Below, one piece after another: positions 1 to 64,000 of a stretch of DNA of 64,000 nt (position 1 is its first letter; every line of letters begins with the position of its first letter). The notes beneath the pieces were generated by a model, which was given only the letters and a program-made list of their open reading frames with translations, had not been told where the DNA came from and made no database searches. The translations under genes and the position numbers were made by a program. Origin of the DNA: Chloroflexota bacterium (GTDB lineage: Bacteria > Chloroflexota > Anaerolineae > UBA7937 > B3-Chlor); the NCBI GenBank assembly GCA_030613785.1, contig JAUWLF010000002.1:1-64000 (forward strand), given 5' to 3'.

Positions 1-61
1 TCTTGATCAGTCGGAGATACTTCCTGCGTTCGTTCAACGTCATCCTCTCTTCGTTGGGCAT
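1..61 (-). CDS. Transposase/integrase-type protein, N-terminal fragment (runs off window start)
   Basis: Reverse complement of 1-61 reads MPNEERMTLNERRKYLRLIK..., resembling the N-terminus of IS481/integrase-core type transposases; open to the window edge. Confidence 0.6.
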   Translation of the reverse strand, partial: MPNEERMTLNERRKYLRLIK

Positions 62-68
62 AGTTCCC

Positions 69-130
69 TCGGTAACATTATCATTTGAGTGAACTATACC
101 TCTTCGGTAACATTATAGGTGAGTGAATAC
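69..130. repeat. Two direct repeats (TCGGTAACATTAT-n-TGAGTGAA) at IS end
   Basis: Unit 1 tcggtaacattatcatttgagtgaac (69-94); unit 2 tcggtaacattataggtgagtgaatac (104-130). Confidence 0.8.
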
Positions 131-136
131 GCGAGC

Positions 137-165
137 TTGACTTAGCAGATGTCGGTCTGTACAAT
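137..165 (+). promoter_or_regulatory. Sigma70-like promoter TTGACT-17-TACAAT
   Basis: TTGACT 137-142, 17-nt spacer, TACAAT 160-165; upstream of the BtpA-like gene. Confidence 0.55.
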
Positions 166-492
166 ATAGCAGACTTGGTGGGGATGGCGTGTGGTGAGAT
201 GGTGCGTGATGACTCCGACCGTGGGCTTGACGTTATCAACGCAGCTTCCCGGCGGAGACGCATCGCCCTTAGGACTTTGACATACGAGGCCGGACTGGTG
301 GCTTCCGTGGTTGGCGGGGATTCGGCGGGGAAGACAAGTCAGGAGGATCTGTGCCTCCACAGGACTGCCCAGTGAATGCTTGCCTGTCGAGCCACCGTGC
401 CAAGCGGGAGAATCCACTGTGGTGCATAGGGATTGCGGCCGATGACGCTCGGTGTCACTGTAGGTGGAGTATCGTTCTTCGAGGGGGACAGT

Positions 493-1302
493 ATGCCGGA
501 TTTGCTGCACGAACTGTTTGGATGCCATAAGCCAGTCATAGCGATGGCGCACCTACCAGCATTGCCTGGCAGCCCCAGGTACGATTCATCTCTCGGGGTG
601 GAGGGTATCCTTGCCTCGGTGCGACGAGATGTCTCTCATCTGCTAGATGGCGGGGTTGATGCTATCCTGTTCTGCAACGAGGATGATCGGCCCTATGCAT
701 TACACGCTGACTTCGAGGCCATAGCGGTAATGACCCGCGTTGTGACAGAGATGCGGCCAACGGACCTCCCTTTTGGCGTCGACTTCCTCTGGGATCCGAA
801 GGCCCCTCTTGCCATCGCCAAGGCTACAGGCGCCGCCTTCATCCGCGAAGTCGTTACCGGCGTGTACGAAAGCGACATGGGGGTCTGGGCCCCAGATGCG
901 GCTGCCCTCTACCGCTATCGGAGTCTCATTGATGCCCAGAATGTCAGAGTTTTCGCCAACGTCACACCAGAATTCGCCTCTCCTCTGGGCAACCGCAGCG
1001 TGGGGCAGCGTGCGAGGAGCGCAGTCGTTTCTTCGCTAGTGGACGCCATACTCATAGCGGGACCCATGGCCGGGAGTGAGCCGGACATGCGCTTGATACG
1101 CGAGGCCAAGGCGGCAGTCGGAGATTCCGTGCCCGTACTTCTTAACACCGGTGCCCGAGTCGACAACATAGCCGAGTTCCTGACTGTTGCTGACGGGGTG
1201 ATCGTCGGCTCAAGTCTCAAGGTGGCTGGGCACACCTGGAACCCCGTAGATCCCGAGCGAGTGAAAGCGTTCATGGATGAAGTACGAAGCACCAGAGAGT
1301 AG
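493..1302 (+). CDS. BtpA/SgcQ family protein
   Basis: MPDLLHELFGCHKPVIAMAHLPALPGSPRY... and C-terminal TIM-barrel-like VLLNTGARVDN...ADGVIVGSSLK are typical of BtpA/SgcQ; start set at ATG 493 rather than the longer ORF at 433. Confidence 0.85.
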   Translation: MPDLLHELFGCHKPVIAMAHLPALPGSPRYDSSLGVEGILASVRRDVSHLLDGGVDAILFCNEDDRPYALHADFEAIAVMTRVVTEMRPTDLPFGVDFLWDPKAPLAIAKATGAAFIREVVTGVYESDMGVWAPDAAALYRYRSLIDAQNVRVFANVTPEFASPLGNRSVGQRARSAVVSSLVDAILIAGPMAGSEPDMRLIREAKAAVGDSVPVLLNTGARVDNIAEFLTVADGVIVGSSLKVAGHTWNPVDPERVKAFMDEVRSTRE

Positions 1303-1368
1303 CGACACGGTAGACCCCCAACGCCAGTCCTTGGACTTTCCGTCACCGGGCGTGGAAAGGATCGCTGC

Positions 1369-2889
1369 ATGGCCAGCTACATCTTAGGCATCGACATCGG
1401 CACCACGGCCACCAAAGGCATTCTATTGCATCCGGAGCGTGGGATTGTATCCCAGGCGGAGGCTGCCTCCACCCTGCGGTCGCCGCAAGTCGGTTGGGCC
1501 GAGGAGGATCCACTCCAGTGGTGGGACAACGTGGCGGAGGTCACACAGACGTGTCTAGGTAGGGCTGCGATCAGACCGTCCGATGTCGCTGCCGTGGGTA
1601 CAAGCGGAATGGTGCCCACGTTGATCCTCTTGGACGAGCAAGGCGACGTTTTGCGCCCATCCATCCAGCAGAATGACGCCCGTTCCCAGCGGGAAATTGA
1701 CGACTTCAGCAGCCAAGTCGACCACGGCGGCGTCTTGCAGAAGACCGGCAGCGCAATCACCCAACAAAGCATCGGCCCTAAGCTGCTCTGGCTGCGCCGC
1801 CATGAGCCCGAGGTGATGAATCGCGCAGCTCGCGTGATGGGCTCCTACGACTACATCGTGCACAGGCTTACGGGGAGCTACTCGTGCGAACGCAACTGGG
1901 CCCTGGAGAGTGGCCTTTTCGATCTGCACCGTGAGGACTGGGACGACGATTTGCTTCGTCTTGGCACCGTCTCGCGCGATTGGTTGGGCAAGGTACACTG
2001 GCCCAGCGATATCGTGGGCGAGGTGGGTACTGAAGCGGCCGAACACACCGGCATGGCACCCGGTACTCCGGTTGTGGCAGGCAGCGCCGATCACATCGCC
2101 TCTGCGTTCTCGGCCGGCATCAAGTCTCGCGGCGACCTCCTGGTCAAGCTTGGAGGCGCAGGAGATATTCTGTATGATCTGGACCAAGTGATGGTGGATC
2201 CACGGTTGTATCTGGACTACCATGTCATCCCTGGCAAGTATCTCATCAATGGCTGCATGGCCTCGAGCGGCAGTATCATTAGATGGTTCAAGGAGAACTT
2301 CGCTCCCGACGCCGAATATGGCACACTTGACAGAGAGGCCAGTACGGTGCCACCGGGTAGCCAGGGCCTTGTTCTGCTGCCCTACTTCCTGGGTGAGAAG
2401 ACCCCCCTCAACGATCCCTTAGCCCGCGGCGTTCTCCTGGGACTCACCTTGTCCCACACGCGCGGCCACATCCACAGGGCCATTCTGGAGGGAATCTCCT
2501 ACGGATTCCGCCATCATCTCGCCGTGTTCGAGGAGCGGGGCCTAGGAGTGACCCGCTGTCGCGTCAGCAACGGTGGGACGCGCTCGGGATTATGGAAGCA
2601 GATTACGTCTGATGTGCTAGGACTGGAGCTGGAGGAGATTGCCCATCACCCGGGATCGTCGCTTGGCGCTGCTTTCGTGGCGGGCAAGGGCGTTGGGCTG
2701 TTCGGTGATTGGGCTGACATAGAGCACTTCGTCAATGTAGCTGGTGTCATAGAGCCAGATAAGGACGCGCATGATACTTACGAAGAGCTGTTCAGTGTGT
2801 ACCGCAACGCATATGATTCTCTGAAGCCTGAGTTCTCTACACTATCGCGGCTGGCATTGGGGCACCAACCTCAATCTAGGGAACAATGA
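1369..2889 (+). CDS. FGGY family carbohydrate kinase (xylulokinase-like)
   Basis: N-term YILGIDIGTTATKGIL; FGGY signature region and GGTRSGLWKQITSDVLG near the C-terminus. Confidence 0.9.
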   Translation: MASYILGIDIGTTATKGILLHPERGIVSQAEAASTLRSPQVGWAEEDPLQWWDNVAEVTQTCLGRAAIRPSDVAAVGTSGMVPTLILLDEQGDVLRPSIQQNDARSQREIDDFSSQVDHGGVLQKTGSAITQQSIGPKLLWLRRHEPEVMNRAARVMGSYDYIVHRLTGSYSCERNWALESGLFDLHREDWDDDLLRLGTVSRDWLGKVHWPSDIVGEVGTEAAEHTGMAPGTPVVAGSADHIASAFSAGIKSRGDLLVKLGGAGDILYDLDQVMVDPRLYLDYHVIPGKYLINGCMASSGSIIRWFKENFAPDAEYGTLDREASTVPPGSQGLVLLPYFLGEKTPLNDPLARGVLLGLTLSHTRGHIHRAILEGISYGFRHHLAVFEERGLGVTRCRVSNGGTRSGLWKQITSDVLGLELEEIAHHPGSSLGAAFVAGKGVGLFGDWADIEHFVNVAGVIEPDKDAHDTYEELFSVYRNAYDSLKPEFSTLSRLALGHQPQSREQ

Positions 2890-3194
2890 CGATCTCGTGG
2901 CGAGATGTGGCTGTGTCCAATCTCATCTGAAGCGATACGTCGCTCGTGCCCTTCACGCTCAGAACTCGCATGCGTCGCACTAATAGAGTGTGAACCGGTG
3001 GACATGTCACAGTTGCTCATCCACAATCTCGAAGAACTGTGCTATCCGTGCGCGATCCACGAACCAAGTGTCGTGAACCTGCTAATCAAACCGCTGAGAT
3101 CTACAGCGTGACACGGTTCGCAGCATTGCGCAACGCCCGATGACAGACTTATCCACATAGGCAGGAACCTATGCGTGCCTGAAGGAGCGAAAAC

Positions 3195-4085
3195 ATGCGT
3201 TTGGGGATCAACTTGAGCTTTGCGGTCAAGCGTTGGCCCGAGCCGCAGGTCTGGGCCGGCTTTGTGCGTGAGAAACTGGAGCTGGACCTCGTCCAGTTCA
3301 CCTTTGACCTATTGGATCCCTTGTCTCCCGAGCCGATGGCGAATTCGATGGCAAAGAAGGTCCGAGAGGCCGCAGACGACTGGGGCATTCACATCCATAG
3401 CACCTTCACCGGACTAGCTGAGTACAGTTTCAACTCGCTCTTGCACCCCGACCCAGAGGGTCGACGAATCGCGCTCGAATGGTGGAAGCGGGCCATCGAA
3501 CTGACGGCTGCGATGGGCTGCAAGGCAACCGGCGGGGCCGTAGGTGCCATGAGTGTAGAGGACGCCGCGGACTCGGCGAAGGAGGCTAAGCTGTATGATC
3601 AACTGCTCGACGCCCTGGAAGAACTTGCCCGCGTCTCCTCTGCCGTCGGGGTCGACACCTTTCTGGTCGAGATCACCCCAGTTCCTCGCGAGATTCCGCA
3701 CACAGTCCAGCAGGCCCAGCGCATGATGAGAGAACTAGAGGGACGGTCTGAAGTTCCGGTCCGGCTGCTGATCGACGTGGGCCATGCCATGTACAAGCCT
3801 CTGTATGGATCGGACGTCAGCGTGCCCGCCTGGTTGAGTCCTCTATCGCCCTACATAGAGGCCTTCCACCTTCAGAACAGCGACTTCCAGAGCGACCCGC
3901 ACTGGGGCTGGCCCGCTCCCGGCGGCCTATTCGACGTTGGAGAATTCGCGGACCAACTCCGTGAGGCAGACCTAGACAGGGCTCCCTGCTTTCTTGAGAT
4001 GGTCTATGCCTTCGAAAGAGAGGACGACCAAGTCATGGCCAATGTGGTCAGTTCGGCCGCTCACTGCCGCCGGTTTCTAGCTTGA
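3195..4085 (+). CDS. Sugar phosphate isomerase/epimerase (TIM-barrel, AP-endonuclease 2-like fold)
   Basis: MRLGINLSFAVKRWPEP..., VEITPVPREIPHT, LIDVGHAMYKPLYG, FHLQNSD motifs; RBS-like gaaggagcg upstream. Confidence 0.8.
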   Translation: MRLGINLSFAVKRWPEPQVWAGFVREKLELDLVQFTFDLLDPLSPEPMANSMAKKVREAADDWGIHIHSTFTGLAEYSFNSLLHPDPEGRRIALEWWKRAIELTAAMGCKATGGAVGAMSVEDAADSAKEAKLYDQLLDALEELARVSSAVGVDTFLVEITPVPREIPHTVQQAQRMMRELEGRSEVPVRLLIDVGHAMYKPLYGSDVSVPAWLSPLSPYIEAFHLQNSDFQSDPHWGWPAPGGLFDVGEFADQLREADLDRAPCFLEMVYAFEREDDQVMANVVSSAAHCRRFLA

Positions 4086-4242
4086 CCAGCGAAAGAGAGT
4101 CAGGTGCGATGATGGGTTTTGGCGTGGTCGCAGCAGATCTCCCGCCAAGATCGTGGGGGGTGACGCATACACGATGCAGGCCGTCGAACGCATGGAGTCT
4201 TCACCCTCGGTGCACGCTGGCATCACCGAGATGTCAGGTTGA

Positions 4243-6213
4243 TCATCGTGTGGGAAGGCTCTCGTCTTGGGGCGTCAGCGGCCATTTGCGCACCCATCGC
4301 CTCTGCCAATAGGGCGCGTCGTTGACCGTGATGTGCACACTCAGGTCGAGTCCCACCGGCCGAAAGGCCATCACGGTCCGCACTTTCACAGCCTCCGTAC
4401 TGCTTTCCCAGCAAGCTACGCTCTCGGCATGGGCACTGGGCTGACGTTCACCCAGTTCGCTGGCGGTGACCCAGCAGCGATGGTCAAAGGCTACCCTTGC
4501 CGGCTCCCCGCCTCCGTCGACGGTCAGGCTCACGGAGCAGCCGAGTCGTACGTTCACGATACCTGTGCTTGGATTCTCCTCGATGCGCCAAATCGGCGGA
4601 CGGACGGGACCTTGCGCCAGGTCCGTTGCGGCGCGAAACGCTGGGCTTCGTGGTGCGCCGCGAGACGCTCTGATAGGCACCTTCACCCATGACGCCTGAC
4701 CGTCTCCCCATTTGACGGTCGACTCACCTCGGCCGGGGCTTGGCAACAGGCGTGGAAAATCAGAACCGGCAACGAAGGCTCGCACTCTGTGTCCCCGTCG
4801 TACCCGATAGCACGTGGGGATGAGGTTAAGACGTATCCCTGAGCCGTCTTCCGACAAGTCCCCCCAACCCGTTCGGTGGCTCCGCACCCAACTGAGGTCG
4901 ACCCATCCCGATGTGATCAAAGTGGACTTCCCATCCGGCGCCACATCGCAGAGCTTAACCACCAACAGCGGCTCTCTGACAGTCGACGTATACCGGATGA
5001 GCGCCTCAGGAACACCGGATATCTCAACATCTTGATCAAGAGGCTCACTGGTGTATGTCACGCCCTTCAACTCATCTGGACGCTGGTCCCTTGGCAAACC
5101 TGGGGTGCCCATCAGGTCCCACAGACGGCCGCGAGTCCCCAATGTGGCATCGTGTCTGAAACTGTCGTTGCCCTTCCGGATCGATTCCGTGCCAGACAGC
5201 ACTCCCTCCGGCCCGAAGTGTAGGACTTCCTCGGTGACGTCCTTCGGAGGGAAGTCCTGCTTCCACACCCATTCATCTGCCCCCTGCACCCATACGGCAA
5301 CCGGAGGCTCATCCATGATGCCGGTGTCGTGACCGCGGAGCCAATAGTCGAACCAACGCTGGAGTTCGTGCACGTAGTCGATGCGCCCGGCGTGACCTGA
5401 GTCGGGCATTGCATGTGCCCATGGGCCTATGGTCAGCTTCTTCGGTCCCCTGAGCATCCCGTAAGCCTCAATCATGGGCTTGACAAAAAGATCGTGCCAG
5501 CCTGCCCACAGATAGGTGGGCGTGTCAATGCACCTCAACTCTACACAGGAGCCTCGAAGCGGCACCCTATCCGACATTGCTCGGTCAAGCACACTCACCA
5601 AATAGGGCTCATTCGCCTCAAGATGTTCCTGCCAGACCGACAGCCAACGTCCATCGCTGTCCCGGTACCCGGGTGGCATGAAGTTCTGCCCAACCATCCA
5701 CGCGGCCCAATTCGCGACTACTTGCAGCAGAGCCAGACGCCCCCCGAACAGCAGCCAATAGTCCCACGGATCGCCCGCCCCGTGAAATGCGGCTAGCGCA
5801 CGGAGATGCGCAGGACGCTGCTCGGCAAGAAGCAGAGAGTTGATGGAACCATAGGACATGCCCCATGCTCCGACGTTACCGTCGCTCCAGGGCTGCACAG
5901 CTGCCCACTCCACCACTTCGTAGTAGTCGCGAAGCTCGCGGTCGGAGAATAGCTCAGACGTGGAACCACCCGAATTGCCAGTTCCTCTGACATCAGCCAA
6001 GAGACAAGCATACCCTGCCTGTGCCAGAGATCGCAGCGCTCCCTCGAAGAAACCCGGTCCCTGGTTGTCGTCCTTATGATACGGATACATGCTGACCAGT
6101 GTGGGAATCTCGTGATCCACCACAGGGCGGTACAAGTCCGCAGCCAGGACGGTACCATCTGACATGGGAATGAGGCAGTTCTTCACCAAGCGTGTCTCAT
6201 ACCGGGTCTTCAA
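4243..6213 (-). CDS. CocE/NonD family hydrolase (X-Pro dipeptidyl-peptidase-like)
   Basis: GTVLAADLYRP, RGTGNSGG, GAWGMSYGSINSLL (GxSYxG nucleophile), KLTIGPWAH, C-terminal beta-sandwich region. Confidence 0.9.
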   Translation of the reverse strand: MKTRYETRLVKNCLIPMSDGTVLAADLYRPVVDHEIPTLVSMYPYHKDDNQGPGFFEGALRSLAQAGYACLLADVRGTGNSGGSTSELFSDRELRDYYEVVEWAAVQPWSDGNVGAWGMSYGSINSLLLAEQRPAHLRALAAFHGAGDPWDYWLLFGGRLALLQVVANWAAWMVGQNFMPPGYRDSDGRWLSVWQEHLEANEPYLVSVLDRAMSDRVPLRGSCVELRCIDTPTYLWAGWHDLFVKPMIEAYGMLRGPKKLTIGPWAHAMPDSGHAGRIDYVHELQRWFDYWLRGHDTGIMDEPPVAVWVQGADEWVWKQDFPPKDVTEEVLHFGPEGVLSGTESIRKGNDSFRHDATLGTRGRLWDLMGTPGLPRDQRPDELKGVTYTSEPLDQDVEISGVPEALIRYTSTVREPLLVVKLCDVAPDGKSTLITSGWVDLSWVRSHRTGWGDLSEDGSGIRLNLIPTCYRVRRGHRVRAFVAGSDFPRLLPSPGRGESTVKWGDGQASWVKVPIRASRGAPRSPAFRAATDLAQGPVRPPIWRIEENPSTGIVNVRLGCSVSLTVDGGGEPARVAFDHRCWVTASELGERQPSAHAESVACWESSTEAVKVRTVMAFRPVGLDLSVHITVNDAPYWQRRWVRKWPLTPQDESLPTR

Positions 6214-6391
6214 GTCGAAAACCTCCCATCATCACTCGCCAGGCAATACCCCGCACAACGACGTTCCGGTCCCTCTGTCGCCCTCAACATGATTCACGGT
6301 GTGCGTTCACAACGGAGGCAGCAATCTCCCCTGACGCTGCTACCTCCGTCCCGCTCCCTACGAATGCAGTCCGGGATTAGGAAACCTTCCC

Positions 6392-6407
6392 CACCACACG
6401 TGTGGTG
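6392..6407. promoter_or_regulatory. 16-bp perfect palindrome CACCACACGTGTGGTG (candidate operator)
   Basis: Exact self-complementary sequence in the divergent intergenic region between the CocE-like and S9 peptidase genes. Confidence 0.55.
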
Positions 6408-6831
6408 AGCACTACTGGGTACCAGCGCATGCTCGACCCCTCGCGGCTACATGCGCTTCCTAGGGATTATACAATCGCCACCGTCAGTAGACAACCACGA
6501 TGACAGGGTGAACGAACTCCTTGCTTTCGACGATGGGCGTCTCCTTCTCCAGTGGAACAGATCCACTGCGTGGCAGGCGCGCCTTCTGGTGAACACATCC
6601 AACGTGGCGTTCTGGCCGCGTCAGGTTTGGCCAAGCATGATTGCCTGGGGAGGTCTAGCATCTTCGCGTAACCTGGAGCTCGTAGCCTCTGCCGATGGGC
6701 GACTCTCACCGCTTTGGAATCCCAACGCAGGGTGCAACTGTCCCTTAACCCTCTGAAACGTGAACCTGGCCTCCTGCTGCGGCCTCTATCGACCGCCTGC
6801 ACACCTCTGTGGGATCAGTCCCATCTGGACC

Positions 6832-6861
6832 TTGACAGCCGCAGGCAAACGGTCGTACACT
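6832..6861 (+). promoter_or_regulatory. Sigma70-like promoter TTGACA-18-TACACT
   Basis: TTGACA 6832-6837; TACACT 6856-6861; ~70 nt before the S9 peptidase start. Confidence 0.5.
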
Positions 6862-6930
6862 GTACTGGCTGCGATGCGCGATGCACCCAGTACTGGAGCT
6901 ACAGGTCTTGCACACGAAAGGAGACGACTC

Positions 6931-8883
6931 ATGTCCGCAGCAAAGAAGGCCCCATTTGGCTCGTGGAAATCGCCCATTACGTCGGAACTCATTGCCACTA
7001 GAACCATCGGCACCCTCGAACCCTTCTTCGGCCTTGGGGAGATTGCACTCGATGGCGAAGACATCTATTGGCTGGAGATTCGCCCGGCTGAGGGGGGACG
7101 TCATGTGGTCGTTCGCTACGCAGCGGGCGGCCACAAGAGCGAGATGACGCCCCTCCCGTTCGACGCTGGCAACGGCGTCCACGAATACGGCGGGGGATCA
7201 TTCGCAGTTCGTGACGGCATAGTCTACTTCTCCAACTTCACGGACAATCTGGTCTACCGTCAAGATCCGGGGCGCCCTCCCAAGGCGATCACATCCAATG
7301 GGGACATGCGCTTTGCAGACTTTGCCATTGATGATACCAGGCGTCGGCTGATCTGCGTGCGCGAAGACCACAGCGTCGAGGGTCGGGAAGCAGTCAACAC
7401 CCTGGCCAGCATCAGCCTAGACGGCGACGACGTCGGTCAGGTTGTTGTCTCTGGGAACGATTTCTATTCTTCACCGCGCCTGAGCCCTGATAGCTCGCAA
7501 CTGTCATGGCTGACTTGGAGTCACCCCAACATGCCCTTCGACGGAAACGAGCTCTGGGTTGGTGAGTTGCTACCGGATGGCTCTGTCGGGGAGTCCCACC
7601 TTGTCGCAGGGGGCGCAGAAGAGTCTATCTTCCAGCCAGAATGGTCCACCGATGGGACTCTGTACTTCGTCTCGGATCGGAGTGACTGGTGGAACCTCTA
7701 TTGTTGGCAGAATGGTCAGACAGAAGTCTTGTGCGTAATGGAAGCTGAGTTTGGAGTCCCTCAGTGGGTCTTCGGCCTGTCCCTATATGCCTTCGAATCA
7801 CCCGACCGTATCGTCTGCGCCTACACACGAGAGGGCACCTGGCATCTAGGTAGCTTAGACACGAAGGGCTTCCACCTCGAACCTGTCGAGACGCCATACA
7901 CGGACATCTGGAGTGTGCGGGCGGCGCCCGGCCACGCTATCTTCGCGGCCGGTTCGCCCGCCGACCCAGCCTCCATCGTGCAGCTTGATCTGCGCGCCAA
8001 TGAGCTCGAAGTGCTGCATCGCTCCACCGATGTGAACGTGAATCCAGCGTACGTATCCTTTCCCGATGCCATCGAGTTCCCCACCGACCACGGATTGACG
8101 GCCCATGCCTTCTACTACCCACCGAAGAACCCTGACTACTCCGGCCCTGCGGACGAACTACCTCCTCTGTTGGTCATCAGCCATGGCGGGCCAACCTCTG
8201 CCACCTGGACAACGTTGCGTTTGGATATCCAGTACTGGACTAGTCGTGGCATCGCGGTGATCGACGTCAACTACGGGGGTAGCACTGGCTACGGGCGCGC
8301 GTTTCGAGAGCGACTGAAAGGTCAGTGGTGTATTGTGGATGTCGCCGATTGCACAAATGGCGCACTCCACCTCGTCAAGCAAGGCCTAGCGGACGGAGAC
8401 CGCCTGGGAATAAGGGGTGGCAGTGCAGGCGGCACGTGCACCCTGTGTGCACTTGCGTTCCATGATATCTTCGCCGCTGGCGCGAGCTACTATGGAGACA
8501 GCAACTTGGCGCTCTCGGAAGAGGAAACCCATAAGTTCGAGTCACGCTATTTCGACAGCATCATAGGACCCTACCCCGAGAGGCGAGACGTATACGATCA
8601 GCGCTCGCCGATCTACTCGGCGCATTGTATCAAGTCCCCTGTGATCTTCTTTCAAGGGCTGGAGGATGAGGTTGTGCGGCCCAACCAGACTGAACTAATG
8701 GTCCAGGCACTGCGCGACAATAAGGTTCCGGTGGCGTATATCCCGTTTGAGGGAGAGGGACACGGCTTCAAGCGCGCCGAGAACATCCAGTGCTCGCTCG
8801 ATGCTGAGCTGTACTTCTACTCGAAGGTGTTCAGTTTCGAACTTCTCGATCCTGTGAAGCCCATCACCATTGAGAATCTGTAA
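6931..8883 (+). CDS. S9 family peptidase (prolyl oligopeptidase/acylaminoacyl-peptidase-like), copy 1
   Basis: C-terminal alpha/beta-hydrolase with [30 protein letters not shown]-like region, IRGGSAGG nucleophile, [15 protein letters not shown]; start at ATG 6931 preceded by aaggaga. Confidence 0.9.
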   Translation: [650 protein letters not shown]

Positions 8884-8966
8884 CAACGTCGCTGTCACGC
8901 TCTAGGCAGCCGATCAGGCTACTTGTAGCGTACCGTCTGCCGACAGCATCTGGCGCGGCCGAGCCT

Positions 8967-10975
8967 ATGGATGTGATGCCCCGGGATTTGGATCGGCCAT
9001 GCATGGCCGAGACGGAGGAACCTGTGCTCAAGCTCGCTACAGCCCCATACGGATCCTGGAGGTCGCCGATAACCTCAGAGCTCATTGCAACCAAGACCAC
9101 AGGCGTCTTGGATACCTACATCGGGCTTGGTGAGATCGCTCTGGATGCCGAGGACGTGTACTGGTTCGAGCTCCGCCCAAGAGAGCAAGGGCGTCGTGTT
9201 ATCGTGCGAATGACCCCCGAAGAACATGCTGCCGATCAGACACCGGCGGAGTTCAGTGCGAGCACGCGCGTACATGAGATTGGCGGGGGTGCATTCGCAG
9301 TTCGCGAGGGTACAGTCTACTTCTCCAACGTCACCGACAACCTGGTCTACCGTCAAGACCCGGGCCGCCCTCCCAGAGCGATTACATCCGACAGTGGGTT
9401 GCGCTACGCGGACTTCGCCATTGATGATACCCGACATCGGCTGATCTGCGTGCGCGAAGACCACACCGTGGAGGGTCGCGAACCAATCAACACCCTGGTC
9501 AGCATCAGCCTCGATGCCGACGACGTCGGTCAGGTCCTTGTTTCTGGGAACGATTTCTACTCCTCACCACGCCTAAGCCCCGATAGCTCACAGCTGTCCT
9601 GGCTCACCTGGAGTCACCCCAACATGCCCTTCGACGGAAACGAACTCTGGGTCGGTGAGTTTCTGCCAGATGGCTCTGTGGGCAAGCGCCAGCTTGTCGC
9701 AGGGGGCGCAGATGAGTCCATCTTCCAGCCAGAATGGTCACCCGACGGGACCCCCTACTTCGTCTCGGATCGCAGTGGCTGGTGGAACCTCTATCGTTGG
9801 CGAAATGGTCAGACGCAAGCCTTGTGCGAAATGGAAGCCGAGTTTGGAGTCCCTCAATGGGTCTTCGGCCTATCCCTCTATGCCTTCGAGTCATCGGATC
9901 GCATCGTCTGCGCATACACACGAGACGGCAGCTGGCATCTAGCCAGCTTGGACACGAAGAGAGGCCATCTCGGACCTATCGAGACGCCATACACGGACAT
10001 TTGGAGTGTGCGGGCAGCGCCCGGCCGCGCCATCTTCGCCGCCGGCTCGCCCACCGAACCAGCCTCCATCGTGCAGCTTGACCTGGAGACCAATGAGCTC
10101 GAAGTACTCCACCGCTCCACCGATGTGTACGTCGATCCGGCGTACGTATCCCTTCCCCAGCCCCTCGAGTTCCCCACCGACCACGGATTGACGGCCCATG
10201 CCTTCTACTACCCACCCAAGAACCCTGACTACTCCGCCCCTGCCGACGAACTACCCCTTTTGTTGGTCATCAGCCACCAAGGGCCGACGGCCTCCACCTG
10301 GACGACACTGCGCCTGGATATCCAGTACTGGACGAGCCGTGGCTTCGCGGTGCTCGACGTCAACTACGGGGGTAGCACTGGCTACGGGCGCGCGTTTCGA
10401 GAGCGACTGAAAGGTCAGTGGTGCGTCCTTGATGTCGCCGACTGCGTCAACGGAGCTACGTACCTAGTTGATCGGGCTTGGTTGACTCCAACCATCTCGG
10501 TATCAGAGGGGCCAGTTCCGGCGGGACGTGTACGCTCTGGGCTCTTATCGGCTTCGACATCTTCAAGGTGGGTGCGAGCTACTATGGCGACAGCGATCTC
10601 GAGCTCTCGGCGGAGGAGACCCACAAACTGGAATCACGCTACATGGATGCCCTGATCGGACCCTATCCTCAACGGAAGGATCTCTACCGCGATCGTTCAC
10701 CAATCCATTTCGCCCACAAAGTCACCTCCCCAGTCATCTTCTTCCAAGGTCTTGACGACCTTGTGATAAGGCCCAACCAGACTGAACTGATGGTCCAGGC
10801 ACTGCGCGACAATAAGGTTCCGGTGGCGTATATCCCGTTTGAGGGAGAGGGACACGGCTTCAAGCGCGCCGAGAACATCCAGCGCTCGCTCGATGCTGAG
10901 CTGTACTTCTACTCCAGGGTGTTCGGCTTTGAGCTTTCCGACCCTGTGATGCCCGTCATTATCGAGAACCTCTAG
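8967..10975 (+). pseudogene. S9 family peptidase, tandem copy 2, with one -1 frameshift near 10474
   Basis: ORFs 8967..10655 (frame 3) and 10478..10975 (frame 2) together align end-to-end with copy 1; frame switches at cgggc (10473-10477), where one extra G restores LVDRGLVDSNHLGIRGASSGG. True start may be ATG 9003. Confidence 0.8.
8993..9010. repeat. 18-bp perfect palindrome TCGGCCATGCATGGCCGA
   Basis: Self-complementary; contains the alternative ATG at 9003. Confidence 0.7.
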
Positions 10976-11261
10976 AGACGGCGCTTCTGTAGCAAAGTAG
11001 TCCGTCGGTCTCATTCCGCAATGCTCCACCCAGCGAAGAAGTCTGCCTCACTGGCCCTGAGTTGCCGACCGACGAGGCCATGTCAGAGGTTGAGTGCGAC
11101 ATTGCCGTTGGGCCAGCGAACCGCTTGTTGAGGGCGGCCCGTGCTGAGTTGACAAAGGAGTGTCGAAAACGGGCCGTGGCGCCGTTTCAATTGGAGCAGC
11201 GACTCTGGCGTCACACAACGGTGCAAGTGGCTCCACTGTGGGGAAGGCATCGGGCAAGAAC

Positions 11262-11290
11262 TTGACAAACGTGTAGTTCTCGTGTATACT
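11262..11290 (+). promoter_or_regulatory. Strong sigma70-like promoter TTGACA-17-TATACT
   Basis: TTGACA 11262-11267, 17-nt spacer, TATACT 11285-11290; nearest recognisable + strand gene starts ~400 nt downstream. Confidence 0.7.
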
Positions 11291-11356
11291 TGTCGTGTTG
11301 TTCTATGCATACAAAGTACGCGCGGTCATGTGATCTTTAGCTCACTGACCATTCAT

Positions 11357-11381
11357 AGTGCCGTACTGCTGGGACGGCACT
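11357..11381 (+). terminator. Hairpin AGTGCCGT-9-ACGGCACT followed by TCTTCC (possible terminator/leader hairpin)
   Basis: 8-bp perfect inverted repeat about 65 nt after the 11262-11290 promoter; weak T-tract. Confidence 0.4.
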
Positions 11382-11697
11382 TCTTCCAGATCGTCTCTTC
11401 GATATGCGGATGTTCGCCCATGATCAGGAAAGAGCCTGACAGGCCTAGCTAGCGGCGGCGCTGTGAGCACTGCACTCCTTCGTTTCAACAGCTAGTCCCA
11501 ATCTCCGTCTGGCAGCTTCTTCCCCCGCGGGTTGAGAATGCCTTGGAGCACCAGCGTAGACAGAGAGCGAGGAGGCGAATGGTCGGGTTTCAGCCGTTCG
11601 AAATGGAATGGATGATGTCCAAGTGGGAGAACGTCACCGAGTATCACCGATGCCCCCAGTGTATGCTGCGTAGTGAGGATACAAGAGGCGGCAAGGG

Positions 11698-12372
11698 ATG
11701 AGCAAACCAGCCAGTGACGCCATTGCTCGGGATCTGCGCAGGATGGTCATCACAGGTGAGCTAGCCCCCGGCGGCCTGGTGAGCGAGGTCCGCCTGTCAA
11801 AGATGCTGGGTTGTAGCAGAACGCCCTTGAGAGAGGCTCTTCAGCAACTGAGCCATCAGTATCTCCTCACGCTGCCACACCGAAGGGGCGTGTTGATTCA
11901 ATCGCTCAGCATTATGGACTGCCAGGAGATACATGACGCGATGAATGACATCGGCTCCGCGTGTATCGCACGAGCCTCCAGCAGGATTGGGGCGCAACAA
12001 CTGGAACGCCTACGAGAAATGGTTGCCCGCCAGGAAGAGGCTAGCGACAATGCGGACTGCTACGAGCTGACCCAGTTGGACGTCGAGTTCCACACAGCAA
12101 TCGCTAAGTGTACCGGCAACCGGTACTTGGTCTACTCCACTGGGCAGATACAAAGTGCCCTGGCACGGTTTCTCTATCCCGCATACGAGGCAGCTGGCGG
12201 CGCTCGCGTATCCATCGCCGAGCACAATGCCATCATCGACGCTCTCGAGAAGGGGGACTCAGAGCTGGCCAACGTCCGACTGCGAGAGCATGTGACTAAT
12301 GGAAGAGAAAGGGTGCTTGACGTCCTCGGTAGGGGTGATGACGGGCACGATTCATCACTGGGCAATGCTTGA
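11698..12372 (+). CDS. GntR family transcriptional regulator (FCD/FadR-like)
   Basis: N-term wHTH IARDLRRMVITGELAPGGLVSEVRLSKMLGCSRTPLREALQQL; C-term FCD-type ligand domain DVEFHTAIAKCTGN...AEHNAIIDALEKGD. Confidence 0.92.
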   Translation: MSKPASDAIARDLRRMVITGELAPGGLVSEVRLSKMLGCSRTPLREALQQLSHQYLLTLPHRRGVLIQSLSIMDCQEIHDAMNDIGSACIARASSRIGAQQLERLREMVARQEEASDNADCYELTQLDVEFHTAIAKCTGNRYLVYSTGQIQSALARFLYPAYEAAGGARVSIAEHNAIIDALEKGDSELANVRLREHVTNGRERVLDVLGRGDDGHDSSLGNA

Positions 12373-12491
12373 GGACTGTCCAAACGGATGTGGAAGCATT
12401 CTCGGTGAGCTGCCGCTGCCTATCGATGGGGCCGCTCTGGGTCAAGCGGTCGCTATCTGATGGAGACTGCGCGCTGATCAAGAGGTAGTTC

Positions 12492-14447
12492 ATGCCATTG
12501 GGATGGTCAGGCAAGATACTCAGAGTGGATCTGTCGGAAAACCGCTCCTGGACTGAGGATTCGATGCCTTACACGGGCTCATTCATTGGTGGAAGAGGCA
12601 TCAGCGTCAAGGCCATGTACGACGGAGTCGCTCCCACAACATTGGCCTTTGACGCAGAGAACCTGCTCTGTCTTGCCCCAGGAGTCCTAACGGGGACTCT
12701 TGCCCCCTCTACCGCTAGAATGAAGATCACATCCGTGGCTCCGAGCGGCTTGATTGCGAACTCTGGCATTGGTGGCTTCGCAGGAGCAGCGATCAGACGG
12801 GCCGGCTATGACTGCTTGATGATTGAAGGCGCTGCCGCAAAGCCGGTCTATCTCCATATCCAGAATGACAGCGTTGAGTTCAAGGATGCCGCCCAGCTGT
12901 GGGGCAAGGACACGCAGGAGACACAACGGCTGATAAGGGAAGAGATAGGCAACTCTGTGGAGATTGTGTGCATAGGGCCAGCCGGTGAGCATCTCGTGGT
13001 ATCTGCATGTGTCGTGACTGGCATGGGAAGCGTAGCCGGGCGCCACGGGTTAGGTGCCGTCATGGGATCTAAGAACCTCAAGGCTGTCTCGATCGGTGGA
13101 ACCCGGGAGGTTCGTGTCGCAGATCCAGCAGCTTTCGCCGCGGCCTGTGAGGAAGCGCACAGGTGGTTGAGAGAGCACCCCTGCATGCGGCCGGAGGCCC
13201 ACGAATATGGTGGGGACCGGCATTGGCTGGGCGATGCCCAGCAGATCGGCCAGTTTCCCATAGGGAACTGGGAAGCCGTGGATGCAGACTGGGATCAACT
13301 CGGCGGCTTCCAGAAGGCTTTCGAGGGAGAAGACCAATTCTGGAACGAGTATGCTACACACCAGTATGGGTGCTTGGGTTGTCCAGTGAACCATTTCCAT
13401 GTCTTCCATGTGCCAGGTGTTGGCAGCGGTACCACCAAGTGCTGGGGATGGGGCACGTTCGCCGGCAACGTGTGGAACAATGATCGGAGGCTGATGTTCC
13501 GTGCCAACTACCTGTGCAACCTCTATGGTCTGAACATCACTGCGGCGGGCGGCGCCATTTCTTTCCTGATGGAACTCTATCATCGAGGAATGATCGCCGA
13601 AGACGATACTGACGGCGTCCCCATGAGGAGAGGCGACGAAAGCGCTATTCTCTCCACGATTCACAAGATTGGGAAGCAAGAGGGCTTCGGCAAGCTCTTC
13701 AAGAATGGCGTATGGGGTGCGGCTCAGGAAATCGGCAAGGGTGCAGTGGAGTGCGCGATGGTGGTCAACGGGGAGGAAATGGAGCAGTGCGAAGTCAGAG
13801 CATTCAAGTCCATGGCTTTGATCGCAGCGATAGATAGCGGTGGCGTGGCCGAGGGGGTTGCCCTTGACTACAACTCTCTGTTCGGAGGTGTCGACCAACG
13901 AGAGTTGAAGAGATGGGCCAAAGCACTGTACGGATCGGAGACTGTCCCCGCCGCCACATCGTACCAGGGAAAGGCCATCTCGGTTTGGGATCACGAGAAC
14001 CTCTGCCGAGCAGTCGATATCGTGGGCACCTGCAGGTGGCTGATCCCATGGTCAATCACCACATCGCTAGAACTCCCGGCAAGACTGTTGTCCATGGCCA
14101 CAGGACAGGAATTCGGTGAAGATGACCTCTTGACAGCGGCGCAGAGAATCAAGACGCTGGAGAGAGCATTCAACGTCAAGCGAGGCATACTGCGCAAAGA
14201 CCACACACTTCCTCGCAGGCTCTTCCAGACTGCGGTTCCAGATGGGGTGCACAAAGGTCAGAGACTGGACAGGGAGAAGTTCGAACAGATGCTCAGCGAA
14301 TACTATGCGCTGCGCGGCTGGGACGAAGAAGGCGTGCCTACGGAGGAGACCTTCCGCAAGCTTGGCCTCTCTGCTGAGTGGGAGACCCTTGAGCGCGAGC
14401 TCGAACCAGCCGAGAGGTTCTCAGGGCAGGTGCCCACCGATGGCTAA
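12492..14447 (+). CDS. Aldehyde:ferredoxin oxidoreductase (AOR) family protein, copy 1
   Basis: GWSGKILRVDLSENRSWTE, FIGGRGISVKAMYD, APGVLTGT, GSKNLKAVSI, CLGCPVNH, DIVGTCRWLIP; tungstopterin oxidoreductase family pattern. Confidence 0.92.
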   Translation: MPLGWSGKILRVDLSENRSWTEDSMPYTGSFIGGRGISVKAMYDGVAPTTLAFDAENLLCLAPGVLTGTLAPSTARMKITSVAPSGLIANSGIGGFAGAAIRRAGYDCLMIEGAAAKPVYLHIQNDSVEFKDAAQLWGKDTQETQRLIREEIGNSVEIVCIGPAGEHLVVSACVVTGMGSVAGRHGLGAVMGSKNLKAVSIGGTREVRVADPAAFAAACEEAHRWLREHPCMRPEAHEYGGDRHWLGDAQQIGQFPIGNWEAVDADWDQLGGFQKAFEGEDQFWNEYATHQYGCLGCPVNHFHVFHVPGVGSGTTKCWGWGTFAGNVWNNDRRLMFRANYLCNLYGLNITAAGGAISFLMELYHRGMIAEDDTDGVPMRRGDESAILSTIHKIGKQEGFGKLFKNGVWGAAQEIGKGAVECAMVVNGEEMEQCEVRAFKSMALIAAIDSGGVAEGVALDYNSLFGGVDQRELKRWAKALYGSETVPAATSYQGKAISVWDHENLCRAVDIVGTCRWLIPWSITTSLELPARLLSMATGQEFGEDDLLTAAQRIKTLERAFNVKRGILRKDHTLPRRLFQTAVPDGVHKGQRLDREKFEQMLSEYYALRGWDEEGVPTEETFRKLGLSAEWETLERELEPAERFSGQVPTDG

Positions 14448-14964
14448 GCTGCTGTTTATCGACTATGAGAAGTGTGTGGGGTGCCGCACCTGTGAGATGG
14501 CCTGTTCGATCCAACACGAGGGGGCGATCAGTCCGAGCCAGAGCCGAATCTCCATCATCAAGTGGGAGATGGAGGGTGAGGCACTGCCCGTGACCTGTGC
14601 TCACTGCGAGTCTGCCCCCTGTGCGTCCATTTGCCCTGTAGGTGCGATCTCGCGTGATGAATCACTAGGAGCGGTCACCATCGACTATGAAAGGTGCATC
14701 GGTTGCAGGATGTGCATTGCTGTTTGCCCCTTCGGCGCGATGGCTTTCGACAACACACACAACCGAGTATTCAAGTGCGACCTATGCGACGGCGATCCCT
14801 TGTGCGTCAGGCTCTGTGTCTATGGAGCCCTGAGATACGCAGAGGTCGCCGAACACAGCAGCACGAATCAGAGGCGGGCTGCCGACAGGTTGAGGGGCGT
14901 GACGGCGGCACATCACGTCAAGCGGTGGACGTATGCCCACTGTGAGCCGACTGCGCGGGAATAG
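14440..14964 (+). CDS. 4Fe-4S polyferredoxin (HycB/DmsB-like), partner of AOR 1
   Basis: CVGCRTCEMAC, CAHCESAPCASICP, CIGCRMCIAVCP, CDLCDGDPLCVRLC; ATG 14440 overlaps AOR stop by 8 nt. Confidence 0.92.
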   Translation: MAKLLFIDYEKCVGCRTCEMACSIQHEGAISPSQSRISIIKWEMEGEALPVTCAHCESAPCASICPVGAISRDESLGAVTIDYERCIGCRMCIAVCPFGAMAFDNTHNRVFKCDLCDGDPLCVRLCVYGALRYAEVAEHSSTNQRRAADRLRGVTAAHHVKRWTYAHCEPTARE

Positions 14965-15121
14965 GGCACGCCCGCTTCGTCTACAAGTGCCCATGAGCGA
15001 ACCCGTGGTGAGAGGAGAAGGGCCCTGCTGAGTGGCAGGCTCGGGGGCAACTGGCACACAGGCTGGGGGTCCTTGTGTCAATAAGAGGGTCGGTGAGAGA
15101 TTCACAAGCTGGGAGAGAAAC

Positions 15122-17050
15122 ATGCCGTTCGGATGGTCTGGGCAGATCCTTAGGGTAGACCTGTCTCGCAGTGAATGGTGGACCGAGGACACGGAACCCT
15201 ACACCAAGTCATGGGTCGGCGGTAGGGGCATAGGCACCAAGATCTTGTTCGATGAGGTGGGCCGTGAAGTCCGTCCGTTTGATCCAGCGAACAGACTCTG
15301 CTTCGGACCTGGCGTTCTAAGCGGAACCCTGGCACCCTCTTCTTCACGGACGAAAGTGATGGCCATGTCCCCCAATGGCCTCATGGGTAGCGCTGGAATC
15401 GGAGGATCTCTAGGCGCCGCGATTCGCCATGCTGGCTATGACGGCGTCGTTGTCGAGGGAAGGTCTGGAGGACCGGCGTACTTGCACGTCCAAGACCAAT
15501 CGGTGGAGATCAGAGATGCCGAGCGCCTGTGGCACCAGGACACCCAGGAGACGGCTAGCCTCATACAGGAGGAGCTGAACGACCCCGTAGAGATTCTGTC
15601 CATAGGCCCGGCCGGTGAGAACCTGGTGAGCTTCGCATGTTTGATCACTGGAATGGGCAGTGCGGCAGGACGCTACGGATTGGGGGCCATCATGGGTTCG
15701 AAGAACCTGAAGGCCATCGCCATCAGGGGGACGGGTCAGATCAAGCTCGCCAAACCGGCGGAGTTCACCGCTGCGTGCGAACAGACGCAGAAATGGCTGC
15801 GAGAGCATCCGGGTATGCGCCGCGAGGCAGCGGGCGGCGTGGGCGATATGTACACTCTGGGCTCGGATCTCAACGAGGATCCCCTCGGCAACTGGGAAGC
15901 GGACGATGCCAGCTGGGAAGAGGTGGGCTCCTTCGGTCCTCCAGAGGAGTTCTACGAGCGCTTTGCCGTTCGGCAGTACGGCTGTTTTGGGTGCCCTTTG
16001 AATCACTTCCACACATTCCATGTTCCCGGGATTGGACATGGTGTGACAAAGTGCAACGGTTGGGGGTCGTTTGCCAGCAATGTGTGGAACAATGACCGCA
16101 AGGTGATGTTTCACGCTACCTATCTCTGCAACGCCTATGGGCTGGACATCACAGCCACGGGGAATATCATCTCCTTCCTGATGGAGCTCTATCACAGAGG
16201 CATCATAACTGCACAAGACACAGATGGCATCGCCATGGAGAGAGGCGACGAGACGGCCATCTTGTCCTCAATCCACAAGATAGGGAGGCAAGAAGGCTTC
16301 GGGAAGCTCTTCAAGAACGGGGTGCGTGCCGCAGCCCACGAAATGGGCAGCGAAGCCGAGGAATGTGCCATGGTGGTGAAGGGTGTGGAGATGGAGCAGT
16401 ATGATGTGCGGGCATACAAATCGATGGCGCTTGCTGCGGCTGTGAACGCAGGAAACCAGGCAGAGGGAGGAGCCGCCGACTATGCCTTGTGGAGCGACCA
16501 GGATGGTGTGGCCCGTTGGGCTGAGGAGCAGTACGGCTCAAGCCAGGTGCTAGATCCCACGTCTTACGAGAAGAAGGCTCCAATGGTCGTGGACTACGAG
16601 GATCGGAGCATCGCCGTGGATTTGCTGGGGATGTGCCAATGGCTTATCCCCTGGGCGATTACGCGCTCGCTAGAGGTACCTGCGAAGCTCTTCTCCCTAG
16701 CCACTGGACAGAATACCGCAGAGGCCGAGCTGCTCCTTGCGGCCCGGAGGGTGAAGACCCTAGAGAGGGCGTTCAACGCCGTAAGAGGCATAAGGAGAAC
16801 GGACGACAGTTTTCCAAGACGCCTCTTTGAGACGGCTGTGCCAGGCGGGCGGTTCGAAGGTGAGCGACTAGACGCGACAAAGTTCCAGCGAATGCTCAGC
16901 GAGTACTATTCGCTCCGTGGGTGGGATGAGGAGGGAGTCCCAAAAGAAGAGACCTTCCATAGCCTAGACCTCTCGTCAGAATGGGAAACGTTCAAGCGCC
17001 AACTTGAGCAGAATGAGTACTCTTCAGAGCAGGTACCAAGCGATGCCTAA
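15122..17050 (+). CDS. Aldehyde:ferredoxin oxidoreductase family protein, copy 2
   Basis: MPFGWSGQILRVDLSRSEWWTEDTEPY..., GGRGIGTKILFDEV, GSKNLKAIAI, CFGCPLNH, DLLGMCQWLIP; close paralog of copy 1. Confidence 0.92.
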   Translation: MPFGWSGQILRVDLSRSEWWTEDTEPYTKSWVGGRGIGTKILFDEVGREVRPFDPANRLCFGPGVLSGTLAPSSSRTKVMAMSPNGLMGSAGIGGSLGAAIRHAGYDGVVVEGRSGGPAYLHVQDQSVEIRDAERLWHQDTQETASLIQEELNDPVEILSIGPAGENLVSFACLITGMGSAAGRYGLGAIMGSKNLKAIAIRGTGQIKLAKPAEFTAACEQTQKWLREHPGMRREAAGGVGDMYTLGSDLNEDPLGNWEADDASWEEVGSFGPPEEFYERFAVRQYGCFGCPLNHFHTFHVPGIGHGVTKCNGWGSFASNVWNNDRKVMFHATYLCNAYGLDITATGNIISFLMELYHRGIITAQDTDGIAMERGDETAILSSIHKIGRQEGFGKLFKNGVRAAAHEMGSEAEECAMVVKGVEMEQYDVRAYKSMALAAAVNAGNQAEGGAADYALWSDQDGVARWAEEQYGSSQVLDPTSYEKKAPMVVDYEDRSIAVDLLGMCQWLIPWAITRSLEVPAKLFSLATGQNTAEAELLLAARRVKTLERAFNAVRGIRRTDDSFPRRLFETAVPGGRFEGERLDATKFQRMLSEYYSLRGWDEEGVPKEETFHSLDLSSEWETFKRQLEQNEYSSEQVPSDA

Positions 17051-17546
17051 ACAGCTAGTCATCGACTATGAGAAGTGTGTTGGCTGCCGGACTTGTGAGA
17101 TGGCTTGCTCCATCCAACACGAGAAAGCAATCAGTCCGAGTCAAAGTCGAATCTCCATCGTGAAATGGGACATGGAGGGTCAAGGAATACCTATCACCTG
17201 CGCTCAGTGCGAGTCTGCCCCCTGTGCATCCATTTGCCCTGTAGGTGCGATCTCGCGTGATCAATCACTACGAACGGTCACCATCGACTACGAAAGGTGC
17301 ATCGGTTGCAGGATGTGTATCGCTGTTTGCCCCTTCGGCGCGATGGCTTTCGACAACACACACAACCGAGTATTCAAGTGCGACCTATGCGACGGCGATC
17401 CCTTGTGCGTCAGGTTCTGTGTTTATGGAGCCCTGAGATACGCAGAGGTCGCCGAACACCGCGGGACAAAGCAAAGGCGGGCTGCTGAGAAACTCAGGGA
17501 GGTAGTGTCTACAAAGCGTCCTGGCCTACTGTCCGGTGCGAGCTAG
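17043..17546 (+). CDS. 4Fe-4S polyferredoxin, partner of AOR 2
   Basis: MPKQLVIDYEKCVGCRTCEMACSIQHEKAIS...; same Cys motifs as 14440..14964; overlaps AOR 2 stop. Confidence 0.92.
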   Translation: MPKQLVIDYEKCVGCRTCEMACSIQHEKAISPSQSRISIVKWDMEGQGIPITCAQCESAPCASICPVGAISRDQSLRTVTIDYERCIGCRMCIAVCPFGAMAFDNTHNRVFKCDLCDGDPLCVRFCVYGALRYAEVAEHRGTKQRRAAEKLREVVSTKRPGLLSGAS

Positions 17547-17717
17547 AGGCAATGTACGAAGGATGGCTGCTCTGTCACTGGCCCTTTGAGCATCCGCGCT
17601 GACTTGTTGGGTCAGGTCGGTGAGACCAGCACTGGAAGTTGTACCGATGAGCAATGGACCGGCCAAGCGAGGGGAACTGCTTCCGAGAAGGGACATTGGT
17701 AGATAAGGGAGGTTGTG

Positions 17718-18458
17718 ATGCAGCAAAGGATCAGGCTACTGGGCATCTGTGGTAGTCCACGGAAGAAAGGTAACAGCAATTACCTACTGGAGTGGGTCAT
17801 CAAAGGCGCCAGGGACGTCGCTCCTGACCTCCTGGATGACGAGGTGTACTCACTTGCGGGAAAGCAGATTGCCCCGTGCATTGCCTGTGATCGCTGCAGC
17901 AAGACCGGCAAGTGTGCTATCGAGGACGATTTCCAGGAGTTGCGGGACAAGTGGCTGGTAGCAGACGCGATCATCTATTCTGTGCCGGTGTACAACATGG
18001 GGATTCCTGCCCAATTGAAGTCGTTCATAGACAGGCTGGGCAACAGCATGGTCTACGCGTCCGGAGGAGCTGAGGCCATTGATGCCAAGAACCTCAAGGT
18101 GGTCGGAGTGGCGGTGCAGGGTGGTTGTGTCTTCGCTGGCCAAGAGCAGGTCATGTCTTATCTGATCAATCACGCGGTTCTGATGAGCTGCCTGCCGGTC
18201 TCCGGAGATGAATGGCAGTCCTATCTGGGGGCGGCCGGATGGACTCGCAACAGCCTCCGGAAGGACGGCCTGCTCCGCCTGTATAGGGAGGGAGACCCGG
18301 ACGCGCAGGCGGCTGTAGCGGCGGCGATGAGTCTGGGCAAGCGTGTTGTCCAGGTGGCGATGGTTGTCCAAGCTGGCGGTATTGCGTGTCGTGCGATGCT
18401 GGTCAAGGATGGCAACTTCGGGCCATTCTTGAGCCGACTCGCTTCCGCCGAGTTGTGA
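17718..18458 (+). CDS. NADPH-dependent FMN reductase / iron-sulfur flavoprotein family
   Basis: LLGICGSPRKKGNSNYLL, CIACDRCSKTGKCAIEDDFQEL, YSVPVYNMGIPAQLKSFIDR; RBS-like gggagg upstream. Confidence 0.85.
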   Translation: MQQRIRLLGICGSPRKKGNSNYLLEWVIKGARDVAPDLLDDEVYSLAGKQIAPCIACDRCSKTGKCAIEDDFQELRDKWLVADAIIYSVPVYNMGIPAQLKSFIDRLGNSMVYASGGAEAIDAKNLKVVGVAVQGGCVFAGQEQVMSYLINHAVLMSCLPVSGDEWQSYLGAAGWTRNSLRKDGLLRLYREGDPDAQAAVAAAMSLGKRVVQVAMVVQAGGIACRAMLVKDGNFGPFLSRLASAEL

Positions 18459-18471
18459 GTTTGGCCGAGTC

Positions 18472-18921
18472 ATGAGTACTAGCCTTAGCGTCGAAGCAGA
18501 GAAATGCACCGCATGCAGGGCGTGTGAACTGGCCTGCTCGTTCGTGCACGAGGGGGTCTATGCACCCGAGCTGTCACGCGTAGGCATAGTCCGTCTGATG
18601 GATCGAGGTGTGAATGTCCCTATCGTCTGTGCGAACTAGGCCTGCCATGCCTGTGTACAGGCCTGTCCCTCACAGGCAGCCCACCTTGACCGAACGGTGC
18701 CCGTCGTGCGGGGGATCGATGAGGAAACGTGTACCGACTGCGGAGAGTGCGTCACGGCCTGTCCGCTAGGCGCTGCGAATGTGCATTACGAGAAGGGCAT
18801 AGCCATCATCTGCGACCGCTGCGACGGCGAGCTTGCATGTGTGACGAATTGTATCCAAGGAGCGCTGAAGTTTGTCCCAACTCGGGACGTTGCGCAGCAC
18901 AAGCGTAGAGTCACCGCTTAG
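18472..18921 (+). pseudogene. 4Fe-4S polyferredoxin, partner of AOR 3, with in-frame TAG at 18637-18639
   Basis: Translation from ATG 18472: MSTSLSVEAEKCTACRACELACSFVHEG...VNVPIVCAN*ACHACVQACPSQAAHLDRTV...CTDCGECVTACPLGAANVHYEKGIAIICDRCDGELACVTNCIQGALKF; same frame on both sides of the amber codon. Confidence 0.8.
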
Positions 18922-18961
18922 ACCTACGGGCTGGGCAAGGGCCTGCGCTGATACTACAAAC

Positions 18962-20872
18962 ATGATCAGGGATCTTAGCGAGCAGCGAATACTCCATGTG
19001 GAATTGACCTCCCGAGAGACGAGCGTCGAAGAGGTTCGCGGCGATGACCTGCTCAGCTTCCTGGGCGGCAGAGGCATTGCCGCCAAGCTGTTGTACGAAC
19101 GGCTTGCGCCAGGCACAGACCCGCTGAGTTCCGGAAACGTGCTCATCTTTAGCACAGGGTCGTTGACCGGCACTAGTGCGCCTTCCTCCGGTCGTAGCTG
19201 TGTAACGTGCAAAGGGCCTGCTACGAATCTCTACCTCAAGGTGAGCGCGGGTGGGCATCTGGGTGCCGAGTTGAAATACGCTGGCTATGACTACGTCGCG
19301 ATCAGCGGCATGGCTGAGCACCCCGTCTACCTGTGGATCGACGATGGTGAAGTGGCAATCCGTGATGCCCGGCATCTCTGGGGACTCGGTACCCGGGAGA
19401 CAGATCACCTCATCAAGGAGGAACTGGGCGACCAGGAGATTCAGACTGGGCTCATTGGACCGGCAGGCGAGAACGGCGTGCTATTCGCCTCTATCACCTT
19501 CTCCGTCTTCAGTTCAGCCAGCCGGGGAGGCGTCGGGGCAGTGATGGGGTCGAAGAACCTCAAAGCTATCGCTGTGCGGGGCAGGGGAGGCTTACGGAGT
19601 TGCGAGGGAGACGAGTTCTTCGACTTGGCGGCCTGCATGCGGAGGGAACTGGGTCAGGACACCACCTCGGAGAGACTATACAGATGGGGCACCGCCGGCG
19701 ACGTAGCCCCGGCCAATGAGATGGATGAACTGGCGTCGTACAACTTTGGCCGGATTGGCATTGAAGGGGCGGAGAGGATCGGCGGCCAGTATCTTGAAGA
19801 GCAAGGCTATCTCATCGGGCGCCTGTCCTGCTTCTCTTGTTCCACCGCCTGCCACCGCTACGTCCGCACCAAAGAGCATCGATACGGGCTGGTTCAGGAT
19901 GCGGGGCCGGAATACGAAAGCGTGTGTGCCTTGGGTGCGCAGTGCGGCACTGTAGACACGGAGGGCGTGATTAAGGCCAACCAGTTGTGCAACGACTATG
20001 GGTTGGACACGATCTCTACAGGCCATGTCATCTCGTGGGCCATGGAGTGCCAGGAAAGGGGGTTGCTTGAGGAGAAGCTAGCCGATGGCCTCGATTTGCG
20101 GTTCGGCAATGTAGAGAGCGAACTGGAGTTGATCCGACGGATAGCTCTGCGACAGAAAGGGCTAGGTGATTTGCTGGCCAACGGCTCCCGTCAGGCCGCC
20201 CACGCGGTAGGTGTCGACTCGTGGAAATGGGCTGTCCAAGCCAAGGGTTTGGAGCAATCAGCCATAGACACGCGGATGGCCAAAGGATATGCCTTGGCCT
20301 TCGCTGTGAATCCCAGAGGTCCAGACCATCTGATGACCGAGTGCCTTGCTGAGTTTGGAGCCACGGACGAGGCCCGGGCCTTGGTCAGGGAGATCACCGG
20401 AGATGAGAAATGGGCCGATGCTACTCTCGTCGACAAGAGGGCGGAAATCGTGCGCTGGCACGAGGATTGCTACGCAGCGAGCGACGCCCTGGGATTCTGT
20501 GCCTTCAGTACGACCGCGGCCTATGGCGTTCATCCCAAGACCATGGCTCAGCTACTCGGTCATGCCTTCGGCCTCAGGTTCAGCGAAGACGAGTTGATGA
20601 CCGCTGGGCGACGCATCGTGACCTTAGAGAGATGCTTCAACGTGCGCGAGGGCGCCCGTCGTGAGCATGACAAGCTACCCTGGCGCATGATGAACGAGCC
20701 TGTACCCTCAGGTCGTTTACAGGGCCTTGTGACCGACCACGCAACACTGGATGGCATGCTGGACGAGTATTACGAGCTGCATGGTTGGGACGTGGACACT
20801 GGAATACCCAAAGCCGAGACATTGGAGGTCTTGAGCCTCCTCGCGCTTTGTCGAGAATGTGTCGCAGGCTGA
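18962..20872 (+). CDS. Aldehyde:ferredoxin oxidoreductase family protein, copy 3 (divergent)
   Basis: LSFLGGRGIAAKLLYERLAPG, FSTGSLTGTSAPSSGR, GSKNLKAIAV, CFSCSTAC, DALGFCAFS. Confidence 0.92.
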   Translation: MIRDLSEQRILHVELTSRETSVEEVRGDDLLSFLGGRGIAAKLLYERLAPGTDPLSSGNVLIFSTGSLTGTSAPSSGRSCVTCKGPATNLYLKVSAGGHLGAELKYAGYDYVAISGMAEHPVYLWIDDGEVAIRDARHLWGLGTRETDHLIKEELGDQEIQTGLIGPAGENGVLFASITFSVFSSASRGGVGAVMGSKNLKAIAVRGRGGLRSCEGDEFFDLAACMRRELGQDTTSERLYRWGTAGDVAPANEMDELASYNFGRIGIEGAERIGGQYLEEQGYLIGRLSCFSCSTACHRYVRTKEHRYGLVQDAGPEYESVCALGAQCGTVDTEGVIKANQLCNDYGLDTISTGHVISWAMECQERGLLEEKLADGLDLRFGNVESELELIRRIALRQKGLGDLLANGSRQAAHAVGVDSWKWAVQAKGLEQSAIDTRMAKGYALAFAVNPRGPDHLMTECLAEFGATDEARALVREITGDEKWADATLVDKRAEIVRWHEDCYAASDALGFCAFSTTAAYGVHPKTMAQLLGHAFGLRFSEDELMTAGRRIVTLERCFNVREGARREHDKLPWRMMNEPVPSGRLQGLVTDHATLDGMLDEYYELHGWDVDTGIPKAETLEVLSLLALCRECVAG

Positions 20873-21104
20873 CCGCAACAGTGACAGGATCGTTGGACAG
20901 CCACGAATCGAGCGCAAAGCTGGGCGCGAATAGTGGTGCGGGCCAGGACTTGAGGCGGGCCTCGCTGCGGGTCGTGGATAATGAATGGGCGCTTTGGGCA
21001 GATACCTTGGGGTCGGAGCTGAGGGATCTGTGCCGAGTCCGGGGACTAGTCGATACTGATTATGAATCACCAGTGCCTAGCGAACGGCACGCATAGCGGC
21101 TTCC

Positions 21105-21133
21105 TTGACAGCCAGTACAGCGTACCCTATACT
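21105..21133 (+). promoter_or_regulatory. Strong sigma70-like promoter TTGACA-17-TATACT
   Basis: TTGACA 21105-21110, spacer 17, TATACT 21128-21133; upstream of the ABC importer operon. Confidence 0.7.
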
Positions 21134-21264
21134 ATGCGCAACACTTGCCTCATCGTCGGCAGGTTCTCGGGCTACCCGGAAAGGGGGTGAGTACATCGAA
21201 CACTGATCAGATCAGACGCTCTTGGAATGAGAAGGCCTAAGCCTAGTACCAGAAGGAGGACAAG

Positions 21265-22899
21265 ATGTCGAGGAGAATCAACTTTGCGCTCAGCTTGGCG
21301 TTGCTGGCTGTGCTAGTGCTGTCCGCCTGTGCGCCCGCTGCGCCGCCAGCCGAGCCGGAGGCCCCGGACGCGACCCAGCCACCGGCTGCCACGGAGCCTG
21401 CAGCAGCTACACCGGAACCTGAGGAGCCGATTGTGGTCACCTTCCTCCTGCAGCAGGACATGCTTAACCTTAATCCTGCCGATTCGTACTCCATCGAGCC
21501 TGTGTTCCAGAACATGTGCTACGAGAATCTCGTCTGGGCTTCCATGCCCGGAAGCGACGAGGCGGTCGTGCCTGGGCTGGCAACCAGCTGGGAGAAGAAC
21601 GAAGACGCGTCGGAGTGGACGTTCTACTTGCGTGAGGGGATAACTTTCCAGGATGGGGCTCCCTTCAACGCCGAGGCGGTCAAGGCTACCTTCGATTACG
21701 TCATCCAACGTGGGGGTGGCTACTCTTGGGTGTATGCAGGGGTGGAGTCGGTCGAGGTGGTGGATGAATACGCCGTCAAGTTCATCTGCAAGTACCCACA
21801 GCCCATGGACTTGGTGTTGACCGCGCCGTACGCCGCCGGCATCATGAGCCCCAACATCTTGGACAAGGATGAGGAGTGGTTCAATGCTGGCAACTGTGTG
21901 GGTACAGGGCCGTACATGATTGAGTCCTACACCAAGGGCTCGCGCATGATCATGACCCGCAATGACGACTATTGGGGAGGTTGGGAAGAGGGCCAGCCCG
22001 ACAAGGCTGTCTTCGAGATCGTGATGGATCCTCCCACGGCCATCCAGATGATGGAGGCGGGGGAGGGTGACTTCTACCTGGGCGCGCCTCCCGATACGGT
22101 GATCAGGTTAGGAGAGACAGAGGGGTTGAACTCCAGGATCACGGACTCCTACCAGCATACAATCATGTTGCTGAACACCAAGCGTCCGCCACTGGATGAC
22201 CAACGTGTGAGGGAGGCACTGGCCTGGACCTTCCCGTACCAGGAGGTCATTGACAGGACCGAGGGGAACTACAAACTATCGCGGGGCTTTGTGCCACTGA
22301 TCATGTGGGGCAACTGCACAGATTGCATGCAGTACCATCAGGATCTGGACAAGGCCAGGGAGCTGCTGGCCGAGGCTGGATACCCGGACGGTGGCTTCTC
22401 GCTGATTGGGACCTATACGCCCGACTGGCCGTCGGTGGCATGGCCTATGGAGCAGTGGGTTGATCACTTGTCCGAAGTGGGGATCACCCTCATTCTTGAG
22501 CCCGGAGTCTTTGAATCTGTCTGGGCAAGGGCTAAAGGACCAGAAGAGGATAGGCAAGACATCTATCCAGAGCAGTGGTGGCCCACCTGGGTTACACCGC
22601 ACGATCCCCTGTTGAGCATGTTCGCCTGCGAAGACGAGGTCTTCTGGGGCCTAACGTACGCGTGCTACCCGGAGTTCGACGCGCTCCTGGACGAGGGTAT
22701 GAAGCTCTCCGGCGTGTCCTTGGAGCTCGCTGCGGAGAAGTACATCGAGGCGCAGCACATCTTGATGGAAGACTTGCCAGGCTTCCCCGTCATCGACCCT
22801 CCGTACATGTGGCTGGTCAGCTCGCGCATTACCGCCTTCGAGGACAACCCAGCCTACCCCGGGGAGGTCTTCTTCTACGACTTGAGGGTCGAGCAGTAA
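21265..22899 (+). CDS. ABC transporter substrate-binding lipoprotein (SBP family 5, peptide/opine/nickel type)
   Basis: Lipobox LVLSAC, Pro/Ala-rich linker, WTFYLREGITFQDGAPFNAEAVKATFDY; followed by permease/ATPase genes. Confidence 0.93.
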   Translation: MSRRINFALSLALLAVLVLSACAPAAPPAEPEAPDATQPPAATEPAAATPEPEEPIVVTFLLQQDMLNLNPADSYSIEPVFQNMCYENLVWASMPGSDEAVVPGLATSWEKNEDASEWTFYLREGITFQDGAPFNAEAVKATFDYVIQRGGGYSWVYAGVESVEVVDEYAVKFICKYPQPMDLVLTAPYAAGIMSPNILDKDEEWFNAGNCVGTGPYMIESYTKGSRMIMTRNDDYWGGWEEGQPDKAVFEIVMDPPTAIQMMEAGEGDFYLGAPPDTVIRLGETEGLNSRITDSYQHTIMLLNTKRPPLDDQRVREALAWTFPYQEVIDRTEGNYKLSRGFVPLIMWGNCTDCMQYHQDLDKARELLAEAGYPDGGFSLIGTYTPDWPSVAWPMEQWVDHLSEVGITLILEPGVFESVWARAKGPEEDRQDIYPEQWWPTWVTPHDPLLSMFACEDEVFWGLTYACYPEFDALLDEGMKLSGVSLELAAEKYIEAQHILMEDLPGFPVIDPPYMWLVSSRITAFEDNPAYPGEVFFYDLRVEQ

Positions 22900-22963
22900 G
22901 GCGAGGCGGCTCGGCCCGTCAACTTCCGGGGCTCGTGACCCGGTAATAGGCGTGTTGCCCACC

Positions 22964-23001
22964 GTAGGGACCGACCACTCTTGCAGTCGGTCGGTCCCTA
23001 C
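22964..23001 (+). promoter_or_regulatory. Intercistronic hairpin GTAGGGACCGACC-12-GGTCGGTCCCTAC
   Basis: 13-bp perfect inverted repeat between SBP stop (22899) and permease start. Confidence 0.7.
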
Positions 23002-23022
23002 CTGAGCCTGCGGGGTACCATC

Positions 23023-24045
23023 TTGGGAAGAATCCAGTACATAGTCCGGCGCCTGCTACTGGCGATTCTCGTCTTGGTAGGCGTATCCGTGGTCACCTTC
23101 ATCATCGCACGGTTGGTCCCCTCCAACCCTGCTCATCTGTGGGCTGGCCCTCGTGCTCGACCGGATCAGATAGAAGCCGCAAGAACCAAGCTCGGTCTGG
23201 ATTTGCCGCTCTATCAACAGTATTTCCTATACGTCGGCCAAGTGTTGCGAGGCGATTTTGGTATCTCAGTCCTCACCCATATGCCCATTGTGAATGATCT
23301 AAAGAGATACCTGCCAGCGACGCTGGAGCTCGTCTTCTTCAGCATGTTCTTCACCGCTACCATCGGTGTCCCGCTCGGTGTCCTGTCGGCCGCCAGGAAG
23401 GACAGCTGGCTGGATCACTTCAGCCGCGTGTTCGCAGTGATCTGCGTATCGGTTCCAGTGTTCTGGCTGGCCCTAATCCTGCAGATGATTTTCGCTAGAC
23501 AACTGGGGGTGCTTCCGCTCGGCGGGCGCGTGAGTCGAGACATCGCCGTCTTCTCACCCCTGGACCCAATCACTGGATTCTATTTGCTGGACGCGCTCCT
23601 ATCCCGGAGCTGGCTGCACTTCCGCGAGGCTCTGGTGCATAGCATCCTGCCCAGCTTGACCCTGGCAAGCTACGGGATTGGACTTACCATTCGCATGACC
23701 AGGGCCAACATGGTGGAGGTCCTGGAGGAGAACTACATCACCGCCGCCTGGGCAGCCGGGCTCAGCCGGCGTACTGTGTACTTCCAACTAGCTCTCAAGA
23801 ACGCCATCGTCCCAACGCTCATAGTGTTGGGACTTACGTTCGTGTGGAGTCTGACCGGTGCCATGCTAGTGGAGATCATGTTTCTCTGGCCAGGCCTGGG
23901 AACATACTTATTCAACGCTGTGAGAGTGATCGATTTCCGCGTCGTGATTTCGGTGACCCTGGTGGTTACCGTGTTCTACGTCTTGACCAACCTGGCTCTT
24001 GACTTGCTTCAAGCGGCGATCGATCCCCGAGTCAGCCTGGAGTAG
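23023..24045 (+). CDS. ABC transporter permease (DppB/OppB type)
   Basis: IQYIVRRLLLAILVLVGVSVVTFIIARLVPSNPAHLWAG; C-term ALDLLQAAIDPRVSLE. Start uncertain (TTG 23023 proposed; ORF opens at 22981 inside the hairpin). Confidence 0.88.
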   Translation: MGRIQYIVRRLLLAILVLVGVSVVTFIIARLVPSNPAHLWAGPRARPDQIEAARTKLGLDLPLYQQYFLYVGQVLRGDFGISVLTHMPIVNDLKRYLPATLELVFFSMFFTATIGVPLGVLSAARKDSWLDHFSRVFAVICVSVPVFWLALILQMIFARQLGVLPLGGRVSRDIAVFSPLDPITGFYLLDALLSRSWLHFREALVHSILPSLTLASYGIGLTIRMTRANMVEVLEENYITAAWAAGLSRRTVYFQLALKNAIVPTLIVLGLTFVWSLTGAMLVEIMFLWPGLGTYLFNAVRVIDFRVVISVTLVVTVFYVLTNLALDLLQAAIDPRVSLE

Positions 24046-24063
24046 TGCAACGGAGACAGCGGG

Positions 24064-24981
24064 ATGAGTATGAGTGAGAATCTAGAGCGGATCTCGGGGA
24101 CCGGGGAAACCGCCTGGCACGCGAGGTTTCGAGAGTACGGTCTGATGTGGCGGGCCTTCCGACGGGATCGCCTGGCGGTTATCAGTCTAGTGGTTATTGT
24201 GGCTTTCGTGCTGGCCTCCGTTTTCGCTACGTCGCTAGCACCATACCCCGCTCAGGGGAGAGGGAAGGCGAACGTTAAGGAGAAGTTCCAGGCGCCCAGC
24301 TCGGCACACCTCCTGGGCACCGACGAGCTAGGAAGGGACGTCCTTTCCCGGATGCTGCTGGGCAGTCGGTCTTCGTTGGGGATCGGACTCCTAGTTGTTG
24401 CCATCGCCATGATTATTGGAACGCCTCTGGGGGCAGTGGCCGGCTACTTCGGCGGCTCGCTTGACAACGCCATCATGCGCATCACCGATGTGTTCCTGTC
24501 TTTCCCGGCACTGCTGCTAGCCATAGCTATCAGTTCGGCGTTGGGTCCGAGCTTGGTCAATGCCATGATCGCCATTGCATTGACCTGGTGGCCTTGGTAC
24601 ACCCGTCTAGCTCGAGCACAGGCTGTGGCTCTCAGACAACAGACGTTCATTGAGGCCGCGCGCTGCGTCGGAGCCTCCGCTCCGACCATCGTGCGTGAGC
24701 ACGTACTGCCCAATGTGCTTACTCCAGCTCTGGTGCAGGGTACCATGGATATCGGAGGAGCGATTCTGATGGGAGCGGCGTTGAGCTTCGTTGGGCTCGG
24801 AGTGCGACCTCCCCGTCCCGATTGGGGAAGCATGCTGACTACGGCGCGCTTGTACTTCGTGGAGGCCCCATGGTTCGCCATCTGTCCCGGTGTGGCCATT
24901 TTGATCGTGTCAATGTGTTTCAACCTGTTGGGCGATGGGGTGCGGGACGTCTTTGACCCGCGCTCCAGGAGGAGGGGATAG
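24064..24981 (+). CDS. ABC transporter permease (DppC/OppC type)
   Basis: LMWRAFRRDRLAVISLVVIV, HLLGTDELGRDVLSRMLLGSRSSLGIG, LNLLGDGVRDVFDPRSRR. Confidence 0.93.
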   Translation: MSMSENLERISGTGETAWHARFREYGLMWRAFRRDRLAVISLVVIVAFVLASVFATSLAPYPAQGRGKANVKEKFQAPSSAHLLGTDELGRDVLSRMLLGSRSSLGIGLLVVAIAMIIGTPLGAVAGYFGGSLDNAIMRITDVFLSFPALLLAIAISSALGPSLVNAMIAIALTWWPWYTRLARAQAVALRQQTFIEAARCVGASAPTIVREHVLPNVLTPALVQGTMDIGGAILMGAALSFVGLGVRPPRPDWGSMLTTARLYFVEAPWFAICPGVAILIVSMCFNLLGDGVRDVFDPRSRRRG

Positions 24982-25959
24982 ATGGATCAACCGCTCGTGA
25001 CCATCAGGGATCTCCGCCTCCAATTCCGCACCTACGCCGGGGTTGTGCAGGCGCTCAATGGCGTTGACTTGCAGATCTATGCGGGAGACGTGGTGGGTCT
25101 AGTTGGCGAAACGGGTTGCGGCAAGTCGATGACGGGACTCTCACTTCTGGGCTTGGTGCCCAAGGGTGGGGAGATCGTGTCAGGCAGCATCACGTTCAAA
25201 GGCGAGGAGCTAGTTGGCAAGCCGGAATCGTACCTGGGAGCGATCCGGGGCGCTCAGATCGCAATGATCTTTCAGAACCCCGCGACATCGCTGAACCCAT
25301 TGTTCACCATCGGTGAACAGATCGGCTTCATCATGCGCAAGCACCAACCAGCACGCAAGGCAGAGATGCGGAACCGGGCAGTGGACCTCCTCCGGATGGT
25401 CGAATTGCCGGACCCAGCAAGGATTCTGGATACGTATCCTCATGAGCTGAGCGGGGGGATGAAACAGCGAGCATGCATTGCCATGGCTCTCTCCTGTGGC
25501 GCGGAGTTGCTGATCGCCGACGAGCCCACGACAGATCTCGACGTCACCGTGCAAGCCCAGATCCTGGACCTACTGCGAAGACTCAGAGAAACACAGGGCG
25601 TAGCTATCCTCATGATCACCCATGACCTGGCGGTCGTCGCCGAGATGTGCCGGCGCGTAGCGGTGCTATACGCGGGTCGAACACTGGAATCGGGCCCCGT
25701 AGACCAGGTGTTGCTCGCACCGAAACATCCGTACACACAAGCCCTGCTGAAGGCGAGCCCACGCCGTGGTAGCCGTGGCACGTCGCTCCAACCCATCCCG
25801 GGCGCAGTTCCCAGCGGGCTCAATCCCGTGCAGGGATGTGCTTTCGGCCCTCGATGCACCCACACAATGCAGAGATGTGAGCAGCCCCCTCCAAGGATGA
25901 CTGTCGGCCACAACCACACGACCTCCTGCTTCCTATACGCAGAGCCAGGTGACAGATGA
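24982..25959 (+). CDS. ABC transporter ATP-binding protein (DppD/OppD type)
   Basis: Walker A GETGCGKSMTGL, LSGGMKQR signature, Walker B LLIADEPTTDLD, C-terminal oligo_HPY FGPRCTHTMQRC. Confidence 0.95.
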   Translation: MDQPLVTIRDLRLQFRTYAGVVQALNGVDLQIYAGDVVGLVGETGCGKSMTGLSLLGLVPKGGEIVSGSITFKGEELVGKPESYLGAIRGAQIAMIFQNPATSLNPLFTIGEQIGFIMRKHQPARKAEMRNRAVDLLRMVELPDPARILDTYPHELSGGMKQRACIAMALSCGAELLIADEPTTDLDVTVQAQILDLLRRLRETQGVAILMITHDLAVVAEMCRRVAVLYAGRTLESGPVDQVLLAPKHPYTQALLKASPRRGSRGTSLQPIPGAVPSGLNPVQGCAFGPRCTHTMQRCEQPPPRMTVGHNHTTSCFLYAEPGDR

Positions 25960-26969
25960 ACCACGGCATTGAGACTAGGCATGCTGACAACGTGCACGTA
26001 GAGATCAAGGATCTGGTCAAGCACTTCCGTCAAGATCGAGGATTCATCGATCGGAACCCGCGGGTGGTGAGGGCCGTGGACGGAGTATCTCTGGACATCG
26101 AGCGCAGGAGAACCGTTGGGGTCGTGGGGGAGTCAGGTTGCGGCAAGACAACTCTTGCACGTTGCATATTGCTCCTCATAAGGCCAACGTCGGGGGAGAT
26201 ACTTCTCGAAGGGGAGAACATACTGAAGCTCTCCGCTCGACAGCTGCGAGGCCGGCGAAGAGACATGCAGATGATATTCCAGAACCCCTACTCGTCCCTG
26301 GATGGACGCATGAGCATTCATCGGATTATCGCGCAGCCGCTTCGCACACATATGTCCATGAGTGGGGCTGAGATGCGCGATAGGGTTGTGGAACTCTTGG
26401 AGCAGCTAGGTCTCTCCGGGGATTTCCTCTACCGCTATCCACACGAGTTCTCCGGCGGCCAGTTGCAGCGGATAGCCATTGCCCGCGCCCTGGCACTGAA
26501 TCCAAAGTTCCTAATACTGGACGAGCCCACGGCTGCTCTGGACGTCTCTGTGCAGGCACAGATCGTAGAGCAGTTCAAGCAATTGCAGATGGATCTGGAG
26601 CTTACATATCTCTTCATCTCTCATAACCTGACACTGGTCCATCATGTCAGCGATGTCATTGCTGTTCTGTACCTGGGGAGAATCGTTGAGCGCGGGGACT
26701 CCGACGAGATCTTTGGCAACCCTCTCCACCCCTATACCCAGGCTCTGCTGTCAGCGACACCCGAACTGGACCCCAAGCTGCGCCGGCAGCGCATCATGCT
26801 CGGCGGAGGTGTTCCAGATCCCGCTAATCCCCCTGCGGGATGCGCTTTTCATCCACGTTGTCCAGTGGCCAAGAACGACTGTAGCGAGGTCGTGCCCAGA
26901 TTGATGGATGTGGGAGGTGGCCACTTCGTGGCCTGCCACCCCGATCTCTTACAACCGTCAAGCAACTGA
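25956..26969 (+). CDS. ABC transporter ATP-binding protein (DppF/OppF type)
   Basis: Walker A GESGCGKTTLAR, FSGGQLQRIAIARAL, LILDEPTAALDVSVQAQ, C-term FHPRCPVAKNDCS; overlaps upstream gene by 4 nt. Confidence 0.95.
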   Translation: MNHGIETRHADNVHVEIKDLVKHFRQDRGFIDRNPRVVRAVDGVSLDIERRRTVGVVGESGCGKTTLARCILLLIRPTSGEILLEGENILKLSARQLRGRRRDMQMIFQNPYSSLDGRMSIHRIIAQPLRTHMSMSGAEMRDRVVELLEQLGLSGDFLYRYPHEFSGGQLQRIAIARALALNPKFLILDEPTAALDVSVQAQIVEQFKQLQMDLELTYLFISHNLTLVHHVSDVIAVLYLGRIVERGDSDEIFGNPLHPYTQALLSATPELDPKLRRQRIMLGGGVPDPANPPAGCAFHPRCPVAKNDCSEVVPRLMDVGGGHFVACHPDLLQPSSN

Positions 26970-27057
26970 CGGCATAGCTGGCGTACTCACCGAAGAAGCT
27001 TTGATACCAGAGCTCCATCAGGGCGCAATCCAAACGAGATATCGCAAGGAAGGAGAA

Positions 27058-27483
27058 ATGAGAATGGTTGGCGATGTAGAGAAGTTGGTGAGGGATTATG
27101 TTGCAGCGTGGGGGACAGGTGATCCCAAGGACCTACTGTCTGTCGTGACCGACGATTTTGTGCACGAAGACATGGGAGAGGGCATCGTCTTTCGCGGCAA
27201 GGAGGAGATCAAGGCGCACTTGGAGGAGACCTTCGAGGAGCTTCCTGACTTCAAGGGAGAGGTGAAGAGAGTCTTCGTCGGCGAGGGGTGGGCAGCCAGT
27301 GAGGGAATGATGATGGGCACTGAGACGGTTGAGCTTCCCTCCGGCGAAAAGGCAAGGAAGAAGTTCGCCGTCCCTACTGCGGACATCTATGAGCTTGAGG
27401 GCGGCAAAATCAAGCGCCATGCCTGCTACTATGACAACGCCACGTACATGCGCCAGATGGGCTTGCTGCCTGAGGAATCATAG
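27058..27483 (+). CDS. SnoaL/NTF2-like (nuclear transport factor 2-like) protein
   Basis: VRDYVAAWGTGDPKDLLSVVTDDFVHEDMGEGIVFRGKEEIKAHLEETFEELPDFKGEV; RBS aaggaaggagaa before ATG 27058. Confidence 0.82.
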   Translation: MRMVGDVEKLVRDYVAAWGTGDPKDLLSVVTDDFVHEDMGEGIVFRGKEEIKAHLEETFEELPDFKGEVKRVFVGEGWAASEGMMMGTETVELPSGEKARKKFAVPTADIYELEGGKIKRHACYYDNATYMRQMGLLPEES

Positions 27484-28067
27484 GCTCGCAACTGTTGCCG
27501 TGCCTTGATCTGCCGCAAACCAGACGAGACAGCCATCTGTCAGGCAACTTGCGGTGGATCTTGGCGAGAACGTGCCGCAGGCTGGGGTCACCGCTGAGAC
27601 CACCCAAGCGTGAGTTTGCCGACTGGACCCTCATGCCGCGGGCTTGCTTACAAGCTGGGGCTGGTCTGGCAATCACCTAGTGCAGCGTTGATCCGACAGC
27701 CGTTGGGCGGTCGCGACGGCTGCATAGTTGCCCCTAGGAGCCGGTCTTTCGTGTACCTGCTGACTACGGAGACTGGTGCCGCGGTACCGCAACTGTGGCG
27801 CCCATGACATGATGTGTCTCCAGTCCCGACCTTGCGTAGTTCCGGCACAAGCAATGGAGACAGAGCGCTGCGAGCCAAGGGGTCAGTGGCTCGCGCGTTT
27901 GCACGAGTGCACGGGATCGGGCACAAGTGGGCGGGGCCACGGTAGCGCCCTCCGGCACTCTGCAATGCCCAGCGGGGATCCCATGTCCTTGCCTAATCTT
28001 GAAGCGGTGACGGGCTGCGCGACACCCCTCACCGAGAGGATAGACGTTCGATCTAAAGGAGCAGAAG

Positions 28068-29465
28068 ATGAAGAGTATCGAGAAGAAGGTCCATCCGTAC
28101 ATCCCCAATTCAGTGCCGTCCATAGCAGAGCAAATGCTGCAAGAGATTGGGGTGGAGTCTATCGAAGAGTTCTACGAAGACGTGCCTGAGAAACTCCGAC
28201 TTAAGCGCAGGATGAATCTACCCGAGCCTATCACGTCTGAGGCTGCCCTCAAGAGACATGTGGAGACAATCCTCAAGAGGAACCAGCCGTGTGGGCCGAA
28301 TCTGAGCTTCCTTGGAGCGGGATGCTATCAGCACTATGTCCCTGCTGTGTGTGATGAGGTGAACCAGCGAGGTGAGTTCTTGACCGCCTATGAGGGCGGA
28401 CCATATACAGACCACGGCAAGTATCAGGCTCTTTTCGAGTACGCCAGCATGATGGCCGAGCTTCTCAACATGGAGGTGGTGAACGTGCCCACCTACGATG
28501 GTCTTCAGGCCGCAGCCACATCCCTCCGCATGGCGTGCAGAATCACGGGTCGGCGCGAGATTATATTGACCAGAGCTCTTAGCTCCGATATGAGACTCAA
28601 ACTCAGGGACTTCTGCAGACCCAACATCGATATCAAGACCGTGGACTATGATCCGGAGACCGGCCAAATGGACCTCGGCATGCTTGCGCGAGAGGTCTCT
28701 TCAAGAACGGCGGCAGTGTACTTCGAGAATCCTGCCTATCTGGGCTTCATGGAGACCCAAGGAGAGGAGATCTCCAGAATAGCGCACGAGCAGGGCGCTC
28801 TCTGCGTCGTGGGAGTGGATCCGTCGTCCTTAGGAGTAATCACTCCCCCAGCCGAGTACGGGGCAGACATCGCCTGTGGCGACATTCAGACCTTGGGCAT
28901 ACATATGCATTTCGGCGGTGGACAGGCGGGCTTCATCGCCACTCACGACGACGAGAGATACATCGCGGAGTACCCCTCCCGGCTGTTTGGCATCACACCC
29001 ACCTCGGTAGAAGGAGAATACGGCTTCGGCGACGTCGCCTTCGAGAGAACCCACTTCGCGGTAAGAGAGCAAGGCAAGGAGTGGGTGGGGACGGCTGCAG
29101 CATTGTGGGGCATCACGGCGGGAGTCTATCTGGCACTCATGGGACCCCAGGGCATGGTGGATCTTGGTGAGGGTGTGATGTCAAGATCGCACTATGCCAT
29201 GAGGCAGATAGACAAGATAGAAGGTATCAAGGCGCCAGTCTTCAAGGCACCCCATTTGAAGGAGTTCGTGGTGAGTTTTGAAGGAACCGGCAAAACCGTC
29301 GACGAAGTGAACAAGGGTCTGCTCGAGCGGCACATCTTCGGCGGCAAGAGCTTGTCGCAAGAGTTCCCCGAGCTGATCGATGGTGCCCTATACTGCGTGA
29401 CCGAGGTCCACACCAAGGAAGACATCGACAGGCTAGTGAATGCCCTACAGGAGGTCACTAGATAG
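28068..29465 (+). CDS. gcvPA: Glycine dehydrogenase (decarboxylating) subunit 1-like (GcvPA family)
   Basis: PYIPNSVPSIAEQMLQEIGVESIEEFYEDVPEKLRLKRRMNLPEPITSEAALKRHV, FLGAGCYQHYVPAV, TAYEGGPYTDHGKYQALFEYASMMAELLNMEVVNVPTYDG; RBS aaaggagc. Confidence 0.85.
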   Translation: MKSIEKKVHPYIPNSVPSIAEQMLQEIGVESIEEFYEDVPEKLRLKRRMNLPEPITSEAALKRHVETILKRNQPCGPNLSFLGAGCYQHYVPAVCDEVNQRGEFLTAYEGGPYTDHGKYQALFEYASMMAELLNMEVVNVPTYDGLQAAATSLRMACRITGRREIILTRALSSDMRLKLRDFCRPNIDIKTVDYDPETGQMDLGMLAREVSSRTAAVYFENPAYLGFMETQGEEISRIAHEQGALCVVGVDPSSLGVITPPAEYGADIACGDIQTLGIHMHFGGGQAGFIATHDDERYIAEYPSRLFGITPTSVEGEYGFGDVAFERTHFAVREQGKEWVGTAAALWGITAGVYLALMGPQGMVDLGEGVMSRSHYAMRQIDKIEGIKAPVFKAPHLKEFVVSFEGTGKTVDEVNKGLLERHIFGGKSLSQEFPELIDGALYCVTEVHTKEDIDRLVNALQEVTR

Positions 29466-29466
29466 A

Positions 29467-31080
29467 ATGAACCAGGATGCAAGTCAGAGAAAGGCTACAA
29501 ACCTCAAGAAGTGGCCCAGACGGTTTCATCAAGCTAGGTGGGATGAGCCAATCATCTTCGAGTTGAGCAATGAGGGGCAACGTGGCATCCTTCTGCCGGC
29601 GACAGACGAGGGCATTACGGAGGAGGTAGGGAATCCGCTGGAGACCTTGCCCGAGAGCCTTAGGAGGCACGAGCCGCCCAGACTGCCGGAGCTGTCGCAG
29701 CCTCAGGTACTAAGACACTACCTGAGGCTGTCGCAAGAGACCTTGGGGACTGACCTGGTTGTCGATCTGGGTCTGGGGACGTGCACGATGAAGTACAGCC
29801 CGAAAATAAACGAGCAGTTTGTGCGAATGCCTGAGATGGCAAACATCCACCCTCTCCAGAATGTGGACACTGTTCAAGGCATCTTGGAGATCATGTACGA
29901 GTTCAAGCAGATGCTGAAAGAGATCTCGGGGATGCTCGAGTTCACGTTGCAGCCCGGCGGAGGGTCGGCGGCCATATACACCGCTGCGTCCATCATCCGC
30001 GCCTACCATGAATCTCGAGGTGAGTTGGGTCAGCGAGACGAGATGCTCACGACTATCTTCTCTCACCCGTCTGACGCAGCCTGTCCCAAGACGGCCGGCT
30101 TCAAAGTCATCACTACCTATCCCGATGACGAGGGCTATCCTGATCTTGAGGCGCTGAAAGCGGCGGTCTCAGAGCGAACCGCTGGGCTGATGATAACCAA
30201 CCCTGAGGATACGGGCATCTACAACGCCAAGATCGCACAATTCGTGAGGGTGGTCCACGAAGCGGGCGGGTTGTGCTTCTACGATCAGGCTAATGCCAAC
30301 GGAATGCTGGGCATTACCAGAGCAGCCGACGCTGGTTTTGACCTTTGTCACTTCAATCTGCACAAGACATTCTCCTCACCACACGGTTGTAGCGGGCCGG
30401 CGGTTGGTGCAGTTGGCGTCAGGGAAATGTTGTCCAGGTTCCTCCCGGTGCCAGTCGTCGTATTCGACGGCACTACCTATTCTCTGGACTACGATCGGCC
30501 TGACTCAATTGGGAAGGTTCGGGCGTTCTATGGAGTCCCTCCCGTTGTTCTGAGGTCATATGCCTGGGTGATGAGTCTTGGCGCTGACGGCCTTCGAGAT
30601 GTTGCAGAGATCTCTGTTCTCAACAACAACTACCTGCTCAACAAGCTGTTGAAGGTGAAGGGGATGAGTGCACCGTACGCCGAGGGCAAGCACAGAATCG
30701 AGCAGGTGCGATACAGCTGGGAGCAACTGAACAAAGACACGGGGGTCGGCACGGATGACGTGATAAGGCGAGCAGCCGACTTTGGCTCCTACTACTTTGC
30801 CAGCCATCACCCCTGGGTCGTACCCGAGCCCTGCACTCTGGAGCCGACTGAGTCATATACGCGCGAGGAGCTCGACGAATACGCCGCGATCATGGCCCAG
30901 ATCTCTGACGAATCGTATGCCGACCCCGCTCTGGTGAAGACCGCGCCTCACGAGAGCACGATACACGCCGTTGATCCCACAGCTCTAGATGATCCGTCGC
31001 AGTGGGCAGTCAGCTGGAGGGCGTACTTGAGGAAAGCCCGCAACATGCTGAAGCTTGAAGAAGGACCTCCAGGACAGTGA
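29467..31080 (+). CDS. gcvPB: Glycine dehydrogenase (decarboxylating) subunit 2-like (GcvPB family)
   Basis: LGLGTCTMKYSPKINEQF, LQPGGGSAAIYTAASIIRAYHESRG, PLP-lysine region CHFNLHKTFSSPHGCSGPAVG, PEPCTLEPTESYTREELD. Confidence 0.85.
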   Translation: MNQDASQRKATNLKKWPRRFHQARWDEPIIFELSNEGQRGILLPATDEGITEEVGNPLETLPESLRRHEPPRLPELSQPQVLRHYLRLSQETLGTDLVVDLGLGTCTMKYSPKINEQFVRMPEMANIHPLQNVDTVQGILEIMYEFKQMLKEISGMLEFTLQPGGGSAAIYTAASIIRAYHESRGELGQRDEMLTTIFSHPSDAACPKTAGFKVITTYPDDEGYPDLEALKAAVSERTAGLMITNPEDTGIYNAKIAQFVRVVHEAGGLCFYDQANANGMLGITRAADAGFDLCHFNLHKTFSSPHGCSGPAVGAVGVREMLSRFLPVPVVVFDGTTYSLDYDRPDSIGKVRAFYGVPPVVLRSYAWVMSLGADGLRDVAEISVLNNNYLLNKLLKVKGMSAPYAEGKHRIEQVRYSWEQLNKDTGVGTDDVIRRAADFGSYYFASHHPWVVPEPCTLEPTESYTREELDEYAAIMAQISDESYADPALVKTAPHESTIHAVDPTALDDPSQWAVSWRAYLRKARNMLKLEEGPPGQ

Positions 31081-32220
31081 GTGGCTGGGATGCCAGAGAG
31101 GACACTTAGGCGGCTCGGACTGATCGTGAATCCCGTCGCGGGAATAGGCGGGAGGGTCGGGCTAAAGGGAAGTGATGGGGTCCGAATCCAGGAGCAAGCC
31201 CTGAAGCTCGGCGCTGTGCCGCAAGCGGAGACCCGCACTGTCTGCGCTCTCGAGGCCATCAAGGCCTTGGGCGCAGAGCTCGAAATCATCACCTACCCTG
31301 GCGAAATGGGGGAGGATGCGGCCAGGCAATCCGGCTTTCAGCCTACGGTGATTGGTTCAATCCAGCTGGGCAGCACGACAGCGAGCGATACGAGGAAGGC
31401 GGCTCAAGAGTTGGAACAGCTCAACGTCGAGCTACTGCTGTTCGCGGGAGGAGACGGGACAGCGAGGGATATTTACGATGCTGTTGGCGATGGCATCCCG
31501 GTGCTAGGCATCCCAGCCGGGGTCAAGATCCACTCCGGAGCCTACGCAACGAGTCCCAAAGCAGCAGGGGCTCTGGCCGCATTGTTTCTGTCAGGCGACA
31601 TCACGAGCCTGCGCGAAGCCGAGGTGATGGACATAGATGAGGACGCAATCAGAGCGGGTATCGTCTCGGCACGACTATATGGATTCCTGAGGATCCCTTT
31701 TCAGAGACGACTGGTGCAGGGAGCGAAGGCAGCGAGCGGGCCAACCGAGGCCGGGACCATGAGGGCGATAGCATGCCACATCGTTGAGAACATGCGCAGG
31801 GAGTGCCTTTACATCATCGGTCCTGGCACAACGACTAGGGCCATAGCATCCGAACTGGGGGTGCCCAAGACACTCATTGGCGTGGATGTGGTGCTGGATG
31901 GGAGAGTGGTAGCGTCAGATGCAAACGAGTCTCGGCTCCTAGATCTACTGGATGGGAGACCAGCAACTATCATCGTGACCCCTATTGGTGGGCAGGGCTA
32001 CATCTTCGGCCGAGGAAACCAGCAACTGAGCCACGAAGTGATTACTCGAGTGGGCGAGAGCAATATTACCATTGTCGGAACCAAGGAGAAGATACACTCG
32101 CTGCGCGGTCAGCCATTCCTGGTGGATACTGGCGATCCCTCTCTGGACCAGATGCTGACTGGCTATGTGAAAGTCGTCACAGGATACAACGAAATGATCG
32201 TGTATCGGGTCAATTCTTAG
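31081..32220 (+). CDS. ATP-NAD kinase family protein (COG3199/AcoX-like)
   Basis: LGLIVNPVAGIGGRVGLKGSDG, LLLFAGGDGTARDIYDAVG, LGIPAGVKIHSGAYATSPKAAG, VVTPIGGQGYIFGRGNQQLS; abuts gcvPB-like gene. Confidence 0.85.
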   Translation: MAGMPERTLRRLGLIVNPVAGIGGRVGLKGSDGVRIQEQALKLGAVPQAETRTVCALEAIKALGAELEIITYPGEMGEDAARQSGFQPTVIGSIQLGSTTASDTRKAAQELEQLNVELLLFAGGDGTARDIYDAVGDGIPVLGIPAGVKIHSGAYATSPKAAGALAALFLSGDITSLREAEVMDIDEDAIRAGIVSARLYGFLRIPFQRRLVQGAKAASGPTEAGTMRAIACHIVENMRRECLYIIGPGTTTRAIASELGVPKTLIGVDVVLDGRVVASDANESRLLDLLDGRPATIIVTPIGGQGYIFGRGNQQLSHEVITRVGESNITIVGTKEKIHSLRGQPFLVDTGDPSLDQMLTGYVKVVTGYNEMIVYRVNS

Positions 32221-32235
32221 GGAGGCAGCTTGTCT

Positions 32236-33009
32236 ATGCGTCTACAGAACAAGGTCGCTCTGATTACCGGCGGTACCTCTGGCATCGGGCGCGAGACCGC
32301 CCTCCTCTTCGCGCTTGAGGGCGCCAGCCTGGCCCTCACTGGGAGGAACGAGCCACGAGGGCAGGAGGTCGCAAAGAAGGTCGAGGAGGAAGGAGGAACC
32401 GCCATATTCTTCCGTATGGACGTGCGCTCTGCAGATGACTGTCGCCGAGCAGTGGAGGAGACGATTCGCACCCTCGGACCTGTGGACATACTCTTCAACA
32501 ATGCCGGTGTCTCCTACTCAGGCACAGTGCTTGAATGCGGCGAGGAGGAATGGGACCTCACACTGGACATCAATCTGAAGGGCACCTACCTGATGTCCAA
32601 GTTTGCTCTCCCAGGAATGATCGCCAGGAGAGGCGGCGTCATTATCAACAATGCGTCAAACTTGGGGCTCGTTGGTGGTGACTCAGCCGCTGCCTACTGC
32701 GCGTCCAAGGGAGGTGTGGTGTTGATCACCAGAGCAATGGCCATAGACCATGCCTCCCAGGGAATTCGGATCAACTGCATCTGTGCGGGGGCTGTGGATA
32801 CGCCCATGCTCGAGGGTGAACTGGAGCAAATGAAGCTGCGAGTGAAGGATTCTTCAGGAGACGGAACGCCACAGGCGCTGAGGTACATAGGAACGCCGCA
32901 GCAGATAGCTCAGGCAGCGCTCTTCCTGGCTACCGATTCGTCCTCTTTCATGAACGGCGCCACGCTAGTGGTCGACGGAGGGGCAACAGCGGGGTACAGA
33001 TGGAACTGA
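32236..33009 (+). CDS. SDR family NAD(P)-dependent oxidoreductase
   Basis: LQNKVALITGGTSGIGRETALLFALEGA, DILFNNAGVSYSG, YCASKGGVVLITRAMAID. Confidence 0.93.
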   Translation: MRLQNKVALITGGTSGIGRETALLFALEGASLALTGRNEPRGQEVAKKVEEEGGTAIFFRMDVRSADDCRRAVEETIRTLGPVDILFNNAGVSYSGTVLECGEEEWDLTLDINLKGTYLMSKFALPGMIARRGGVIINNASNLGLVGGDSAAAYCASKGGVVLITRAMAIDHASQGIRINCICAGAVDTPMLEGELEQMKLRVKDSSGDGTPQALRYIGTPQQIAQAALFLATDSSSFMNGATLVVDGGATAGYRWN

Positions 33010-33236
33010 CAGAGCGGATTCTGTGTGCCGCTGCAGCCTGCACTCAGACCAGCACCTATGCTTAGCATGGGTGACGCGCCCGTGGTCATAGTCACATAGC
33101 GGATCTCGAGCATCCCGCAGCAAAGCTGCAGCATCCTACGTCACCCCGATCTCTGGAGGGACCAAGACCGTTCGCATGCAGGGCGCCCGATTCCTACCCA
33201 GCAGACCATCCCGAGTGCGCGTGTCGACTCGCCCAA

Positions 33237-33791
33237 CTATGGCCTCTCCCGCCCTCTTGTCAACTCCTTGGCCACGCTTGCAGCACGGCGCCCCATAGCA
33301 CGAGCGACAGCCAGTTCTTCCGTGTCCGGTCTCTCATCTGCCTCGCGCCCAAGGGAACTCGCACCCACACCGAAGTGATACCCGAACTTGTCGTTGGCAG
33401 GTTCCCTGGGATCGAGGCCGACCACCACCATCCCGTGCTGGAGCATGGGAATCAACAGCGACCAGAGGGCGTATTCCTGATCTCCGTGCAGAGCCTCGCT
33501 GCAGCTGAACACAGAGCCAACCTTGCCAGCCAGCTTACCCTCGGCAAACAGAACCACGGTGCCGTCCACAAATCTTTTCATAGCGACACTCATGTTGCCA
33601 AAGTGGTTCGGGGAGCCCCAGAAGATCACATCTGCTTCGAGGAGATCCTCGTGTGAGGCATCGCGAACTGACACCACTTGCACGGTTGTGCCTTCCACCT
33701 CCCTGGCCCCTTCGGCGATGGCGTTGGCCAGTTTCTCCGTGTGCCCAAACTGGCTATGATAGACCACAACAGCTTTGACTGCGTTCTCCAT
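33237..33791 (-). CDS. Flavodoxin / NAD(P)H:quinone oxidoreductase (WrbA-like)
   Basis: VKAVVVYHSQFGHTEKLANAIAEGAREVEG, DVIFWGSPNHFGNMSVAMKRFVDG; start ATG preceded by ggagg. Confidence 0.85.
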   Translation of the reverse strand: MENAVKAVVVYHSQFGHTEKLANAIAEGAREVEGTTVQVVSVRDASHEDLLEADVIFWGSPNHFGNMSVAMKRFVDGTVVLFAEGKLAGKVGSVFSCSEALHGDQEYALWSLLIPMLQHGMVVVGLDPREPANDKFGYHFGVGASSLGREADERPDTEELAVARAMGRRAASVAKELTRGRERP

Positions 33792-34041
33792 TAGCATCCT
33801 CCACACAGTGCACCATGTCGTCCTTGAGTCTGAGCGCCAGTCGATCCAACTGCCCTGCCCCATTCTGCATGACTTTGTCCATAGGATGTCAACGAGCTTG
33901 CAGCACGCTTCATGCGTGTTCGCACAACCTTGGTGTCAGACCGGGGGCATCGCACACGACTACCGCCGCCACGACTGGTCCCGATGGAACGCCCCCCACA
34001 AAAGCCACCCGGGCTTCTCCTGGAGGAGTTGTGCACAGGCG

Positions 34042-35319
34042 TCAGGACTCGGCAGAGTACTTGTCCGCTCGCACTCTGCACGAGATACCATGGGCGAGCA
34101 TGTTCTCGTAGTTGCATGCTCGTTCACAGATCCCCGCCAGCCCGGCAGAGGCCTCACGAGTCGCGTACTGATAGGTGACCACCTTGAGGAACTTGCCGAC
34201 GTAGAGCCCTCCAGTGTATCTTGCTGCTCGCATCGTTGGCAGGACATGGTTCGTACCGATGGACTTGTCCCCATAAGCCACGGTAGTCTCCTCGCCCAAG
34301 AACAAAGACCCATAGTTGCTCAGGTTGTCGAGATAGTATCGCCAGTCGCCCGTCTGGACTTCCAGGTGCTCGGGCGCCCACGCATCGCAGACTTCCACAG
34401 CCTCTTCACGCGAACTGACCAGAATGACTTCTCCGTTGTCGCTCCATGAGACCTCAGCCACTTCTCGGGTCGGCAGGTCCACGAGTTGGTTCTCGATCTC
34501 AGCCATGGTCTGCTCGGCAATCTCACGTGAGAGGGAGAGCAGTGCTTGCCGTGAGTTGGGATCGTGCTCGGCCTGCCCCAGTATGTCGGCCGCCACAATG
34601 GAGGGATCAGCAGTGTTGTCCACGAGCACCAGAATCTCTGTGGGACCGGCCAGCAGGTCGATCCCCACCTGACCGAAAAGCTGACGCTTGGCCTCGGCCA
34701 CATAGACATTGCCCGCGCCCACGATCATGTCGACGGGCTCAAGTCCATCCATACCGAAGGCCATGGCGGCCAGCGCCTGCACACCTCCCATGCAGTATAC
34801 TTCATCGGCTCCGGCGGCCACCATGGAGTAGAGAGTACCCGGATGTATCCCCTCACCCCTTACCGGTGGCGTACACGCAACCACGCGGTCCACTCCGGCC
34901 ACCTTTGGTGTGATTACGGTCATGTGGGCGGAAGCCAGGAGCGGATAGCGGCCACCCGGTACATAAGAGCCACTTGCGGCAATGGGTATGATTCTCTGTC
35001 CCAGGTGCACACCGGGCAGCGTCTCGATCTCGAAATCTATGATCGTCTCCCTTTGCTTCTTCGCGAAGTTGCGGATCTGTTCCTGACAGAAGTCGATATC
35101 CTGCCGCTCGATCGGCGGGAGCTTCTCACGCGCTTCCTCGATATCCTTTTCTGTGACTCGAAAGCTAGGTGGATCCCAATCGTCGAACTTCCGGGAGTAG
35201 TAACGTACGGCTTCCTCGCCTTCACTGCAAACGCGGTCCAGAATCTCTGTGACAACCTCTCTGACCTCGCGCAGATCCTGCACAGGTCTCGCCTCTGACT
35301 TCTTCAGATATGACGCCAT
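34042..35319 (-). CDS. Histidinol dehydrogenase (HisD) superfamily protein
   Basis: ASGSYVPGGRYPLLASAHMTVITPKVAGV, VYCMGGVQALAAMAFG, VGAGNVYVAEAKRQLFGQVGIDLLAGPTEILVLVD, WAPEHLEVQTGD, GTNHVLPTMRAARYTGGL. Confidence 0.93.
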   Translation of the reverse strand: MASYLKKSEARPVQDLREVREVVTEILDRVCSEGEEAVRYYSRKFDDWDPPSFRVTEKDIEEAREKLPPIERQDIDFCQEQIRNFAKKQRETIIDFEIETLPGVHLGQRIIPIAASGSYVPGGRYPLLASAHMTVITPKVAGVDRVVACTPPVRGEGIHPGTLYSMVAAGADEVYCMGGVQALAAMAFGMDGLEPVDMIVGAGNVYVAEAKRQLFGQVGIDLLAGPTEILVLVDNTADPSIVAADILGQAEHDPNSRQALLSLSREIAEQTMAEIENQLVDLPTREVAEVSWSDNGEVILVSSREEAVEVCDAWAPEHLEVQTGDWRYYLDNLSNYGSLFLGEETTVAYGDKSIGTNHVLPTMRAARYTGGLYVGKFLKVVTYQYATREASAGLAGICERACNYENMLAHGISCRVRADKYSAES

Positions 35320-35320
35320 C

Positions 35321-35911
35321 CTATGTCTCCTTCTGCATCAGGCGCTTCCCCACGCTCCACGCACGGCCAACGGGCTCGCCCACGCGCAGGTAGTGGTTGT
35401 CACGAAACGAGAAAAGCAGAGGGTCTATCTTCTTGATGTCGGGCCTACCGTCTGTCAGACAGGTTTCGTCAACGTATGCCGCGACGATTTCCCCTATGAA
35501 AGCCACTTCGCCCGGAAAGTCAAGGGTCTGGACAACCCGACACTCCAGATTGATTGGACATTGTCTGATCATGGGTGCGGTGCTGGCCTTACCATAGAAC
35601 GTGTCGAACATGTCGGATTTGTCCACCTTATGTCCGGAAACCAGCCCACAGTAGTCGGTGATTTCCACCATGTCCGCGGATGGCGTATTCACGCTGAACG
35701 TGCCGCTCTCCCTGATCCCGATGGTCGTGTAGTGAGTCTTGTTCAGCGACACCGAGAGTGTCGGGGGCTCCATGTTCACAATCCCAACACACGCCGCCAC
35801 GCAGTAGTTGGGCCTGCCCCGTACATCGGATCCCACCAGCGCAACGGGCTTCGGATACAGGAACGGTCCTGCCCCAAGGTCAACCTTCTTCATCGTTTTG
35901 ATTTCCTCCAC
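35321..35911 (-). CDS. Flavin reductase-like protein (FMN-binding split-barrel)
   Basis: YPKPVALVGSDVRGRPNYCVAACVGIVNMEPPTLSVSLNKTHYTTIGIRESGTFSVN typical of the DIM6/NTAB flavin reductase family. Confidence 0.87.
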   Translation of the reverse strand: MEEIKTMKKVDLGAGPFLYPKPVALVGSDVRGRPNYCVAACVGIVNMEPPTLSVSLNKTHYTTIGIRESGTFSVNTPSADMVEITDYCGLVSGHKVDKSDMFDTFYGKASTAPMIRQCPINLECRVVQTLDFPGEVAFIGEIVAAYVDETCLTDGRPDIKKIDPLLFSFRDNHYLRVGEPVGRAWSVGKRLMQKET

Positions 35912-36823
35912 TCAGTAGGCTAATGCCCTTGCCAGTGCACGAATGACGATGGCTCCCCAATCGTCTGCTCAGTCTCGCATTCAGCACGCTCAGGCGGTGG
36001 TTGAAGGGTCTGCGAGACTGCGTACAGTTGCGTGGTCGTGCACGCAGTGCCCATGTCCCCCTACCAACTGTATCACAGCGAATCAATCCTCGCAAGGCCC
36101 CGAGGGGTATGCAGCTTTCCCTTCCCACTAGGTGTGCGCGCAGATCCTTTGTTTGCAGGGAGTGAACACTGGGTCTGATGCAGGTGTGCTCAAAGTCGCT
36201 TATCGAACTCCGACAAGTAGGCCGAGTCTGCCGGTGCGCAGCACACAACTGGTAGATTCCTTGGGGTCTAGCTGTGCGCCGCACGGATTGTCCAACTTCC
36301 GACCGCCGTCATGCCACACCTTCGGGACCAGGGACAACAAGACCCCAAGCTCCCTCGAGACAGGATCTGACTCGTGTGGCCCAGCAGTATGGAACCAGCA
36401 TGGAGTAGTAGTGCATCAACTAGTCTTGCCGAAAAATCGGGCATCCCAGGCGAATCTCAAACCGATCGGCATCGTCCGTGCCTCGGATCTTTGGCCCACC
36501 TGTCGTCAGCGGACGTGAGGCAAACAGTGGCAGGCGCGGAAGAAGTAGGCTAGGATTAGGTGATTGCCAGCCGCATCCGAATCCACTGTGGATTGCTGCA
36601 GAAGGCGCGGGGCCGTCGTTTCCTTGCGGCAGGGTCCTCACGTTGGCCGAACCCTGCCCTGCACGATCCCAATCGTCAGCTTCTTCCTTCTTCGATGGCC
36701 CGGGGGCGGGGCACATTTCCCTTAACGGGCCATCGCGCACTGGGTCACCGGAGCAGCAACGGATGCAGTGTCGTGCTCCAGGTAGGACAGATGCTGGGTA
36801 ACCACTTGTGGTGGGAGGAACGC

Positions 36824-38365
36824 ATGCAAAGCAATGCCATCAGACTGGATCCCCGGGACAATGTGGCCACCGCGCTGCGAGATCTTCTTGCGGGGACCGA
36901 GGTAAGGATCGATGACGAGGTCATCGTATTGAACACCTCCGTTCCCGTCGGACACAAGTTCGCGCTGCGCCGGATAGCGGCTAGGGACCCGGTAGTCAAG
37001 TACGGCGCGCCCATCGGGTGGGCCACATCCGCGATCAAGAAGGGCGATCACACACACATCCACAACGTGCAGTCGTATCGGTCAATCACCTACGCCGGGA
37101 ATGTGAGCCAAGAGTACTTGCAGCTGACAGCCAGCGACCGTGGCTTCTCGCCGACTCCCTTTGGCTCTGGGCGAGTATCACCTCTGCCTGATGTGCTTGA
37201 GCCGGTGACAGTGATGGGGTATCGAAGGCCCGATGGCAGAGTAGGCATTCGCAACCACATTTTGATCCTGCCCACTGTCAGTTGCGTAAATACTACAGTT
37301 GGCAGAATCGGTCGGCTCCTGCAAGACGTCGTCGTGATTGCGCACCCATATGGGTGCACACAACTCGGTGCCGACCTGGAACAGACCAAGAGAGTCCTTC
37401 TGGGCTTTGCCACACATCCCAACGTGGCTGCTGTAGTACTCGTGAGTCTAGGGTGTGAGACCATGCCGATCCAAGAGATACATGACCAGGTTCTGAACCG
37501 TGGCAAGCCCGTCCGGCACCTAATAGTGCAGGAGGAAGGCGGAACCAAACGCACGGTGGAGAAGGCGGTCGAATGGGCTAACGCTATGTTACAAGAAGCA
37601 CAGTTGCAGCCTCGGGAATCTATCTTCTTGCATGAGCTGGTCATAGGTACTGAATGTGGTGGTTCGGATTCCCTTTCGGGACTGACAGCCAATCCCGCTC
37701 TGGGGCTGGCGAGTGATATGGTTATCGGTCACGGGGGCACTGTCATTCTGTCGGAGACACCAGAATTCATCGGGGCTGAGCACGTGCTGGCCAGAAGAGC
37801 AAGGAATGCAACCGTGGCCGATGGCATAGTGCGACTCGTAGCGCAGCGAGAGAGACAAGCCAGACTCGCAGGCGTTGACCTGCGCGGCGCTCAGCCAACA
37901 CCGGGGAACATGGCTGGGGGGCTAACCACCATCGAAGAGAAGTCACTGGGAGCAATTCGCAAAGGGGGCACCTCACCAATCCGAGAAGTCGTCCCGTACG
38001 CAGTCCACCCATCTCATAGTGGGCTCGTGATCATGGACACCCCCGGATATGACCCTGCGTCCGTTACGGCTATGGTAGCAGGCGGCGCCCAAGTGGTTGT
38101 CTTTACCACGGGAAGGGGCTCACCCGCAGGATCTCCTATTGCCCCAGTCATCAAGGTATCGAGCAACAGTGACGCTTGCCAGCGCATAGGGGCGGAGCAT
38201 ATCGACGTTGACTGCGGAGGGATCCTGGAAGGACGGGAGACGATAGCCGATATGGGGCAATGCATTTTTCGGGAAGTCATCGCTGTTGTGAACGGAGCAC
38301 TCACAAAGGCAGAGATCTCTGGACACGAAGACTTCGCCATTGCCCGTCTAGGCTTCGATCTTTAG
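36824..38365 (+). CDS. UxaA family hydrolase (altronate/galactarate dehydratase-like; SAF domain plus GD_AH C-terminal domain)
   Basis: N-term SAF-type VPVGHKFALRRIAARDPVVKYGAPIGWATSAIKKGDHTHIHNVQS; GYRRPDGRVGIRNHILILPTVSCVN; TECGGSDSLSGLTANPALGLASD; start ATG 36824 with RBS gggagg. Confidence 0.9.
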   Translation: MQSNAIRLDPRDNVATALRDLLAGTEVRIDDEVIVLNTSVPVGHKFALRRIAARDPVVKYGAPIGWATSAIKKGDHTHIHNVQSYRSITYAGNVSQEYLQLTASDRGFSPTPFGSGRVSPLPDVLEPVTVMGYRRPDGRVGIRNHILILPTVSCVNTTVGRIGRLLQDVVVIAHPYGCTQLGADLEQTKRVLLGFATHPNVAAVVLVSLGCETMPIQEIHDQVLNRGKPVRHLIVQEEGGTKRTVEKAVEWANAMLQEAQLQPRESIFLHELVIGTECGGSDSLSGLTANPALGLASDMVIGHGGTVILSETPEFIGAEHVLARRARNATVADGIVRLVAQRERQARLAGVDLRGAQPTPGNMAGGLTTIEEKSLGAIRKGGTSPIREVVPYAVHPSHSGLVIMDTPGYDPASVTAMVAGGAQVVVFTTGRGSPAGSPIAPVIKVSSNSDACQRIGAEHIDVDCGGILEGRETIADMGQCIFREVIAVVNGALTKAEISGHEDFAIARLGFDL

Positions 38366-39419
38366 CGCTTCGACTTGTGGGTGAGACAGCCCAAGAATAC
38401 GACTACTTCCTCCCGCCGTCGTCTGGCGCTTCGCGCAGGAACAGCACGAAAGATGGGTGGCCATTCGGCGCATGTTGCTGGTCAGTCGTCACGACGCCCG
38501 CTGGAGGGCTTGCATGGGCTATGGCGGTTCGTAGAGGAGTGGTCCAGTCGGTACCTTCGAGGTGGACCTCCCCGAGACTGGCCCTCCGCGACTCTGCTGC
38601 TCTAGGCGCGTCAGTACACCTCCTGTAAGGCACGCGGCAGGGCTCGCACACACAAAATCCCCTCGAGGTTCTCTGACATCGACCAACTGTTTGATGTTAG
38701 AAACGTCATGGTTAGTTGGTATTCTGGGCTATTGGTGGGTGCAGTTCCTGTTCAGGGGCCATGGTAGCCCAGAGCGCATGTGGGAGCAAGCTGGGGACGA
38801 CACACCGGAGATCAAAGCCCTCAGAAGCTGGTGCACACTGTCGGAGGCCATGACGGTCTACGGGGGAGAGACCAACGAACCGGAAGCCCATTGGAGTGAT
38901 ACTTCGTTCTGGCTTCAACACTACCCGAGACCAGAGGCGGAGCACCTCTGTGGCTCGTCCGTTCGGTTGTGCTGGGTAGACCGTGGCGGCCGCTAGGTCC
39001 TGGACATCACCTCATGTTTGCATTTTCGCGTGGTTTTGCGGCCACAATGCTCCCTATCCCGTGAAAGTCCAGCGCGCGAAACGGCGTACTTGCCTCGTTT
39101 TCCTCTCAGACTGGGCACACCCCATTGCCAGTCTCCGGTTGGTTCATAGGCCTTGCTAGCCACTGTGCTATGATCCTGATGCGCAGTTGTCACGTTTCCC
39201 AAGCCAGTGTCTTGATGGCATTGAAAGATCTCCGCACCCCCCTCGGAGCTCAAATCCGCCTCGACAGGCTCGATCTGATTGGCCCGTCGAGACTGTCTTG
39301 ATACGGAGCACAAAGCCAGGCTTAGGCGAACTCTAGTTCGAGAGCATATGTAGGAAGTACTCCCCCGGGGATTCTAACGCGCGCACATTGAAACCTCTGG
39401 GCATGAAACATACTCAAGC

Positions 39420-39450
39420 CGAAAAAGAAAACCCCACCTCACGATGGGGT
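39420..39450 (-). terminator. Rho-independent terminator on the minus strand, downstream of tRNA-Asp
   Basis: Minus strand reads GACCCCA-TCGTGAGG-TGGGGTTTTCTTTTTC. Confidence 0.8.
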
Positions 39451-39463
39451 CTTCTTCTGCGTT

Positions 39464-39519
39464 GGGTCCAGTTAGCCGGGGCTGCTACCCCACCAGTCTG
39501 CTAACTTGGCCCCTGGTGG
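39464..39519 (-). ncRNA. Structured element between tRNA-Asp and its terminator
   Basis: GGGTCCAGTTAGC (39464-39476) pairs with GCTAACTTGGCCC (39500-39512) at 12/13 positions; inner GGGG/CCCC hairpin 39478-39491; alternative 7-bp pairing CCACCAG/CTGGTGG. Confidence 0.35.
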
Positions 39520-39539
39520 TAGTATGAAGATGTCACAGG

Positions 39540-39614
39540 CGGGAGCGACGGGATTTGAACCCGCGATCTCCTGCTTGACAGGCAGGTATGTTAGCCAAGC
39601 TACACCACGCCCCC
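39540..39614 (-). tRNA. tRNA-Asp (anticodon GTC)
   Basis: Reverse complement folds as a full cloverleaf: GGGGGCG TG GTGT-AGCTTGGCTA-ACAT A CCTGC-CTGTCAA-GCAGG AGATC GCGGG-TTCAAAT-CCCGT CGCTCCC G; CCA not encoded. Confidence 0.95.
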
Positions 39615-39629
39615 TCAGACTACTTTCAT

Positions 39630-39658
39630 ATCTTACCATAGACTCTCGATTTGGTCAA
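39630..39658 (-). promoter_or_regulatory. tRNA-Asp promoter TTGACC-17-TAAGAT
   Basis: Minus strand TTGACC (39658-39653), 17-nt spacer, TAAGAT (39635-39630), upstream of the tRNA 5' end. Confidence 0.6.
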
Positions 39659-39662
39659 ATTC

Positions 39663-40520
39663 CTATCCCCAACGGAACATCCACGTCTCGCTGGTTGGAC
39701 TGATTGGTACTCCCTGACCGGCTCCAACGGGATCACTAACCACCGTTATGCTCCAGTTCACTGTCCGATCTCCGCCGAGTTGATCATACAGATCGTCCCC
39801 CACGCGCCATACGGTGTCCTTGGTCCAGGCACCCCACAGGCCAAGCTCGCCGTTTCGATCCGTGTAGCTCAGACCAACGGCATACCATTCGTCTTCGGCC
39901 AGCGCTCCCACCGGCTCCCACTTCAGCTCGATGAGAGCGCCGTAGCTGAACTTGAGCGGGTCGTCTGGAGCCCACCCTGTTTCATCCTCAGGTTCGATCA
40001 ACTGCGGCGCTGCGTACTTGACGCCAGGAGTCGCAGCAAGTGTCGCGGTCAGTGTCTCTGTTGGAGCCGGTGACTCGGAAGGCGGTGCTGTGGCTGTGGC
40101 CGTGAGCGTAGCGGTCGCCGTTATCACCGGCGTGAACGTCGCCGTCGCTGTTCGTGTGGCCGTCGGTGGTCGAGCCGTCTCCGTGGCCGTCGCCGTGGGA
40201 GGCAGGATGACCTCCGTTGGCGTGGGCGAGGGAGGGCCGGCGACGAAAGGAACGTCGACCGGCAGCGGCACGATGGTCGAAACGGCATAGATCACTATCG
40301 CAGCCAGGACGACCACTGCCAAGGACCCGATGATCTTCCAAGGGATTCTCTTTCTGCCCAACTCCTCACCGCAATGGGGACAAACGGCCAGACCAGCCCG
40401 TATCTCCCTCTTGCAACGTGGACAGGAGATGCTCTCCCTTCGTAGACGAGCGCCACAGCGAGGGCAGACGCCGTCTTTCTCTGAGACCTGAGCACCACAC
40501 CATCTGCAACTCTGCATCAC
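39663..40520 (-). CDS. Zinc-ribbon membrane protein with Thr/Pro/Ala-rich extracellular linker
   Basis: CRWCGAQVSEKDGVCPRCGARL and CPRCKREIRAGLAVCPHCG, one TM segment IIGSLAVVVLAAIVIYAVS, TATATETARPPTATRTATAT low-complexity region, C-terminal domain. Confidence 0.8.
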   Translation of the reverse strand: MMQSCRWCGAQVSEKDGVCPRCGARLRRESISCPRCKREIRAGLAVCPHCGEELGRKRIPWKIIGSLAVVVLAAIVIYAVSTIVPLPVDVPFVAGPPSPTPTEVILPPTATATETARPPTATRTATATFTPVITATATLTATATAPPSESPAPTETLTATLAATPGVKYAAPQLIEPEDETGWAPDDPLKFSYGALIELKWEPVGALAEDEWYAVGLSYTDRNGELGLWGAWTKDTVWRVGDDLYDQLGGDRTVNWSITVVSDPVGAGQGVPISPTSETWMFRWG

Positions 40521-40521
40521 A

Positions 40522-40797
40522 CTACGATCCTCTAGACAACAGCATGAAAGCCCCGACCAGGATGAAAAGGGCTCCCGCTCCCTTCCTGATGTACTGGGCT
40601 GGGATGACTCTGGTCAGTGTCCCACCGATGGCAACCGCCAGGAGTGTGACCAGAGCCAGGGCCAGCACCGCCCCAGCGAAGACCGACAGGGGCCTGTTGG
40701 ATTCGGCGGTCATGGCGATGGCCGCTAACTGCGTCTTGTCTCCGAGTTCTGCCAGGAATATCAGACCAAAAGTGCTGGCCACTATCCTCCAATCCAT
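40522..40797 (-). CDS. TMEM165/GDT1 (UPF0016) family protein, single-repeat form
   Basis: 91 aa; FLAELGDKTQLAAIAMT signature E-x-G-D-K-T. Confidence 0.88.
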   Translation of the reverse strand: MDWRIVASTFGLIFLAELGDKTQLAAIAMTAESNRPLSVFAGAVLALALVTLLAVAIGGTLTRVIPAQYIRKGAGALFILVGAFMLLSRGS

Positions 40798-40816
40798 CTC
40801 TAAGCAACCTCTTCAC

Positions 40817-41890
40817 TCAAGGCAATAGTGAACCGCCGCTGGCTAATCGCAGGATATCGAAGTAGGAAACCACCAGAATGAGACCCAGGAGAATCACCAT
40901 GCCGATGACGTGAACCAGGCCCTCCTTCTCCGGCGAGATGCGCTTGCCCCCTCGCAACACCTCCAGCACCACAAAGACCAACCGCCCCCCATCGAGAGCG
41001 GGAAAAGGAAGCATGTTTATGATGCCCAGTTGCGTGCTTAGAAACGCTGCGAAGCGCAACGTGTCCGTAAGGCCATAACGCACCGCCTCGCTCGTGGCCT
41101 GGACAATGCCTATCGGGCCAGCGACCTCTGGAGCTACCAGTCCCCTTACCACCGCCACGGCCCACTGGAAGATGGCGAACATCCACAGAAACGTCTCGTA
41201 GATCCCGCGCGGGATGGCCTCCCACACCGGGTAGGATTTCGTCACCAGAGCTGGTCCGACCGCTACGCCCATGGGACCCTCACCTTCAGGCGGATCCGTG
41301 CGCGGCGTCACCTCCACCGGATCGAGGACAGCTCCGTTCCTGACCACCGTGAGGCTGAGTTGCTGACCCAAATGGTCATGGGTGTAGGCCTGAAGCGCCT
41401 CATAATCCTCCACTTCTTGTCCATCCACCGCCACTACCGTATCCCCTGCCCGAAGGCCGGCCTCCTCAGCCGGTGAGTCAGGTACCACCTGATAGATGCC
41501 AGCGCCAGGCATAGTCTCGTCTGGAACCAGCGTGCCTATCATGTACACCGCGCTGAGCAGGACGATGGCCAGCACGATGTTCATCATGGACCCGGCCGAG
41601 AGGACCACGGCTCTGACCAGTCTGCTTTTGCTGGCCAGGCTATTCGGCTCCTCCGGATCTTCCTCGCCCACCATGCGCACAAAGCCACCCACAGGGATGG
41701 CGTTGATTGTGAACTCCGTGCCACCGCGCTTTGCTATGGTCAGAAGCCTGGGCGGATAGCCAAGGCCGAACTCCTCGACTTTGACTCCCGCCTTCTTCGC
41801 CGCCACGAAGTGCCCCATCTCATGGACCAGCACCATGAGGCTGAAAACGAGCACCACCGCCACAACGGTCACTACTGTTGTGAGTATCAT
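40817..41890 (-). CDS. rseP: Site-2 protease RseP/RIP metalloprotease with PDZ domain
   Basis: HEMGH zinc motif in LMVLVHEMGHFVAAKKAGVKVEEFGLGYPPRL; PDZ; NMLPFPALDGGRL. Confidence 0.92.
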   Translation of the reverse strand: MILTTVVTVVAVVLVFSLMVLVHEMGHFVAAKKAGVKVEEFGLGYPPRLLTIAKRGGTEFTINAIPVGGFVRMVGEEDPEEPNSLASKSRLVRAVVLSAGSMMNIVLAIVLLSAVYMIGTLVPDETMPGAGIYQVVPDSPAEEAGLRAGDTVVAVDGQEVEDYEALQAYTHDHLGQQLSLTVVRNGAVLDPVEVTPRTDPPEGEGPMGVAVGPALVTKSYPVWEAIPRGIYETFLWMFAIFQWAVAVVRGLVAPEVAGPIGIVQATSEAVRYGLTDTLRFAAFLSTQLGIINMLPFPALDGGRLVFVVLEVLRGGKRISPEKEGLVHVIGMVILLGLILVVSYFDILRLASGGSLLP

Positions 41891-41944
41891 CGTCTAACTA
41901 GACTCCTCGTCTGGCTGTTTCGCTGAATCCGCCAAAGACGCTCT

Positions 41945-41973
41945 ATTATACTCTCCGGACAACTCCATGGCAA
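41945..41973 (-). promoter_or_regulatory. Promoter TTGCCA-17-TATAAT upstream of rseP
   Basis: Minus strand TTGCCA (41973-41968), 17-nt spacer, TATAAT (41950-41945), ~55 nt before ATG. Confidence 0.55.
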
Positions 41974-42099
41974 ATTCGAGCGGATGACGCATAACCCGAG
42001 CAATCGATCCTTTCTGGCCTCTGGCCCGCCGTCCGCGACCTCTGCGCGACAACAGCAGGTCATTGCCCACACGTCCCAAAGACGATACAATCCAGACAA

Positions 42100-43254
42100 A
42101 TGATCGACCCCTCAAAGCACAGACTGCTACTGGCGTGCGTGAAGGCCCGTTGGGATCTCACACAGCTTGACGAGGCCCGAAGGATCGTGCACGAGTGCGC
42201 CGTGGACTGGGACGAATTCCTGCACCAAGCCGCCAGACACGCCGTGGCTCCCCTGATCCACGATGCCCTCAAAGAGGAGGACGCCATCCTACCTGATCAC
42301 GTCAAGGAGAAACTGGCGACGGCGTACTATCACACCGCCCTGCACAATACTCTTCTCTATGAGCGACTGGCGAAGATCGTCGATGCCTTCAACAGAGCCG
42401 AGGTACCTGTCATCCTCCTCAAAGGGGCTGCGTTGGCCCAGCAGGTGTATGGCAACGTTGCCTTGCGGCCCATGAGTGACCTGGATTTCCTGGTGAGGAA
42501 GGAGAAGATGTCGAGGGCGGAGAGGTTGCTCGTGGAACTCGGGTATGAGGTTCGTGACCATGCTCACCCCTACCTCCGACACGCCACGTTTGCCGGCGAA
42601 AGCAACGGTACGCGTGCTCACATCGAAGTCCATCGCCACATTGTGTCCTCGGCCTATTACAGGAGAACGATTCCCGACGAGTGGCTCTGGCAACACGCCA
42701 GTGAATCTGCCATCGGTGATGTCACGGCGCTGATGCTCTCACCCGAACGGGCCATTGCACATTCTTGTCTGCACCTGCTGGACCACGTGGGTACCGCCGG
42801 AACGCTGCTGTGGCTTTGCGATATCAGGGAGATCTCGCAACGGCGTGAGATCAACTGGGAGACCCTCGCAGACAAGCTGATACAGTTCAAGATCGCCTTG
42901 CCAGCCGGCTCCATGCTGTTCGCCTGCTCCAGGCTCCTTGATCTCCCCCTTTCCGATCACGTTCGACAAAGGCTGCTCACCCATCAACCTGGGTTCCTGG
43001 AGAAAAAGGCCTACCAATTCTGCCTGTCCCCGGCCCGGAGCTCGGCCAGCAAGACCTTCTTCGATTTCCTTGCCGTCGAGGGCATCTCAGCAAGGGTTCA
43101 GTACCTCCGTTCCCGCCTCCTTCCTGACCGGGACTACATGATGGCACGGTACTCAATTCGCCATCCTTGGCTCGTGCCACTCTACTATCTCCGCTTGATC
43201 GCACAAGCCGCCTTCGATAGCCTCAGAGCTGTCACTCAACCGCGCCAAGGTTGA
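42100..43254 (+). CDS. Nucleotidyltransferase family protein (PF14907-type)
   Basis: EVPVILLKGAALAQQVYGNVALRPMSDLDFLVRKEKMSRAERLLVELGY. Confidence 0.85.
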   Translation: MIDPSKHRLLLACVKARWDLTQLDEARRIVHECAVDWDEFLHQAARHAVAPLIHDALKEEDAILPDHVKEKLATAYYHTALHNTLLYERLAKIVDAFNRAEVPVILLKGAALAQQVYGNVALRPMSDLDFLVRKEKMSRAERLLVELGYEVRDHAHPYLRHATFAGESNGTRAHIEVHRHIVSSAYYRRTIPDEWLWQHASESAIGDVTALMLSPERAIAHSCLHLLDHVGTAGTLLWLCDIREISQRREINWETLADKLIQFKIALPAGSMLFACSRLLDLPLSDHVRQRLLTHQPGFLEKKAYQFCLSPARSSASKTFFDFLAVEGISARVQYLRSRLLPDRDYMMARYSIRHPWLVPLYYLRLIAQAAFDSLRAVTQPRQG

Positions 43255-43345
43255 TCTCTGGCCACGTTCTTGATCGTCCACCTTCGGTAGGCGGATCCAC
43301 AGCGGCTCGCGCGCACCAGCAGCGAAGGTCAGCCAGAGCGAGGGA

Positions 43346-43374
43346 TTGAATCGACGAAAGACACTGGATATAAT
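43346..43374 (+). promoter_or_regulatory. Promoter TTGAAT-17-TATAAT
   Basis: TTGAAT 43346-43351, 17-nt spacer, TATAAT 43369-43374; upstream of the polysaccharide operon. Confidence 0.6.
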
Positions 43375-43505
43375 ATGAACCTAGCAGGACGGCCTGGTCT
43401 CACAGTGACTTGCCCGCCTGGCCAAAGGGCGTCCAGTGCTGGCCTGCGGCACACTGACCGGCACGTCCATGTGTGACATATGCTCCGCGAGGATAAAGTG
43501 GTGTA

Positions 43506-45119
43506 ATGAGACACTTAGTCAATGTCATTGCCCGCTATGAGCTTCTGTTGCTCGCTGCAGCGACGCCTTTTCTCCTCTTCCCCAGCAAGTGGACCCCCAT
43601 CGGCGTGGCGCTGATCGCCGTGGCGTGGGCTTGTCGCTGGATCGCCACGGGCCACATCTCTGCCCGGACAGCGATGGACGTTCCCATCATTTTGCTGCTG
43701 ATCATGACTGGCGTGAGCCTGATCCCTTCCGTCGCTCTCGACCTCAGCCTCAACCGCATGTCGATCATCATCCTGGGAGTGGCTTTGTTCTACGGCATGG
43801 TCAACGGCATGCCCAGCGAGGCGCACATACACTACATGGGGATGGCCCTGGTAGTGGTGGGGCTCACTGTGGCGGTGGTGAGTTTCCTAGGCACGGATTG
43901 GGAGATCGGTGCCTTGATCGAACTGCCAGCAGTCTACGGACGCCTCCCAGGTCCCGTGATCCGGGGTCTGCCGGGCAGCGGGGTGATAGAGGAGTACGAC
44001 CTGATCAACCCCAGGGTAACGGCCGGAGCGCTGGCTATCCTGCTCCCAGTCCCCCTGGCCTACCTTGTCTTCGGGCAGGGCCGGAAGCTGCGCTTGCTCT
44101 CCGCCCTGACCGCGCTGGTGATGGTTGGCGTCTTGCTCCTCACTCAGGCCCCTCAGGGTTTGCTGGGCCTCGCGGCCGCACTGTTCCTCATCGGTGTGTG
44201 GCGGAGTCGCTGGTTCCTGCTCAGCCTGCCTCTTGGCTTGGCTGGGATCCTCGCTGCTTGGCATCTCCTGGATCTGAGCCAAGTGTTAGATAGTTGGCTG
44301 ACGCCCGCAACCACGGAAGCTCTTGACTTTGCGTTATACAGCCGTGCGGTGAATGGGGCGTGGGGTGTGGCTATGGTCCGCGACATGCCGTACACCGGCA
44401 TCGGTCTCAATACCTTTCCGGTCATAGATGGGCTCTACAGCGGTGGCGGAGGCCACGCACCGCACGCTCACAACACTCTGATTCAAACTGCGGTGGATCT
44501 GGGGGTACCAGGCTTGGTGGCGCTCCTTGCGCTCTTGGCCGCCTTTGCTTATACTGTGGCACTCGCTTATCGCGCTTCCCGCAGTCGCAATCAGCGTGCG
44601 CTGCTGGTCGGGATCTGCGGCGTCGTGCTGGCCTGGCTGGCCTACGGACTCTTGGACAGCATCACGCTCGGACATAAGCCGGGATTGGCCATATGGGTGG
44701 CGCTTGGCTTGGCCGCGGCGATCCGACTCCAAGTGGAACAACCACCCACGCAGGCCGTGCCTTTCCCGAAGCGATTCAGCCGCAACTGGATGGTGTTGGT
44801 GGTACTGCCCCTGGTTCTCCTGCTGGCGATGGTGGGTTTGACCGCACGCAACAGCATCGGCGCCTTCTATGTCAACCTGGGAGTGATGGAAGCCCACCGG
44901 GCCCTGGCTAACCCGGAGTCAGTGGACAGTGTGACGGACCATCTGGATGCGGCCGAAGAGTATTTTCAGCAAGCGATACGGTGGGATTCCCGTGCAAGAC
45001 GCGCCCGCCGTTTGCTGGACTGGACCCACAGTCTGGATGGAAAAGTATTGAGCAAGCGTTGGCCTCGAGAATCAGCAAACGTTGAGCAATGGAGGAGTGT
45101 GCTCGGAGACGAGGAATGA
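43506..45119 (+). CDS. O-antigen ligase family (Wzy_C/WaaL-like) membrane protein
   Basis: Multiple TM segments, GIGLNTFPVIDGLYSGGGGHAPHAHNTLIQTAVDLGVPGLVALLALL. Confidence 0.85.
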   Translation: MRHLVNVIARYELLLLAAATPFLLFPSKWTPIGVALIAVAWACRWIATGHISARTAMDVPIILLLIMTGVSLIPSVALDLSLNRMSIIILGVALFYGMVNGMPSEAHIHYMGMALVVVGLTVAVVSFLGTDWEIGALIELPAVYGRLPGPVIRGLPGSGVIEEYDLINPRVTAGALAILLPVPLAYLVFGQGRKLRLLSALTALVMVGVLLLTQAPQGLLGLAAALFLIGVWRSRWFLLSLPLGLAGILAAWHLLDLSQVLDSWLTPATTEALDFALYSRAVNGAWGVAMVRDMPYTGIGLNTFPVIDGLYSGGGGHAPHAHNTLIQTAVDLGVPGLVALLALLAAFAYTVALAYRASRSRNQRALLVGICGVVLAWLAYGLLDSITLGHKPGLAIWVALGLAAAIRLQVEQPPTQAVPFPKRFSRNWMVLVVLPLVLLLAMVGLTARNSIGAFYVNLGVMEAHRALANPESVDSVTDHLDAAEEYFQQAIRWDSRARRARRLLDWTHSLDGKVLSKRWPRESANVEQWRSVLGDEE

Positions 45120-45856
45120 CGCAGCAGACAGCATCGCATGGGCCCAAGGTGGTGGCCGCCATCCCCTGCCACAACGAACAGCAGTTCATCGGCGACATCG
45201 TGCGCTCAGCGCAGAAGTATGTGGACCGAGTGGTAGTCGTCGACGATGGATCGTCGGACGGCACCAGCCGGTCTGCGGAACAGGCCGGAGCAATGGTGGT
45301 GCGGCACGGCGCGAACGAAGGGCCAGGAAGAGCCTACAGATCCTGCTTTGAGGCTGCACACTCCTTCGGGGCGGACATCTTGGTCACCCTGGACGGAGAC
45401 GGCCAGCACCAGCCGGATGAACTGCCCCGAATCCTGGATCCCTTGCTGGCCGGAGAGGCAGATCTGGTCATCGGTTCCCGCTTCCTGAACGACTACGAGA
45501 TTCGGCGTTACCGCAAGTTCGGCATTGACGTCATCACCTGGCTCTACAATCTGGGCTCTGACGTCAAGGTGGTTGACGCCCAGAGCTGCTATCGAGGCTA
45601 CAGTCGCAGAGCACTGGACACCCTGCGCATCACCGAGAGCGGCTTCGGTTTCAGTGTCGAGTTGCTCGTGCAGGCCAGGCAAAGAGGTCTGGTGATCAAG
45701 GAGGTGCCCGTTTCCTGCATCTATCACCCACACAGCCACAGCATCAACCCAGTGATTCATGGGGTGGGCGTGGCTTTGATGGTGGTGAAGCATCGGCTCA
45801 AGAGCCTCTGGGTCAGGCCCAGCGGCGCGTCGGACTCCGCGAGGACTTCGAGGTGA
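45116..45856 (+). CDS. Glycosyltransferase family 2 (polyprenyl-phosphate mannosyl/glucosyltransferase-like)
   Basis: KVVAAIPCHNEQQFIGDIVRSAQKYVDRVVVVDDGSSDGT, VTLDGDGQHQPDELPRI; ATGA overlap with upstream gene. Confidence 0.92.
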   Translation: MTQQTASHGPKVVAAIPCHNEQQFIGDIVRSAQKYVDRVVVVDDGSSDGTSRSAEQAGAMVVRHGANEGPGRAYRSCFEAAHSFGADILVTLDGDGQHQPDELPRILDPLLAGEADLVIGSRFLNDYEIRRYRKFGIDVITWLYNLGSDVKVVDAQSCYRGYSRRALDTLRITESGFGFSVELLVQARQRGLVIKEVPVSCIYHPHSHSINPVIHGVGVALMVVKHRLKSLWVRPSGASDSARTSR

Positions 45857-45860
45857 GCAG

Positions 45861-47063
45861 ATGAGCTTCATCGTCGTAGCGCTATACGTGGTCTCCGCTC
45901 TGCTCATCTGGCAGTTCGTAGGCTATCCTGTCCTGATGGGCCTGATCGCGCTCAGAGCGAAGCCCAAACAGAAGAACCGTAGCTACACCCCCTTTGTCTC
46001 CATCATCGTACCGGCACACAATGAGCAGAAGGTGATCGGCAGAAGGATAGGGAACCTGCTCACCCTGGACTATCCCAAGGACAGGTACGAGATCATAGTC
46101 GTCGAGTCCGGATCCACCGACGGGACGAACGAAGCGGTGCAAGACTGTCTGGCACGCAACCCGAACCCCGCACCTCGTATGAAGCTCCTGCGCGAAGGCG
46201 AAAGACGCGGCAAGGCCTCAGCCATCAACCTGGGAAAGGAGCACGCGAACGGCGAGATCATCCTGGTCACCGATGCCAATTCCACCTTCGAGGACGATGT
46301 GCTGAGAGAAATGATGCCCCACTTCCAGGATCCCAAGATCGGCGCGGTGGGCGGTAGGTACCTGGTGTCCAACCCTGACACCGTTCACACCTCCTCGGAA
46401 TCCTTCTACTGGGACCTGGAGTACATCATGCGGAGAGGGGAATCGATCTTGGACTCCGCGTGCCTCTTCCACGGGGAGATAAACGCCTGGAGGAAGGGGC
46501 TGGCCGAAGCGGACATAGACAACTTGTCAGAAGACCTGGACATAGTGATCCAGATCAGGCGAGCTGGCTACAAGATCGAGTACGAGCCATCAGCCCTGGT
46601 CTACGAGCCGGCAGCCACTACCGCAGAGGATCAGATCAGGCAGAGGAAAAGGACCACTACCGGTACGCTCCAGTGCATTTTCAAGCATTTGGACTATTTC
46701 ATCGTCCCACGGGACCTATACAGCCTCTTCATATTCCCGTCACACAAAGGCCTGACGATGCTCTCTCCCTTTCTTCTCTTGTCCATCCCGATTCTGTACC
46801 TTATCGCGTGGGACGTGGGCATCACAGTCACACACCTGACCGTGACGTTGGCCACTTTCGGGCTACTGCTAGGGCTTATCCTGTTGCTCAGGGCGAGGCT
46901 GATCGGTAAGACGAGGCGAGGATCAGGGGTGTCCATCGCTTCGCTGCCGAGAATCGTGTACTATGTGTTGCTAAACGAGTACCTGATCGCGCTGGCCTGG
47001 ATGGACTTCGTCACGGGCAGGTACTCAATCCTATGGGAGAAAGCAGAGACGGCAAGGAGCTAG
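45861..47063 (+). CDS. Glycosyltransferase family 2, membrane-anchored
   Basis: VSIIVPAHNEQKVIGRRIGNLL, IIVVESGSTDGTNE, ILVTDANSTFEDDVL, RQRKRTTTG (QxxRW-like), TM segments. Confidence 0.92.
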   Translation: MSFIVVALYVVSALLIWQFVGYPVLMGLIALRAKPKQKNRSYTPFVSIIVPAHNEQKVIGRRIGNLLTLDYPKDRYEIIVVESGSTDGTNEAVQDCLARNPNPAPRMKLLREGERRGKASAINLGKEHANGEIILVTDANSTFEDDVLREMMPHFQDPKIGAVGGRYLVSNPDTVHTSSESFYWDLEYIMRRGESILDSACLFHGEINAWRKGLAEADIDNLSEDLDIVIQIRRAGYKIEYEPSALVYEPAATTAEDQIRQRKRTTTGTLQCIFKHLDYFIVPRDLYSLFIFPSHKGLTMLSPFLLLSIPILYLIAWDVGITVTHLTVTLATFGLLLGLILLLRARLIGKTRRGSGVSIASLPRIVYYVLLNEYLIALAWMDFVTGRYSILWEKAETARS

Positions 47064-47157
47064 TCTGCAGACTCGGTGTCAATGGGGAGAACACGGGGAC
47101 GTCCCAACGACGCGAGCGAGACCGCCGCGAGAAACGAACGCAAGGTCAAAGGCAATC

Positions 47158-48609
47158 ATGAGGGTGCTCCTCCTGAACCCGCCCTTCAAGCATAGATTCA
47201 CGCGCACCACGCGGTGGCAGGGCAGCATGACGCGTGGCAACACCTTATGGTATCCAGTTTGGCTGTCGTATGCTGCGGGAGTACTGGAGAGAGAAGGGAG
47301 ACAGGTACGGCTGGTCGATGCACCAGCATGGAAGTGGGATGAGGAGCGCGTGCTGGACGATGTCCGAGGTTTTGACCCAGCGTTGGTGGTTATCGACAGC
47401 AACTTCTCTACACTGACAAGTGACTGTAAGTTTGCAGAGCTATTGGCGGAATCGATGCCAGGAGCAACGACAGTATTGGTCGGCCCCCCGACGGCGCACT
47501 TCGCAGCCCAGATACTGAGGAAGCATAGGATAGACGCCGTGGCAAGGCTGGAGTATGACTACACGTTACGAGACGTGGCTAGGGCCATCGAAGAATCCAA
47601 GCCACTCGAAGACGTCGCCGGCATCTCCTTCAGGGCCAATGGGCGCATAACGCACAACCCAGATCGAGAATTCATTGGCTCCGAGGAACTGGACCTCATT
47701 CCCTTCGTATCGCGAGTATACAGGAACCACCTGAACATTGAGGACTATGCTCTGGATCACACCCTACATCCGGAAGTGCAGATCTTCACTGGGCGAGGCT
47801 GTCCCAATCTATGCACTTTCTGTTCTTGGCCGGAGAATCTGATGGGCAGAGAGTACCGGGTGCGGAGCGTACGTAACGTGGTGGATGAGCTGCAGTACGT
47901 GACAGAAGAGCTGCCGAGTGTAAAGGAGGTTTTCGTCGAGGACGACACATTCACGATTAGCCGGCAAAGGGTAAGGAAGGTCTGTGAGGAGATCAAGAAC
48001 AGAAACCTGAAGGTCACGTGGTCATGCAATGCCAGAGCCAATCTTGATTTGGAAACGATGAAGCGTATGAAGCGTGCAGGTTGTCGGCTGGTCGACGTGG
48101 GGTACGAGTCTGGAAGCGATCAGATTCTCAAGGGCATCAAGAAGGGCGTCTCCACCGATCGGATGAGGAAGTTCGCCCAAGATGCCAGAAGGGCGGGCCT
48201 GATGGTACTGGGCGACTTCATCATCGGTCTTCCTGGTGAAACTGAGGACACGGTCCGGCAGACAATACGCTTCGCCAAGGAACTGAAGCCAAACCTGATC
48301 CAGTTCGCTGTGGCCACTCCTCTGCCCGGCACTCAGTTCTACGAATGGACCGCAGAAAAGGGCTTTCTATTGGCGACCAACCTGGAGCAATCGCTGGACG
48401 AAGATGGCTTCCAGAGGTGCATTGTGTCATATCCGGAGTTTGCCGACCAAGACATTGAAAAGTGGGTTGACAAAGCACTGAAATCATACTATCTGAGCCC
48501 TTCCTACGTACCAATAGCGTTGCGAAATGTTCTACGCCGGGACGGCTTTCACGAGCTAAAGGGGCTAGCAAAGTCAGCGAGGACATTTCTTCAGTATTTG
48601 ATGAGGTAG
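47158..48609 (+). CDS. B12-binding-domain radical SAM protein
   Basis: RVLLLNPPFKHRFTRTTRWQG N-term; FTGRGCPNLCTFCSWPENLMGREYRVRS; GDFIIGLPGETEDTVRQTI. Confidence 0.93.
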   Translation: MRVLLLNPPFKHRFTRTTRWQGSMTRGNTLWYPVWLSYAAGVLEREGRQVRLVDAPAWKWDEERVLDDVRGFDPALVVIDSNFSTLTSDCKFAELLAESMPGATTVLVGPPTAHFAAQILRKHRIDAVARLEYDYTLRDVARAIEESKPLEDVAGISFRANGRITHNPDREFIGSEELDLIPFVSRVYRNHLNIEDYALDHTLHPEVQIFTGRGCPNLCTFCSWPENLMGREYRVRSVRNVVDELQYVTEELPSVKEVFVEDDTFTISRQRVRKVCEEIKNRNLKVTWSCNARANLDLETMKRMKRAGCRLVDVGYESGSDQILKGIKKGVSTDRMRKFAQDARRAGLMVLGDFIIGLPGETEDTVRQTIRFAKELKPNLIQFAVATPLPGTQFYEWTAEKGFLLATNLEQSLDEDGFQRCIVSYPEFADQDIEKWVDKALKSYYLSPSYVPIALRNVLRRDGFHELKGLAKSARTFLQYLMR

Positions 48610-48628
48610 ACAGGTAAGCAACGAGTCG

Positions 48629-49852
48629 ATGAGAATACTCGTGACGTCCATTATCGATCTTAGAAAGACGACCCACAGCAGGACACACGAGATTGTCAAC
48701 TATCTGGCCAAGAGGCATGACGTCACCGCTTTGTGTCTAAACGCGTGGTGGATGACACGCCCGGATGGTAGTCTCCTCTACGGCGACGATTACTACAAGC
48801 AATACTTCACAGATCTAAAGGAGAAGGTCAAGGTAATACACTTCGCAAAGTCAGGCGTCAGACCTTTTCTCCAGGAGATCTCTTTCGCAAGACGTGCAGG
48901 GGATGTCCTTGATACCATAGGCGCCCACGAGATGGATGTCCACCTGAACTGCGGCACGCACATCTCGGGGTATGCCGTCGGCAGGAAGATGAAACAGTGG
49001 GGCATTCCAACGGTCTTTGACGTCTACGATGACTTGCCCGAGAGAGCCCGCATGTCTCCCCAGGTCCCGGGGCCGCTGAAGTACCTGGGCTGGCTGGTTG
49101 CCTTGTGGGCTTACAGGAAGAACATGGGCCTAGCCGACAGGGTAACAGTCATCACTGAGGCGCTGCGCGGGGCGTACGGCTGGGGCAAGAACAAGTCGCA
49201 GATCGTGCCCAATGGAGTGGACGCCGAACTGTTTGCCCCTCAGCGGGGCGCCAGTCTTCGAGAACGGCTGGGAGTATCTGATGACTTCGTCATAGGCTAC
49301 GTGGGCCTGCTGAGGGAGTGGGTCGAGCTCGAACCGCCCCTTAAGGCGCTGGCCCATTTGAAATTGGAGTTTGCGAACGCAAAGCTGCTGATTGTGGGCG
49401 AGGAGGGAGCCTTGCAAGAGGTCAAGGATCTGGCCGTGAAGTACGCAGTCACCGACAGGGTAGTATTTGCAGGGACGGTGCCCTACACTCAAGTGCCTGA
49501 GTACATTTCGGCCATGGACGTCTGTCTGATCCCAATAGCAAACAGTGCGGACTGCCAGCATGCTTTTCCACTGAAGCTGCTCGAATACATGGCCTGTGAA
49601 AAGCCTGTTATCTCGACACCCGTCGCTGGAGTGAAGGAGGTTGTCGCAGACCGAGTGCTGTACGCCTCAAATAGTGAGGAACTCGCCGAGCGCATCAGGA
49701 AGCTATACCGAGATGAGGACCTGCGGCGCAGGCTGGGCACGGCGGGCAGACGCTTCGTGGCCCAGAAATACACCTGGAAGCTGGCATGCAGATTGCTTGA
49801 GGACACACTAGTCGAGACGGCAGGGCATCGATCACAGAGCCGTGACGTCTGA
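48629..49852 (+). CDS. Glycosyltransferase family 4
   Basis: GVDAELFAPQRGASLRERLGVSDDFVIGYVGLLREW, FPLKLLEYMACEKPVISTPVAGVKEVV. Confidence 0.9.
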   Translation: MRILVTSIIDLRKTTHSRTHEIVNYLAKRHDVTALCLNAWWMTRPDGSLLYGDDYYKQYFTDLKEKVKVIHFAKSGVRPFLQEISFARRAGDVLDTIGAHEMDVHLNCGTHISGYAVGRKMKQWGIPTVFDVYDDLPERARMSPQVPGPLKYLGWLVALWAYRKNMGLADRVTVITEALRGAYGWGKNKSQIVPNGVDAELFAPQRGASLRERLGVSDDFVIGYVGLLREWVELEPPLKALAHLKLEFANAKLLIVGEEGALQEVKDLAVKYAVTDRVVFAGTVPYTQVPEYISAMDVCLIPIANSADCQHAFPLKLLEYMACEKPVISTPVAGVKEVVADRVLYASNSEELAERIRKLYRDEDLRRRLGTAGRRFVAQKYTWKLACRLLEDTLVETAGHRSQSRDV

Positions 49853-49872
49853 GACTTGGGAATGGACGCGAA

Positions 49873-50994
49873 TTGAATAGAATAGGACTGAAGGACACCG
49901 CAGCCAAAGCGTCGAAGATGTTGCTGAGAAGGCCGAACCCCAGCCAGATCTTGTGGATCAATTTCGCGGTGACTTACCTCTGTAACAGCAGATGCAGAAT
50001 GTGCCGCATTTGGGAGAAGTACCGGCAAGGCCCGAGCCTTCTTGAAGAGGAACTGTCGTTGTCAGAGATAGAGAGCCTGTTATCGTCGAAGTACTTGCAG
50101 AATCTCGAAGGGATTGGCTTCACGGGCGGAGAACCCTTCCTCAGGAGGGACTTTGTAGACCTCGCCGGCCTCTTCATCGAACGATACCCCGATGCCTTTG
50201 TCAGCATCGCTACCAATGGCCTCAGCCCAGGGCTGATAGTCAAGAGGACGAAAGAGATCATCAACAGGTATCGTCCAAAATCGCTCGGCTTGTCCATCTC
50301 GCTGGACGGTATGGCCGGAAACCACGATAGAATCAGAGGGGTCAAAGGGGCGTATGAGAGGGTGCTGCAAACGCTCAAAACACTACAGGAAGAAACGGAC
50401 ATCAACCTGGGATTCGATTTTACCATCACCCCCTGGAACTGGGAAGACTTGTGGAGCGCGTACGAGTTGTCAAAGGAATTCGGGATTAAGTTCATAGCGG
50501 GGTTTGCCCACAACAGTGATTTCTACTACGGCAATACAGAGATAGTTTTTGATTGGCACGACGCCCTGGACGAGGCCGCACACATAGTGCAAAAGGTGGC
50601 CAGGGATAGGGCAGCCACCGAACCTCTGCTGGACAAGTTGATCAATCCTTATGCTTGTTTCATGACCAAAGCTCCAGAGTATGAAGTGAAGAGGAACTCC
50701 ATGTTCAGGTGCTACTCTGGGGTGCACTCCCTGTTTCTTGATCCCTATGGAGATGTATATCCGTGTATCATGCTTGACGAGAAGCTCGGGAATGTAAGAA
50801 GCGAGCCCTTCGGTCAACTATGGTTATCGTCGAGGGCCGCGCAGATAAGGGACTACATTGAGCAAGACCAATGTCACTGTTGGGTTGCCTGCGAGGCGGT
50901 TCCCTCATTGCTACGCGGCCTTGGTGTCGCTAGATGGAATGTCATGAACAAGATCGTCAAACCGATGGTATCTAGGCCAGACTACCGTGGATGA
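49873..50994 (+). CDS. Radical SAM protein with SPASM-type C-terminus
   Basis: FAVTYLCNSRCRMCRIWEKY (CxxxCxxC), GFTGGEPFLRRDFVDLAG, C-term CYSGVHSLFLDPYGDVYPCIML...CHCWVACEA. Confidence 0.92.
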   Translation: MNRIGLKDTAAKASKMLLRRPNPSQILWINFAVTYLCNSRCRMCRIWEKYRQGPSLLEEELSLSEIESLLSSKYLQNLEGIGFTGGEPFLRRDFVDLAGLFIERYPDAFVSIATNGLSPGLIVKRTKEIINRYRPKSLGLSISLDGMAGNHDRIRGVKGAYERVLQTLKTLQEETDINLGFDFTITPWNWEDLWSAYELSKEFGIKFIAGFAHNSDFYYGNTEIVFDWHDALDEAAHIVQKVARDRAATEPLLDKLINPYACFMTKAPEYEVKRNSMFRCYSGVHSLFLDPYGDVYPCIMLDEKLGNVRSEPFGQLWLSSRAAQIRDYIEQDQCHCWVACEAVPSLLRGLGVARWNVMNKIVKPMVSRPDYRG

Positions 50995-51018
50995 CGGGAT
51001 TGTATTGTTGGCAAAGAC

Positions 51019-52008
51019 ATGAAGATCTGTTTCGTGGGGCATTACACCGCACGACCTGACAATACAGGAGACTTAGGTACGAAGCACGTGGGCTTTGAGA
51101 TAGCCAGAAGGGTGTCCGAGCGCCACCAGACCATCGAGATCAACATCAGGGAGCCACTCTCCTGGAGGCGAGCTAAGCCGTTCCAGCCACAGATAATCCA
51201 TTTCATCCTCGGTCCATCCACGTTGGGCCTGCTGGCAGCCAGGCTGTTCACGCTCTATTGCAGCGAGGCAAGGACGGTGCTGTCCGCGCCAAACCCTGAT
51301 CTACCGTCATGGAGACTAGGGGCCTTCTTCAGGCCGAACCTGGTATTGGTTCAGTCGTACGAGTCCGAGAGCACATTCGGGAAGATGGGTTGCAATACTC
51401 GATTCGTGCCTAACGGTGTGGATGTGGAGAGGTTCCTCCCGGGATCACCGCTCACGAAGATGCAACTGAGAGAGAAGTATGCGATCAGGAGAGATGTCTT
51501 TGTGATCCTCCATGTAGGCCCCATAATCAAGAGGAGGAATATCGAGTTCTTGAAGAACGTTCAGGATGCCAATCACCAGGTCATAATCGTCGGCAGGATG
51601 CCCGCAGACAAGCAGTTGCACCAAGTGCTCGTCGGCGCGGGATGCATGGTGCTGACAGATTGCGTGGAGCATATCGAGGAGATGTATGCCCTGTCCGATT
51701 GTTACATCTTCCCGACGCCAGCAGCGAACAAGGGGGCCAGCATCGAAATCCCGCTCTCCGTCCTGGAGGCCATGTCCTGCAATCTACCCGTGATCACAAC
51801 GAGATTCGGGGCGTTGCCCAGAGCCCTTGAAGAAGGAGGCGGGCTGGTCTTCGTTGACAGCGAGGACGATCTGTTCCAGGAACTAACGAGAGCGCAACAG
51901 GGCCTGGAAGTAAGAACCCGCGACAGAGTCCTGCCTTACGGATGGGATAACGTCATCGGTTCTCTCGAGGAGATCTACGGCGAGATCGCAGAAACGAGAG
52001 CGGCGTGA
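51019..52008 (+). CDS. Glycosyltransferase family 4
   Basis: RFVPNGVDVERFLPGSPLTKMQLREKYAIRRDVFVILHVGPIIKRRNIEFLK; ASIEIPLSVLEAMSCNLPVITTRFGALP. Confidence 0.88.
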   Translation: MKICFVGHYTARPDNTGDLGTKHVGFEIARRVSERHQTIEINIREPLSWRRAKPFQPQIIHFILGPSTLGLLAARLFTLYCSEARTVLSAPNPDLPSWRLGAFFRPNLVLVQSYESESTFGKMGCNTRFVPNGVDVERFLPGSPLTKMQLREKYAIRRDVFVILHVGPIIKRRNIEFLKNVQDANHQVIIVGRMPADKQLHQVLVGAGCMVLTDCVEHIEEMYALSDCYIFPTPAANKGASIEIPLSVLEAMSCNLPVITTRFGALPRALEEGGGLVFVDSEDDLFQELTRAQQGLEVRTRDRVLPYGWDNVIGSLEEIYGEIAETRAA

Positions 52009-52727
52009 GCGTCGGAGAATTCGACGCTTCAGTAGAACAGCCAACCAGAATGGCAACAAGCGAGAACTCAAAGGGCATTCTCATATGCTTCGTGGGCATT
52101 GACGGCTCGGGCAAGAGCACGTTGGCGAAGGCGCTGGCTGCCAGCCTCGAGGCCCAGGGTATCCGGTGCAGATACGTGTGGATGGGATTCAATGACTCCT
52201 TTACGGTCTTCAGGCCCTTGGTGGCGGTGGCCAAGGCTTCGGTATTCCGCGGCGAGAGGTACATGGAGCAGTCCACGAAAAAAGGGCGGGTGGTGAAGAG
52301 TTCGTTTCTGTCCACCCTCTATCAGTATCTCATGTTGGCTGATTACACATTCCAGGTTTTCTTCAGAATCCGGCTGCCCCTGGCATTCGGGAGAAACTTG
52401 ATATGTGATCGCTATATCCACGACTTGATAGTCGCTGTTGGAGTCCTCCTGGACTACTCCGCCGACAGGACAATGGCCCTGCTCGACCACTGTCTGGCCT
52501 TGCTGCCAGAGCCGGATCTGGTATTCCTGATAGACCTGCCGGAAACCTTGGCTTACCAGCGCAAGGATGACATAATATCACTCGATTTTCTGTCTGTACG
52601 TAGAGATATCTATCTGCAGATGGCGCAACGGTATGGGATGACTATCCTCGATGGCAGCGGCGACCCACAGGAACTGGCACAACTGGCGGCGAGGAAAGTA
52701 CTACAACACATGCCAGGAGAACGCTAA
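52005..52727 (+). CDS. Thymidylate kinase-like P-loop kinase
   Basis: ILICFVGIDGSGKSTLAKALAASLEAQGIRCRYVWMG; LICDRYIHDLIVAVGVLLDYS. Confidence 0.85.
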   Translation: MSVGEFDASVEQPTRMATSENSKGILICFVGIDGSGKSTLAKALAASLEAQGIRCRYVWMGFNDSFTVFRPLVAVAKASVFRGERYMEQSTKKGRVVKSSFLSTLYQYLMLADYTFQVFFRIRLPLAFGRNLICDRYIHDLIVAVGVLLDYSADRTMALLDHCLALLPEPDLVFLIDLPETLAYQRKDDIISLDFLSVRRDIYLQMAQRYGMTILDGSGDPQELAQLAARKVLQHMPGER

Positions 52728-54248
52728 GTGAAGAAGGTCTTGCTGATCGGCATAGATTCCCTGGATCCCAAGCTGCTACTAAAGTTCGCCGCTGACCTAC
52801 CCAACTTCACCAGATTGCGGCAGGTCAGCCCTGAGATGAAGCTGAAATCCATCTTCCCCCCCGACTCGATCCCCGCCTGGATCAGCATCCATACGGGATT
52901 GAACCCAGCAAGACATGGCTTGATCTACGTCTTCGACATCTTCGAGAGCCAGTGGCAAGACATCCTCAACATAGATCTGGATGTCTTTCGAGGCCGGACT
53001 TTCTGGGACTACGCCAGCAATAGTGGCAAGAAGGTCTGTGTGTTTTTCCCATTTGTGGCCTTTCCGCCCTGGCAGGTCAACGGCATAATGATCAGCCAGG
53101 CGATGAGTGAACGGCGACTGGATGGTGGCTCGCCGTGGCAGACAGAGAGGGAAATCGGCACCTATCCTGCTGACGCGGCGGCTCAATTTGGGATATCCCG
53201 CTTCAGGAGATCGGTGTCTGGAAAACACCCTGGCGAGAGGAATCTGAAAGCGCGCACCGAGGAGGACCAACAGGTGATGCTTCACAGGGCCCGACTGGGA
53301 CTGGAAATCTCCCAGTCCGTTGAGTGGGACCTCTTCTTTATCTTTTTCGGCTCGCTGGATGGCATCCAGCACGCGCTATGGCGATACGGCGATCACAACG
53401 ACCCCACCTACCCAGGTCCGAACCCCTTACAGGACTTGATAAGAGAGTCCTACAAAGTACTAGACAGAATCGTCGGGGAGTTCATGAGCCTCCATCCTGA
53501 CGTCACCACCATTGTGATGAGCGACCACGGACACGGGATGCGACCACCCGTGACCGTGAGCATCAACGAGTTCCTGCGACAAAGGGGTTTCCTGTTTTCC
53601 AAGGGTCACCGGCTCAATCCGTTGCCCAGAGCGATGGAGGGCCTGAAGCGCCAGGTGTTGGATTTCGTCCATCAAAGGGAACTGGACTATTGGCTGCTCA
53701 AGGTGAGCAAGATGAAGTTGCTTTCCTCCGCCAGCAAGGACGTGTACATGTCCACGGCCAGCATTGACATGGAGCGAACCGTAGCCTATCTCTCCTCCTT
53801 CGCAGGCCCCAAGTCGTATTCTCACGGGGGGATAGAGATCAAAAGGGAGAACCTGAACGGCATCGGCTATGAGGAACTGCGTGACAGACTGATCGAAGAG
53901 CTCGCGAACATCGAGGAGCCACAGACTGGGGAAGAGTTGATGGAGTGGATCTGCAGGCGAGAGGAGTTGTATTCAGGGCCCCATATCTCACACTTTCCCG
54001 ACATCGTCTTTGAGTTGAAGGAAGGCTACGGGGTCTACTGGGGCATCCATACGCCTCTCATCGGCACAGCTTATGAGCACAACCTCGCCTCAGGCGGGCA
54101 CAAGAAGGACGCAGTATTCCTGATCTCTGGTTCATCCAGGGAACCCACGACACAGGAAATGGGCCTGATGGATGTCTCCCCCACGATATTGGACTTGTTG
54201 GGCGTAGAGGGCGAGTTCGGCTTTGACGGCGCGAGCATCTTTGCGTAA
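52728..54248 (+). CDS. Alkaline phosphatase superfamily protein (type I phosphodiesterase/nucleotide pyrophosphatase-like)
   Basis: KKVLLIGIDSLDPKLLLKFA, SIPAWISIHTGLNPARHGLIYVFD, TTIVMSDHGHGMRP, ASGGHKKDAVFLISG. Confidence 0.88.
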   Translation: MKKVLLIGIDSLDPKLLLKFAADLPNFTRLRQVSPEMKLKSIFPPDSIPAWISIHTGLNPARHGLIYVFDIFESQWQDILNIDLDVFRGRTFWDYASNSGKKVCVFFPFVAFPPWQVNGIMISQAMSERRLDGGSPWQTEREIGTYPADAAAQFGISRFRRSVSGKHPGERNLKARTEEDQQVMLHRARLGLEISQSVEWDLFFIFFGSLDGIQHALWRYGDHNDPTYPGPNPLQDLIRESYKVLDRIVGEFMSLHPDVTTIVMSDHGHGMRPPVTVSINEFLRQRGFLFSKGHRLNPLPRAMEGLKRQVLDFVHQRELDYWLLKVSKMKLLSSASKDVYMSTASIDMERTVAYLSSFAGPKSYSHGGIEIKRENLNGIGYEELRDRLIEELANIEEPQTGEELMEWICRREELYSGPHISHFPDIVFELKEGYGVYWGIHTPLIGTAYEHNLASGGHKKDAVFLISGSSREPTTQEMGLMDVSPTILDLLGVEGEFGFDGASIFA

Positions 54249-54260
54249 AGGAGTGTTTGG

Positions 54261-56048
54261 TTGAAGGCTGGGCAAGGCAAGCACAGAGGACTGAAGATAG
54301 TAAGTTGCATCTGCTTCCTATTGATCGTTGTGGCGCTTATCCTGATTGATGGGAACTCACCTGCCATAGGGTACGAGCTATCTGTCTACGAGAGCCTGCC
54401 GCCGTTGACATGGATCTGCCTGATCGCCGCGCTCGCCGGCGGAACGGGCGTGATAGTCCACCAGGCCTTTGCTGGCCGCAAGAGCGAATATTGGCTCCTC
54501 GGGTTCTTCATACTAATGTTCAGTATCTCAATTGTTCTTTTGCTACCTGCTTTCAAGGGTTATCACCTGTACGGTTCCGCTGATACCGCGGCCCACGCCA
54601 TGTTCGCAGATGTTGTCGTCTCGAAAGGTCACTTCCACCGAGGTAACAGCTATCCTATGATCCACATCCTGACGGCGGAACTTGCGGAGCTCTCCAGTGC
54701 GCGACCTGAGGCCATAAACAAATACATTCCTGCGTTGTTCACCCTTCTGTTTATTCTCTTTAGCTATCTTCTGGCTCGAAGCGTGATGCCCAAGAAGGGT
54801 CAGGCGCTGTTGGCGGCAGCCACCACCGCTCTGTTCTTCAACTACTACCATGTGTGTGTCTACCCTCAGACCTTGTCGATCATGTTGCTCCCCATGGTAT
54901 TCTATCTCTATTTCGAGGGCTTCCGGACTTCCTCGGTATCATTCAAGGTCGTTTTTGTGATAGTCTTGTTGCTGTTTTCCTATTTTCATCCGGCCACAGC
55001 GGCAGCGTTGATCGTCAGCTTCCTGGCCGCCGAGGCAGCGAAGCTGATCTGGAGGCTGAGGATGGGGGCGCGACCTGCGGTCGCCAGCAAAGGGCTGGAC
55101 CGCATCACCTTGGAGCCCACGCTCATTTCCTCTATCACCTTCCTGACCTGGATCTCATCCGCCGAGATATTCGGGACAACCATTCGCAGAAGCCTATTCT
55201 GGCTGCGGGGTGAAATAGATCGAGTCCCTCACGTAGAAATCCTGGAGAAAACCTTGGAAGAACAGCACTTGGATATCCTCCACCAGGTAGAGCTCGTCCT
55301 GAAGATGTATGGAGACAACTTGATATACCTGGCCCTCTCTGCAATCGCGCTGCTGATTATCGGCTGGGGATTCTGGCGCCGTCGCGATGAGCTCAAGCAT
55401 CTCTTTACACTGTCCATGCCCTTCCTGGTGAGCGGACCCGTGTGGGTCCTGATTTTCTTCGCCACCTTGCGGGTGACTGTGGGCAGGCTACTGGGCGCCA
55501 ACACCATGATGTGGGCCACCCCTGTGTTCGCCGCCTTTGCTCTACACGAGATGTTCGCAAGGTGGAGAAGAGCAGGTGTTTTGGTCGTGACATCCATCTT
55601 GATCTGCGCCTCGGTGGTGGGCATATTCGCCGTCTATCAGTCTCCCTATATCCTGCAGGTAAGCTGGCAGGTGACTGGTCAGGATATTGAGGGCTCGCGG
55701 TGGTTCAACACCAATGCCCAGCTCCTAGGAAAGGACTGGTTCGCCAGTCTAGGCGGCCCCGCTGCATACAGGGTGGCAGGCAGGATTAGCTTACCCGAGC
55801 ACTTTGGATATGGACAGAGGCAGACGGTGGGGGCCTCCTTGAGATGGAGCACCTACCTGGTAGTTGGAAGGCGTTTCATATTGGGCAGTGCTCATCCGAC
55901 CCTTGCCAGGGCTACGACTTCCTCGCCCGACCTGTTCACAACCGGGTTCAGCCCAGCCGACTTCGAACGCCTGGTGTTGGATCCCACTGTCAACCGACTA
56001 TACTCGAACGGCGAACTGGACGTGTTCTGGATCACGGCTGAGAGATAG
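54261..56048 (+). CDS. Polytopic membrane protein of the polysaccharide locus (possible GT-C-like)
   Basis: Many predicted TM stretches (IVSCICFLLIVVALILI, FFILMFSISIVLLLPAF, LFTLLFILFSYLLARSV) and YGSADTAAHAMFADVVVSKG-type extracytoplasmic loop. Confidence 0.7.
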   Translation: MKAGQGKHRGLKIVSCICFLLIVVALILIDGNSPAIGYELSVYESLPPLTWICLIAALAGGTGVIVHQAFAGRKSEYWLLGFFILMFSISIVLLLPAFKGYHLYGSADTAAHAMFADVVVSKGHFHRGNSYPMIHILTAELAELSSARPEAINKYIPALFTLLFILFSYLLARSVMPKKGQALLAAATTALFFNYYHVCVYPQTLSIMLLPMVFYLYFEGFRTSSVSFKVVFVIVLLLFSYFHPATAAALIVSFLAAEAAKLIWRLRMGARPAVASKGLDRITLEPTLISSITFLTWISSAEIFGTTIRRSLFWLRGEIDRVPHVEILEKTLEEQHLDILHQVELVLKMYGDNLIYLALSAIALLIIGWGFWRRRDELKHLFTLSMPFLVSGPVWVLIFFATLRVTVGRLLGANTMMWATPVFAAFALHEMFARWRRAGVLVVTSILICASVVGIFAVYQSPYILQVSWQVTGQDIEGSRWFNTNAQLLGKDWFASLGGPAAYRVAGRISLPEHFGYGQRQTVGASLRWSTYLVVGRRFILGSAHPTLARATTSSPDLFTTGFSPADFERLVLDPTVNRLYSNGELDVFWITAER

Positions 56049-56052
56049 GAAC

Positions 56053-57099
56053 ATGAGGGTAGCCCTGGTGGCGGATACCTTCTCGGTGGAGAAAGGGACA
56101 GGGATTGCGAGATACAGTCGGGAGATGTTGGCGGGATTGACCAGCAAGGGATTGCATGTCGAAGCGATAGCTCCCAAACCTCCTAACCTGCCTCTTGGCA
56201 TGGCCATCAATCACGCACTCAAAATGCCCTACCTCGTTCGAAGCAAGGCAGATCATCTTGATCTCATACACGCGACAAGCCCCATCACCGCGCTTGCTTT
56301 CCCTCTGCTTAGTAAGCCAAGAGTGGTCACCTACTGGGATCTGGTCTCTTTGCTCTGTGACAATACGAGCAGTGCCTCTCACACGAGATTCTTTGCGCCC
56401 CTCTTTCTTCGCATTGGCAAGTTCGCAGATGCGATCATTGCTTCTTCATCTCAGACGAAAGAGGAGATGATTGCTCACCTGGGAATTCCCGGCGACAAAA
56501 TCACGGTCATCAATCCCGGCATCGCCGAGATGTTCAGGCCTATGAATGTTGACTCTCGAGACGAATTCGTCATCGGCTATGTGGGCGCTTTGAACCGCAG
56601 GAAGGGCATAGATTACCTGCTGAGGGCTCTCCACGCATTGCAGGATAAGCAGCTCAAGCTCCCAGTCAAGCTTGTCCTCTGCGGCGCCAAAGACGTGGAG
56701 TATCGTGCCCTGGTGAGGCTGGCTACCGACCTCAGGGTGGATGAACACGTAGAATTTAGGGGTTTTGTGGCGGGGGAGGGATTGGTAAGAGCGTATAATT
56801 CCTTCGATCTCTTCGTCCTTCCCAGCGAGTGGGAAGGGTTCGGTTTCCCCATCCTCGAGGCCCAAAGGTGTGGGGTGCCGGTGATTATCAGAGAGGACGC
56901 ACACATCCCACCAGAGGTGTCGATGTGCTGCTTGAAAGCCACCTCAGAGCAGGATATGGCCGACAAGATCTATCAGCTTCTCATGGATGAGAGCCTCAGG
57001 CAAACGATCATAGAGCAAGGATTCGAGTACAGCCAGCAGTTCACCTGGGAAAGAACTGTGCAGGAAACCCTGAAGGTGTATGAGGAGGCTATGTCTTAG
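56053..57099 (+). CDS. Glycosyltransferase family 4
   Basis: MRVALVADTFSVEKGTGIARYSREMLAGL, NPGIAEMFRPMNVDSRDEFVIGYVGALNRRKGIDYLL, LPSEWEGFGFPILEAQRCGVPVI. Confidence 0.93.
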   Translation: MRVALVADTFSVEKGTGIARYSREMLAGLTSKGLHVEAIAPKPPNLPLGMAINHALKMPYLVRSKADHLDLIHATSPITALAFPLLSKPRVVTYWDLVSLLCDNTSSASHTRFFAPLFLRIGKFADAIIASSSQTKEEMIAHLGIPGDKITVINPGIAEMFRPMNVDSRDEFVIGYVGALNRRKGIDYLLRALHALQDKQLKLPVKLVLCGAKDVEYRALVRLATDLRVDEHVEFRGFVAGEGLVRAYNSFDLFVLPSEWEGFGFPILEAQRCGVPVIIREDAHIPPEVSMCCLKATSEQDMADKIYQLLMDESLRQTIIEQGFEYSQQFTWERTVQETLKVYEEAMS

Positions 57100-57178
57100 A
57101 TGCCGCCGTTCTACAGCCATATGGTCCGCCTGGTTTCGAGAGGCTGAGAGGATGTGGCAAACGTCCTGGAGAGGTAGC

Positions 57179-57277
57179 GCCCTCCCCCTGAATGGGGGAG
57201 GGATGGGGTGGGGGTGAACGATGCAAGCAGTAAGCCTGTCACCCTCCCCCAGCCCCTCCCGGCGAGGGAGGGGAGCG
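57179..57277. repeat. MITE/REP-like inverted repeat element with two G/C-rich hairpins
   Basis: CCCTCCCCC-tgaat-GGGGGAGGG and CCCCTCCC-ggcga-GGGAGGGG hairpins about 60 nt apart; the inner sequences are roughly complementary. Confidence 0.65.
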
Positions 57278-57541
57278 AAAAGACCAGCTTTTTTCCAATA
57301 GTTGTCAAATGCACCGTGAGTAGGCTGGAGGCCGTACCTGTCCTGAGCCAAGACGAAGGATCGAAGGGTGCAGTCCAGCGGCAGCCTCGAGAAGCGTTTT
57401 TCGACACTCTCGAGCTGAGGCATTTGAATTTGGCTGCCTTTGGGTGTATGATTGACCCGTCACTGAACACCGCGACCATTTGTCGCCATGCAGTGAGCGA
57501 CATTGCCGGGCAGGGAGCTATGGGAGATTTGAGAGGTCAGG

Positions 57542-58414
57542 ATGGCGACGAGCATTGATAGCAAGTCGGAACTCTCAGCCATTCCGACGGCTGAGGAAAT
57601 ACCCACCATACTGATCCGCCCGTCACGGGGCTGGGTCTCGCTCAATTTGCGAGACCTGTGGCAGTATCGCGAACTCCTCTACTTCCTCACCTGGCGTGAC
57701 ATCAAGGTGCGGTACAAGCAGACGGTTCTGGGAGCGGCCTGGGCGGTACTTCAACCCTTTCTCACGATGGTAGTGTTCAGCATCTTCTTCGGAAGGCTGG
57801 CCCAGATCCCCTCAGACGGGATTCCCTATCCCATCTTCGCCTACTGCGCGCTGGTCCCCTGGAGCTATTTTGCCGGGTCGTTGGACCGGGCTGGCAACAG
57901 CCTCGTGGGCAGCGCCAACTTGATCACCAAAGTGTACTTCCCGCGGTTGGCCATCCCCATGTCGGCAGTGTTGGCAGGCTTGCTGGATTTTGCCATCGCT
58001 TTTGTTGTGTTGTTGGGTATGATGTTCTATTACGGCATCGTCCCCACGGCAGCCATCTTGACACTGCCTCTGTTCTTGCTGTTGGCCATTGCGACGGCCC
58101 TGGCCGTGGGCCTCTGGCTGTCGGCGCTCAACGTGCAGTATCGAGACGTGCGCTACACGATCCCCTTCCTCACCCAGTTCTGGCTCTTTGCCACGCCCAT
58201 CGCCTACCCCAGCAGCCTGGTGCCGGAACGCTGGCGAGCCTTGTATGGGCTGAACCCCATGGCCGGAGTGGTGGAGGGGTTCCGTTGGGCCTTGTTGGGC
58301 AAGGAACCACCCGGTCCACTCATGGCCGTTTCCGTAGTGGTTGTGATCCTGCTGCTCATCGGCGGACTGTACTACTTCCGCCGCATGGAGAAGACCTTTG
58401 CGGACGTGGTCTGA
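57542..58414 (+). CDS. ABC-2 type polysaccharide export permease (Wzm/TagG-like)
   Basis: LWQYRELLYFLTWRDIKVRYKQTVLGAAWAVLQPFLTMVVFSIFFGRLAQIPSDGIPYPIFAYCALVPWSYF. Confidence 0.94.
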   Translation: MATSIDSKSELSAIPTAEEIPTILIRPSRGWVSLNLRDLWQYRELLYFLTWRDIKVRYKQTVLGAAWAVLQPFLTMVVFSIFFGRLAQIPSDGIPYPIFAYCALVPWSYFAGSLDRAGNSLVGSANLITKVYFPRLAIPMSAVLAGLLDFAIAFVVLLGMMFYYGIVPTAAILTLPLFLLLAIATALAVGLWLSALNVQYRDVRYTIPFLTQFWLFATPIAYPSSLVPERWRALYGLNPMAGVVEGFRWALLGKEPPGPLMAVSVVVVILLLIGGLYYFRRMEKTFADVV

Positions 58415-58449
58415 TTTCGAATTTCGAAACTCGAATTGGGAATTTGCCT

Positions 58450-58806
58450 ATGGATAAGGTTGAATTGGAACAACGAACGAGACGCTTCGCGTTGCGCGTC
58501 GTTCGCTTTGTATCGGGCCTGGCGAAGAGCAAGGTGACCGACGTGTTAGGCTATCAGTTGTTGAAGTCGGGAACCTCGATTGGCGCTAACTACCGTGAGG
58601 CTAACCGGGCCGAGTCCCGTAACGACTTCATTCATAAGATCGCCATTGTGGAGAAGGAAGCGGCTGAAACCCAATACTGGTTGGAACTCTGTGAAGATGC
58701 CGCAATTGGTGATCCTGCGGAGCGTCGCTGGTCGCTCCAAGAGTCTGGCGAACTTGTGGCCATCTTCGCTGCATCGGGCAAGACTGCCAAGGCTGGTCGC
58801 AAGTGA
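58450..58806 (+). CDS. Four-helix bundle protein (23S rRNA intervening-sequence protein family)
   Basis: RTRRFALRVVRFVSGLAKSKVTDVLGYQLLKSGTSIGANYREANRAESRNDFIHKIAIVEKEAAETQYWLELC. Confidence 0.92.
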   Translation: MDKVELEQRTRRFALRVVRFVSGLAKSKVTDVLGYQLLKSGTSIGANYREANRAESRNDFIHKIAIVEKEAAETQYWLELCEDAAIGDPAERRWSLQESGELVAIFAASGKTAKAGRK

Positions 58807-58848
58807 ACTCCGAAATTGGCAATTCGAATTTGCAAATTGGGATTTGTT

Positions 58849-60153
58849 ATGAGTGACATTGCCATCCGTGTTGAGAACCTTGGCAAGCGATACCGCATTG
58901 GCACACGCCAAGCACGATACGCAACCATCCGCGAGACGGTGACCGACCTCGCGACGGCGCCATTGCGCCGCCTGCGCCACCTTGGGCAGCCCACGCCAGC
59001 CGAAGAGACTATCTGGGCTCTGAAGGATGTATCCTTCGAGGTGAAGCACGGCGAAGTGCTGGGCATCATCGGCCGCAATGGCGCCGGCAAGACCACGCTA
59101 CTCAGAGTCCTGTGCCGCATCACTGACCCGACGGAAGGGTACGCCGAGATCCACGGGCGGGTAGGTTCCTTGCTGGAGGTGGGCACCGGCTTCCACCCCG
59201 AACTGACCGGCCGAGAGAACATCCACTTGAACGGCGCTATCCTGGGGATGAAGAAGGCTGAGATTGAGCGGAAGTTTGACGAGATTGTGGACTTCGCCGA
59301 GATAGAGAAGTTCCTTGACACACCAGTGAAGCGTTACTCCAGCGGGATGTACGTGCGGTTGGCCTTCGCTGTAGCTGCGCACCTGGAGCCAGAGATTCTC
59401 CTGGTGGACGAGGTGCTGGCAGTGGGGGATGCCGGGTTTCAGAAGAAGTGCCTTGGGAAGATGGAGGATGTAGCAAAGGAGGGCCGCACCGTCCTGTTCG
59501 TGAGCCACAACATGATCGCCCTGCGCAATCTGTGCCCCAAGGCGATCTGGCTGGAGGGCGGACACATCAGCGAGGGCGGCCCGTCGCAGGATGTTGTGTC
59601 CAACTATCTCAAGCTCCTCGCCACCAACGTGTACGAACAGGCGTGGGATGACCGGGCGAAGGCGCCAGGCAACGATAAGGTCCGCCTGCACCGGGTGTGG
59701 ATCGAACCGGACGATGGCACGGGCGACGCGGGGATGCCCAGGGAGACCCCGCTCACCGTTGGCGTCGAGTACTGGCACCTTGACCCGACGGCGCAGCTCC
59801 ATGTCACCCTTCAGGTCTATGTGGAGCAGCAGATTGTCGCTTTTACCACATCGTCGGGGCTTGATTCAGGCTGGCAGGGGGTCACGCACAGCGGCGGACT
59901 TGTCCGCAGCACCTGCCGGATCCCGGCGCATTTCCTCAACACAGGACAGCACCGGATCAATGTGCACATTGTGAGGGACCGAAGCACCGTGATACATAGG
60001 TTCGAAGACGCGCTCTCATTTGATGTGGTCGAGACAGAGCAGCGCTCAGGTGCGTGGTTTGGTAGGGTTGCCGGCGTGGTAAGGCCCACTTTGAGGTGGA
60101 GAACGAAATGCTTGGGCGGCCCGGACAATGAGTGTGCCCCGCGAGATCCATAG
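58849..60153 (+). CDS. ABC polysaccharide exporter ATPase (Wzt/TagH-like) with C-terminal carbohydrate-binding domain
   Basis: IAIRVENLGKRYRIG, GRNGAGKTTLLRVLCRITDPTEG, YSSGMYVRLAFAVAAHLEPEILLVDEVLAVGD, C-terminal Wzt_C-like region. Confidence 0.94.
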   Translation: MSDIAIRVENLGKRYRIGTRQARYATIRETVTDLATAPLRRLRHLGQPTPAEETIWALKDVSFEVKHGEVLGIIGRNGAGKTTLLRVLCRITDPTEGYAEIHGRVGSLLEVGTGFHPELTGRENIHLNGAILGMKKAEIERKFDEIVDFAEIEKFLDTPVKRYSSGMYVRLAFAVAAHLEPEILLVDEVLAVGDAGFQKKCLGKMEDVAKEGRTVLFVSHNMIALRNLCPKAIWLEGGHISEGGPSQDVVSNYLKLLATNVYEQAWDDRAKAPGNDKVRLHRVWIEPDDGTGDAGMPRETPLTVGVEYWHLDPTAQLHVTLQVYVEQQIVAFTTSSGLDSGWQGVTHSGGLVRSTCRIPAHFLNTGQHRINVHIVRDRSTVIHRFEDALSFDVVETEQRSGAWFGRVAGVVRPTLRWRTKCLGGPDNECAPRDP

Positions 60154-60275
60154 GACACAAAAGACCGGCTCCTGCTATTGGCGTTGCAGGAAGCAGGAGG
60201 GTGTGGGAGGCACAAGAGGAGCACGCAAGATGACGAAGCATGTGGAACTTGCGATTGTCGGATACTAGAGGAGAC

Positions 60276-61166
60276 ATGACACTGAGAACGAGCGAGCGCG
60301 CATGCCTACAGCCCATCCGTGCCCGAGTCCGGAGGGATCTTGTGCGCGCTGGCTATCACACCCGTCCGAGCTTTCTGATCATAGGCGCCCAGAAGAGCGG
60401 CACCAGTGCACTGCACAGCTACCTAAGCAGGTACCCCGGCATTGTCCCAGCTTCTCGGAAGGAGATTCACTTCTTCGACCAGGACCTCGCCTACTCTCGG
60501 GGAGTCCGCTGGTATCATGGCCATTTTCCGTTGCCGCATAGACTCGGGCGACACGCCGTCACATTCGAGGCTACTCCTTCCTATCTCTACCGTCGCAAGG
60601 TGCCAGAGCGCATTCTCAGTTACGAGCCCCAGATGAAGCTCGTGGTCTTGTTGAGAGACCCTGTGCAGAGAGCGTACTCTCAGTGGAACATGTACCGCCT
60701 CATGTTCGCCGACAGAAGTGGCGCCTTTGACGTGACACGACGTGCGTCCCCGGCAGTCCGCGAATGGGCAGATCAGATGCTGCCCCGGCAGGCATTCCAT
60801 GAATTCGAGCAGGCTGTCCAGGAGGAGATGGCAATCATGGCTGACGACACCGAATCTCCACCTGACTATCTCCGTCGTGGTCTATACTATGGGCAATTGC
60901 TGCGATACTTCGGATATTTCGGCCGTGACCAGATCTTCGTGGCCGAGTCCAAAGAGCTAAGGGACGACCCAGAGCGAGTGCTCAATGGGATTATCGACTT
61001 TCTGGGAATGCCCAGCTACGACTGGAGATCGCAACTACTCACGATGGTACACGTGAGGCAGTACGAGCAGAAGATGACGAACCAGATGGAAAGCTTCTTG
61101 AGGCAATTCTACAGGCCGCACAATGACCAGCTCTATGAGTTGCTTGGCCGGGAGTACGCTTGGTGA
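60276..61166 (+). CDS. Sulfotransferase family protein
   Basis: PSFLIIGAQKSGTSALHSYLSRYPGI (5'-PSB loop), KEIHFFDQDLAYSRGVRWYHGHFP, LVVLLRDPVQRAYSQWNMY (3'-PB). Confidence 0.93.
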   Translation: MTLRTSERACLQPIRARVRRDLVRAGYHTRPSFLIIGAQKSGTSALHSYLSRYPGIVPASRKEIHFFDQDLAYSRGVRWYHGHFPLPHRLGRHAVTFEATPSYLYRRKVPERILSYEPQMKLVVLLRDPVQRAYSQWNMYRLMFADRSGAFDVTRRASPAVREWADQMLPRQAFHEFEQAVQEEMAIMADDTESPPDYLRRGLYYGQLLRYFGYFGRDQIFVAESKELRDDPERVLNGIIDFLGMPSYDWRSQLLTMVHVRQYEQKMTNQMESFLRQFYRPHNDQLYELLGREYAW

Positions 61167-61193
61167 CGGGCAAACGGAGATAGGACGTAGGCG

Positions 61194-61838
61194 ATGATGC
61201 TTCGGAGGTTATTCGGCGCGAGGAGAAGACCCAGAGTCTTTTGCATTGGTCGCAACAAAACAGGGACTACGTCGCTGGCAAGAGCGCTGCAAGACCTTGG
61301 CTACAAGGTGGGCCACCAACCGACCGCGGAACTGCTCCTGCACGAGTACGCCAAGAGGAACTTCCGACCAATCGTCGAGTACTGCCGCACAGCCGAGGCA
61401 TTCCAGGATATCCCATTTAGCCTGCCTCATACCTACCAGATATTGGACTACGCCTTCCCTGGATCCAAGTTCATTCTCTCCATCAGAGACGATGAGGATG
61501 AATGGTATCGTTCTCTCATCAGATTCCACCAAAAACGGTTAGGAGTACAGGGAAGAATAACAAGAGAGCATTTGCTCAACGATCGATACCGGTACAAAGG
61601 ATTCGTCTGGGAAGCCAACAGGATCGTCTACGATACACCGGAGGATGATCCTTACAGCGAAAGACTTGTCAAAGAGCACTATCTTCGACACAATGAGGAT
61701 GTCACCAAGTACTTCAAGTTCAGGGATAATCTGCTTGTGCTCAATCTTGGGGAGACAGGAAGCTACCAGAGATTCTGTGCTTTCCTGCAGGTTGAACCCG
61801 TGTACGAGGAGTTCCCCTGGCTCAACAGAAGTGGGTAA
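61194..61838 (+). CDS. Sulfotransferase family protein (second subfamily)
   Basis: PRVFCIGRNKTGTTSLARALQDLGYKVGHQPTAELLL; PGSKFILSIRDDEDEWYRSLIRFHQ. Confidence 0.88.
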   Translation: MMLRRLFGARRRPRVFCIGRNKTGTTSLARALQDLGYKVGHQPTAELLLHEYAKRNFRPIVEYCRTAEAFQDIPFSLPHTYQILDYAFPGSKFILSIRDDEDEWYRSLIRFHQKRLGVQGRITREHLLNDRYRYKGFVWEANRIVYDTPEDDPYSERLVKEHYLRHNEDVTKYFKFRDNLLVLNLGETGSYQRFCAFLQVEPVYEEFPWLNRSG

Positions 61839-62004
61839 GGATAGGTCATAGTATATGATCAATGTTACCAAGACGTACCTCCCGCCAGTCGACGAACAGC
61901 CTGCGTGTTGCAGGGTTTGCGGCCGTCCAATGCACTGGCAAGGACACACTGTTTTGCTCGTGCTGGTTGGTAGCCAGCTTGGTGGCCGGTAGGGGTTGTC
62001 AAGG

Positions 62005-63039
62005 ATGAGGCGCATTGTCGGTGGCATGTTTGGTCTCAAGGTGGAGCGCGATGCCAACTGCACCGCACCGCGATTCCTTGCGAAGGCGCATGTTCTGACG
62101 TCGACGGCACGCTCCGGGTTTGCTTTGGTTGTGGAGCATCTACGTCCGAGCCGCGTGTGGATGCCTTCCTACCTGTGCGATGTGCTGCTGAAGGCCGTTG
62201 CAGGCAGCATAGTCAGGTTGTATGCAATTGACTCGAGCCTCCAGATTGCCTCTGACGAATGGACGCGACAAGTTCAACCGCAAGATCTGGTGGTCTTCAT
62301 CGACTATTTCGGGTTCCCGACTGATACCGACTTGGTCAAGGCAGTCAAGCAGAGGCAAGCGTGGGTTCTTGAAGATGCGTGTCAAGCACTGCTATCCGCC
62401 GTAAGTAATCCGCTATCAGATTTCGTTCTGTATAGCCCTAGAAAGTTTCTCGGTGTGCCAGACGGTGGTGTCGTGATCATGAACAATGGGGAGCTGCCAT
62501 TGCCAGGCCAACTACCTGGTCCCCCGCCCGAGTGGTGGCTTCGCGCGGTGCATGCCTCTGTCTTGAGGCACGAGTTCGACCGCTTTGGCGGTGAACGAGG
62601 CTGGTATGACCTCTTCCAGAGGGTGGAGGCGAGTGGCCCAGTCAGGCCTTGCAGGATGAGTGAGCTGTCCCAGCTACTCCTCAGGTACCATTTCGACTAC
62701 AGGTCCATTGCCGAACGACGCAAAACCAACTACCAAACCCTCCTCCAGATGTTGGGTGAATATGCACTGTTCGGGGATTTGCAAGATGGCGTGGTACCGC
62801 TTGGTTTCCCTGTTCGCCTGCGAAACCGAGACGAAGTTCGCCGACAGTTGTTCGAGGAGAACATCTACCCACCAGTGCATTGGACCATTGACGGTTCTGT
62901 CCCTAAGGCATTCGCCGGGAGTCACAAGCTCTCTAGACAAATCTTGACGCTCGTGTGTGACCAGCGGTATGACAGGAGCGATATGGAGCGCATGGCGTGT
63001 GTGTTCATCCAAGAGGCAAGGCAGATTTCGGCGTCATAG
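62005..63039 (+). CDS. DegT/DnrJ/EryC1-like aminotransferase family protein
   Basis: STARSGFALVVEHLRPSRVWMPSYLCDVLL, WVLEDACQALLS, FVLYSPRKFLGVPDGGVVIM (PLP Lys region). Confidence 0.8.
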   Translation: MRRIVGGMFGLKVERDANCTAPRFLAKAHVLTSTARSGFALVVEHLRPSRVWMPSYLCDVLLKAVAGSIVRLYAIDSSLQIASDEWTRQVQPQDLVVFIDYFGFPTDTDLVKAVKQRQAWVLEDACQALLSAVSNPLSDFVLYSPRKFLGVPDGGVVIMNNGELPLPGQLPGPPPEWWLRAVHASVLRHEFDRFGGERGWYDLFQRVEASGPVRPCRMSELSQLLLRYHFDYRSIAERRKTNYQTLLQMLGEYALFGDLQDGVVPLGFPVRLRNRDEVRRQLFEENIYPPVHWTIDGSVPKAFAGSHKLSRQILTLVCDQRYDRSDMERMACVFIQEARQISAS

Positions 63040-63045
63040 ACAGAT

Positions 63046-64000
63046 ATGACCACTCAAAGACAAGAACGACATCGCAAGAACCCCAGGCTTGAAGCACTGC
63101 TGCAGGAGCTGAACGATTTGCTGGCTCCTTCAGAAGAACTGGCTGTGGCCCAGTTCGATGTTCCGAAGTACCCGGTCCTGCTGATAGTAGGCTGCGCTCG
63201 GTCTGGGACCACACTACTGCTGCAATGGCTCGCGAGCACACGAAGCTTTGCCTACCCAACGAACTTGATGTCCAGGTTCTACAACGCACCGTACATTGGT
63301 GCCTTGATACAACGAATGTTTGCGGACCCCGAACTGGATTTTCGTGGCGAATTGAATGACCTAGCACACATCCAAGACCAGTTCACTTCGCAACTTGGCA
63401 AGACACGCGGTGCCCTTGCCCCGCACGAGTTCTGGTATTTCTGGCGCAGGTTCTTCCCTTACGGGGAGATTCAACGGCTCGACGATGCTGCTCTAGCAAG
63501 CGTTGACCACAAGAGGTTCGTAACCGAGTTGGCGGCTATTGAGGGCGTCTTTGACAAGCCTCTTGCCATGAAAGCGTCGATTGCCAACTGGAACATTCTA
63601 TTCCTGAATGAGATTCTCCCCAGGGTCTTGTTTCTCCATATTCATCGTGACCCAATGTTGAATGCCCAGTCACTATTGGAGTCGCGGAAGAGCTTCTTTG
63701 GCAGCATCGACGACTGGTATTCATTCAAGCCACCGGAATACAAGGAACTGCGGGGTTCGGACCCCTATACGCAGGTCGCAGGACAAGTCTACTTCACCAA
63801 CAAGGGTATCCGCGAACAGCTTGGTAGGCTGAATGCGGAGCGATGGCTTGAAGTTGACTACGCCCGATTCTGCAGTTGCCCAGAGCGATTGTATCAAGAG
63901 ATAGGAACTCGGCTGGGCTGGCCGGCGCGAACAAGGGCCTACAGGGGACCCGCTTCATTCGAAGCAAGCATCGAGGTGCGGCTGGCCGCGGATGAACGCA
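63046..64000 (+). CDS. Sulfotransferase family protein (third subfamily), truncated by window end
   Basis: Reading from ATG 63046: MTTQRQERHRKNPRLEALLQELNDLLAPSEELAVAQFDVPKYPVLLIVGCARSGTTLLLQWLASTRSF...VLFLHIHRDPMLNAQSLLESRKSF; open to the edge, so missing from the ORF track. Confidence 0.88.
   Translation, partial: MTTQRQERHRKNPRLEALLQELNDLLAPSEELAVAQFDVPKYPVLLIVGCARSGTTLLLQWLASTRSFAYPTNLMSRFYNAPYIGALIQRMFADPELDFRGELNDLAHIQDQFTSQLGKTRGALAPHEFWYFWRRFFPYGEIQRLDDAALASVDHKRFVTELAAIEGVFDKPLAMKASIANWNILFLNEILPRVLFLHIHRDPMLNAQSLLESRKSFFGSIDDWYSFKPPEYKELRGSDPYTQVAGQVYFTNKGIREQLGRLNAERWLEVDYARFCSCPERLYQEIGTRLGWPARTRAYRGPASFEASIEVRLAADER

Follow-up and report, generated by a model that had tools for sequence, protein, structure and literature searches.

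Two paralogous AOR-family proteins with histidine at the third cluster-ligand position and a putative cysteine ligand to the metal

The 64,000-nt stretch of Chloroflexota DNA analysed here (referred to as the window) contains three genes of the AOR/WOR family, AOR1, AOR2 and AOR3, together with genes encoding WorS-type ferredoxins (Table 1). AOR1 and AOR2 match both domains of the family above the Pfam cut-offs, with E-values for AFOR_N and AFOR_C of 1.9e-64 and 5.2e-82 (AOR1) and of 1.8e-67 and 3.6e-85 (AOR2). They are not the only such proteins in the source genome, which carries 17 genes with an AFOR_N domain. AOR3 is an ordinary member of the family and serves as an internal control.

Table 1. 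Genes and sites of the AOR locus, in positions of the window
Feature	Position	Strand	Description
AOR1	12492..14447	+	Catalytic subunit, AOR/WOR family, 651 aa; AFOR_N and AFOR_C domains
AOR1 C294-x2-C297-x3-H301	13371..13394	+	Third [4Fe-4S] cysteine replaced by histidine
AOR1 Cys317 (TTKC)	13440..13442	+	Aligned to BamB Cys322 and YdhV Cys336; GPEYE motif replaced
AOR1 Glu454	13851..13853	+	Occupies the position of PfAOR His448
AOR1 Cys514 (VGTC)	14031..14033	+	Distal cluster cysteine; column invariant in 146 AORs
WorS-type ferredoxin 1	14440..14964	+	Four 4-Cys motifs; start overlaps the AOR1 stop by 8 nt
AOR2	15122..17050	+	Paralog of AOR1, 61% identical, 642 aa
AOR2 C288-x2-C291-x3-H295	15983..16006	+	
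AOR2 Cys311 (VTKC)	16052..16054	+	Putative metal ligand
AOR2 Glu448	16463..16465	+	Occupies the position of PfAOR His448
AOR2 Cys505 (LGMC)	16634..16636	+	Distal cluster cysteine
WorS-type ferredoxin 2	17043..17546	+	Four 4-Cys motifs; start overlaps the AOR2 stop by 8 nt
AOR3	18962..20872	+	Ordinary AOR with CFSCSTAC, GPEYE and the histidine retained

AOR1 and AOR2 are each directly followed by their own ferredoxin gene, the product of which contains 16 cluster-type cysteines. A paired arrangement of WorL and WorS genes has been termed Class II (PMC13328260), and both pairs show its features: the neighboring gene encodes a small subunit with four [4Fe-4S] motifs, and an FAD subunit is absent. 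Upstream of the two pairs lies a gene for a GntR/FCD regulator, and downstream of them lie genes for an FMN reductase, AOR3 and a family-5 solute-binding protein of a peptide-type ABC transporter.

Several further irregularities are found in the neighborhood. The two ferredoxin genes (14440-14964 and 17043-17546) are ~92-100% identical over approximately ORF positions 150-420. Identity between the AOR genes next to them is just 70%, and the pattern looks like gene conversion. Another ferredoxin gene, upstream of AOR3 (18472-18921), contains an in-frame TAG (codon 18637-18639) at the second cysteine of one cluster motif (VCAN*ACHAC), where a paralogous ferredoxin beside L011 reads VCVNCARPAC; this may represent a pseudogene, recoding or an error. 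Finally, a peptidase-like gene (6760-8883) has a tandem second copy (8967-10655 plus 10478-10975) that is apparently broken by a frameshift near 10480.

The classical ligand set of the [4Fe-4S] cluster consists of a CxxCxxxC motif and a distal cysteine. AOR1 and AOR2 retain three of these four cysteines and have a histidine at the third position. A first-pass annotation had read CLGCPVNH in AOR1 and CFGCPLNH in AOR2, next to the classical CFSCSTAC in AOR3 (19829-19852), and had noted a distal cysteine in all three proteins (the AOR3 one lies in LGFC, C513); all of these readings and their coordinates are exact. The histidine falls in the column of P. furiosus AOR (PfAOR) Cys295, BamB Cys306 and YdhV Cys314 without gaps, both in phmmer alignments against 1AOR, 9MQX and BamB (4Z3W) and in hhalign profile-profile alignments against BamB, YdhV and AOR profiles. 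Another cysteine as ligand 3, which had been named as an outcome that would overturn the observation, is thereby rejected. The column was also inspected in an alignment of 146 AORs, composed of the three from the window, other loci of the genome, matches from phylum genomes, plasmid AORs, YdhV, BamB relatives and two solved AORs. In this sample, which consists mostly of best matches to AOR1 and thus does not cover the family evenly, the third ligand is cysteine in 143 sequences and histidine in three (AOR1, AOR2 and a third protein, L102), the first is cysteine in 144, and the second and distal ones are cysteine in all 146. Structure predictions from one and from three sequences (a shallow alignment) were too poor to use, with pLDDT values of 33 and 36.

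Histidine is a known cluster ligand, and its presence at this position is not restricted to AOR1 and AOR2. The third protein, L102 (72-2042, minus strand), reads CEGCPIPHHR and falls in another clade of AORs, one of the ordinary type. It is 46-47% identical to its neighbors, which have CKR (~46% to the CKRVV AORs), and its active-site Glu and His are intact. A homolog from another genome (L172, 68% identical to L102) reads CQGCPVPHDR. Because this clade is separate from AOR1 and AOR2, the change from cysteine to histidine at ligand 3 has taken place at least twice independently, and the two swaps argue for histidine acting as a genuine ligand. A Cys3His site in AOR1 and AOR2 is plausible, and the second clade adds to its case. 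All that the motifs of the two clades have in common is the histidine at ligand position 3; His303 and His306, neither of which is shared with L102 and L172, were rejected as conserved ligands.

Ligand variation is also seen elsewhere in the family. Two sister proteins on a deep branch (L029 and L033) have Tyr or Phe instead of the first cluster cysteine and retain the other three. In P. furiosus WOR4, where glycine has taken the place of one cluster cysteine, the EPR signal is consistent with Fe3S4 and aldehyde activity is absent (PMC12096430). With these proteins and L102 departing from it, the AOR/WOR ligand set is less fixed than usually stated. A histidine-ligated cluster in this family was not mentioned in the literature searched.

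Of the 195 four-fold degenerate sites shared by AOR1 and AOR2, 138 have diverged, which is near saturation. Their motif codons (TGC TTG GGT TGT CCA GTG AAC CAT in AOR1; TGT TTT GGG TGC CCT TTG AAT CAC in AOR2) have been altered at nearly every third base, yet the protein motif is retained. From this near-saturation alongside a nearly unchanged motif it follows that the duplication is old and that both copies are under selection to retain the histidine. The persistence of the motif in old paralogs, in combination with the independent second histidine clade, makes it more likely that the histidine would be a real fourth cluster ligand than that the motif is decaying.

The suggestion that the pair marks a distinct subfamily is supported by its deep, isolated stem and by its distance from other AORs: the nearest ones in 300 phylum and 199 class genomes do not exceed ~37% identity over the full length and show 36-39% in the motif region. 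The third-position histidine itself is shared with L102 and L172. The longer pattern CxxCxxNHFH matched no AORs in 396 class genomes other than AOR1 and AOR2, i.e. none in the 395 other genomes. Matches in six of those genomes were dismissed as chance: in two the motif is interrupted by a stop codon, and the remaining four lie in short non-AOR frames. Two short peptide patterns searched against a genome-contig set of 84,980 species retrieved a single relative, 27% identical and with the classical cysteine motif. No close relatives were obtained from the motif-region scan of this set or from a plasmid search, and none was found among viral contigs. The lineage so far comprises two sequences from one genome, but as the scans used exact peptides or samples, it may be more common than they suggest.

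Besides the cluster, the active site differs from that of ordinary AORs. In PfAOR, Thr243, Glu313, Tyr427 and His448 form a proposed second-shell proton relay for aldehyde oxidation (PMC12096430). The corresponding residues are Asp, Cys or Trp, Cys and Glu in AOR1, and Val, Cys or Asn, Tyr and Glu in AOR2. The GPEYE motif containing Glu313 is replaced by TTKC in AOR1 and VTKC in AOR2. By phmmer, the cysteine of this motif (Cys317 in AOR1, Cys311 in AOR2) aligns to BamB Cys322 with an equal spacing of 16 residues from ligand 3, in a reconstructed BamB numbering that agrees with the published residues 251, 255, 257, 260 and 322. Profile-profile alignment places it on BamB Cys322, YdhV Cys336 and PfAOR Glu313. 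In larger multiple alignments it falls one column off, on PfAOR Tyr312, or the BamB cysteine is misplaced; the shift arises because AOR1 and AOR2 have one extra residue ahead of the next anchor. According to a 2025 review, BamB Cys322 and YdhV Cys336 are protein ligands of the metal, which all other AOR/WOR members lack, and both clades are without the AOR second shell (PMC12096430). A cluster cysteine exchanged for histidine and a cysteine at the BamB/YdhV metal-ligand position together indicate that AOR1 and AOR2 probably have a function other than the usual aldehyde oxidation.

Relationships to BamB and YdhV are less clear-cut. In a tree with the loop columns left out, a long stem (0.81) leads to AOR1 and AOR2, which lie close to YdhV and BamB. 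A grouping of all three is present and weak (support 77/52), and the join between YdhV and BamB is flagged as a meeting of long branches. Placement with the best-scoring neighbors (L028, L059 and L060) is disfavored (AU p 0.034), and placement with BamB alone is not rejected (p 0.28). Raw profile scores put AOR1 and AOR2 closer to ordinary AORs than to BamB or YdhV. Membership of BamB itself was rejected: AOR1 and AOR2 fall outside its clade and lack Glu251, His255, Glu257 and His260, the proton/Zn-site region reading GNWEAVDADW in AOR1. Genuine BamB proteins, 73-83% identical to that of G. metallireducens, are encoded in three phylum genomes (L063, L064 and L065). The best NCBIfam match of AOR1 and AOR2 is the YdhV equivalog model (NF007354), at 258.5 and 256.5 bits against a cut-off of 868 bits; AOR3 scores 228 bits. 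No YdhV relatives above this threshold were found in 201 phylum genomes, in a search run without a positive control.

With moderate confidence, we infer from these comparisons that AOR1 and AOR2 form a new AOR/WOR lineage, so far of two members, in which three cysteines and a histidine hold the cluster and a cysteine binds the W (or Mo), and that they are probably not aldehyde oxidases. Each would be the catalytic subunit of one of two paralogous W (or Mo) oxidoreductases of Class II type (L+S), in which the [4Fe-4S] cluster beside the pterin cofactor would be held by three cysteines and His301 (AOR1) or His295 (AOR2), and the metal would additionally be ligated by Cys317 or Cys311 in a BamB/YdhV-like manner. 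Inner-sphere aldehyde hydration and hydride chemistry appear unlikely, because Glu313 and His448 are gone and a thiolate would occupy the metal. Outer-sphere proton-coupled electron transfer or other non-aldehyde chemistry would be the likelier reaction, with the Cys3His cluster relaying electrons between each enzyme's own polyferredoxin and the Cys-ligated bis-pterin center. More tentatively, and as a possibility rather than an expectation, the pair may represent a third thiolate-on-metal AOR/WOR lineage, the first with a histidine-ligated cluster, catalyzing an undescribed non-aldehyde low-potential reduction or oxidation.

Several alternatives can be weighed against this reading. The third ligand could simply have been lost, leaving AOR1 and AOR2 with a [3Fe-4S] or labile cluster. 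WOR4, with its glycine, Fe3S4-like EPR and lack of aldehyde activity, offers a precedent for this, and the absence of the first cysteine in L029 and L033 demonstrates that the family does lose ligands. Random loss should, however, give varied residues, while the replacement at ligand 3 is histidine in every member seen of two independent clades, making this explanation fairly unlikely. Decaying genes or sequence error would bring the change down to damage, of which there are signs nearby in the stop in the AOR3 ferredoxin and the broken peptidase-like gene. This is highly improbable, as both ORFs are intact, have diverged separately, keep their motifs and show synonymous change close to saturation. 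A pseudogene status of AOR1 and AOR2 was rejected.

Other alternatives concern the active site. AOR1 and AOR2 might still be aldehyde oxidoreductases, with Cys317 a second-shell substitution off the metal and the histidine a neutral ligand swap. Taken as a whole, their sequences most resemble those of ordinary AORs, L102 combines histidine at ligand 3 with an intact Glu and His, and the cysteine alignment is ambiguous by one residue. The loss of Glu313, His448 and Thr243 (and of Tyr427 in AOR1), all part of the proposed proton relay (PMC12096430), speaks against aldehyde oxidation, which we consider unlikely. A divergent YdhV-like Mo-bis-MPT protein would account for the YdhV model being the best NCBIfam match (258 bits, compared with 228 for AOR3) and for the shared CxWxxP motif and metal cysteine. 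Such an assignment is improbable given a score far under the cut-off and 26% identity; moreover, the neighboring genes show no ydhWXUT-like partners, and the third cysteine is present in the YdhV sequences compared.

If the preferred reading of a Cys3His cluster next to a Cys-ligated metal is correct, AOR1 and AOR2 look like a further metal-Cys lineage beyond BamB and YdhV. They also separate two variables, as histidine occurs with an ordinary active site in L102 and L172 and with a Cys-type active site in AOR1 and AOR2, so that the role of cluster ligation becomes directly testable. More generally, they advise caution against labeling every AFOR match, of which this genome has 17, an aldehyde oxidoreductase.

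Compared with known systems, AOR1 and AOR2 share with P. furiosus AOR (1AOR) and its relatives the domain structure, the pterin-binding core and three of the four cluster cysteines, and differ in the replacement of Cys295, Glu313 and His448. With BamB they have in common the AOR fold family, a cysteine aligned to Cys322, the absence of the AOR second-shell residues and a polyferredoxin partner, although the BamC partner has three clusters instead of four. Unlike AOR1 and AOR2, BamB retains Cys306 as third ligand and possesses Glu251, His255, Glu257 and His260; genes for a Bam complex are absent from the examined part of the window. E. coli YdhV likewise has an aligned cysteine (Cys336), CxW[LV]xP after the distal cysteine, no AOR second shell and a ferredoxin-like partner, but retains Cys314, has long insertions and is 26% identical. 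P. furiosus WOR4, compared by its description in the literature, similarly has one cluster cysteine replaced, by glycine. The CPxPH AORs L102 and L172 show the same ligand-3 swap within an ordinary AOR active site and another clade. Outside the family, the distal cluster of [FeFe]-hydrogenase CaI, a protein unrelated to AOR1 and AOR2, is a Cys3His [4Fe-4S] cluster in an electron relay and the best-studied example of histidine in place of cysteine. Exchanging its histidine for cysteine lowers the potential by only ~65 mV and mainly alters electron-transfer rates and low-pH stability (PMC9019909), and for this reason a large potential shift should not be assumed for AOR1 and AOR2, for which the first-pass annotation had suggested a shifted potential or lability.
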